A stretch of 35,431 nucleotides of DNA from Acidimicrobiales bacterium (GTDB taxonomy: Bacteria > Actinomycetota > Acidimicrobiia > Acidimicrobiales > MedAcidi-G1), in contig JAKURV010000022.1 of the NCBI GenBank assembly GCA_022452035.1, positions 1-35,431 of the forward strand. The letters are read 5' to 3'. The position numbers were made by a program, and so were the translations under genes. The notes under the pieces are model-generated. The model did no database searches, had not been told where the DNA came from, and saw nothing but the letters and a program-made list of their open reading frames with translations. Each line of letters starts with the position of its first letter. Positions within the stretch are counted from its first letter, which is position 1. Positions 1-35,431 of the stretch are shown here, piece by piece.

Positions 1-1018
1 TCAGACGCCGGTTGCGAGTTAAGGCGGCAAGTCCCGGGGGTGGTGGGTCGACCCCGCCCAGAGGGTCGCCCACTCTGTGCTCCCTCCGGATTGCTGGCCA
101 GCACACCAGCACGCCGAACAGGATCACAAAGGGCATCGACGGGGTCAGGTTCTCCTGGAAGGGTCGCAGCCACCCATGGTCTGCTGTCCAGCGGGGGAGG
201 AACGTGTTGAAGAGGGCGATGAAGATGCCCAGTCCGAGTCCACCTAGGAGCGCCCTAGGGAGGCTTGCCAGACGGCCGACGGCCGCCGCAGCGATGGCCA
301 CGATGACCAGGTGGAAGAAGTCCGGGGCCATGAGGGTGTTGAAACGGGGGGCGATCAGCACCCCGGCCATTCCCGCGAACAGACTGGACAGTGCCCACGC
401 GAAGGCCGACACCCGGTCGGCATTGATGCCGCTCAACTCGGTCATCCGTGGGCTTTCCACTACGGCTCGCAGTGCTAATCCAAGTGAACTGAAGCGGAAC
501 AAGACACCTAGAGCGGCCATACCGAACAGGGCCACCGCCATTTGGGCCAGTTCGTCGCGGCTGAGTGGGTAGATGCCGAATGGGTCGTAGAAGACCGACG
601 ACCCCCCGGGAATGATGCCGGTTGGAGTCCGACCGGCCACGGCCGAGAATCCGGTCACCAACTCGAAAAGGCTGGGAAGTGCCACGCTCAACCCGATGGC
701 AATCACGAGCTTGGCCACAGCCGAGGAGTTGCTCAAGTGCCGAAATATCAGCCGCTCTAGAACAAGCCCGATGAGTGGGGCAAGGATGAACACCGCCAGG
801 ATCAGCGCCGGGACGACCTGCCATTCCCATTCGTTTCGGGCCTGGAAGTACATGGCCGCCGACACGTAGGCCTGGGCACCGCAGGCCAGGTTGAATACCC
901 CTGATGTCTTGTAGGTGAGGACGAACCCAAGGGCGATCAGCGCATAGACGCTGCCCGGTGGGGCCCCTTGGAGGACCGCTCTGAGCAGATCCTCACCTGT
1001 GCTGGCGGCAAGGAGCAC
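1..1018 (-). CDS. Branched-chain amino acid-type ABC transporter permease (LivH-like), 3' end cut by window edge
   Basis: Reading leftward from a GTG at 1018, an open frame of 339 codons runs off the window. An in-frame TGA sits just upstream of the GTG, which therefore bounds the start. The protein is very hydrophobic, with several membrane segments, and contains the LivH-like stretches GAPPGSVYALIALGFVLTYK (about residues 19-38) and FNLACGAQAYVSAA. LivH proteins form the inner-membrane channel of HAAT-family importers for branched-chain amino acids and, in many catabolic loci, for aromatic or other organic acids. Typical LivH length is near 290 residues. This frame continues past 330 with a Pro-rich segment, so it may be a LivH-LivM fusion, but the window ends first. 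It follows the binding-protein gene by 18 bases and is probably co-transcribed with it. Confidence 0.85.
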   Translation of the reverse strand, partial: MLLAASTGEDLLRAVLQGAPPGSVYALIALGFVLTYKTSGVFNLACGAQAYVSAAMYFQARNEWEWQVVPALILAVFILAPLIGLVLERLIFRHLSNSSAVAKLVIAIGLSVALPSLFELVTGFSAVAGRTPTGIIPGGSSVFYDPFGIYPLSRDELAQMAVALFGMAALGVLFRFSSLGLALRAVVESPRMTELSGINADRVSAFAWALSSLFAGMAGVLIAPRFNTLMAPDFFHLVIVAIAAAAVGRLASLPRALLGGLGLGIFIALFNTFLPRWTADHGWLRPFQENLTPSMPFVILFGVLVCWPAIRREHRVGDPLGGVDPPPPGLAALTRNRRL

Positions 1019-1036
1019 AGTCGGCGGCCGTCAGGA

Positions 1037-2440
1037 TCAGTCGCCGAAGACTGTTTGGCTGGGCTCGGCCCAGTCGAGGGTCGTGTTGTCCCAGCAGAAC
1101 CAGGGCGTTGCTGGATCGGCCACTGTTTCGAGGGCGCCCCCGCTCATACGAACCGGGGCGAAGCATTCAAGCGCGTAGTCGTTGGTCGCGTCCCCTTCCA
1201 CTGGTGTGACGTGTTGTCGGCTCCAGTCGATCGGGACGATCAGCCCTCCCGCGTCGTACGCGGTTTGGCTGTTGAGGGCGTCGATAGCTGACTTCCGATC
1301 GAAGACGGGTCCAGCGGAAAGGATGGCGGTATATGCCGCGTCGGCGTTGATCCATCCGACCATGGCCAATTCTGAGAGATCCCGACCCAACTCGGCCATG
1401 GTGTCGATGAACGCTGTCTGCATGGTGTTGCCGGCATCGGCCTCGAAGGGCATGAACTGTGGGGTCACGAAGTCCCCGTCGAAGAGGTCGCCAGCTTCAG
1501 CTACGAACGGATGGTTGTAGGTATTGGGGTGGTAGAGCACCACGTCACCCATGCCCTGGCGGGCCAACTCCTGGGCCAGAGTCTTCATGGCGTTCAGGTC
1601 CATACAGGTGGAGATGAAATCGACGCCCAACTCCTTCATCTGTGTTACCTCTGGAGCGATCCCATTGGGAAGCCCATAGCCCAAGCTGTCGTTGAAGTAG
1701 GCCATCTCGGCACCGATGTCGGCCGAGTAGAGGTCGATCGAGTCGGCAACCGCCCGGGTGCACACCTTCGAGTTCTCACTGACCCCGTAGCCCAGTGATG
1801 CCACCTTGGTGGCACCGGCGATCTTCACCGTGTAGGGCACGGCCCGTTGGGTGCAAGTGGCACACATTGCCGCGATGTGTCCGAAGATGTTGGTCCGGTT
1901 GGCTGATTCTGTGGCGTGGATGTTCCACGCAAAGGTGGGGATCCCACTGTCGTTCAGGTCTCCCCAGCCGTTTGCGATCAGGGTGGCGTTGAAGACGCCG
2001 AAAACGTCGTCGGCGGAAATGACCTCCAGGGCCCGAACCTGGTTGGAGAACAACTCGTCGTCGAGCACATAACCGACGCTCAACTCACGTCCGAACAGTC
2101 CACCTTCGGCGTTCCGGAAAGCGAAGTACGCCTCGATGCCGTCCAGGTAGCAGTCCAGAATGCACGTCCCCAACGGGTTGAGGGTCCGAATGCCGATGAC
2201 CGCGAAGGCGATCTCCTCGTCGTCCACGCCGGGTACCCCTTCGACCTGTTCAAAGGTGAAACGGGGATCCGGAGGCTCAGTGGTCGTTGTCGTGGTGGCT
2301 GGGGCAGCTGTGGTGGTTGGAGCCGCGGTCGTCGGCACAGCCGTGGTAGCCGCCGGAGCGGTCTCGTCACTACCGGAGTTTCCGCACCCGGCGGCAACCA
2401 GCGCGATCAACGCCACCGACAAGACAAACCGTGTTCTCAT
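1037..2440 (-). CDS. ABC transporter substrate-binding lipoprotein, branched-chain amino acid type (LivK-like)
   Basis: A 467-residue periplasmic-binding-protein type I. I chose the ATG at 2440 over an upstream in-frame start because it begins directly with a lipoprotein signal: charged N-terminus, hydrophobic stretch, lipobox VAAGC with Cys19. A low-complexity Thr/Pro/Ala linker follows (about residues 28-54). The mature domain starts near FTFEQVEGVPGVDDEEI and includes VGYVLDDELFSNQ and IGAEMAYFNDSLGYG, typical of Leu/Ile/Val-binding folds. It should capture an amphipathic organic acid outside the membrane and hand it to the downstream permease. It is divergent from the acyl-CoA dehydrogenase operon, which suggests a catabolic substrate and not simply an amino acid; that is inference. 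Confidence 0.88.
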   Translation of the reverse strand: MRTRFVLSVALIALVAAGCGNSGSDETAPAATTAVPTTAAPTTTAAPATTTTTTEPPDPRFTFEQVEGVPGVDDEEIAFAVIGIRTLNPLGTCILDCYLDGIEAYFAFRNAEGGLFGRELSVGYVLDDELFSNQVRALEVISADDVFGVFNATLIANGWGDLNDSGIPTFAWNIHATESANRTNIFGHIAAMCATCTQRAVPYTVKIAGATKVASLGYGVSENSKVCTRAVADSIDLYSADIGAEMAYFNDSLGYGLPNGIAPEVTQMKELGVDFISTCMDLNAMKTLAQELARQGMGDVVLYHPNTYNHPFVAEAGDLFDGDFVTPQFMPFEADAGNTMQTAFIDTMAELGRDLSELAMVGWINADAAYTAILSAGPVFDRKSAIDALNSQTAYDAGGLIVPIDWSRQHVTPVEGDATNDYALECFAPVRMSGGALETVADPATPWFCWDNTTLDWAEPSQTVFGD

Positions 2441-2543
2441 TTCCGGCCTCGTTCCCCCTTGACGCAACTGAGCGGTACCCGGTCCGGTGAGGGTAGCGCG
2501 ACGCTGGATTCCGACTCCATCCGGCATCCAACTAAGGGCCTGT

Positions 2544-2572
2544 TTGACCGCGAACCTCAGTGTTCCTACCGT
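2544..2572 (+). promoter_or_regulatory. Candidate promoter for the acyl-CoA dehydrogenase operon
   Basis: TTGACC at 2544-2549 and TACCGT at 2567-2572 are separated by 17 bases. This matches an actinobacterial housekeeping promoter (TTGAC-like -35, TAnnnT -10). The expected transcription start near 2579 leaves a short leader of about 29 bases ahead of the ATG at 2608. It lies in the 167-base region shared with the divergent binding-protein gene. Confidence 0.45.
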
Positions 2573-2607
2573 TCACAGTTCACGACAGCGGAAGAGGGCC
2601 TCCGAGG

Positions 2608-3804
2608 ATGCGATTCGGCTATGACGAGAAGACCGAAGCCTTCCGCGATCAGCTCGTCGCCTGGCTCGAAGCCAACCTTCCCGACCCTTCACTGACCGCG
2701 GAGCGGCCCACATCGAGCGCCGACATCCCCGCGTGGGCCCGGGAGTTTCAACGCCAGATGTTCGACGACGGCTGGTTGTCACCCACCTACCCTCCGGAGT
2801 TGGGCGGTCGGAACGCCGATCTGTTCGAGCAGATGGTGTACCTAGAGGAACTCGGACGACGGCACGTGACCCGAAGTTTCAACCCTCAGGGGCTCGGCAT
2901 CGTCAGCGCGTCGATTGTGTCGTTCGGTAACGACGAACAGATCGAACGTTGGGCGGTGCCCATCATGCGGGCCGAGAAAACGGCGGCCCTCGGGATGAGC
3001 GAGCCGGGGGCTGGAAGCGACCTGGCCTCTTTGACCACCCGAGCGGTAGCCGACGGCGACCACTTCGTTGTCAATGGCCAAAAGGTCTGGACATCGGGAG
3101 CTCACGATGCCGACGTCCTCCTGGTCTTTGTCCGGACCGATCCGGATGCACCGAAGCACAAGGGGATCTCCGCCCTGATTGTTGAAACCGACACCCCGGG
3201 CCTGGACCGGCGGCCGTTCCCCGACCTGGGTGGTCCCGATCACATTGACTTCAACGAGGTGTTCTTCGACGACGTGCTCGTCCCTTCGAGCAACCTTGTT
3301 GGCGACCTCAACGACGGGTGGAGGATCTGCAACGGAGCTCTAGCCCATGAGCGGGCGATGTTGTGGGTGATGTGGTCCCAGAGTCTCGACAACATGCTCG
3401 ATGACGCCCTCGCAGAACTCCATGGCACCCCCCACGCCGACGATGACGTTGTCCTCGACCGGTTGGGTCGGTCGATCATGGACTCCCATGCCATCCGGCT
3501 CCTAGGACATCGCCAGTTGGCCAAACAGCAGCGAGGTCTGGTTCCGGCCGAACAGTCGATCCTCAAGTTGATGGGTTCGGAGGCCCAGCAGGATCTGGCC
3601 GCCCTGATGCTTGAGAGCCTCGGAGCCTCCGCCCTTGACCAAACCGTCGACTCGACCCTCCGCTTCCCTTACGAGACCGACCGGGGGGCGGTGTCGTGGT
3701 CGGACCGTTACCTCTTCACGTTCGCTGGAACAATCAGCGGCGGAACCAGCGAGATCCAGCGCAACATCGTGGCCGAGCGGGTGCTTGGCCTTCCTCGAGG
3801 ATGA
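2608..3804 (+). CDS. Acyl-CoA dehydrogenase, first subunit of an adjacent pair
   Basis: A 398-residue FAD-dependent acyl-CoA dehydrogenase that should introduce an alpha,beta double bond into an acyl-CoA. Seen: the family signature LGMSEPGAGSDLASL (about residues 130-144), VNGQKVWTSGAHDAD, and a C-terminal SGGTSEIQRNIVAERVLGLP. In many single-chain enzymes the catalytic Glu lies in a YEGT motif here, but this protein has Gly (SGGT), as in many FadE-type proteins. The ATG at 2608 is preceded by a purine-rich AGAGGGCCTCCGAGG; an upstream start would add 16 residues unlike the family. The second dehydrogenase starts only 4 bases after its stop, implying tight co-translation and probably a shared complex. 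Confidence 0.93.
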   Translation: MRFGYDEKTEAFRDQLVAWLEANLPDPSLTAERPTSSADIPAWAREFQRQMFDDGWLSPTYPPELGGRNADLFEQMVYLEELGRRHVTRSFNPQGLGIVSASIVSFGNDEQIERWAVPIMRAEKTAALGMSEPGAGSDLASLTTRAVADGDHFVVNGQKVWTSGAHDADVLLVFVRTDPDAPKHKGISALIVETDTPGLDRRPFPDLGGPDHIDFNEVFFDDVLVPSSNLVGDLNDGWRICNGALAHERAMLWVMWSQSLDNMLDDALAELHGTPHADDDVVLDRLGRSIMDSHAIRLLGHRQLAKQQRGLVPAEQSILKLMGSEAQQDLAALMLESLGASALDQTVDSTLRFPYETDRGAVSWSDRYLFTFAGTISGGTSEIQRNIVAERVLGLPRG

Positions 3805-3808
3805 ATCT

Positions 3809-4924
3809 GTGGACTTCGAACTGACCGACGAGCAACTTGAGTTGCAACGGATAGCTCGAGACGTCCTGGATAGTGAGGTCCCCGCCTCTCTAGCCCGAGA
3901 CATAGCCGAGGGTTCCGGCTCAGCCGATGAGCTGTGGGCCACGCTGACCAGCCTGGATTGGCCGGCGTTGTGTCTTCCGGAACCGGTCGGAGGCCTCGGC
4001 CACGGTTGGGTCGAACTAGCGGTCCTACTTGAGGAGATGGGTCGGCATGTAGCGCCGGGGCCCTTCGCGGCCACCGTTTCCCAGTTCGCCCCAGCAGTCC
4101 GCCATGCTGGAACCCCGGATCAGCAGGAGCAGTTCCTCGCCCCGGTGGCTGCTGCCGGAGCCACCGGAACCTTGGCCGTAGACGAGGGGGCGGGTACCTG
4201 GGACCTTGACCAGATCAGCGCCTCGGCCACCCGGGATGGTGATTCGCTCGTCCTGTCGGGGATCAAGTGCTTTGTGGTGGATGGAGCCTCCGCAGAAGAG
4301 ATCGCCGTGGTCATCCGCATGGACGGTGGATTGCGGGTCGTCGTCGTCCCTGGTGAGGCAATAGTGGCCCGGGAGTTGGACCCCATCGATGCCACCACCC
4401 GACACGCCACCATCGATTTGGAGGGCGTCCGGGTGAGTTCCGACCGACTGCTCATGGGTTCTGATTCCGACGATGTGGTGGTCCGAGCCGTGCAGGAGGC
4501 CACTGTCGGGGTGGCTGCCTCGATGCTGGGGGCATGCCAGCGGATTCTCGATTTGAACCTCGACCACGCCAGAGAGCGACAACAGTTCGGTGTACCTATT
4601 GGTTCGTTCCAAGCGGTCAAGCACAAGTTGGTTGACATGTATTGCCTGATTGAACGGGCCCGGGCGCTGGTCTACTTCGCCGCTTTGGTGTTTGACTCGG
4701 ACGATGAGCGACGGACCATCGCCACCTCGATGGCCAAGGCCGGAGCGGGCGAGTGTCAACAGCGCTGTGTTCAAGATGGCCTTCAACTTTTCGGTGGGAT
4801 CGGCTATACGTGGGAGCACGAACTCCAGTTGTTCCTCCGCCGGGCCAAGGTCGGGGAACTGCATTTTGGAAGCAGTTCGAGTCATCGACGCATGATCGCC
4901 CGGTGCGCACTGAGCGCACCTTGA
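3809..4924 (+). CDS. Acyl-CoA dehydrogenase, second subunit of an adjacent pair
   Basis: A 371-residue acyl-CoA dehydrogenase-fold protein. The start is the GTG at 3809 (MDFELTDEQLELQR, a classic family N-terminus) with CTCGAGGA just upstream; a longer in-frame opening back to 3611 overlaps the previous gene and is not used. The C-terminus carries QLFGGIGYTWEHELQLFLRR (about residues 325-344), typical of the divergent partner subunits in actinobacterial heteromeric dehydrogenases such as the mycobacterial FadE28/FadE29 type. The central domain is sequence-divergent and lacks the SEPGAGSD signature of its partner. It likely pairs with the upstream subunit. The SDR follows 19 bases later. Confidence 0.92.
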   Translation: MDFELTDEQLELQRIARDVLDSEVPASLARDIAEGSGSADELWATLTSLDWPALCLPEPVGGLGHGWVELAVLLEEMGRHVAPGPFAATVSQFAPAVRHAGTPDQQEQFLAPVAAAGATGTLAVDEGAGTWDLDQISASATRDGDSLVLSGIKCFVVDGASAEEIAVVIRMDGGLRVVVVPGEAIVARELDPIDATTRHATIDLEGVRVSSDRLLMGSDSDDVVVRAVQEATVGVAASMLGACQRILDLNLDHARERQQFGVPIGSFQAVKHKLVDMYCLIERARALVYFAALVFDSDDERRTIATSMAKAGAGECQQRCVQDGLQLFGGIGYTWEHELQLFLRRAKVGELHFGSSSSHRRMIARCALSAP

Positions 4925-4943
4925 CCAGACAAGGAGAATCGAC

Positions 4944-5762
4944 ATGGACGATGTCCTCGGTTACGAAGGTACGAAGGTCCTGGTCACCGGTGCGGCATCG
5001 GGCATGGGAGCGGCCACCGCGTCGATCCTCGCCGAGTTGGGTGCTGATGTCTACGGCCTCGACATCCAGGATGGCGACGGATCGTTGGACAACCTCCATC
5101 GGTGCGACCTCGGGGACCCGGAGGCCATCGACTCTGTGGTGGAGGCGGTTGGCGGGCCCATTGACAGTCTGTTCAACTGCGCCGGACTTCCCACCACGGC
5201 ACCCGACCGCCAGGTGATGCTGGTCAACTTCTGCGGACATCGGCATCTCACCGAGGCGGTCATCCCGTTGATGGTCCCGGGGGGGTCCATCGCCTTCATC
5301 TCATCGGTGGCCGGGATGGGGTGGATCGCCAACGCGGCATCCATGTTGGCCTTCGTGGCCGAACCCGACTTTCCCTCAGGAGAGGCCTGGCTGGACGCCA
5401 ACCCCGAACCGTGGACAGCCAACGGTTACGCGTGCTCGAAGGAGGCCATAAACGCCTACGTGGCCTGGCGCGGCTTCCAACTCGCCCCGGAGGGCATACG
5501 ACTCAACAGCCTGAACCCCGGGCCCACCGACACGCCGATGATGCCGTCGTTCGTCGAGTCGCAAGGTCAGGAGTTCTTCGACAATTTCCCCAAACCCATT
5601 GGCCGCAATTCGACGGCCGAGGAACAGGCCTGGTGCCTGGTCATGTTGAACAGTCCGCGTTCCAGCTATGTGGTCGCCACGTCGGTCTTTGCCGATGGTG
5701 GCTTCACCGGGGGACTGTTTACCGGTGGCATCGACCCGACGGTGCTCATGCCACAGGAGTAG
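4944..5762 (+). CDS. Short-chain dehydrogenase/reductase (SDR)
   Basis: A 272-residue classical SDR that should oxidise or reduce a hydroxyl/keto group with NAD(P). Visible motifs: TGAASGMG (15-22) for dinucleotide binding, NCAG (78-81), catalytic Ser at 120/121, and Tyr162/Lys166 in YACSK. An acidic residue at position 40 (YGLD) after the second beta strand suggests NAD preference. An insertion of about 35 residues between the Ser and the Tyr (131-160) is longer than usual, as in 3-alpha-hydroxysteroid dehydrogenase/carbonyl reductase-like SDRs. AAGGAG at 4931-4936 sets the ATG at 4944. As third gene of the operon it could act on the hydroxyacyl product of the dehydrogenase pair or on a ring alcohol. 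Confidence 0.92.
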   Translation: MDDVLGYEGTKVLVTGAASGMGAATASILAELGADVYGLDIQDGDGSLDNLHRCDLGDPEAIDSVVEAVGGPIDSLFNCAGLPTTAPDRQVMLVNFCGHRHLTEAVIPLMVPGGSIAFISSVAGMGWIANAASMLAFVAEPDFPSGEAWLDANPEPWTANGYACSKEAINAYVAWRGFQLAPEGIRLNSLNPGPTDTPMMPSFVESQGQEFFDNFPKPIGRNSTAEEQAWCLVMLNSPRSSYVVATSVFADGGFTGGLFTGGIDPTVLMPQE

Positions 5763-5770
5763 GACCGATG

Positions 5771-5788
5771 GCCGGCCTAGGGTCCGGC
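5771..5788. terminator. Possible bidirectional stem-loop between convergent genes
   Basis: GCCGG (5771-5775) can pair with CCGGC (5784-5788) around an 8-base loop. It lies in the 28-base gap between the stop of the SDR (5762) and the stop of the CoA-transferase (5791). There is no T-run, so a terminator role is inferred from position alone. Confidence 0.3.
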
Positions 5789-5790
5789 AA

Positions 5791-7011
5791 CTAGAGGATG
5801 GCGCCGCTCTCCTTCATGGCCGCAAGTTCATCCCAACTGACTCCCAGTTCGTTGAGTAGAACCTCGGTGTGCTCGCCCAGTTCGGGGGCTCGTTCAACGC
5901 CTACCGGGGTCTCGTCGAACTGTGCCGGGCTGGCCACCAACTGCACCTGGTCGCCGTTGGCGGCTTTCATGGTCGGGAGGTAACCGTTGGCCACTGTCTG
6001 GACGTCTTCGTAGAGTTCGGTGAGGGTCTGGAAGGGAGTCCAGACGCCGGAGAAGTCCTCGAGCCGCTCCCTCCAGTACTCCAGAGTTTGGGAGCCGAAT
6101 GCCTCGTCGAGTTGGGCGATGCACTCGCTGGTGTTCTCAGCCCGAACCGCTGAATCGGCAAACTTTGGGTCGGTGGCTAGATCCGGCCGGTCTAGCCGTT
6201 CGCAGAGGTCGTCCCAGTGCTTGTCTGACTGAAGGAGGATCAGGCTTATGAACCGGTCGTCAGAGGTCCTATAAGTGTTGACGCCGGGGTTCGGGATCTG
6301 GGTGCGATCCCCGGCTGGTAGTCGACCGAACCCAAACAATTTGGCTGCCACTACCATCGGCGAGAGTTGCCAGATCGCGGTGGCGAGCAAGGAAACGTCG
6401 ACCACGCTGGGCTCGCCGGTCCGTTCCCGTTTCACCAGTGCTGCCGAGATGGCTCCGGCTATGGCCAGGCCTCCCATCACGTCTCCGAAGGCGGGCGACG
6501 GTTGACCCTGGGGCCAGCCGTCTGGTCCCTCGGGGAAGACTGCACTCAACCCGCCACGGGCCCAGAACGACGCCCCGTCGTAGCCGCCCTTCTCGGCGTC
6601 AGGGCCCTTCGGTCCCTGGCCGGAACCGCGGGCAATGATGAGAGCGGGGTTCCGGTCCCGGAGGTCGTCTACGTCGATTCCTAGCCGATGCCGGACCGAG
6701 GGCAGATAGTTGGTCAGGAACACGTCGGCCGTTTCGATGACCTTCATGAATGCCTCGTGGCCGTCGGGATTGGCCACGTTGATGGCCAGGGACCGCTTGC
6801 CCCGGTTGGGTTGCTCGACCATGAAATTGACACCCCCAGCGCCTCCGGGCAGCAGACCGGACGAGATCAACCCGCGCTGGGGGTCGCCTCCATCTGGGCT
6901 TTCGACCTTAAGGACGTCGGCCCCCCAGTCGACCAGTACCGAGGCGGCCGACGGGACAAACATCCAGCTAGCCATCTCGACGACTCGAATACCTTCCAGC
7001 GGACCGGACAT
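5791..7011 (-). CDS. Family III CoA-transferase (CaiB/BaiF type)
   Basis: A 406-residue CoA-transferase that should move CoA from an acyl-CoA donor to a carboxylic acid. The N-terminus (MSGPLEGIRVVEMASW) and the sequence GADVLKVESPDGGD (about 30-43) are typical, and Asp177 in AFGDVMGG sits where the family's covalent aspartate nucleophile lies. The segment VVDVSLLATA (about 203-212) and the small C-terminal subdomain complete a canonical domain order, which makes this protein a useful reference for the odd CoA-transferase at 17158. The ATG at 7011 has GGAG 7 bases upstream; a longer in-frame start at 7083 would run into the aldehyde dehydrogenase gene. Last gene of the minus-strand operon, convergent with the SDR. 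Confidence 0.93.
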   Translation of the reverse strand: MSGPLEGIRVVEMASWMFVPSAASVLVDWGADVLKVESPDGGDPQRGLISSGLLPGGAGGVNFMVEQPNRGKRSLAINVANPDGHEAFMKVIETADVFLTNYLPSVRHRLGIDVDDLRDRNPALIIARGSGQGPKGPDAEKGGYDGASFWARGGLSAVFPEGPDGWPQGQPSPAFGDVMGGLAIAGAISAALVKRERTGEPSVVDVSLLATAIWQLSPMVVAAKLFGFGRLPAGDRTQIPNPGVNTYRTSDDRFISLILLQSDKHWDDLCERLDRPDLATDPKFADSAVRAENTSECIAQLDEAFGSQTLEYWRERLEDFSGVWTPFQTLTELYEDVQTVANGYLPTMKAANGDQVQLVASPAQFDETPVGVERAPELGEHTEVLLNELGVSWDELAAMKESGAIL

Positions 7012-7064
7012 GGTGTCTCCAATTCTTCTCGTTCTGCTTGGTAGTTCCCCGTGGGAGCCGCCGG

Positions 7065-8531
7065 TCAGCTTTCCGCTGGCCAACCCACGGTCTTGGTTTC
7101 CGTGAAGATCTCAAGTCCTTCTATGCCGCACTGCCGGCCGAGGCCGGAACCTTTGTAGCCGCCGAACGGTGCGTCGGCTCCGTACCAGATTCCGCCATTA
7201 ATGCCCAGGGTGCCGGTGCGGATCCGACGGGCCACCGCCTTGGCCCGATCCAGGTCGGCTGAGGTAATCATGCCGCTGAGGCCGTAGAGCGACTCGTTGG
7301 CGATGCGCACCGCGTCATCATCGTCGTCGAACCCGATTACCACCAGTACGGGGCCGAAGATCTCCTCCTGGGCGATTGCCATGGCGTTGTCCACGTCGGC
7401 GAACAGGGTCGGCTCCACGTACCACCCTCGCTCGAAGTGGTCGGGACGTCCCCCCCCGGACACCACGGTCGCCCCCTCGGCTTTTCCTTGCTGTATGTAG
7501 TCGAGCACACGCTCCTGCTGGCGGCGAGAGATCTGGGGACCCTGGAGCACCGAGAGGTCGGTCGGGTCGCCGTAAGCCCAGTTCTCGAAGGCTGCACGGG
7601 CCATCTCGACCGCCTCGTCGTAGTGGCTCCGGGGGACCAGCAGGCGGGTCGGAATGGCACATCCTTGGCCGCCGTGCATGCAGCACACAGCTGATCCGGC
7701 CAGTGTGGCTTCCAGATCGGCGTCGTCGAGCACCAGATTGACCGACTTGCCACCCAGTTCCAGGAACACTCGTTTGAGGGTGGGAGCCGAGGCTTCCAGG
7801 ATCCGTCTGCCGGTTGCCGTGGAACCCGTGAAGGCCACCATGTCGACCTCGGCCGATGTGGAGAGCACCTCACCGACCAGGTGGTCGGCCGAAGTGACGA
7901 TGTTGACCACTCCGGGAGGGATGTCGGTTTCTTCGGCGATCAGGCGACCGAGCCGCGTTGCGTTCCACGGGGTGTCTGGGGCGGGCTTGAGGACACAGGT
8001 GTTGCCCATGGCCAGCAGGGGTCCCAGTTTGTTGAGGATGATCTCTATTGGGAAATTCCACGGCACGATCACCCCGACCACACCGACCGGTTCCTTCCAG
8101 ACTTCCCGCTCGGTCTGGTAGCCCACACCCATGGCGTCTTTGGGGCCTAGTGATCGCGACCATTCAAACTCGTCGATCATGTCCCTGGGCCACCGCAGTG
8201 CTTCACGTAGTGGAGCGTCCAACTGGGGTCCGTAGGTGATTAGGGCTGGCGTGCCCGTCTCTGCGACCAACTCCTGTCGCAAGTCCTCCTGTTCGGACTC
8301 GATGGCCGTCTGGAGTTGGTCCAGGCAGACCTTGCGAGCCTCGGTGTCGGAGGCCCACCCAGTCGTATCGAAGGCCCGGCGGGCCGCGTTAACAGCCCGG
8401 GCCATGTCGGCCGCCGAACCGTCAGCCACCGGGCCAAGTATCTCCTCGGTGGCCGGGTTGACATTGTCGAAGGTGGCACCGCCCTCGGCGTCGACCAACC
8501 TCCCGTCGATCAGCATTCGGCTTTCGCCCAC
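7065..8531 (-). CDS. NAD(P)-dependent aldehyde dehydrogenase
   Basis: A 488-residue aldehyde dehydrogenase converting an aldehyde to its carboxylic acid. Catalytic residues are present: Cys291 in GGQGCAIPTRL and general base Glu258 in FLELGGKS. The cofactor loop FTGSTATG is at 234-241, and EEIFGPVLVV occurs near 385. The start is the GTG at 8531, which has AGGAG 7 bases upstream. An internal ATG at 8516, five codons later, has no such spacing, and a much longer frame upstream overlaps the P450. Position between the P450 and the CoA-transferase fits a route alcohol or methyl to aldehyde to acid to acyl-CoA. That pathway reading is inference; the enzyme class is secure. Confidence 0.94.
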   Translation of the reverse strand: MGESRMLIDGRLVDAEGGATFDNVNPATEEILGPVADGSAADMARAVNAARRAFDTTGWASDTEARKVCLDQLQTAIESEQEDLRQELVAETGTPALITYGPQLDAPLREALRWPRDMIDEFEWSRSLGPKDAMGVGYQTEREVWKEPVGVVGVIVPWNFPIEIILNKLGPLLAMGNTCVLKPAPDTPWNATRLGRLIAEETDIPPGVVNIVTSADHLVGEVLSTSAEVDMVAFTGSTATGRRILEASAPTLKRVFLELGGKSVNLVLDDADLEATLAGSAVCCMHGGQGCAIPTRLLVPRSHYDEAVEMARAAFENWAYGDPTDLSVLQGPQISRRQQERVLDYIQQGKAEGATVVSGGGRPDHFERGWYVEPTLFADVDNAMAIAQEEIFGPVLVVIGFDDDDDAVRIANESLYGLSGMITSADLDRAKAVARRIRTGTLGINGGIWYGADAPFGGYKGSGLGRQCGIEGLEIFTETKTVGWPAES

Positions 8532-8566
8532 GACAGATCTCCTCTCTCGCGTTCGCCGCGGCCCGC

Positions 8567-9802
8567 CTACCAGACCAACGGGAGGTCGGCGATCTGGCGC
8601 AGGCTCGGCGAGAAATCCAGTTCTACGCCTTCGGGGACTCGGTATTCGGGGATTCGGGCATGCCACTCTTCGAGAACTACACGCAGTTCCATGCGGGCCA
8701 GGTGGGAACCTAGGCACCGGTGTATCCCACCGCCGAAGGCCAGGTGCTTGTTCACCCGACGGTCGATGTCCACCGACTCCGCCTCGTCCCAGGCCCGCTC
8801 GTCGGTGTTGGCTGATCCCAGCATCACCGATACCACTTCGTCGGCTGGGATCGGACAACCTGACAGTTCGGTGTCCTGGGTGGTTACCCGTACCACCGAG
8901 GTCACCGGGGTTTCCCAACGCAGCATTTCCTCAACCGCTCGCGGGATGACTGACGGATCGTCGGCCAGGCGACGCCGTTCGGCGGGATGCAGAGCTAGGC
9001 GGGCCATCATGCAGTCCAGAGAGGCGGTCACTGTGTCAAGACCGGCCAGGAAGAACAGGTAGCAGATATCGACAACCTCTTCGCGGGTAAGGCGCTCTCC
9101 ATCGACTTCAGCATCAAGGAAACCGGAGATGAAGCCGTCCTGGGGCGCTTCCAGCCGCTCGTCGATCACTTCCTGGAGGACCGCGTAGATCCGAGCACCA
9201 GCGGCATCGACCATGGTCGAGCGCTCTTCGGGGGTCCTGGCCGGTGGTCGGATGATTCCATCTTTGAGGGCGATGAACTCGGCGGCCCGGGAAACCGGAA
9301 GACCCAGCAATTCCAAAAACACGGTGGAGGGAAGCGGCTCAGAGACTGCCGTGTGGAAGTTGCACCCGCCTGCGTCGGCCACGGAATCCACGAGGTCAGA
9401 GACCAGTGTTCGGGTCCGATCTTCTAGGAGGGCAATCCGGCGTGGTGCGAACAGCGGATCAAGCAACTTCCGGTACTTGGCGTGGTCCGGGGGATCGATC
9501 TGGAGAGGAATGAGCGGGCGGACCTGACCGATGTGTACAGCGTCGAACCTCGACGAGAAAATGTCGGGGCTTCGTAGGACGGTCACCACGTCGGCATGCC
9601 GGCCCACTAGGTGAGCGTCGGCGTTGGCCCGTGAGGGAACTATCCCGGGCAGTGTCACCACCGGTCCGCTGTCCCGCAGCATCCGGTACCCCGATTGTGG
9701 GTGCCGATTGAATTCGGGATCATTCATCGGGAGGCCATCTGCGGTGTCCCCGTTGGGCCCGATGTTGGCCTCGCTCTCTCTGTCGTCCGGGGCTCCCGTC
9801 AT
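8567..9802 (-). CDS. Cytochrome P450 (class I, soluble)
   Basis: A 411-residue bacterial P450 hydroxylase. Heme-binding motif FGGGIHRCLGSHLARME with Cys363 as thiolate ligand; an ExxR helix in AVEEMLRWETP; and an I-helix segment in FFLAGLDTVTASL where an Asp precedes the conserved Thr. Bacterial class I P450s take electrons from a small ferredoxin, and one is encoded 12 bases upstream at 9815-10009. The ATG at 9802 has GGAGG 5 bases upstream. The aldehyde dehydrogenase follows 35 bases downstream, so hydroxylation of a methyl or ring carbon followed by oxidation is a sensible joint role. The CYP family number needs a database comparison. Confidence 0.95.
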   Translation of the reverse strand: MTGAPDDRESEANIGPNGDTADGLPMNDPEFNRHPQSGYRMLRDSGPVVTLPGIVPSRANADAHLVGRHADVVTVLRSPDIFSSRFDAVHIGQVRPLIPLQIDPPDHAKYRKLLDPLFAPRRIALLEDRTRTLVSDLVDSVADAGGCNFHTAVSEPLPSTVFLELLGLPVSRAAEFIALKDGIIRPPARTPEERSTMVDAAGARIYAVLQEVIDERLEAPQDGFISGFLDAEVDGERLTREEVVDICYLFFLAGLDTVTASLDCMMARLALHPAERRRLADDPSVIPRAVEEMLRWETPVTSVVRVTTQDTELSGCPIPADEVVSVMLGSANTDERAWDEAESVDIDRRVNKHLAFGGGIHRCLGSHLARMELRVVLEEWHARIPEYRVPEGVELDFSPSLRQIADLPLVW

Positions 9803-9814
9803 CTCGTCCTCCGA

Positions 9815-10009
9815 TCAGTCACCGGTCAGGGAAATCGCATCCTCAGGACAGTTATCGGCCCCGAGGCGGGCCGACTCTGCCAGCCCCGAAGGCACCGTCA
9901 CGGCGACGACCAGCCCACGCCCGTCGTCGTCAGGTTCAAATACGACGGGGGCGAGGACGTAGCAACGCCCGTGACCCTGGCATCGTTCTTGATCGAGGCG
10001 CACTTGCAC
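9815..10009 (-). CDS. 3Fe-4S-type ferredoxin, probable P450 electron donor
   Basis: A 64-residue acidic ferredoxin. The Cys pattern is C10-x2-H13-x2-C16 followed by C54-P, with His at the position of the second cysteine of 4Fe-4S ferredoxins. This CxxHxxC...CP arrangement is known from actinobacterial ferredoxins that sit next to P450 genes and usually carry a [3Fe-4S] cluster. The start is a GTG at 10009 with a weak ribosome site. It lies 12 bases ahead of the P450, so it is the obvious redox partner; no ferredoxin reductase gene is in the window. A 96-base gap separates it from the upstream amidohydrolase. Confidence 0.9.
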   Translation of the reverse strand: MQVRLDQERCQGHGRCYVLAPVVFEPDDDGRGLVVAVTVPSGLAESARLGADNCPEDAISLTGD

Positions 10010-10105
10010 GTCTACGGCTTACCCCCAATACCGGTCGATGGACAATCGGGGGCACCCGAATAGGTCGAGAATTCGGACAGATCCCGGCCGATTACAAGAA
10101 GAATG

Positions 10106-11293
10106 TCAGGATTCCAGGTGGAGGAGTTCACGGAGGTTTCCACCCATGATGCGAGCCGTGTCCTCGGAAGACAGTGACTCGGGGAGGTCATCGACGAAAC
10201 TCACCGGGTTGCCCAGCCCCTCCGGGTGCGGGTAGTCGGACCCGAAGAGCAGACGTTCGGGCCCCATGATGTCCACCAGACCCTCAAGAGCGTCCTCCCA
10301 AAACGGGTTGACGTAAACGTTGCGGCGGAAGGCCTCGACGGGATGTTCGTCGAACTCTTGAGGCATCTTCTTGTAGATCGACTCCAGCCCATCAACTAGG
10401 GGCTTCACCCAGGTCCCGCCGTTTTCGATCGTGGCGATTCGCAGATTCGGGAATCGGCTAAAGGCACCATGACAGACCATGGCGTTCATCATGTCGGTGA
10501 TGGCCCGGTTCGCCATGACGAGCGACCGGAAAGGATTGGGTTGGAAGGGCAAGAACTCGGTGGGTCCTTCCCAGATCGACACCAGGTCGGCGTAACCGGA
10601 GTCCGAGGAGTGCATGCCAACTAGAACACCTGCCTCCTCGACTCGGGCCCAGAACGGGTCAAATTCGGGAAGGCCCGGGGACCGAGATCCTCGGAGCCCC
10701 CAGGCCGGAGCGGGTCGTATCAGGATGCAGCGCACCCCGCGGTCGAGACACCACTCCAGTTCGGCAATCGCCTTGTCAACGATGGGCAGGGTGATGATCG
10801 GTGTGGCGAAGATCCGGTTCTGGTAGTCGAAGGTCCACTCATCGTGGATCCATTCGTTGAGAGAATGGATTACCGCGTGCGTCAGGTCAGGGTCGTCCCG
10901 CATTCGCTCTTCGATGAGGCTGGCCAGGGTAGGGAACATAAGCGCCCCATCGAGACCCAACTCGTCCAGGTGAGGCAGGCGGGCTTCAGCGGTACGGGCC
11001 CATTCTGGGCAAGGGATTGGCGTACCGAAGATCTCGCGGAGGCTCTTGCCGTCCGGATTGCCTCTCCGATAGAAGTCCTCCTGGGCGCCCGGCGGGGCGA
11101 CAACTTCGAAAGTCGGATTCGGGATGTATTCGGAGAGCTTTCCGTTGATGGCAATTTTGGTCCTGCCGTTGACCTGCACGTAGGTGATGGCGCTGCGGTG
11201 CTCCGACGGGAGGTATCGGGTGAAGGCCTCCTGGGTCTCATACATGTGGTTGTCGGCGTCGAAGACGGGAAAATCGACGGTCCTGTGCTCCAC
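10106..11293 (-). CDS. Amidohydrolase_2-family metal-dependent hydrolase (first of two)
   Basis: A 395-residue TIM-barrel protein of the ACMSD/gamma-resorcylate decarboxylase-related amidohydrolase_2 superfamily. Seen: an N-terminal DADNHMYE motif in place of the usual HxH, a central His in LVGMHSSDSG, a second His in MVCHGAFSRFP, and the C-terminal FGSDYPHPEG with the metal-ligand Asp. These proteins hydrolyse or decarboxylate carbon compounds; the exact reaction is unknown. The GTG at 11293 is preferred because GGAAGG stands 8 bases ahead; a longer reading frame overlaps the upstream gene. Its immediate upstream neighbour is a second, divergent member of the same family, suggesting the two act together. 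Confidence 0.88.
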   Translation of the reverse strand: MEHRTVDFPVFDADNHMYETQEAFTRYLPSEHRSAITYVQVNGRTKIAINGKLSEYIPNPTFEVVAPPGAQEDFYRRGNPDGKSLREIFGTPIPCPEWARTAEARLPHLDELGLDGALMFPTLASLIEERMRDDPDLTHAVIHSLNEWIHDEWTFDYQNRIFATPIITLPIVDKAIAELEWCLDRGVRCILIRPAPAWGLRGSRSPGLPEFDPFWARVEEAGVLVGMHSSDSGYADLVSIWEGPTEFLPFQPNPFRSLVMANRAITDMMNAMVCHGAFSRFPNLRIATIENGGTWVKPLVDGLESIYKKMPQEFDEHPVEAFRRNVYVNPFWEDALEGLVDIMGPERLLFGSDYPHPEGLGNPVSFVDDLPESLSSEDTARIMGGNLRELLHLES

Positions 11294-11321
11294 GGTGGTC
11301 ACCTTCCGATCGGGGTAGTCA

Positions 11322-12611
11322 TCACTCCTCAGACTGGCCGGCCCGTTCGACAAAGTCCTTCAGTGATACATCCTTGGTCTCGCCATGGCGGCTGGTGTCA
11401 CGAGAGCGGATCGACACGTCATGGTCTCCTGCCTGGGCCCTTAGCGCCCCCACTGTGCAATCGGCGCGGTCGAACACGGCGAATGGGTCGTAGGAGAACC
11501 AGTCCATGGCATTGAGGTGCGTGATGCGGTTGATGTCGTCGTCCGAAACGCCGACGAAGACCTCTGAGAGTTCTTCAGGGGCCGTCGGCCAGTTCGAGTC
11601 AGAGTGCGGGTAGTCCATCTCCCAACAGATGTTGTCGATTCCGATTTCGTGGCGGAGGATCACCCCGACAGGGTCGGTGATGAAGCAGGTGAGGAAGTTA
11701 CGACGGAAAACGTCGCTCGGCTTCAGGTCGCCAAAGTCCTGGCCGGTCCACAAGTGGTGCATGTCGTAGGTCTTGTCGGCGCGGTCCATGAAATAGGGCA
11801 CCCAGCCCGTGCCTCCCTCCGAGAGGGCGATCCGGAGGTCGGGATACCGGCGGGGAACTGTTGACCACAGCAGGTCGGAGGCCGCCGTAGAGACGTTCAT
11901 GGGTTGCATCTGGATCATGACGTCCATTGGGGCGTCAGGGGCAGTTATCACCAATTGGCCCGACGATCCGAGGTGGATCGACAGCACGGTTTCGCATTCA
12001 ACAAGAGCCTCCCAGAACGGATTCCAGTATTCGTCGTGAAAACTGGGCTGACCAAGTGGCACGGGGTTTTCGGTGAAAGTCATCGAGTGGCAGCCCAGTT
12101 GGGCCACCCGTCGGACCTCGGCCGCGCACTCCTCGGCCGACCAGATCATCGGCAGAGCCATGGGGATGAACCGCCCGGGATAGGAGCCACACCATTCGTG
12201 GATGTGCCAGTCGTTGTAGGCCCGGATGAGGGCAGCGGCGAATTCCTTATCGGGGTGGTCGGCAAATAGCCGACCGGCAAAGCCCGGAAACGACGGAAAG
12301 CACATGGACCCAAGCACTCCACCAGCGTCCATGTCCTTGATCCGCTCATCGATGTCGTAGCAGCCCGACCGGATTTCCTCGAACGAGGTCGGCTCGATGC
12401 CGTATTCCTCTTTTGGGCGGCCGGCAACGGCATTGAGTCCGACGTTGGGGATGATCGCCCCGTTGAACGTCCAGACGTCGCTGCCATTGTCAGTGTGGAG
12501 GAGCTTGGGTGCCTCGTCCTGCCACCGGTCGGCGAGGTGCTCATCGAACATGTGCGGTGGCTCACAGAGATGGTCATCCACGCTGACCAGGATCATGTCG
12601 TTCATATCCAT
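11322..12611 (-). CDS. Amidohydrolase_2-family metal-dependent hydrolase (second of two)
   Basis: A 429-residue relative of the preceding gene. Motifs: SVDDHLCEPPHMFDEHLADR near the N-terminus (DxxHxxEP type), a central His in VLSIHLGSSG, and WEMDYPHSDSNWP near residue 330 with the conserved Asp. The family includes decarboxylases and hydrolases of aromatic or alicyclic acids. The ATG at 12611 is chosen because AAGGAG lies 7 bases upstream; another ATG is two codons on. First gene of the minus-strand operon: stop at 11322, with the next gene starting 28 bases later. The C-terminal 45 residues (after WFSYDPFAVFD) include a charged tail and are less conserved in appearance. Confidence 0.88.
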   Translation of the reverse strand: MDMNDMILVSVDDHLCEPPHMFDEHLADRWQDEAPKLLHTDNGSDVWTFNGAIIPNVGLNAVAGRPKEEYGIEPTSFEEIRSGCYDIDERIKDMDAGGVLGSMCFPSFPGFAGRLFADHPDKEFAAALIRAYNDWHIHEWCGSYPGRFIPMALPMIWSAEECAAEVRRVAQLGCHSMTFTENPVPLGQPSFHDEYWNPFWEALVECETVLSIHLGSSGQLVITAPDAPMDVMIQMQPMNVSTAASDLLWSTVPRRYPDLRIALSEGGTGWVPYFMDRADKTYDMHHLWTGQDFGDLKPSDVFRRNFLTCFITDPVGVILRHEIGIDNICWEMDYPHSDSNWPTAPEELSEVFVGVSDDDINRITHLNAMDWFSYDPFAVFDRADCTVGALRAQAGDHDVSIRSRDTSRHGETKDVSLKDFVERAGQSEE

Positions 12612-12653
12612 GGCTTCCCTCCTTGGATCGGCCACGCAATATCGCTCCGGCGA

Positions 12654-12659
12654 AATCTA
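12654..12659 (-). promoter_or_regulatory. Candidate -10 box for the amidohydrolase-P450 operon
   Basis: Reading the minus strand, TAGATT (TAnnnT form) occurs here and would give a transcript start near 12646 with a leader of about 35 bases before the ATG at 12611. No convincing -35 was seen at 17 bases. Confidence 0.3.
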
Positions 12660-12698
12660 GTCGGGTGGCATCCCTGTGGAACCAGTTGACCGTTGGTC

Positions 12699-12717
12699 CC
12701 GTGCCTGTGGGACACGG
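12699..12717. promoter_or_regulatory. Inverted repeat in a divergent promoter region, possible operator
   Basis: CCGTG (12699-12703) and CACGG (12713-12717) form arms around 9 bases in the 126-base region between the divergent amidohydrolase and P450 genes. An overlapping GTCCC/GGGAC pair (12696-12700, 12709-12713) is an alternative. Regulator binding is inferred from location and symmetry only. Confidence 0.25.
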
Positions 12718-12737
12718 AGTCGCCAACTGTCGGGGCA

Positions 12738-14024
12738 ATGCGGGACAATACGTCTGTGGAATCGGTCAACGGAATAGTCGATATCGACCACCAACACCCA
12801 GACTTCGTCGCCAATCGTCATGGACGGTACGAGGAACTGAGGGCCCAGTGTCCCGTTGTCTACAACACTGCCTACGGGGGCTTCTGGCTGGTTACCGACT
12901 ACGAGTCAGTCGCCACAGTGGCTCGCGACAACGAAACCTTCGCCCACCGATTCGACCCCAAAGCCGACGACGGGATCTCGTACCAGGGCATTTGCGGAAT
13001 CCCTCGACCAAAGGGAACCCCGCGGATGGGTGTATCGGAGATCGACGGACCCGACCATGCCGACCTTCGGCGAGTTCTGAACCCGCACATGAGTCCCCAG
13101 CGGGTCGAGCAATTACGCCCCCGCATGGAGCAGATCTCGACGTGGTTTCTCGACGAGGTGATCGAAGCAGGCCGGGCCGATCTCGTCATCGACTACGCCA
13201 CGCCAGTACCAGCGGTCCTAACCCTTGAATCGATGGGCATGCCTGCTGAGAACTGGGATCACTACGCCGAGTTCTTTCACGCCTCGGCCTCCTATGAACG
13301 CACAGACCCGAAACACATCGACGCCGCCGGCCGCTGGCAGGACATGTGGGATGAACTCGTGGGATTCGCTCGCTTCCGGCGGCGGAACCCATCGGACGAC
13401 ATCACCACCACCCTGGTGACCTGTGAGATCGCTGGACGACCTCTCACCGATTCAGAAGTCGGCGGGATCATGTGGAATCTGGTGGCCGGTGGCCTAGACA
13501 CCACCACTTCGCTCGTGTCATGGGGGCTACACCATCTGGGTACGGTGCCCGATGCCCGGAGCCGTCTCCTAGCGGACCCGACGCTGGTGCCGTCAGCCGT
13601 TGAGGAGTTTCTCCGGTTCTACAGTCCGAGTGAGACCCTCACCCGCACGGCGACCCGAGACGTGGAACTGGGAGGGAGGCAGATCGCCCGGGGCGACGTC
13701 GTGATGATCAGCTGGGTATCGGCCAACCACGATCCCCAAGCTTTCGAGCAGGCTGACGAGATCGTTCTCGATCGAACCGCCAACCGGCATCTGGCCTTCG
13801 GCCTCGGTGGCCACCGATGCATCGGGGCCCCGGTTGCCCGAATGGAGGCAGAGGTCATGTTCCGTGACGTGCTCCACCGAATCCCCGACTACGTCATCGA
13901 TGAGGACTTGTTCCGGCCCTATCCGGGGAACCTCCTCATGACCGGCGTGGTCTCCATGCCCGTGGTCTTCACCGCGGGTCGGAGACATGGCGAAAACGAC
14001 CCCCTTGGTTCGCCACCAGGATGA
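12738..14024 (+). CDS. Cytochrome P450 (second)
   Basis: A 428-residue P450. Heme-ligand motif FGLGGHRCIGAPVARMEAEV with Cys361; ExxR in AVEEFLRFYSP; I-helix AGGLDTTTSLVSW with the acidic-Thr pair. The ATG at 12738 fits the family N-terminus; a GTG six codons later is an alternative, and the ribosome site (CGGGG) is weak. It is divergent from the amidohydrolase operon and therefore has its own promoter. Its sequence is clearly different from the first P450, so the two probably attack different positions of one substrate or successive intermediates. No ferredoxin is adjacent; it may share the one at 9815-10009. Confidence 0.94.
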   Translation: MRDNTSVESVNGIVDIDHQHPDFVANRHGRYEELRAQCPVVYNTAYGGFWLVTDYESVATVARDNETFAHRFDPKADDGISYQGICGIPRPKGTPRMGVSEIDGPDHADLRRVLNPHMSPQRVEQLRPRMEQISTWFLDEVIEAGRADLVIDYATPVPAVLTLESMGMPAENWDHYAEFFHASASYERTDPKHIDAAGRWQDMWDELVGFARFRRRNPSDDITTTLVTCEIAGRPLTDSEVGGIMWNLVAGGLDTTTSLVSWGLHHLGTVPDARSRLLADPTLVPSAVEEFLRFYSPSETLTRTATRDVELGGRQIARGDVVMISWVSANHDPQAFEQADEIVLDRTANRHLAFGLGGHRCIGAPVARMEAEVMFRDVLHRIPDYVIDEDLFRPYPGNLLMTGVVSMPVVFTAGRRHGENDPLGSPPG

Positions 14025-14126
14025 AAGTCGCGGCCGGTAGGTGCCGGATTTAGCCCTGGACAACCCATGACCGACGAGCCGTTCCCTCCCTGCTTGCCTG
14101 TGTTCTCGTTCTAGAGGTCCGGGTGT

Positions 14127-15113
14127 TCAGCCGACCACCTCGTCGACCAGACCCCAGGCCAGTGCCGTCTGGGCGTCGATCGTCGTTCCGGTCAAACACA
14201 TTTGGGCTGTCCGTTGGCGACCGATCCGCCGTGGCACGCTGACCGTTCCGCCTGCGCCGGGGATGAGCCCCATGGAGACCTCGGGGAGGGAGAACGTCGC
14301 CGACCCGGTGGCCTCCAGGCGTCCGGCGAATGCCGCCAACTCGGTCCCGGCACCGACCGCAGGGCCGTGGACCCGCACGGTGAGCCGATCGGCCAGCCGG
14401 TCTAGCCAGAGTCCCGCGTTGGCCGACGACCGGATCAGGTGCGCCGATGCTGGATTGTCGACCGAGCCGAACTCAGCCAGGTCGCCGCCGCAGGAGAAAG
14501 TCGGCCCCATGCCCGTCAACAGAACTGGACGACAGTCTCCGGGAGCGGTGAGCGGCCGGAGGGCTTCGACGAGGGCATCGCGCATGGCCGCGGAATAGGC
14601 GTTTCGGAGTCTTGGGCGGTTCAACGTCAGTGTCACGGTGTCGCCTTGGGCGTCCACGAGAACCGGGGGTTCCGGCTCGTCGGGCCTGACTCTTCGCCCC
14701 CGTGCCTCCAACCAGCGGGCGAACTCGTCACCGGCCTGCAGAGTCCCGTAGGTCGTCGACTCCAGCAGCAGTCCGGCCGACGTGTCCAGACCCTCGCCGT
14801 GTCGCAGTACCTGGCAGCAGGCCAGAGCGGCCTGTGGCGTGGCGGCCACCACGTCGGCGATCGCAGCGGCATCGACAGGGTCGTCGACCAGTACGTCAAA
14901 GGCGGGGGCGGTCCCTGGGGCAGCCAACCCGACAGAGATGACAGGCAGGCTGTTCAACGAGGCGGCGGCCTCCGGTGGCAGGAGGTGGGCGTCGGCGACG
15001 ACCAGTAGCCACAAGTCACGCAGCGTGCCGATGTCAAGGTCGACGACCGGCGTGGCGAGGCGTGCGGACGCCTCGTCCACGGACAACACCTGGTGAGGAA
15101 CCCTGCTGGCCAC
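14127..15113 (-). CDS. Enoyl-CoA hydratase/isomerase (crotonase) family protein with N-terminal helical part
   Basis: A 328-residue protein. Residues about 150-328 are a crotonase core: LTLNRPRLRNAYSAAM, the oxyanion segment FSCGGDLAEF, GPAVGAGTELAAF and FSLPEVSMGLIPGAGGT. Both catalytic glutamates of hydratases (rat Glu144 and Glu164) appear conserved as Glu258 and Glu278. The chain stops at AWGLVDEVVG, exactly where a normal crotonase would continue into its C-terminal helical domain. Instead, residues about 78-140 at the front look like that helical domain (IADVVAATPQAALACC, GDEFARWLEARGR), after a short degenerate core-like piece (LPVISVGLAAPG). So the order is permuted or a decayed tandem. 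The start is a GTG; the synthetase gene ends 30 bases upstream. Confidence 0.85.
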   Translation of the reverse strand: MASRVPHQVLSVDEASARLATPVVDLDIGTLRDLWLLVVADAHLLPPEAAASLNSLPVISVGLAAPGTAPAFDVLVDDPVDAAAIADVVAATPQAALACCQVLRHGEGLDTSAGLLLESTTYGTLQAGDEFARWLEARGRRVRPDEPEPPVLVDAQGDTVTLTLNRPRLRNAYSAAMRDALVEALRPLTAPGDCRPVLLTGMGPTFSCGGDLAEFGSVDNPASAHLIRSSANAGLWLDRLADRLTVRVHGPAVGAGTELAAFAGRLEATGSATFSLPEVSMGLIPGAGGTVSVPRRIGRQRTAQMCLTGTTIDAQTALAWGLVDEVVG

Positions 15114-15143
15114 CCGTCCAGTCTGCCCGTGGCGTTGTCGCCG

Positions 15144-16667
15144 TCAGGCAGTGGAACCGTCGCCGAGGTGGGCCAAATCGGCCCGCAGGGCCCGCCGTAG
15201 AAGCTTTCCGGTGTCGTTGTAGGGGAGGGCGGCCACAAACTCGACGTGGTCCGGGGTGCGGTTGGAACGCAGCCGGTCGCGGACGGTCGAGCGGAGTTCG
15301 TCGGCAGTTGCCGCACACCCGGGGTGCAGGACCACTGCGGCGACGATCCGTTCACCCCACTGCCGGTCGGGTAGGCCGATAGCGGCGGCGTCGGCTACCG
15401 CTTCGTGGTGCAGAAGGGACTCCTCAATTTCACTTGGAGAGATGTTCTGCCCGCCTTTCACGATCACGTCGTCGATGCGACCCGTCACGTGGAGGAAGCC
15501 GTCAGCGTCCATCCACCCACCATCGTGGGTTAGGAACCAGCCGTCGTCGGTCAGGCGAGGAGGCGAGTCGCGGTACTCGCCGGAGACCTGTTCTCCTCGG
15601 ACCCAGATCTCACCGGCTACACCGATCGGTACTTCGTCTCCGAGGTCGTCGCGGATCGTGATCTCGATGGCGGGGAGCGGTCGTCCCGCTGACCCGAGGC
15701 GTGCCCGGATCGTGGGTTCTGCGCTGGCCATGGCCTCCCGATGGTCGTCAGGCCCCAGGAGGGCCACCGTTGAACTGGTCTCGGTTAGCCCGTAGGCGTT
15801 CACGAAGGCGGTGGTTGGGAGCAGCTCCAGGGCTCGACAGATGGTCGGAAGCGGCATTCTGCCGCCGCCGTACGAAAGCGACCGCAGGGTAGGTAGCCCG
15901 GGACCGTCGGAACCCTCGGAATCTAGGAATCCGACGATACGCGTCAACATGGTCGGGACCACCATGGCGCTGGTCACCGACTCGGCCCGGACGAGGGCGA
16001 CCCAATCGGCGGCGTCGAAGGTGGGAAGTTGCACGACCCGCCGTCCTGCGTAGACGTTGGAGAGGATGGCTGCGATGCCGGCCACGTGGTACGGCGGCAC
16101 GCTCACCAGCGCAGCATCGTCTTCGGACGCCTGCATGAACTCCACCGATCCCAAGACGTACGACACGAGGTGTCGGTGGCGCAGCACTGCGGCTTTGGGC
16201 TGACCGGTGGTGCCGCTGGTGAACAACACGATGGCGGTGTCCTCGCCGGTCATGGTCCAGTCCGGGTCCTGCGGCTCGACGCCGCACACGAGGTCCAGCA
16301 GTCGGTGGCGTTCGATGACGTCAATCCCGGCGTAGCCGGCCAGGCGGTCGGGGTCGTCGGGGTCTACGACGACTACCGCCGGTGAGACCCTCGTAGTCAG
16401 TGCCAACAACTCCTCGTCGGTCAGCCGGTAGTTGAGAGGGACAAAGGGCAGGCCGGCCCAGGCTGCCCCGAACAGCGAGATGGGCAGAGCAACCGACGAC
16501 AGATCCGCCATGGCCACGTGCGTGTTGTCGCCGCTCCGGAACCGCTCGGAGGCCGCCCCGGCCTTGTTGAAGAGGCCCCGGTAGGTGAGACCACCGTCAG
16601 CCGAGCCGATCGCAACCCGGTCGCCAAATCCCTCTGCTGCCATCTCCAGCAGCATCATCAGGTTCAC
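15144..16667 (-). CDS. Acyl-CoA synthetase (AMP-binding, ANL superfamily)
   Basis: A 507-residue adenylate-forming ligase activating a carboxylic acid with ATP and CoA. Motifs in order: TSGTTGQPKAAV (150-161, P-loop-like), VNAYGLTETSS, the hinge-region GRIDDVIVKGGQNISPSEIE, and the catalytic Lys near 488 in NDTGKLLRRAL. Length and motif spacing are canonical. The start is taken as GTG at 16667; ATGs three and four codons later are alternatives, and the ribosome site is weak. It lies between the small Cys-containing protein (39 bases upstream) and the odd crotonase (30 bases downstream). The three likely form one transcription unit that activates and processes an acid. Confidence 0.93.
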   Translation of the reverse strand: MNLMMLLEMAAEGFGDRVAIGSADGGLTYRGLFNKAGAASERFRSGDNTHVAMADLSSVALPISLFGAAWAGLPFVPLNYRLTDEELLALTTRVSPAVVVVDPDDPDRLAGYAGIDVIERHRLLDLVCGVEPQDPDWTMTGEDTAIVLFTSGTTGQPKAAVLRHRHLVSYVLGSVEFMQASEDDAALVSVPPYHVAGIAAILSNVYAGRRVVQLPTFDAADWVALVRAESVTSAMVVPTMLTRIVGFLDSEGSDGPGLPTLRSLSYGGGRMPLPTICRALELLPTTAFVNAYGLTETSSTVALLGPDDHREAMASAEPTIRARLGSAGRPLPAIEITIRDDLGDEVPIGVAGEIWVRGEQVSGEYRDSPPRLTDDGWFLTHDGGWMDADGFLHVTGRIDDVIVKGGQNISPSEIEESLLHHEAVADAAAIGLPDRQWGERIVAAVVLHPGCAATADELRSTVRDRLRSNRTPDHVEFVAALPYNDTGKLLRRALRADLAHLGDGSTA

Positions 16668-16706
16668 GTTGATACCCGCTGTCGTTGTGGAGCTGCTGGC
16701 CGGGGA

Positions 16707-17012
16707 TCAGTCGGAGGAGGGAAGCGGCTTGGCGTCCTTGAGCTCCAGGAGCATGTCTCCGATGCTGAGGGAGCCGTCCCCCGGTCGGGTGCACAACACC
16801 TCGACCGTCTCGTCTGGGTCCACATAGCGCTTGCCCAACAGGGTGCCGTCCGATGCCCCGTCCGTAGACACGCCGTCACCGGCCCCGGTTTCCGCCGGAA
16901 CCATGGGTACACCGCCACACCGGAGGTCGACCTCGCCGGCGCCCTTCACCACGATCACTTGGGTGCTGCAGACACTGCTGGCGAACCGGCTTCCGGGCTT
17001 CAGATCTGACAT
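16707..17012 (-). CDS. Small Cys-containing protein of unknown function
   Basis: A 101-residue acidic, apparently soluble protein without signal peptide or membrane segment. Three cysteines are visible: Cys15 (SVCSTQVIVVK), Cys32 (LRCGGVPM) and Cys74 (EVLCTRPGDGSL). The alternating CSTQ...RCGG...CTRP pattern could bind metal or form disulfides, but no known motif is matched. The ATG at 17012 has AGGAG 9 bases upstream. It is the first gene of the unit with an acyl-CoA synthetase and the odd crotonase. The coding frame looks real because spacing, ribosome site and orientation all agree. I do not recognise a named function. Confidence 0.75.
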   Translation of the reverse strand: MSDLKPGSRFASSVCSTQVIVVKGAGEVDLRCGGVPMVPAETGAGDGVSTDGASDGTLLGKRYVDPDETVEVLCTRPGDGSLSIGDMLLELKDAKPLPSSD

Positions 17013-17030
17013 CTGGCGGGTCTCCTGATG

Positions 17031-17048
17031 GGGCGGTCCGGTCCGCCC
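17031..17048. promoter_or_regulatory. Near-perfect palindrome upstream of the small Cys protein gene
   Basis: GGGCGG and CCGCCC flank a 6-base spacer, 18 bases from the ATG at 17012, within the 145-base divergent region. A second perfect 10-base palindrome, GGGTCGACCC, is at 17061-17070. Either could be an operator, or a leader hairpin of the minus-strand transcript. Confidence 0.3.
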
Positions 17049-17142
17049 ATGATCCCCTATGGGTCGACCCCGGTGCTACTCGGACTTGGGTCACGAAACC
17101 GGGGCCTGGCCTCCTCCGACGAGTTGACGGAAACCCGGTTGC

Positions 17143-17148
17143 TACCAT
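17143..17148 (+). promoter_or_regulatory. -10 box suggesting a leaderless start
   Basis: TACCAT (TAnnnT) ends 9 bases before the ATG at 17158, and no Shine-Dalgarno sequence is present. This geometry is typical of actinobacterial leaderless mRNAs, where transcription begins at the start codon. Confidence 0.4.
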
Positions 17149-17157
17149 CCGGCGGCC

Positions 17158-18387
17158 ATGGCTGGTAGTTCCGATCCCGCTTGTCTGGTGGACGAGCTGA
17201 CTGCCGACCACTCGGTCGGCGGCGACGCGTCGTCAGGTTGGGCCGCCTCGGGGGCAATGGCCCTCACCGGTCCGGCCGACGGTCTATCCCGCCCCGCCCC
17301 GGCTGCCCTCGTTGACGGCATGTGGCGCCTTGTCGACCGGTACGAGGCGCTGGGTGGCGACCCGACCGACGGCCCTGCGCTGCTCGGGGAGCGGGCTGCG
17401 CTGGCGGGCATGGGCCGACGAGGAGCGACCTCGGTGGGCGGACATGCACGCCTGATGGCCGCTAGGGACGGACCGGTCTGTGTGAACCTGGCCCGACCGG
17501 ACGATCTGGCGGCACTTCCGGCGCTGCTTGGCGAGGACGTGGACCCCCCCTGCTGGCCCACTGTCGAACAGATAGTCCGGCGTTGTCTGTCGGCGGAACT
17601 GGTCGAGCGCGCCGACCTGCTGGGCATGCCACTGGGGGCACCCGGAACCGGCCCTGGGCGTCCTGCGGCCGTCACCGCCGGTGGCTCCTCGACCCGACGG
17701 TATGACCAGATCCTGGTGGTGGAGTTGGGGTCGTTGTGGGCTGCGCCACTCTGTGGTGACCTGCTCCGTCGGGCGGGTTGCCGGGTGGTGAAGGTCGAGA
17801 GCCATGCCCGGCCCGACGGTGCCAGGCGTGGCCTTGCGGCCTTCTTCGACCTACTGAACGTCGGCAAGGAATCGGTTGTCGTCGACATGAGAACCGGGGC
17901 CGGCCGTGACGCTTTACACCGCCTCGTCTCGTCAGCGGACGTAGTGGTGGAGGCCAGCCGTCCGCGGGTGATGCGCCAGTGGGGGGTCGACGTTGACGTT
18001 CTGGTCGAGTCGGGCACTGTCTGGACATCGATCACCGGCTACGGGCGCACCGGACCTCGGTCGTCCGGTGTGGCGTTCGGAGATGACGCTGCGATCTCGG
18101 GGGGCCTGTTTCTGGAAGAGCCGCTGGGCTTCGTGGCCGACGCGGTAGCCGATCCTGCCACGGGGTTATTGGCCGCGGTCCTGACACTCGCCGCCCTGAA
18201 GAGCGGTCGGGGTCACCTGCTGGACGTCTCGCTGGCCGGTACGGCCAGATGGCTGACGGGCGACGGCCGGATGGTCGACGTCTCTAACGGCGTGGAGGTG
18301 GCCCAACCCAGGGCCCGGAACGCCGATGCACCGGCCAGAGAGATGGGTGTCGACACCGCCTCGGTAATGGCTGGACTTCTTACCTGA
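17158..18387 (+). CDS. Family III CoA-transferase-like protein with rearranged domain order
   Basis: A 409-residue protein. Residues about 182-365 match the first half of a family III CoA-transferase: YDQILVVELGSLWAAPL, AGCRVVKVESHARPDG, and LLDVSLAGTA, with Asp332 in ADPATG near the catalytic Asp position. Nothing resembling the usual second half follows. Instead, the first 165 residues resemble the middle and C-terminal part of the family: WAASGAMALTGPADG aligns with WARGGLSAVFPEGPDG of the normal protein at 5791-7011, LVDGMWRL with FGDVMGGL, and ELVERADLLGMPLGAP with the C-terminal subdomain. The protein is thus permuted or a decayed tandem. It is very GC-rich and divergent from the synthetase unit. 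CoA-transfer activity is plausible but unproven. Confidence 0.82.
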   Translation: MAGSSDPACLVDELTADHSVGGDASSGWAASGAMALTGPADGLSRPAPAALVDGMWRLVDRYEALGGDPTDGPALLGERAALAGMGRRGATSVGGHARLMAARDGPVCVNLARPDDLAALPALLGEDVDPPCWPTVEQIVRRCLSAELVERADLLGMPLGAPGTGPGRPAAVTAGGSSTRRYDQILVVELGSLWAAPLCGDLLRRAGCRVVKVESHARPDGARRGLAAFFDLLNVGKESVVVDMRTGAGRDALHRLVSSADVVVEASRPRVMRQWGVDVDVLVESGTVWTSITGYGRTGPRSSGVAFGDDAAISGGLFLEEPLGFVADAVADPATGLLAAVLTLAALKSGRGHLLDVSLAGTARWLTGDGRMVDVSNGVEVAQPRARNADAPAREMGVDTASVMAGLLT

Positions 18388-18425
18388 GGCGGGATCAGAT
18401 TCGTGGGCCCACGACAGGTGGTGCC

Positions 18426-18524
18426 ATGTACGACGAGGATCTTCGGCGTTTCGACGTACGTACGGTGATGGCCGACTACAACAACCGGGTGGCGGCCCTC
18501 GGGCCACCGGGAGCAGCGCACTAG
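18426..18524 (+). CDS. Possible small protein (32 residues)
   Basis: ATG at 18426 with AGGTGG just upstream opens a 32-codon frame ending at TAG 18522-18524, between the CoA-transferase and the peptidase. The product begins MYDEDLRRFDVRTVMADYN and is rich in charged residues, with no signal or membrane segment. Composition and ribosome site are compatible with translation, but no relative is recognised, and the stop codon overlaps a TAnnnT box that could serve the next gene. It may be a leader peptide or chance. Confidence 0.3.
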   Translation: MYDEDLRRFDVRTVMADYNNRVAALGPPGAAH

Positions 18525-18527
18525 CGT
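18522..18527 (+). promoter_or_regulatory. -10-like box just ahead of the P1 peptidase
   Basis: TAGCGT (TAnnnT) ends 8 bases before the GTG at 18536, which has no Shine-Dalgarno sequence. This is compatible with a leaderless transcript. It overlaps the stop codon of the small upstream frame, so coincidence cannot be excluded. Confidence 0.25.
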
Positions 18528-18535
18528 CGTCCACC

Positions 18536-19411
18536 GTGAGGTTCCCAATCGACGGCGTGCGGGTCGGCCACTGGACCGATGCCTCGTCTCGGACCGGTTG
18601 CACGGTGCTGCTGTTTCCGGTCGGGACGGTGGCCTCCGGTGAGGTACGGGGCGGCGCGCCGGCGACTAGGGAATTCGACCTGCTGGCACCGGAACGGACC
18701 GTGGACCGTCTAGACGCCCTGGTGCTGTCCGGTGGCTCGGCGTTCGGCCTGGCCGCCGCCGACGGGGTGGTCGGCCTCCTGGAGGAGAGGGGGGTGGGCT
18801 ATCCGACGGGCGCCGGGCCGGTCCCCATCGTCGTCGGCCTGTCGCTTTTCGACCTGCTGGAGGGCGATCCGACGGTCCGACCTGGGCCGGCCGAGGGACG
18901 TCGGGCCGCCGAGGAGGCGTCCGACGATCCGGCAATCGGGCCCGTGGGGGCGGGGGCCGGCGCCACCGTCGGGACCTGGCGGGGCCGGGACCACGCCCGA
19001 CCGGGAGGGATCGGTCTGGCCGTCGCTCGGCGGGGCGACCTGGTGGTGGCCGCCCTACTGGCCGTCAACGCCGCTGGGGACGTAGGCGATCCGGCCCAAT
19101 CGGCTGCCGTGGCCGACGGTGTCTTCGCCGGGTGGCCCGAGCCGGAAGCGGGGCCCCTCGTCGGACGGTCCAACACGACCATCGGTGCCGTGGTCACCAA
19201 CGCCCGGGTGTCCACTCACGGCTGCCTGCTCCTTGCCCAGTCGGCCCATGATGGTCTGGCCCGGGCCGTGTTCCCGTCCCATACCCGGATGGACGGCGAC
19301 GCTCTGGTTGCCGCGGCCACCGGCGACAAGGCGGTCGACGAAGGCGACCTCGACGTCCTACGGGTTCTGGCGGTCGCCGCCGTGGAGCGGGCTGTCCTCA
19401 CCGCCTGCTGA
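18536..19411 (+). CDS. P1 family peptidase/aminohydrolase (S58, DmpA/NylC type)
   Basis: A 291-residue N-terminal-nucleophile hydrolase precursor. Typical family stretches: DGVRVGHWTD near the N-terminus, ALVLSGGSAFGLAAADGV (61-78), and RSNTTIGAVVTNA (211-223). By analogy with 6-aminohexanoate-oligomer hydrolase NylC, which cleaves itself between Asn and Thr, self-cleavage would fall between Asn213 and Thr214 and free Thr214 as nucleophile. Members act as beta-aminopeptidases or oligoamide hydrolases. The GTG start at 18536 matches the usual N-terminus. Gene composition is extremely GC-rich. It lies alone downstream of the CoA-transferase, so a role in that pathway is not assured. Confidence 0.9.
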   Translation: MRFPIDGVRVGHWTDASSRTGCTVLLFPVGTVASGEVRGGAPATREFDLLAPERTVDRLDALVLSGGSAFGLAAADGVVGLLEERGVGYPTGAGPVPIVVGLSLFDLLEGDPTVRPGPAEGRRAAEEASDDPAIGPVGAGAGATVGTWRGRDHARPGGIGLAVARRGDLVVAALLAVNAAGDVGDPAQSAAVADGVFAGWPEPEAGPLVGRSNTTIGAVVTNARVSTHGCLLLAQSAHDGLARAVFPSHTRMDGDALVAAATGDKAVDEGDLDVLRVLAVAAVERAVLTAC

Positions 19412-19531
19412 CCGGGCCGGTCCGGCCGTCAGAACGGGGCCCGTCGGTAATCTGCCGGGGATGACCCCCTCAGAGGTACTTGCAGGGACGACAACCGGTG
19501 CCGCTTCGCGGATCATGGTGAACTAGCGGGT

Positions 19532-20908
19532 GTGGGACACGCGAGGTGGAGACCAGGCGGATCCTGTCTTGTAGCGCTCAGCCTTCTTGCGGCGTCGTGT
19601 AGTGGCGACTCCGAGCAACTCACCGAACTGAAGGATCAGGTCGCAGCCCTCGAGGAGAATGTCGAGCAGACCACGACGGCGGTTGCTCCGGCTACATCAG
19701 CGACAGCAAGTACTACATCGACTACTTCCGCGCCTTCCACGACGATCTCAACCACCACCCAGGTACCGGCCACGACCACGACCACGACCACCATCACGTC
19801 TGTTCCAGAGGAGCCGACAGTGGTGACTGAGCCTCCGACGACCACCGTCGAGGCCGAGCCGGTTCCCGCCATTTACGACTTTGCCGCCATCTCGCCAATC
19901 GTTCAGGACTTCATCGACAAGAAGCAGCTCAACGGCGCCGGCCTGATTGTGGTGCAGCGTGAGGACGGCGTTGTCTACCACGACCACTGGGGAGACTTCG
20001 GTCCAGATCGGATCTCGCTGATCGCCTCGTCGTCGAAGATGGTCGTAGCAGGCGTCCTCATGCGGCTCCACGACGACGGCCTCCTAGATATCGATGCACC
20101 GGTGGCCGACGTCGCCGAGTGGGGGACCGGGAACCCCGATATCACACCGGCCCAGTTGATCTCCAACAGTTCTGGCCTTGTCGGCCTGCTCCCGGATCTG
20201 ACTTTCGCCCCGTACATGTGCCAGTGGCTTCCCAGCGGCACGCTCCAGGAATGCGCCGAGCAGGTGTTCACCACCACTTACGACGATGCAGACGTCGTTC
20301 CGCCGGACACGGAGTTCCGGTATGGCGGCGCCCAGTGGCAGGTCGCAGGTGCCGTCGCTGAGGTGGCCTCCGGGAAGTCGTGGGCGGTCCTGATCGACGA
20401 GACATACGTGCGGCCGTGCGGCCTTGAGGCACTGGCCTTCAACAACCCCTTCGCCCAGTTGGAGAGCGAGTCGTACCGCTACCCGGCAGCGTTCAACAGC
20501 GACCCGTCAACCCTCTCGCCGACCGACAACCCGAACATGGAGGCCGGCGCCTACGTGACGACGGGGGACTACGGCGCACTGCTCCTGATGCACCTACGCG
20601 GCGGCATGTGTGGAGATTTACGGGTCCTCTCCGCCGACTCAATCGACCGTATGCACTCTGATCGGATCTTGGAGGCCTTCGGGGGTGTCGCCTGGGGTTC
20701 CGGAACCGGGTACGGCATGGGCTGGTGGGTGGATCGTGAGACAGGGCGAATAAGCGACGGTGGCCTCTACGGCACCGTGCCCTGGCTAGACCTTGAGGAC
20801 GGCTATGGCGCCTACCTGGTGGTCGAAGCTGACTCGCTGACCGGAAACGCACTTGCCGACCTGTTGTATGACGTCGTGGAGGTAGCGGTCGCCAAACGAA
20901 TCCAGTGA
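19532..20908 (+). CDS. Beta-lactamase/class C-like serine hydrolase lipoprotein
   Basis: A 458-residue exported protein with a layered build: a signal with lipobox-like LLAASC (Cys23); a short predicted coiled coil (about 27-46, QLTELKDQVAALEENVEQ); a Thr/Ser/Pro-rich linker (about 47-106); and a serine beta-lactamase-fold domain from about 113. The SxxK motif is SSSK at 166-169, and FRYGGAQWQ supplies the Tyr of the second motif but lacks the usual YxN Asn. The third motif may be GGLYGTVPW. Such domains are often esterases or D-amino-acid peptidases, not true beta-lactamases. The start is the GTG at 19532. The four domain Cys residues could form disulfides outside the cell. Convergent with the glycosyltransferase. 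Confidence 0.88.
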   Translation: MGHARWRPGGSCLVALSLLAASCSGDSEQLTELKDQVAALEENVEQTTTAVAPATSATASTTSTTSAPSTTISTTTQVPATTTTTTTITSVPEEPTVVTEPPTTTVEAEPVPAIYDFAAISPIVQDFIDKKQLNGAGLIVVQREDGVVYHDHWGDFGPDRISLIASSSKMVVAGVLMRLHDDGLLDIDAPVADVAEWGTGNPDITPAQLISNSSGLVGLLPDLTFAPYMCQWLPSGTLQECAEQVFTTTYDDADVVPPDTEFRYGGAQWQVAGAVAEVASGKSWAVLIDETYVRPCGLEALAFNNPFAQLESESYRYPAAFNSDPSTLSPTDNPNMEAGAYVTTGDYGALLLMHLRGGMCGDLRVLSADSIDRMHSDRILEAFGGVAWGSGTGYGMGWWVDRETGRISDGGLYGTVPWLDLEDGYGAYLVVEADSLTGNALADLLYDVVEVAVAKRIQ

Positions 20909-20941
20909 CCGTTCGTTGAAGGGACCCCGTCGGGTGCGGCG

Positions 20942-22105
20942 TCAGGAGCGGACACCCCGCCAGGTAAGGCGGGAACCCAACAGGTGGCTGGTCGGGGTGA
21001 CAGCGGCTAGGGCAACCAGGAAAGCGGCCAAGGGGCCGAGCCCAAACCAGTTGACCAGGGCATTGATGACGGCAAGCCGCACGAAGAGCAGCACCCCGAG
21101 CGCCAACTGCACACCGACGAGGCGCCGGAGCCGGTCCAGGGCGCTGCGGGCCGCCCGACCGGCGAAGGTCCACAGGTCGTGGAGAAGGACGGTTAGGAGA
21201 ATCCCTACCTCTCCAGCGATGGCCGCCGACCGGGTGAGGTTCCAGCCCTGCACGTCGAAGATCCAGAGGAAAGCCAGGGCATCGGCGATCAGAGCCAGGC
21301 CCGTGACGGCTAAGTAGCGAACTAGCGCCCGGCTCCGCAGGGGGTACAGGCGAAGACGCATTAGGTGGCGGAGGTAACCGACGTAGTGGCCGATCGCCAC
21401 CTTGGACTGGCCTCGCTGGCGTTCCAAGAACACGTAAGGCCTCTCAACCACCCCGCGCACGTCGCCCCGGGCCAGAACCTCCAAAAGGATCTTGTAACCC
21501 ACCGGATTGAGGTCGGTGTCGGCAACCACCTCACGGCGGACCACGAAGTACCCGCTCATGGGGTCGGTCACCCGGCCGACTGTTCCCGGGAGGAGCAGCA
21601 GGCCCAGGGCCTGGGCACCGCGGGAGAGCAAGCGCCGGGCTGTCGACCAGTTAGAAACCCCTCCTCCAGCGACGTGCCGGCTGGCCACGGCCACGTCGGT
21701 ACGGTCGTCCATGGCGGTGAGCAGGTCGGCCATTACCTCCGGCGGATGCTGGCCGTCACCGTCGATCACGCCGAGGAGTTCGCCCCGGGCGTGTGCCCAT
21801 CCGCAGGTCACCGCGGTAGCCAGGCCAGAAGCACCGCGTCGTCTCAGCACCCGTAGTCCCGGCAGGTCGTCGACCAGGGCACCGGCCACCTCCCAGGTGC
21901 GGTCCGGACTGTCGTCGTCGACCACGAGCACCTCGAAGCCGACCCCGGTGGACGAGAGAGTCCGGTGGAGTCCTCGCAGGAGTGCCTCGATGTTGGACGC
22001 CTCGTCGTAGGTGGGGACGACGACGCTCAGTCGTACCGAGGGATCATGATCTCTGGAAAGGGAAAGTGGTTGGCCGTCCACCTCGACGACCGCGTGGCCG
22101 GTCAC
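20942..22105 (-). CDS. Polyprenol-phosphate glycosyltransferase family 2 with C-terminal GtrA-like membrane domain
   Basis: A 387-residue protein. The N-terminal GT-A domain has VVPTYDEASNIEALL (29-43), VLVVDDDSPDRTWE and the DxD-like DGDGQHPPEVM, as in dolichol/polyprenol-phosphate mannosyltransferases. From about residue 255 a four-helix membrane domain of GtrA type begins (RYLAVTGLALIADALAFLW). It should transfer a sugar from a nucleotide donor to a lipid carrier and help flip or hold it for extracytoplasmic glycosylation. The GTG at 22105 has AAGGAG 6 bases upstream. It ends 33 bases from the convergent Thr-rich lipoprotein gene, a suggestive but unproven substrate link. Confidence 0.9.
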   Translation of the reverse strand: MTGHAVVEVDGQPLSLSRDHDPSVRLSVVVPTYDEASNIEALLRGLHRTLSSTGVGFEVLVVDDDSPDRTWEVAGALVDDLPGLRVLRRRGASGLATAVTCGWAHARGELLGVIDGDGQHPPEVMADLLTAMDDRTDVAVASRHVAGGGVSNWSTARRLLSRGAQALGLLLLPGTVGRVTDPMSGYFVVRREVVADTDLNPVGYKILLEVLARGDVRGVVERPYVFLERQRGQSKVAIGHYVGYLRHLMRLRLYPLRSRALVRYLAVTGLALIADALAFLWIFDVQGWNLTRSAAIAGEVGILLTVLLHDLWTFAGRAARSALDRLRRLVGVQLALGVLLFVRLAVINALVNWFGLGPLAAFLVALAAVTPTSHLLGSRLTWRGVRS

Positions 22106-22190
22106 GGTCGCTCCTTGCGGTGTCCGTCGGGGTCGGGGCGCAACGTATCGGATCGGAGGCGGTGGCCGTGTGGCCTGCCAGAATGCAGGT

Positions 22191-22263
22191 GGGCCGGTAG
22201 CTCAGTGGTTAGAGCAGGCGACTCATAATCGCTCGGTCGTGGGTTCGATCCCCGCCCGGCCCA
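22191..22263 (+). tRNA. tRNA-Ile2 (CAU anticodon; lysidine-type) - alternatively elongator Met
   Basis: A full cloverleaf of 73 bases: acceptor GGGCCGG/CCGGCCC, D arm GCTC...GAGC, anticodon stem GGCGA/TCGCT with loop CTCATAA, T arm GTGGG TTCGATC CCCGC, discriminator A. CCA is not encoded (CGA follows). The anticodon is CAT. The core from the D arm through the anticodon arm is essentially that of E. coli tRNA-Ile2 (from memory), including the GGCGA stem. This argues for an isoleucine tRNA whose C34 is converted to lysidine by TilS to read AUA, not a methionine tRNA. Confidence 0.9.
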
Positions 22264-22286
22264 CGAGGTCCGACCACGAGTGCAGG

Positions 22287-22313
22287 GGTCGGTTAGGGAA
22301 TGCCGACCGATTT
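22287..22313 (+). terminator. Stem-loop downstream of tRNA, possible terminator
   Basis: GGTCGG (22287-22292) pairs with CCGACC (22303-22308) and is followed by GATTTG, 24 bases after the tRNA. A second hairpin, TCCACC-GTCCT-GGTGGA with flanking GGTT/AACC (22320-22346), follows. The T-run is short, so termination is tentative. Confidence 0.4.
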
Positions 22314-22411
22314 GAGCCAGGTTGTCCACCGTCCTGGTGGAGAACCGGCCGTTATAGGTGTGACTGCCCTGTGGTTGGCGTGCACGCCTCTGGTCGGTGG
22401 AGGATGGCGGC

Positions 22412-23179
22412 GTGCCCCGATCGGTATTCGTCCACGAGACCATCGACATTGTCGGTCAGGGCCAATACGCCTACATGGATCACGTCCGGGGCGAGCCGAC
22501 CAACCGGATGCCGGACATGACCACACTGCAGGGCTCCTTCTTCGTCCTCGGCTTCGGCGGTGGACGTTGGCCCCAGGTGGTGAACATCTGGGACTGCGGT
22601 GAGGATGGCTGGGAGGGATGGCGGCGAAACCTCGACCGGCTCAACCTGAAGCGTCGCAGCGCCTTCTACGGCGACTGGTGGGACGAGGCTTCCCAGTGGA
22701 GGACCGGAGGGTACGACCGGGTGTGCGCTGGGGTTCCCGGGTCCCCAACCACGTCAGAGATAGCCGAGCGGGGCATAAGGGGGTCGTTGTTCGTCAACGA
22801 GGTGTTCACGGTCCGACCGGGGACGCAGGTGGAGTTCCTGGCCGGGGTGGTCGAACGTCGGGTTCCCGTGTTCGCCGACCACGGGGTAGTGGCCACAGGG
22901 CTTTGGGAGGTGACCACTAACTCCACGGAAGTGGTCATGGTGTGGGCCACGACCGTCGACGACTGGGTCCGGATGCGCCGCAGCCTGGACTCTGCCCGTG
23001 GTCTCGACGACGGGGATCCCGACGACCGCCTTCTCGATTGCCGGGTCCTGGTCGACAGCTACGTGACTGCCGGCGACACCCGGCTAATGACCCCGCTCCC
23101 CGGGACCATCTACGGCCCGGAGGGTTGGGAAGAAGCCGATCTCGACGACTGGCTGGAGGGCACGATCCCGGAGAAGTGA
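22412..23179 (+). CDS. Uncharacterised protein, possibly dimeric alpha-beta barrel/NIPSNAP-like
   Basis: A 255-residue, Trp-rich, soluble protein. The N-terminal stretch RSVFVHETIDIVGQGQYAYMDHV and the later VVNIWDCGEDGWEGWRRN resemble the alternating strand-helix style of NIPSNAP or dimeric alpha-beta barrel proteins. A second half (SLFVNEVFTVRPGTQVEFL ... VATGLWEVTTNSTEVVMVWA) repeats that style, so it may hold two barrel units. The GTG at 22412 is chosen because GGAGG stands 8 bases upstream; an earlier GTG at 22397 overlaps that ribosome site. No signal peptide. The following membrane protein gene starts 45 bases after its stop. Function is unknown. Confidence 0.75.
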   Translation: MPRSVFVHETIDIVGQGQYAYMDHVRGEPTNRMPDMTTLQGSFFVLGFGGGRWPQVVNIWDCGEDGWEGWRRNLDRLNLKRRSAFYGDWWDEASQWRTGGYDRVCAGVPGSPTTSEIAERGIRGSLFVNEVFTVRPGTQVEFLAGVVERRVPVFADHGVVATGLWEVTTNSTEVVMVWATTVDDWVRMRRSLDSARGLDDGDPDDRLLDCRVLVDSYVTAGDTRLMTPLPGTIYGPEGWEEADLDDWLEGTIPEK

Positions 23180-23224
23180 CACCGGCCCGCTGACCTGCCG
23201 TGCGAGGCTTCACGAGGAGGTCTC

Positions 23225-24940
23225 GTGGAGTTCATTCTGCTCATCGGGTTGGTTTTCGGCATCGTCGTATACCGCAGACGGGCTGATGGGCGCCGGGTCG
23301 ACATCGGTCTGATGGCTCGCCGACTCTTCGAGTTCGGCTTCCTGTACGGCCTGGTCGTGGCCACCGCCATCGGCGCCACCGGTGCCCTGAGCCGCCTGGT
23401 AGAGGTGGTGGAGGACGGTCGCCGGACCGAACCGGAAGGACTGGCCCTCTGGCTGAGCCTGGTGATTGTGGCCGGCTTGGCCCTAGTCGGCATGGTTGTC
23501 TGGCTTCGCCGACGGTTCCAGACATCAGAAACCGAGGCGGGATCCGGCGGGTGGTCGTTCTACCTGTCGGCCATGGACCTCCTGTCGACCGGCATCGTCG
23601 TGGCGTCGGCCATCAACGTCCTCGGGTGGCTGCTCGACGGATGGTCGTTCAGCTCCTGGTCCGTGGCCGCTGTACCGGTCTGGCTCATCGTCTCGGTCAT
23701 TCACTGGCGCCTACCCGGCACCCGCCGCCTCCTCCACTACCTAGTGGCCTCGAGCGCCGCCCTCCTCGGTATGGCGGTCAGCACAGTGGTGATCGTCGAA
23801 CACCTCCTCCAATGGGCTTACGAGGGAGCGATGCCCGACCCGCTGCCCTTCCACTACGTCGGGGACACCTCGTGGGCGAACAGCTGGGACGGCTTACGGG
23901 GATCCCTGGCGCCCCTACTGGCCTTCGGAGTGGCCTGGTGGTGGTACTGGTGGCGGCACGCCCGGACCTTCGAGCGCAGCCCAGAGCGCGATGGCTACGT
24001 ACTCGTTGTAGGGGTGCTGGGCGGCCTGGCCACCACCGTGGTTGCCGCCTCAGGCATCCTCCACACGCTGCTCTCGTGGCTGCTCGTCGGGTCGTCGCGT
24101 GACGGCTCGGCGGTTGACCATTTCCACATCCTGTCGGTCTTCGCCGCACTCCTCGTGGTCGGCATGGCCCTGTGGGCCTACCACCGACGCGAGGTCCCCC
24201 ACGCCGTGCACCGGCAGGCCGACGGTCGAGACGAGGTGGCCCGTCTCTACGACCACCTCGAGTCGGGCGTGGGACTGGTGGCTTCAACCATCGGAATGGC
24301 CGTCCTGCTGGGCATCGTGTTGAACGAGGTGTTGCCGGCTGGCGAAGACTGGGACATCGACGTGGACGAGCTGGTGGCCTTCGCCCTGACAGCACTCCTT
24401 GTCGGGGGACCGATCTGGAACCGGGCCTGGCGGCGGATCAAAGCCCATGCCGGGACGGTGGCTGAGGAGACATCAGCCGTTCGACGGATCTACCTGTTTG
24501 CCGTGTTCGGCACCACGGCCCTTGCGGTGCTGGGGAGCTTCCTGGCCATGGTCTACATGGTGGTGTTCGCGCTCCTGGACGGGAGCCTCGAAGCCGAAAC
24601 CCTGGAGGGCTTCCGCATCCCACTGGCCCTCGTCGGCGCTACGGCCGGCGTCGCCGTCTACCACGGCCGGGTGCTGCGGTCCGGCCTGCGGGCTGTTCCG
24701 GTGTCCAGCCGCCCTTCACCACGCACGGTGACCGTGGTCGGACCCCCCGTCCCCGCCTTGGTGGCGGCCCTCCAGAAGTTGTCCGGCCTGAGGCTCGTCG
24801 AGCACCGACGGCTCGACGTCTCCGGCGAGGTCGACCTTGACCCGGAGCCCGTCGTCGAGGAGGTACGCACCGGATCCGGAAACATGGTCGTGGTGGTGTC
24901 GGCCGCCGGCTCTACCGAGGTCATCCCGGTCGCTGACTAA
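23225..24940 (+). CDS. Large multi-pass membrane protein, DUF5671-like
   Basis: A 571-residue integral membrane protein with roughly 12 hydrophobic segments. They occur in repeated units in which a short cytoplasmic-looking arginine pair or trio precedes two spans separated by an acidic loop (for example RRLFEFGFLYGLVVATAIG, SFYLSAMDLLSTGIVVAS, RRIYLFAVFGTTALAVLG). This modular pattern resembles DUF5671 proteins. The C-terminal 110 residues are soluble and contain SRPSPRTVTVVGPP. The GTG at 23225 has GAGGAGG 6 bases upstream. No enzymatic motif is evident. It follows the unknown protein at 22412 and may be co-transcribed with it. Confidence 0.8.
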   Translation: MEFILLIGLVFGIVVYRRRADGRRVDIGLMARRLFEFGFLYGLVVATAIGATGALSRLVEVVEDGRRTEPEGLALWLSLVIVAGLALVGMVVWLRRRFQTSETEAGSGGWSFYLSAMDLLSTGIVVASAINVLGWLLDGWSFSSWSVAAVPVWLIVSVIHWRLPGTRRLLHYLVASSAALLGMAVSTVVIVEHLLQWAYEGAMPDPLPFHYVGDTSWANSWDGLRGSLAPLLAFGVAWWWYWWRHARTFERSPERDGYVLVVGVLGGLATTVVAASGILHTLLSWLLVGSSRDGSAVDHFHILSVFAALLVVGMALWAYHRREVPHAVHRQADGRDEVARLYDHLESGVGLVASTIGMAVLLGIVLNEVLPAGEDWDIDVDELVAFALTALLVGGPIWNRAWRRIKAHAGTVAEETSAVRRIYLFAVFGTTALAVLGSFLAMVYMVVFALLDGSLEAETLEGFRIPLALVGATAGVAVYHGRVLRSGLRAVPVSSRPSPRTVTVVGPPVPALVAALQKLSGLRLVEHRRLDVSGEVDLDPEPVVEEVRTGSGNMVVVVSAAGSTEVIPVAD

Positions 24941-24981
24941 GTAGCCATCCGGACTGCTCCGGCTGGGCTTACCCCAGGGTT

Positions 24982-25503
24982 GTGGACCACCATCGGGACG
25001 TGGTCATCGAAGAGGGCACAGACAGCGGTCGGGAGGAGGTCCCGGGTCACGAGGTGAGCGTCGTTCGTGATGTCGCAGCGGGCCCGGAGGTCGTCTGGGA
25101 CCTGGTTAGCGACCTGGTCGGCATGGGGCGCTGGTCGCCCGAGAACCAAGGTGGGCGTTGGATCGACGACGCGACCGGGCCGACCGTAGGGGCTGTCTTC
25201 CGGGGTCGAAACCGCATCCGGTGGCGTCGGTGGCAGACCAACGTGACCGTCATCGAGTGCGATCGGCCTCGCAGGTTCGCGTTCCGTCTGAAGATCGGTT
25301 CGCTGGGAGGCTGCGACTGGTCCTACGACATCGTGCCCACGTCGGACGGTTGCCGGGTCACTGAGTCATGGGTCGATGACCGCTCACCGGCCCTCGCCCG
25401 GATCGGGTGGCTGTTCACCGGGGTGGCCGACCGGGCCGCTCACAACCGGGCCACCATGGAGCGGACACTGGAGAACCTGGCCGCCGCAGCCGAGGCAATC
25501 TGA
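24982..25503 (+). CDS. SRPBCC (START-like/polyketide cyclase) family protein
   Basis: A protein of up to 173 residues. From about residue 30 it shows a START/SRPBCC pattern: VSVVRDVAAGPEVVWDLVSDL, MGRWSPENQGGRWID, GAVFRGRNRIRWRRWQTNVTVIECDRPRRFAF, a C-terminal helix. The fold binds a hydrophobic ligand in a cavity. The same GRNR block and flanking pattern occur in the C-terminal half of the fusion protein at 26190-27335, so the two are paralogous. The GTG at 24982 is the longest start; GTG codons at 25000 or about 25054 could be the true start, since no clear ribosome site was seen. Convergent with the nitroreductase at 25510, 6 bases away. Confidence 0.85.
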   Translation: MDHHRDVVIEEGTDSGREEVPGHEVSVVRDVAAGPEVVWDLVSDLVGMGRWSPENQGGRWIDDATGPTVGAVFRGRNRIRWRRWQTNVTVIECDRPRRFAFRLKIGSLGGCDWSYDIVPTSDGCRVTESWVDDRSPALARIGWLFTGVADRAAHNRATMERTLENLAAAAEAI

Positions 25504-25509
25504 GCGGAT

Positions 25510-26193
25510 TCAGTCCCAGCCGTTCCAGGAGGTCACCGCGGCGGCTCCGCCGTCACGTTGAGCGGGCCGGAAGTCGGTACCCAGGGTGTGGCCCACGGTA
25601 ATGAGCGCCACCTGGCTTACCGAGTCGTGGGGGATGCCCAACAGGGCGGAAGCCTCCTCTTCGAACATGAGGTGGATGGTCGTCCAGCAGGTGCCCAGTC
25701 CTCGTTCCCGGGCGGCCAGCATGAAACTCCAGGCGCTAGGGATGATGGATCCCAGGACCGATGCCGCTCCCATACCCGACCGGTCGATCCGGCCCTCGAT
25801 GCACGGGATCACCATGGCCGGCACCCGGTGCATGTTCTCGGCCAGGTAGGTGGCCGACTCCATGACCCGCATCTGCTGAGCGGCCCGATCAGTGGGAGCG
25901 CCGTCGGCCAGTGCTCCGGCGCTAACCGCCATCGTGGTGTACAGGTCCCAGCCGCGGCGGTACAGGTCGGCCAGACCGGCCCGCTTGTCGGCGTCGGTGA
26001 CGACCACGAACCGCCATCCCTGCCGGTTGGACCCGGTCGGTGCCTGCACCGTGTACTCCAGGCACTCCCGGAGCAGGTCGTCATCCACCGCACGGTCGAA
26101 GTCGAGCCGCTTACGGACGGCACGGGTGGTGGAGAGCAGTTCGTGGACCGAGAGGCCCAGTGTCCGATCATCGCCGGTCGGTTGAACGCTCAT
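25510..26193 (-). CDS. Nitroreductase family protein (FMN-dependent)
   Basis: A 227-residue nitroreductase-fold flavoprotein. Signs: a TTRAVRKRLDFDRAV N-terminus, YTVQAPTGSNRQGWRFVVV (FMN-binding SNxQ-like region), and GLGTCWTTIHLMFEEEASALLGIP near the C-terminal half. Enzymes of this family reduce nitro groups, quinones, enones or flavins with NAD(P)H. The ATG at 26193 overlaps the TGA of the upstream fusion gene (ATGA), implying translational coupling. Its sequence is clearly related to the N-terminal half of the fusion partner (ELLSTTRAVRKRLDFDR versus RLLTTTRSVRRRLDLER). They probably form a heteromer or act in one pathway. Confidence 0.92.
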   Translation of the reverse strand: MSVQPTGDDRTLGLSVHELLSTTRAVRKRLDFDRAVDDDLLRECLEYTVQAPTGSNRQGWRFVVVTDADKRAGLADLYRRGWDLYTTMAVSAGALADGAPTDRAAQQMRVMESATYLAENMHRVPAMVIPCIEGRIDRSGMGAASVLGSIIPSAWSFMLAARERGLGTCWTTIHLMFEEEASALLGIPHDSVSQVALITVGHTLGTDFRPAQRDGGAAAVTSWNGWD

Positions 26194-27335
26194 CGGGAGC
26201 CTTCCACCAGGTCGCGAATTCCTTCGATGCACCGTCGCATATTGACCGCCTGTTCCTTCTGGCGACTAGCGATGATCTTCGCCTCCATGTCGGGCATCTG
26301 TTCGATGACCGCCGTCAGGCCCGACGGCCCTGGTCCCAAAACCATGGCGAACCGTAACCGAGCGGCCCCGGCCAGCGGGATCAACTCGAGGCTCCACTGG
26401 GCGGCAGGGTTATCGGCGTCCACCGAGTTCCAGGCGAACAGCCGGTCGGGCTCGTAGCCGACCACGTGGCAGGTCACCTCCCATTCGCCGCGATCGTCGC
26501 GCCGGTTCCTCCCGAGGAACGTGGCTCCCACGCCGGGCTCGCTGGAGATCCACTCGGCACCCTGGAACTCATTGCTGAACTGGGCCGGCAAGTTGATGTC
26601 GACGACGTAGGGCCAGATCTCCTCGGGCGGGGCCTTCACGTCGACCTCCACAGTGACCCCGGGGCCATCAGCGAGCATCGGTGGACCATCGGCGGGGCCC
26701 TGCGTTGTGCGGCCCCAGCGGTCGAACCAGGTGATCTCCCGGGCTGATTTGCGAGGCGCCGGTTGGAACTCACCGCCGGTCGTCCACCCCACAGGGAACA
26801 GCACGATCTGGCTCACTCCTGCCGGGATGTCCAGCAAATCAGCTACCCGGTCGGCGGCTGCCAGGTGGAGAGTCGTCCAGGCGCTTCCCAGGCCGCGGGA
26901 CCGCAGGGCTAGGCAGAAACTCCAAGCGGCCTGGACCACCGAGTCAAAAAGGCCGGGCCGTCCGCCTCCGTCGTGCTCGCCGTAGATGGTGACCAGCACG
27001 AGAACCGGGACATCCTGCATGTGTCGGGCAAGGTGGGCGCCGGACTGGAGGGTCCGCTCGTTTCGGTGGCCGCTGCCGGCAAACTTTTCGGCATTCTCCA
27101 TGATCCAGTTGCCGCCCGATTCCCGGTAAAGGTCAGCCAGAGCGGCCTTGGTGGCCGGGTCCCGGATGACCAGCCACCGGCGACTGGTCTGGTTTCCACC
27201 CGTCGGAGCCTGCTCAGCGATGTCGATGCAGTCCAGCAGGACGTCCTCGGGCACATCACGTTCCAGGTCGAGTCGACGACGGACCGACCTCGTCGTGGTC
27301 AGTAGCCGGTCGGTTTCGTCTACGGGGAAGCCCAT
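26190..27335 (-). CDS. Nitroreductase-SRPBCC fusion protein
   Basis: A 381-residue two-domain protein. Residues 1-215 are a nitroreductase (TTTRSVRRRLDLERDV, AEQAPTGGNQTSRRWLVI, SRGLGSAWTTLHLAAADRVADLLDIP). Residues about 228-381 are an SRPBCC domain (GVTVEVDVKAPPEEIWPYVVD, GATFLGRNRRDDRGEWEVTCHVVGYEPDRLFAWN). Free-standing relatives of both halves are the neighbouring genes: nitroreductase at 25510-26193, SRPBCC at 24982-25503. A fusion suggests the SRPBCC cavity feeds or shields a hydrophobic substrate for the flavin site. The ATG at 27335 begins the family N-terminus. The upstream unknown gene is 63 bases away. The same arrangement may be common in related actinobacteria; a search would tell. 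Confidence 0.9.
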   Translation of the reverse strand: MGFPVDETDRLLTTTRSVRRRLDLERDVPEDVLLDCIDIAEQAPTGGNQTSRRWLVIRDPATKAALADLYRESGGNWIMENAEKFAGSGHRNERTLQSGAHLARHMQDVPVLVLVTIYGEHDGGGRPGLFDSVVQAAWSFCLALRSRGLGSAWTTLHLAAADRVADLLDIPAGVSQIVLFPVGWTTGGEFQPAPRKSAREITWFDRWGRTTQGPADGPPMLADGPGVTVEVDVKAPPEEIWPYVVDINLPAQFSNEFQGAEWISSEPGVGATFLGRNRRDDRGEWEVTCHVVGYEPDRLFAWNSVDADNPAAQWSLELIPLAGAARLRFAMVLGPGPSGLTAVIEQMPDMEAKIIASRQKEQAVNMRRCIEGIRDLVEGSR

Positions 27336-27398
27336 GACCGGATTCCACCACAGGCCATTCGGCCCGCCGTGGTCGGGCTAGCCAGGGTGACGGGCCTG

Positions 27399-27971
27399 TC
27401 AGGCCTCCTCGCCCAGCCAGGCCGGCGCCTGGTCGAGCAGGTACTCGCTGATGGCCCGAGACCGGTCCAGGGCATCACACATCCAGTTGGTGTCGTCGCC
27501 CCGGAACAGGGAGGCCAACGGTGTTTCCAGACGGGCTGTCACCCCGATGGACCGTTGCGGGGCATCAGTGACCATCTCAAAAGAGTCGACGGCCGACACC
27601 TGGGTGGGCAGGTCGGGGCCGCCGAGGCCGGCCAGCTCGGTGGCCAGCACCAGAAGATCGGGGCCGTGCTCCAGCGGGGGGAGGGCCCAGGTGAACATCA
27701 ACTGCACCACCAGATCGTCGCTGGGGTCGACGTCCTCGGGCAGTGACATGACCTCGTCCTCGAAGGCCATGAGGGTGCGGGGCTCAAGGTCCAGAGAGAG
27801 GTGGAGGTCGAGGGGGCCGCCGCAGGCCGCCTCCGGGTGTAGGTCGACCTCGAAGGCCTGACGCATCGAGTAGGTCTCGACGAAGTGCCTCTCGTCGTGC
27901 ACGTGGAAACCGTGCTCGGCAGCATGGTCTTTGAGATCGGCGATAAAACCGGCGATGTCGACGACGGCCAC
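27399..27971 (-). CDS. Uncharacterised acidic protein
   Basis: A 190-residue acidic, soluble protein without signal peptide or membrane span. It starts MAVVDIAGFIADLKDHAAEHGFHVHDER and contains LDLHLSLDLEPRTLMAFEDEVMSL, alternating strands and acidic loops. One pair of Cys (about 50 and 165). No catalytic motif or family is recognised. The GTG at 27971 has GGAGG 7 bases upstream. It may be cotranscribed with the nitroreductase fusion 63 bases downstream. The stop lies inside a 13-base palindrome, GGCCTG-T-CAGGCC (27393-27405). Divergent from the phosphatase at 28063. Confidence 0.75.
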   Translation of the reverse strand: MAVVDIAGFIADLKDHAAEHGFHVHDERHFVETYSMRQAFEVDLHPEAACGGPLDLHLSLDLEPRTLMAFEDEVMSLPEDVDPSDDLVVQLMFTWALPPLEHGPDLLVLATELAGLGGPDLPTQVSAVDSFEMVTDAPQRSIGVTARLETPLASLFRGDDTNWMCDALDRSRAISEYLLDQAPAWLGEEA

Positions 27972-28062
27972 TAACGGTCCTCCGGGTCCACGGGGTTATG
28001 TGTTGAACAACAGGGTAGAGCCAACTATCAACCGCGGCCCAGTGGTTTGGCACACTTGTCCA

Positions 28063-28836
28063 GTGACCGATGACGTCGAACGGCTAGGAGACCCCGCCTC
28101 CGTTCTGAGCGACCTCCACGACGCCGTGGATGCGGTGGCGGCCGCTTTCGAAGGCCTTGAGGACTGGGGCCCCTCGGAGGGGCCGACCGGCCAGTACGTG
28201 AGCGACGTGGTGGCGGACCGGGTCGTGCACGGGATCCTCGACCCGCTGGGCTACGGGGTGCTGAGCGAAGAGTCTGGTCTGACCGCTCCAACTGTGGACG
28301 GGGCGCCGGTGGTCGTCGTGGATCCGTTGGACGGTTCCACCAATGCCTCCCGGGGCCTGCCCTGGTTCGCTACCAGCCTCTGCGCGGTGAGCTCCGACGA
28401 GCCGTTGGTGGCCGTGGTGGCCGACCTGGTAAGCGGGGTCCGCTACGACGCAGTGCGGGGGTGGGGCGCCCGCCGGGATGGCGAGCCGATCGCCCGGACA
28501 AGCGCCCCGCCGCTGGACGAGGCGATGGTGGGCCTTTCCGGGCTACCACCCCGCCATCTGGGGTGGGGCCAGTATCGGTCCCTCGGAGCAGCGGCCCTCG
28601 ACCTGTGTGCGGTAGCCGACGGCCGCCTGGACGGCTACGTGGACTGCTCGGTCGACGCTCACGGAGTGTGGGACTACCTGGGAGCCCTGCTGGTCTGTTC
28701 AGAGGCCGGCGTCGAAGTAGTGGACGCCTTTGGCCGGGAATTGTGCGTCCTTGATCCGGAGGTTCGCCGGACCCCGGTGGCTGGCGCCGGCCCGGCGCTG
28801 GCTGAGGCCCTGATAGAGGCCCGTCGCACCTTCTAG
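28063..28836 (+). CDS. Inositol monophosphatase-family phosphatase
   Basis: A 257-residue Mg-dependent, Li-sensitive-type phosphatase. Motifs: LSEESG (Glu69/Glu70), VVDPLDGSTNASRG (Asp87 and Asp90 as metal ligands), and VDAHGVWDYLGALL near 205 as the WD-containing motif. Family members hydrolyse inositol-1-phosphate, fructose-1,6-bisphosphate, histidinol phosphate or 3',5'-PAP; this one is shorter than histidinol-phosphatase or CysQ types, so the substrate is open. The start is the GTG at 28063, chosen because upstream sequence in the longer frame (to 27931) is unlike the family and overlaps the divergent gene. No clear ribosome site. tRNA-Val follows 41 bases after its stop. Confidence 0.93.
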   Translation: MTDDVERLGDPASVLSDLHDAVDAVAAAFEGLEDWGPSEGPTGQYVSDVVADRVVHGILDPLGYGVLSEESGLTAPTVDGAPVVVVDPLDGSTNASRGLPWFATSLCAVSSDEPLVAVVADLVSGVRYDAVRGWGARRDGEPIARTSAPPLDEAMVGLSGLPPRHLGWGQYRSLGAAALDLCAVADGRLDGYVDCSVDAHGVWDYLGALLVCSEAGVEVVDAFGRELCVLDPEVRRTPVAGAGPALAEALIEARRTF

Positions 28837-28861
28837 GGCCGATTGGACGAAACGCCGCCGG

Positions 28862-28867
28862 TAGGGT
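28862..28867 (+). promoter_or_regulatory. -10 box for tRNA-Val
   Basis: TAGGGT (TAnnnT) lies 10 bases ahead of the mature tRNA 5' end at 28878. No -35 at proper spacing was evident, so the tRNA might also be transcribed with the phosphatase gene. Confidence 0.35.
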
Positions 28868-28877
28868 GCCCGCTTCC

Positions 28878-28954
28878 GGGCGCGTAGCTCAGATGGCTAG
28901 AGCACCTCCCTTACAAGGAGGGGGTCGGGGGTTCAAGTCCCTCCGCGCCCACCA
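28878..28954 (+). tRNA. tRNA-Val (anticodon UAC), CCA encoded
   Basis: A complete 77-base cloverleaf: acceptor GGGCGCG/CGCGCCC, D arm GCTC...GAGC, anticodon stem CCTCC/GGAGG with loop CTTACAA (TAC anticodon), T arm GGGGG TTCAAGT CCCTC, discriminator A and genomic CCA. It reads GUA and, depending on the U34 modification, other valine codons. Composition changes downstream of it, so it is a plausible edge of inserted DNA. Confidence 0.96.
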
Positions 28955-29042
28955 GGAACATTGAGAAACCAGGACATTTCGCCGCGCTGGAAGTCGTGGG
29001 GGAGCGTTGATGCCGGACCCGGACCGATCGAGGTTCTCTCGG

Positions 29043-30254
29043 CTATAGCCAGTCCTCTTGGTAGGGGGTGAGGCCGAGCGGGACGGCGCCGGCCTCGGTG
29101 ATCAGCACCATCTCTTCGAGCTTGACGCCGTCAGGGCCGCCGGTCTCGCCGGCGTAGCTCTCGATGCACAGGGTCATGCCGACCTCGAGCTCGCCGTCGT
29201 AGCCGCCGCCGTATGCGCCGGGGATGTGGAGCTTGTCGGGCGACATGATGATCGGCCACTCGTTCTCGAGGCCGAGGCCGTGGAAGATCGTGGTGAAGTT
29301 CTGCTCGGCGAGTTCCGCCGAGTAGCAGAAGCCCTTTTCCATGAGCTCGAGGAACGACAGGCCGGGCTTCAGCAGCTCCATGTTGCGGTGGACGTGCTCG
29401 AAGCAGGCGGCGTAGAGGCGGCGCTGCCGGTCGTCGGGCGTACCGTCGACCATCCACGTGCGGGAGATGTCGTGGGCGTAACCGTACGGGCCGATCAGGT
29501 CGGAGTCACAGCCGATGATGTCGCCCTGTTGGATGACCCGAAGGCCGGTCTCCTGGGCCCACGGGTTTGTCTTCTCGCCAGACAGGAGATAGCGGGCGTT
29601 GATCCACTCGCCTTCCCACTCGATGTTGGCGGCGTGGAGATGAGCCCAGATGTCGGACTCGGTGACGCCGGGCTTCGTCGCCGCGAACATGCGCTCGAAC
29701 CCGTCGTGGCAGGCCTTCGCCGACAGGCGTTGCGCTTCGAGCTCTTCGGGGCCCTTGACGGCGCGGGCCCGGTAGATCGCGGGGTGGCCGTCGACGACGC
29801 GGATGCCGCGACGCTCGAGTTCTACGGCCTGGAAGTGGCTGAGGCGGTCGATGCCGACCCGCAGGTCGTCGGGCGACGTGCGGCGGATGAGTGAATCGAT
29901 CTGGTCGGCCCACTCGCGCAGCGAGGTGTCGAAGTTGTCGGCACCGTCGCTCATGAAGCCGACCGGGCGGGCGACGTGCACAGCATCGATTGTGTCGAGG
30001 TGGCCGTGGTAGGCGTCGTGGCCGGCAACCCAGTCGAACAGTTCGGTGGTCCCGTCGGCGGCCATGAACAGGTAGCGGCACTCGTGGTTGAGGGCGTACA
30101 CCTGCACGTTCCGGGAGTCGGTGGCGTAGCGGATGCTGACCGGGTCATAGATGAGCAGGGTCGGGATATCGAGCTCCTGCATCATCTGGAGTAGCCGGTC
30201 CTTGCGGTAGTGCCGCATCCGGTGGACCGTCGCGTCGGGCAGGGTCTCGACCAT
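29043..30254 (-). CDS. M24-family metalloenzyme of the DddP (DMSP lyase) type, with altered active-site Asp
   Basis: A 403-residue M24-fold protein. It has IRYATDSRNVQ (41-51), RARAVKGPEELEAQR, GEWINARYLLSGEKTNPW and DLIGPYGYAHDISRTW, which are close to what I remember of DddP rather than prolidase. Metal ligands are in the DddP arrangement: Asp250, Asp252, Asp262, His325, Glu365, Glu380. In DddP an Asp six residues after that His (RlDddP Asp377, from memory) is the proposed catalytic base; here it is Asn331 in HGLGLENEW. So the fold is certain, the DddP clade likely, DMSP cleavage doubtful. Alternatives: ectoine hydrolase- or Xaa-Pro peptidase-like activity. The ATG at 30254 has AGAGGCGG upstream; the exported protein gene ends 12 bases before it. 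Confidence 0.82.
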   Translation of the reverse strand: MVETLPDATVHRMRHYRKDRLLQMMQELDIPTLLIYDPVSIRYATDSRNVQVYALNHECRYLFMAADGTTELFDWVAGHDAYHGHLDTIDAVHVARPVGFMSDGADNFDTSLREWADQIDSLIRRTSPDDLRVGIDRLSHFQAVELERRGIRVVDGHPAIYRARAVKGPEELEAQRLSAKACHDGFERMFAATKPGVTESDIWAHLHAANIEWEGEWINARYLLSGEKTNPWAQETGLRVIQQGDIIGCDSDLIGPYGYAHDISRTWMVDGTPDDRQRRLYAACFEHVHRNMELLKPGLSFLELMEKGFCYSAELAEQNFTTIFHGLGLENEWPIIMSPDKLHIPGAYGGGYDGELEVGMTLCIESYAGETGGPDGVKLEEMVLITEAGAVPLGLTPYQEDWL

Positions 30255-30266
30255 CAGAGCCGCCTC

Positions 30267-31028
30267 TCATTCGGGGCCGTAGCCGGGAGTGTTTCGCCTC
30301 CCTAGCAGGGCGACCACCGGAATAGCAGTCAGCAGAAGCACACTCCCGAAGATCAACATCGGGTTCACACGCTGGGGCTCGTCTTTAGATTCGGGGCGAG
30401 AATCAAGACTATTGAGCACCGCGATATTTTCTGGCGGTGGGGGAGTCTCGTACCAGCGACTCACGCCCCCGACTCCTTCGTTACGGTTGGGAACGTTCGC
30501 AACCGGAGTCCCGAACTTCTCCACATAGCCAATCGATACCGTGAATCGTGCGGGTTGTGTTCCCGATATGAGTACCTGGTAGGTCCCGTCACTTCCTATT
30601 TCAGTGTGTTCGAGCAGCCGGACGTAGTTAGTCCTGCTGAAGGGTTCCGCAAACTTCACGCGGAGGTCAGCTTCGAGCTCGAGCACCGTTTGATCGGGAC
30701 GCACCAGTTTGACCGCGGGAAGGGCCACCTGAGACAGGGCGTTTTCTGGAGCGAGGTCCGGAATGAGGAGGGACAGGATGATGTTCTCGCCCTGTGGAAT
30801 CTGAAATTGGAAGCCCCTCTGATCGCCTGGTGCGAGCAAGGTTCCGTAGAGCGCGAAGGAGATCCGACCGTCAGGCAGGAAGGGCCCCTCAGCGGGCTCA
30901 CTCTGCTGCTCTTCGAGTAACAGTGGGTCGTGGGCCTGAGCCACTGGAGCACCAACTGAAACACCGGCAAGCAAGGTCAGCACCACGGCACCAAGTCGTG
31001 CAATCCTTCGATTGTGCAAACGTTTCAT
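30267..31028 (-). CDS. Exported single-span protein of unknown function
   Basis: A 253-residue protein with an N-terminal signal (about 1-32, cleavage near PVAQA-HD), an extracytoplasmic beta-rich domain (about 33-215: GRISFALYGTLLAPGDQRGF, VRLLEHTEIGSDGTYQVLISG), a Pro-rich stretch (ETPPPPENIAV), and one C-terminal membrane helix (PMLIFGSVLLLTAIPVVALL) followed by RR. This is the layout of surface-anchored beta-sandwich proteins. No catalytic motif seen. The ATG at 31028 has CTAAGG upstream. It is followed 12 bases later by the M24 gene, so they likely share a transcript. Composition is less GC-rich than genes before 29 kb. Confidence 0.78.
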   Translation of the reverse strand: MKRLHNRRIARLGAVVLTLLAGVSVGAPVAQAHDPLLLEEQQSEPAEGPFLPDGRISFALYGTLLAPGDQRGFQFQIPQGENIILSLLIPDLAPENALSQVALPAVKLVRPDQTVLELEADLRVKFAEPFSRTNYVRLLEHTEIGSDGTYQVLISGTQPARFTVSIGYVEKFGTPVANVPNRNEGVGGVSRWYETPPPPENIAVLNSLDSRPESKDEPQRVNPMLIFGSVLLLTAIPVVALLGRRNTPGYGPE

Positions 31029-31062
31029 AGTCAGTCGCCTTAGGACAGGTTTCGATCTCCAC

Positions 31063-31092
31063 GGAGGTTTCAGCCGCCTCCGAGAGGAGGTG
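31063..31092 (-). promoter_or_regulatory. Alternative stem-loops in a 90-base intergenic region
   Basis: CGCCTCC-GAGA-GGAGGTG (31075-31092) can form a 7-bp hairpin with a four-base loop. The CCTCC arm can instead pair with GGAGG at 31063-31067, giving two mutually exclusive structures. It lies between the SDR stop (31119) and the start of the exported protein (31028). There is no T-run. Terminator or leader element is inferred from position. Confidence 0.3.
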
Positions 31093-31118
31093 TTGTGAGT
31101 TGAGCGAAGATTGCTGTG

Positions 31119-32024
31119 CTAGTTCTCCACTTCAACTCCGCCGTGTTTCGTCAAGCGGAGTTTGGTCATCGGTTCAGACGCGTAGGGATCTGCCCGTGGG
31201 GCGTCCTTGAATCGTTCACGTGCTGAAATGGGTATCGCACCGTCTTCATCTACCAGCCCGTAGTGGGAACCCAGATCTGTAGTCCAGTGGACTCGACCAG
31301 TCATTTCGAGCCGGCCTTGGTCTGCAGCAACGGCGGCTACCACCCTCCCTACAAAGATTGGTGTTTCGACGCCCTCGGTCAGGACCGAGGCACCTGCAGA
31401 TGCTTGGTCTTGGATGAACTCAGTACGAACAGGTCCAGGTCTGAGGCCGATCACAGAGACACCTTTCGATAGGAGTTCTAAACCGAGATCGTGGGTCATG
31501 CGATCTAGTGCAGCCTTCCCAATGCTGTAGGCAGCATTGAATAGGTAAGTGAACCCTGCAGGGCTAGTGATGTTGAAGATCATCGAACCCTCGTGTTGCA
31601 ACAACAAAGGGGCGGCACTTCTAGAAGCCACATAGTGCGAGCGAAGTCCGATTCCGACTTGGCCGTCCCAGATTTCCAGCGGGTGTTCCCAGAAACCTCC
31701 TTCCCAGGCGGGAGGGTCGGGAATCTTGAAAACGTTGTTCACGAGGATGTCCAAGCCGCCGTGTTCCGATTCCACGAGTTCAAATAGTCCGTCAATCTCG
31801 CTATCAACAGCGTGATCAACTTCAACGGCATGGCCTTGGCCGCCAGCTAGCGATACGAGTTCTGCAGTCGTGTCAATCGTGCGGTCACCGCTTCCTCTAG
31901 TACGGCCCGTCACATACACCGTCGCGCCCGCCTCACCGAGTCCGATTGCGATTCCCTTGCCGATCCCCCGACTAGCACCTGTAACCACTGCGACTTGTCC
32001 GGCGAGCGGAGATGTTCGATTCAT
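31119..32024 (-). CDS. SDR family oxidoreductase, DHRS1-like
   Basis: A 301-residue SDR. TGASRGIG (15-22), NNVF (97-100, where classical SDRs have NNAG), catalytic Ser154, Tyr166 and Lys170 (YSIGK). The stretch GGFWEHPLEIWDGQVGIGLRSHY (about 109-131) is characteristic of the DHRS1-like group. The ATG at 32024 has GGAGG 9 bases upstream; a longer in-frame start at 32150 would extend into the promoter region of the Rieske gene. It is divergent from the Rieske-RidA-phosphotriesterase operon and could act on its product, e.g. oxidise a diol or reduce an aldehyde/ketone. Composition is notably lower in GC than the left part of the window. Confidence 0.9.
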   Translation of the reverse strand: MNRTSPLAGQVAVVTGASRGIGKGIAIGLGEAGATVYVTGRTRGSGDRTIDTTAELVSLAGGQGHAVEVDHAVDSEIDGLFELVESEHGGLDILVNNVFKIPDPPAWEGGFWEHPLEIWDGQVGIGLRSHYVASRSAAPLLLQHEGSMIFNITSPAGFTYLFNAAYSIGKAALDRMTHDLGLELLSKGVSVIGLRPGPVRTEFIQDQASAGASVLTEGVETPIFVGRVVAAVAADQGRLEMTGRVHWTTDLGSHYGLVDEDGAIPISARERFKDAPRADPYASEPMTKLRLTKHGGVEVEN

Positions 32025-32068
32025 TTGAGAAGTCCTCCAAGTTCTGGGGGTGTTGCGTCTCTCAGGAC

Positions 32069-32081
32069 AGGATTCCATCCT
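32069..32081. promoter_or_regulatory. Inverted repeat in divergent SDR/Rieske promoter region
   Basis: AGGAT-TCC-ATCCT forms a 13-base hyphenated palindrome in the 185-base region between the divergent genes. It may be an operator for a local regulator; no regulator gene is present in the window. Confidence 0.25.
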
Positions 32082-32155
32082 CCAGTAGTGAAACGCACAG
32101 GTCAAAGTGGCTATCCGGCTGGCTGGTGAGTCCAGTTGAAGTTCAGACACCTCAC

Positions 32156-32185
32156 TTGGGATGCCTCAAGGCCCAGTGCTACCGT
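32156..32185 (+). promoter_or_regulatory. Candidate promoter for the Rieske operon
   Basis: TTGGGA (32156-32161) and TACCGT (32180-32185) are 18 bases apart; the -10 is identical to that proposed for the acyl-CoA dehydrogenase operon. The expected start near 32190 leaves a short leader with AGGGGG ahead of the TTG at 32210. Confidence 0.35.
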
Positions 32186-32209
32186 CCCCACGCGATTAGG
32201 GGGTCCAAC

Positions 32210-33379
32210 TTGTCGGACGCAGACAACTCGATCTTCTCGTCCGCCCGCTACGACGCGACCCGTGCACCGATTGAGGACGCCGCGCCTCTGCCACCTGACG
32301 TCTACTTTTCTCAGGAGTGGTACGACCGCGAGATTGAGACAATCTTCCGGAAGCGTTGGCTTGTCGCTACTCGTGAAGAAGAGATTCCAAATCCGGGTGA
32401 TTACGTCCGGTTGGACATCGTGGGTGAACCGTTGTTGATCGTCCGCGATGACGAAGGCCAGGTTCGGGCTCTATCGGCATCCTGTCGCCATCGCGGTTCG
32501 GAGTTGATGACTGGCCATGGGAACTGCCGCAAAATTGTGTGTCCCTACCACGCGTGGACCTACTCGCTTGAAGGGAAGTTGCTTGCGGCGCCGTCAATGA
32601 AAGATGCGCGGGGATTTGAGAAATCTGATCACAATCTTCCCAGCGTGCGTGCCGAAACCTGGGGTGGCTTCGTATTTATCAATTTTGACCCTGATGCCGT
32701 CTCACTCATGGAGTCGCTCGGTGGACTCGTTGACCGTCTGGCCAGTTATCGATTCGAAGAGATGAAAGTCACCAAAAAGTGGGAGAACCGGTTCAACGCG
32801 AACTGGAAGATCTGGGTGGAGAACTCCCGGGAGGGCTACCACGTGCCGACCGTGCACCGCGGATCTCTTGACACCTTCTACCCCGGTGCCGTTCGAACCG
32901 TCTTTCAAGCTGAGGGCGAACCGATGGTGTACGCGATCAACAGTAGCGACAACGAAAACGGTCTCTACGTTCCCCGCAACCACACCCTGCCCTTTGTTGA
33001 CGGCCTCTCAACCCAAGACAACGAGAGCACCCACTTCATAATCCATTACCCGCACCTTCTCCTGAACGTTCCTCCCGACCGGATCACGTTTCACCAGTAC
33101 TTTCCAGAGGGGCCCGAATGGACACGGATCGTCTCGTGGTGTTGCTTCCCACAGTCCACTATCGACCTACCCGAGTTCGAGACCGAAGTTGAGGAGAAGT
33201 ACTACCCGTCGATGGATGTGTTTCTCGCCGAAGACAAGGGTGTGTGTGAGATCGTTCACCGAGGCATCGGCGGACAACTCGCCAAGTTGTCGCGGTACTC
33301 GCCGACGGAAGAACAAACCGTTCACGAGTTCTCTAACTACGTGCTCGACCATGTTCTCGGCCCGGCGAACAGCCGCTGA
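32210..33379 (+). CDS. Rieske non-heme iron oxygenase, alpha subunit
   Basis: A 389-residue ring-hydroxylating-type oxygenase. Rieske [2Fe-2S] ligands are C92-x-H94 and C111-x2-H114 (SCRHRG, CPYHAW). The mononuclear iron site is His211, His216 and Asp342 (EGYHVPTVH, AEDKGVCE). The bridging residue between centres is Glu208, where naphthalene dioxygenase has Asp; Glu is known from quaternary-amine oxygenases such as carnitine monooxygenase CntA. The start is a TTG at 32210 with AGGGGG 6 bases upstream; an ATG-like extension to 32012 overlaps the divergent SDR. Reductase genes are absent. RidA follows after 12 bases. Substrate unknown. Confidence 0.9.
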   Translation: MSDADNSIFSSARYDATRAPIEDAAPLPPDVYFSQEWYDREIETIFRKRWLVATREEEIPNPGDYVRLDIVGEPLLIVRDDEGQVRALSASCRHRGSELMTGHGNCRKIVCPYHAWTYSLEGKLLAAPSMKDARGFEKSDHNLPSVRAETWGGFVFINFDPDAVSLMESLGGLVDRLASYRFEEMKVTKKWENRFNANWKIWVENSREGYHVPTVHRGSLDTFYPGAVRTVFQAEGEPMVYAINSSDNENGLYVPRNHTLPFVDGLSTQDNESTHFIIHYPHLLLNVPPDRITFHQYFPEGPEWTRIVSWCCFPQSTIDLPEFETEVEEKYYPSMDVFLAEDKGVCEIVHRGIGGQLAKLSRYSPTEEQTVHEFSNYVLDHVLGPANSR

Positions 33380-33391
33380 CAGGGTGCTGAA

Positions 33392-33784
33392 GTGACCACC
33401 CGCGAGAACATCTCTATACCTAACGTCGCTGAACCAGTCGATGCACGGGCGGGGTCACAGTGCATCCGTAAGGGCAACCTGTTGTTTATCTCCGGCCAGA
33501 TCGCCTTTGACAACGGAGAACTGGTTGGGCCCGACGACCCGCTAGAGCAGTGCCGCCAGTGCCTTCGACATATCGAAAGCTACGTCGCTAAGGCTGGCGG
33601 GACGCTCGATGACGTGGTGTCGCTCGACATCTTCCTCACCGACATCGGATACCGGCCAGCCGCAGGCCAAGCCCGGGCAGAGTTCTTCAAAGCGCCTGGT
33701 CCCAGTGCCACGGTTGTGGGCGGAGTAGATCTCGCCTTTGAGGGGCTCCTGGTGGAGATCAGCGCTCGCGCTGTCCTGTCCTGA
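33392..33784 (+). CDS. RidA/YjgF family protein lacking the deaminase arginine
   Basis: A 130-residue RidA-fold (trimeric) protein: KGNLLFISGQIAFDNGELVG (28-47), LEQCRQCLRHIESYVAKAG, EFFKAPGPSATVVGGVDL and VEISARAVL. Imine/enamine deaminases of the RidA subgroup need an Arg near 105 (in a PARS-type motif); here the corresponding position is Ala106 (PSAT). That points to the Rid4-7-like groups or a catabolic accessory role rather than general 2-aminoacrylate detoxification. GTG start at 33392 with AGGGTG upstream. Sits 12 bases after the Rieske oxygenase and 5 bases before the hydrolase, a clear operon. Confidence 0.92.
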   Translation: MTTRENISIPNVAEPVDARAGSQCIRKGNLLFISGQIAFDNGELVGPDDPLEQCRQCLRHIESYVAKAGGTLDDVVSLDIFLTDIGYRPAAGQARAEFFKAPGPSATVVGGVDLAFEGLLVEISARAVLS

Positions 33785-33789
33785 AAGTC

Positions 33790-34851
33790 ATGAAGGACGG
33801 GTGGGCTCAGACTGTTCTGGGGCCGGTAGATGCCGCAGATCTCGGCATCACGCTGGCTCACGATCATGTCCTCATGGACGGCTCGTTCATGTATGTCGAT
33901 CCACCAGCCAGTGTCGATCAGCACTTCGCCGACGAGCAGATCACGCTCGATAACCGGGGTTGGGTCGCGTATCACTGGACGTCAAGTCATCACAATGTGC
34001 ATCTCGATTCCGAGGATGTGGCAATCGCAGAGTTACAGCGGTTCGTCGCTGCTGGCGGACGCACTGTCGTGGATCCCACCAACAAAGGCCTTGGCCGCGA
34101 TCCGGGACCCCTTGCCCGCATCGCGAAAGCAACAGGTAGCCACATCATCATGGGTTCCGGCTACTACCTGGGCGGCACACACCCTGACGACATGAGCGAC
34201 CGGGCGATGGATTCCATTGCCGAAGAGATCATGGCCGACATCCAGGTCGGGATTGGGAACACCGATGTGAAGGCTGGACTGATTGGTGAGATCGGCTGCA
34301 CTTATCCCTGGCTGCCCAACGAGAAGAAGAGCCTCCGGGCCGCAGTGGCTGCTCAAGTCGAGACCGGAGCACCCCTCATGGTTCATCCCGGCCGTGATCC
34401 GATATCGCCCGTGGAGATCGTGGAGATCGTGGATCAGGAAGGTGGCGACCTCAACCGCACGATCATCTGTCACATTGACCGTACCTGCACCGATCGGTCC
34501 TGGCTCAGTGACATGGCGGCTACCGGCTGCTATCTGGAGTACGACCTATTCGGTAACGAGAGCTCGTGGTACCCGCCTAACCCAAAGGTCGACATGCCCT
34601 CTGACGCCGAGCGAATGGATGTCGTGCTCTGGCACTTTGAACAGGGCTTGGAGGACAAGGTGCTCCTATCACACGACATTGCCACCAAGCACCGGCTCCA
34701 CGCATACGGCGGTCTCGGATACGACCATCTGCTCACCAACGTCGTACCTCGTTTACGTCAGCGAGGACTATCCGAAGCAGAGGTCAACACGCTGATCATT
34801 GATAACCCTGCTCAGATATTCGGGTTCGCATCACCAGACGGATCTCTGTAG
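33790..34851 (+). CDS. Phosphotriesterase-family (PTE-like) metal-dependent hydrolase
   Basis: A 353-residue amidohydrolase-superfamily TIM barrel. Metal ligands: His24/His26 in LAHDHV, Glu167 in GLIGEIGCTYPW (where true phosphotriesterases have a carboxylated Lys), His199 in MVHPGRD, His228 in ICHIDRT and Asp296 in LLSHDIA. Glu as bridging residue is typical of phosphotriesterase-homology proteins and some lactonases. The natural substrate could be a lactone, carbamate or ester from the Rieske route. The ATG at 33790 follows the RidA stop by 5 bases; no strong ribosome site, consistent with translational coupling. Confidence 0.92.
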   Translation: MKDGWAQTVLGPVDAADLGITLAHDHVLMDGSFMYVDPPASVDQHFADEQITLDNRGWVAYHWTSSHHNVHLDSEDVAIAELQRFVAAGGRTVVDPTNKGLGRDPGPLARIAKATGSHIIMGSGYYLGGTHPDDMSDRAMDSIAEEIMADIQVGIGNTDVKAGLIGEIGCTYPWLPNEKKSLRAAVAAQVETGAPLMVHPGRDPISPVEIVEIVDQEGGDLNRTIICHIDRTCTDRSWLSDMAATGCYLEYDLFGNESSWYPPNPKVDMPSDAERMDVVLWHFEQGLEDKVLLSHDIATKHRLHAYGGLGYDHLLTNVVPRLRQRGLSEAEVNTLIIDNPAQIFGFASPDGSL

Positions 34852-34920
34852 TGAAGGTTGTGATGAGTGTGTCGTGCGATCTGCTGTGAGTAGCCCGGTG
34901 AGAGACCACCAGTTGGTGTT

Positions 34921-35431
34921 GTGAAGACCTCTACCTCCGTTCTAGCTATCGGCACTGCGATCCTGATCGGGGTTCTCGTGGCCCTCGCTGGGAGCTCCGG
35001 AGGCCTTCGGTGGGGCGGCTTCCCGATCTTCGCGTGGGGCGCCCTCCTGGTCTTCTTGGTGCAGTGGGTCGTGTTTGTTCCTTCATGGTTTGCCCACACT
35101 GAGCACTTCTTCGACCTGACGGGGTCCCTCACGTATCTCGCCGTTGTTGCCCTCACACTGCTCTCCCGTGGTTCCGTAACCCCCTATTCCTTGCTTGTTG
35201 CCACCATGGTCACGGCCTGGGCGTTGCGGCTCGGGGCGTTCCTCGCGGCTCGTGTCAGGGCCGCTGGTTCCGACTCCCGATTCGATGCCATGAAGTACCG
35301 GTTCGCCTGGTTCCTTATGACCTGGACCCTGCAGGGACTCTGGGTCCTGCTGACCGCCGGGGCTGCCTTGGCCGCCATCACTAGTCCCGAAGACCGGCAA
35401 ATCGACGCCTTTGCCCTCCTAGGGGCGGCAC
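34921..35431 (+). CDS. DUF1295-family membrane protein (5' part; cut by window edge)
   Basis: From the GTG at 34921 an open frame of 170 codons runs to the window end. The product is a multi-pass membrane protein: VLAIGTAILIGVLVALAG, FFDLTGSLTYLAVVALTLLS, RLGAFLAARVRAAGSDSRFDAM and WTLQGLWVLLTAGA. The FDLTGSLTYL and SRFDAMK blocks are typical of DUF1295, related to steroid 5-alpha-reductase/isoprenylcysteine methyltransferase folds. A weak ribosome site. It follows the hydrolase by 69 bases. The C-terminal half is missing. Confidence 0.85.
   Translation, partial: MKTSTSVLAIGTAILIGVLVALAGSSGGLRWGGFPIFAWGALLVFLVQWVVFVPSWFAHTEHFFDLTGSLTYLAVVALTLLSRGSVTPYSLLVATMVTAWALRLGAFLAARVRAAGSDSRFDAMKYRFAWFLMTWTLQGLWVLLTAGAALAAITSPEDRQIDAFALLGAA

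Follow-up and report, generated by a model that had tools for sequence, protein, structure and literature searches.

What kind of enzyme is encoded when the parts of a family III CoA-transferase stand in an order different from that of its described relatives, and how could such a gene have come about? The question is raised by a single open reading frame at 17158-18387 of the 35,431-nucleotide stretch of Acidimicrobiales DNA analysed here (the window). Its product (chain mass ~43 kDa) lacks the domain order large(N) - small - large(C) of described family III members, an order that is taken from those members and is no part of the Pfam definition. The gene, its assigned parts and the normal-order enzyme used for comparison are given below, with the two copies numbered as in the tandem-fused ancestor that we propose.

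17158..18387, plus strand: permuted family III CoA-transferase, single ORF, 409 aa
17227..17382, plus strand: predicted middle segment, copy 1 (residues 24-75), family positions ~147-182; compared separately, profile P 6.6e-6
17383..17691, plus strand: predicted small domain, copy 1 (residues 76-178), family positions ~227-329; P 0.001, weak when taken alone
17704..18255, plus strand: predicted large Rossmann domain, copy 2 (residues 183-366), from profile (P 8.4e-36), VIA-align and tree
18151..18153, plus strand: codon of D332, the likely catalytic Asp, aligned to Rv3272 D175 and present in 79/79 sequences
18310..18384, plus strand: putative C-terminal tail, copy 2 (residues 385-409), weak profile match (P 0.0019); the end of the model aligns with the ends of family III chains
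5791..7011, minus strand: comparison enzyme, a family III CoA-transferase of normal order, 406 aa, matched by PF02515 over its whole length (E 1.3e-89)

Residues 182-365 had been read in the initial annotation as the first half of a family III enzyme, and this reading was correct. PF02515 matches the permuted protein only at residues 183-382 (profile 2-218 of 366, E 8.5e-35; 121 bits against a Pfam cut-off of 23.3), and BLASTP aligns residues 185-365 to the start of the normal enzyme at 5791-7011 (E 4e-11). Because single-sequence BLASTP against that enzyme reached significance for the C-half only, profiles were needed for the N-half. Permuted homologues were collected by a scan of GTDB genomes, which returned at least 422 relatives; 80 loci were kept, 78 of them with a usable CoA-transferase protein. 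These 78 and the window's own sequence gave a 79-sequence profile of residues 24-178, which was compared with an alignment of 28 normal enzymes. The N-half profile matched positions 147-329 of the normal enzymes (P 7.3e-7) with a score of 51.3, against 21.8 for the best of 60 column shuffles and 14.1 for the reversed alignment. When the whole permuted alignment was used, three matches to the normal one were obtained: 184-377 to 8-216, 19-171 to 141-329 and, for the C-tail, the weak match already listed (alignment columns 411-434 to 368-391).

Furthermore, the N-half profile found two matches among all PDB sequences at E up to 1, both to family III and collinear (E 0.0049 and 0.024). PF02515 was matched at E up to 1 by 28 of 51 individual N-halves (best 1.4e-6); the window's own N-half is among those that gave no PF02515 match at this threshold. 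A search of 41 related genomes with the N-half returned 14 weak matches outside permuted genes (E 8.5e-5 to 9.3e-4). All eight of those that were read lie in frames starting with a family III large domain (E 5.6e-65 or better), where the match falls on the middle segment inside the large domain, and seven of these eight normal frames hold a second piece, weakly matched, at the place of the small domain (E 0.05 to 3.2). An HMM of the normal middle-plus-small region, run on single permuted proteins, mostly matched the second occurrence of the middle segment, in the C-half, and rarely the N-half. Together, the profile comparisons confirm the predicted identity of residues 24-178 as the middle segment and small domain of family III. 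Three other readings were tried and rejected: a chance match, by the shuffles; an unrelated domain, by the shuffle controls, the PDB profile matches and the related-genome matches in family III genes; and an assembly error as the cause of the domain order, by the orthologues in many records.

The comparison of both halves with family III profiles had been named beforehand as the test that could overturn the initial annotation, and it gave the significant N-half match reported above. The assignment of residues 28-165 to the middle and C-terminal part of the family is upheld for the middle segment, extended by the small domain, and the pairing of WAASGAMALTG with WARGGLSAVFP was reproduced in the profile alignment. 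We correct the assignment in one respect: these residues do not match the stretch in which the family chain returns C-terminally into the large domain. A weak match to that C-tail is found at the very end of the permuted protein, its normal place. Similarly, the claim of a reversed order holds in that the small domain precedes the large one, but not as a simple reversal, the middle segment being present twice. In a strict circular permutation each segment would occur once, in rotated order; here the middle segment is doubled and the C-tail, on its weak match, is still last. A tandem fusion would hold two complete copies, and the permuted protein has one large and one small domain. By descent we class the protein as a derived subfamily of CoA-transferase family III and not among its canonical members.

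We propose that the permuted gene is probably a trimmed tandem-fused family III CoA-transferase that keeps the parts of one active site. The ancestor would have been a tandem-fused enzyme in which a single chain formed a pseudo-dimer of copies 1 and 2. Copy 1 would have lost its Rossmann large domain and retained the middle helices and small domain, while copy 2 would have lost its small domain and retained the large domain, the catalytic Asp and the C-terminal tail. PMC9196870, PMC3720670 and PMC12246613 describe family III CoA-transferases as dimers, interlocked in two of the three, with both active sites each formed jointly by two subunits. According to PMC9196870, central helices contributed by each subunit are packed symmetrically where the two meet; the retained middle segments of both copies would preserve both halves of this interface. 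For alpha-methylacyl-CoA racemase (MCR), PMC12246613 assigns the active site to the large domain of one subunit and the small domain of its partner. Given that the dimer sites are shared between subunits, the small domain of copy 1 and the large domain of copy 2 would be the parts of one site. PMC12246613 also ascribes the CoA pocket of MCR to the large domain alone; the small domain could therefore be less important than we assume here. We infer activity as a CoA-transferase, in which CoA transfer would proceed via an aspartyl-CoA intermediate at D332, with one active site per chain.

An AlphaFold model of the permuted monomer, based on 20 aligned sequences, is compact (mean pLDDT 89.9, pTM 0.93). 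VIA-align of this model returned 49 entries with Z 17.1 to 21.8, which we take to be CoA-transferases or racemases of family III, and the next entry drops to 6.7. The comparison covers almost only residues 183-409, so that the fold of the N-half is hardly probed there, and the Z of 17-22 to family III chains refers to the large domain, residues 183-366. Of the 49 entries, 31 are aligned from residue 182 or 183 onwards and 18 from residue 64 or 66, and the alignments run to 404-409. In the normal chains the alignment reaches nearly to the C-terminus, yet it comprises only 206-231 residues, which implies that their small domain is skipped. For the N-half, the model predicts strands at 97-101, 106-110 and 170-177, plus helices, in agreement with the three-stranded small domain described for MCR in PMC12246613.

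The permuted protein could instead be active only as a homodimer, with each site completed by the small domain of the partner chain, in the manner of normal family III enzymes. The dimers described in PMC9196870, PMC3720670 and PMC12246613 would lead one to expect this, and it is compatible with our model, which is a monomer prediction. However, the model packs both halves within one chain at the pTM given above, and the doubled middle helices would already provide both halves of the central interface. We regard an obligate homodimer as a real possibility, though not the one we expect.

If the gene is a trimmed tandem fusion, its source may be sought among the tandem-fused two-copy CoA-transferases of ~800 aa that are present in the same genomes (L169, L174, L175 and others). 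Ten regions were taken as possible tandem fusions. Two of them, L177 and L178, hold one copy only and are labelled single in the tree, and L170, a near copy of L169, was left out of the trees; the tandem proteins analysed were seven, L169 and L171-L176. In the tree of large domains, which has 74 rows and a midpoint root only and leaves out the short first copy of L173, the 25 permuted large domains form one clade (100/100) on a long stem (0.93). This clade adjoins copy 2 of four tandem fusions (98/85), three of them close kin, and no copy 1 falls inside. The next larger clade, unstarred (92/75), takes in six of the seven copy 2 rows, one unfused row and none of the six copy 1 rows; copy 2 of L171 is placed elsewhere in the tree. 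Against the N-half profile, copy 1 scored 65.9 (7 rows) and copy 2 49.0 (7 rows), with 53.4 (10 rows) and 23.3 (6 rows) for single enzymes, and the score of copy 1 exceeded that of copy 2 in six of the seven tandem proteins, L171 showing the reverse. The best single rows were the unfused nor_L163 (41.4), copy 1 of L169 (40.5) and another unfused enzyme (39.7). Copy 1 as the source of the N-half is favoured, not proven, because the top single row is unfused and L171 prefers copy 2.

An ordinary circular permutation, in which tandem duplication of a single-copy gene was followed by trimming, without an old fused ancestor, has to be weighed against this origin. The net order, small before large, is what a permutation produces, the N-half is matched by some single enzymes no less well than by copy 1, and the orthologue of genome G027 has no doubled middle. 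In contrast, the computed kinship of the large domain with copy 2 of tandem fusions, the preference of the N-half for copy 1 in six of the seven tandem proteins and the doubled middle in all aligned homologues except that of G027 argue against this route, which we consider quite improbable.

The G027 orthologue (L023 / L180, G027:C17) is ~280 aa long, begins at the small domain and, lacking the doubled middle, is nearly a clean permutation. A tandem fusion, L173 (G027:C12), has a shortened large domain in copy 1 (profile 107-202 only) and perhaps represents an intermediate stage. We also searched 59 N-terminal extensions for stubs of the Rossmann domain. Two (G036 and G029) match the first 31-36 large-domain positions, with E 3.1e-6 and 2.7e-4 and 18.5 and 12.2 bits, compared with 5.8 bits for the best of 1180 shuffles; in the other 57, the window's included, no stub rose above the shuffles (next best 2.8 bits).

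Residue conservation, computed over the window's sequence and the 78 from kept loci, bears on the chemistry that the trimmed fusion could retain. D332 is Asp in 79/79 sequences and was aligned, by a manual count along the alignment, to D175 of Rv3272, which we presume to be catalytic. The D175A mutant of Rv3272 is in the PDB as 5yiy. The column of copy 1 that is equivalent to the Asp of the normal enzyme holds Asp in 6 of 79, a position without conservation. Of the racemase His-Asp pair the Asp is present, and the His position is only bracketed by the alignment ends (query 306-308). A pseudoenzyme, or a racemase or isomerase instead of a transferase, is improbable: family III includes alpha-methylacyl-CoA racemase, matches to it end beside the racemase His, and the GDD motif at 308-310, for which we know of no function, is invariant among the 79 sequences, but D332 is equally invariant and residue 307, near the His position, is Phe or Tyr in 79/79.

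The permuted gene lies next to three genes on the opposite strand, so that the order is crotonase (minus), synthetase (minus), 101-aa protein (minus) and permuted CoA-transferase (plus):

14127..15113, minus strand: crotonase with an extra N-terminal part and without the C-terminal helices; PF00378 matches residues 160-327 (profile 7-174 of 251)
15144..16667, minus strand: AMP-forming acyl-CoA synthetase (PF00501, E 5.2e-60)
16707..17012, minus strand: 101-aa protein, co-occurring gene, no family above cut-off

It had been suggested that the crotonase is rearranged in the same way, for which our data are suggestive only. Compared with 15 normal crotonases of the same genome, its N-part finds its best match in the very region that is missing (195-261), but the match is weak (P 0.039, probability 1.3%, score 19.0 versus 15.0 for the best of 60 shuffles). 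A PDB search at E up to 10 returned three matches, two to crotonases at the C-terminal helices (E 0.12 and 0.93) and one to a sensor kinase (E 0.87). We consider a move of the crotonase's C-terminal helices to its N-terminus plausible but short of established. A pair of Glu spaced 20 residues apart is invariant in 40/40 sequences and presumably forms the catalytic motif. In all 46 extracted homologues of the 101-aa protein (L086-L165), the last five residues before the stop are LPASD (35) or LPSSD (11). A PDB search with this protein gave nothing at E up to 1; raising the limit to E 10 added two matches, neither of them convincing, and the N-terminal domain of desulfoferrodoxin was weakly matched by 6 of 34 members (best E 0.022).

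The initial annotation had further asked whether these four genes occur together across genomes, and had named a failure to do so as a second ground for refutation. For three of them they do: in searches of 246 genomes of the phylum, the permuted N-half, the 101-aa protein and the crotonase N-part were each found in ten genomes, and the ten are identical (E up to 1e-5). This sample includes the window's genome and its genomes are not independent; moreover, the best 15-20 candidates per genome were scored, which makes absence less certain than presence. For some of these ten genomes, a long distance separates the 101-aa gene from the CoA-transferase (~2.3 Mb in G113, ~4 Mb in G077). In the set of 41 relatives, the genomes with the 101-aa protein and those with the crotonase N-part are the same 25, and the permuted N-half is strong in 24 of those and nowhere else. 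Four of the remaining 16 have weak N-half matches only, in all four cases to normal family III genes. In G040 (L179, G040:C77) the 101-aa gene, synthetase and crotonase stand in a row, and the search did not find the N-half of a CoA-transferase. The 101-aa protein was present in 13 of 14 searched genomes holding kept loci: six were known from the locus, and among the other eight, seven were positive (two in part) and G294 (Gordonia amicalis) was without it.

The synthetase was counted by neighbourhood only, because its family is too common for presence or absence to inform. By bit-score thresholds, the 80 loci kept of at least 422 hold a crotonase in 57 cases, the 101-aa gene in 47, a close synthetase in 41 and none of these in 15. 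For the 41 kept loci of at least 20 kb the counts are 31, 21, 19 and 8. Co-occurrence of the four thus stands for the CoA-transferase, the 101-aa protein and the crotonase, and for the synthetase as proximity alone. The computed linkage of the three genes is stronger than the initial annotation could know. By their labels, the kept loci range from Acidimicrobiales, Mycolicibacterium, Nocardia, Rhodococcus, Gordonia, Streptomyces and Actinomadura to Azoarcus, Aromatoleum, Halioglobus and Spongiibacteraceae. One record, L096, is labelled Euryarchaeota archaeon NP106 but has a CoA-transferase nearly identical to the one in Candidatus Microthrix UBA2131 (L097); the archaeal label or bin is probably wrong.

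A trimmed fusion with one site per chain may belong to a route of acyl-CoA catabolism that it shares with the synthetase, crotonase and 101-aa protein encoded beside it. One could go further and suppose that this one-site chain and a likewise trimmed crotonase are obligate partners that pass a CoA thioester within a complex including the 101-aa protein, which we regard as unlikely.

The neighbours suggest acid catabolism through acyl-CoA steps. Two Rhodococcus plasmids and one Sphingobium plasmid carry the permuted CoA-transferase with an Amidohydro_3 protein and an annotated enoyl-CoA hydratase/isomerase. The annotations of these plasmids label the gene simply CoA transferase, which makes it easy to overlook the rearrangement. 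In two genomes with mycobacterial gene content, the permuted pair is accompanied in G077 (L208) by a GTP phosphoenolpyruvate carboxykinase and, beside the crotonase, by FadD4, and in G189 (L205) by an acyl-CoA dehydrogenase and, adjoining the CoA-transferase, by a protein that matches Rv0216 (2bi0, E 4.1e-183). Both of these FadD4 / Rv0216-type loci also hold an Amidohydro_3 gene. Most of the loci L086-L100 have a normal-order CoA-transferase and an acyl-CoA dehydrogenase a few kb past the crotonase, a place taken in the window by a P450 and two PF04909 amidohydrolases. Following the CoA-transferase in the window, at 18536-19411, is a gene for a peptidase of family S58 (PF03576, E 1.5e-31), which was absent from 80/80 kept loci by tblastn at E 1e-4, many of these loci being short.

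Set beside known systems, the permuted protein shares a homologous large Rossmann domain, Asp and small domain, and weakly the C-tail, with family III enzymes such as CaiB/BaiF, formyl-CoA transferase, YfdE and Rv3272. Unlike these, it has the small domain before the large one, a doubled middle, and one large and one small domain lost. The tandem fusions come nearest in their parts, copy 2 adjoining the permuted large domain and copy 1 resembling the N-half more than copy 2 does; they differ in keeping two copies. MCR has the same fold, whereas its domain order differs and the permuted protein has Phe or Tyr beside the racemase His position. The mycobacterial FadD4 / Rv0216 locus is a further point of comparison, since the permuted pair of G077 and G189 stands in a setting of this type, but the genes seen around the window do not include these neighbours. 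In the open-licence literature of PubMed Central, which we searched for the rearranged enzymes, we found no report of permuted or tandem family III CoA-transferases, and nothing for Azoarcus sp. Aa7.

Taken together, the exact co-inheritance in the sampled genomes of the phylum and the gene neighbourhoods, in Proteobacteria too, point to a catabolic route, and the locus may give mycobacterial orphan genes of the FadD4 and Rv0216 type a wider context. For the family itself, a natural one-chain, one-site enzyme would show how a family III dimer with shared sites can be reduced, and such a chain would be a simpler system for studying the family III mechanism.
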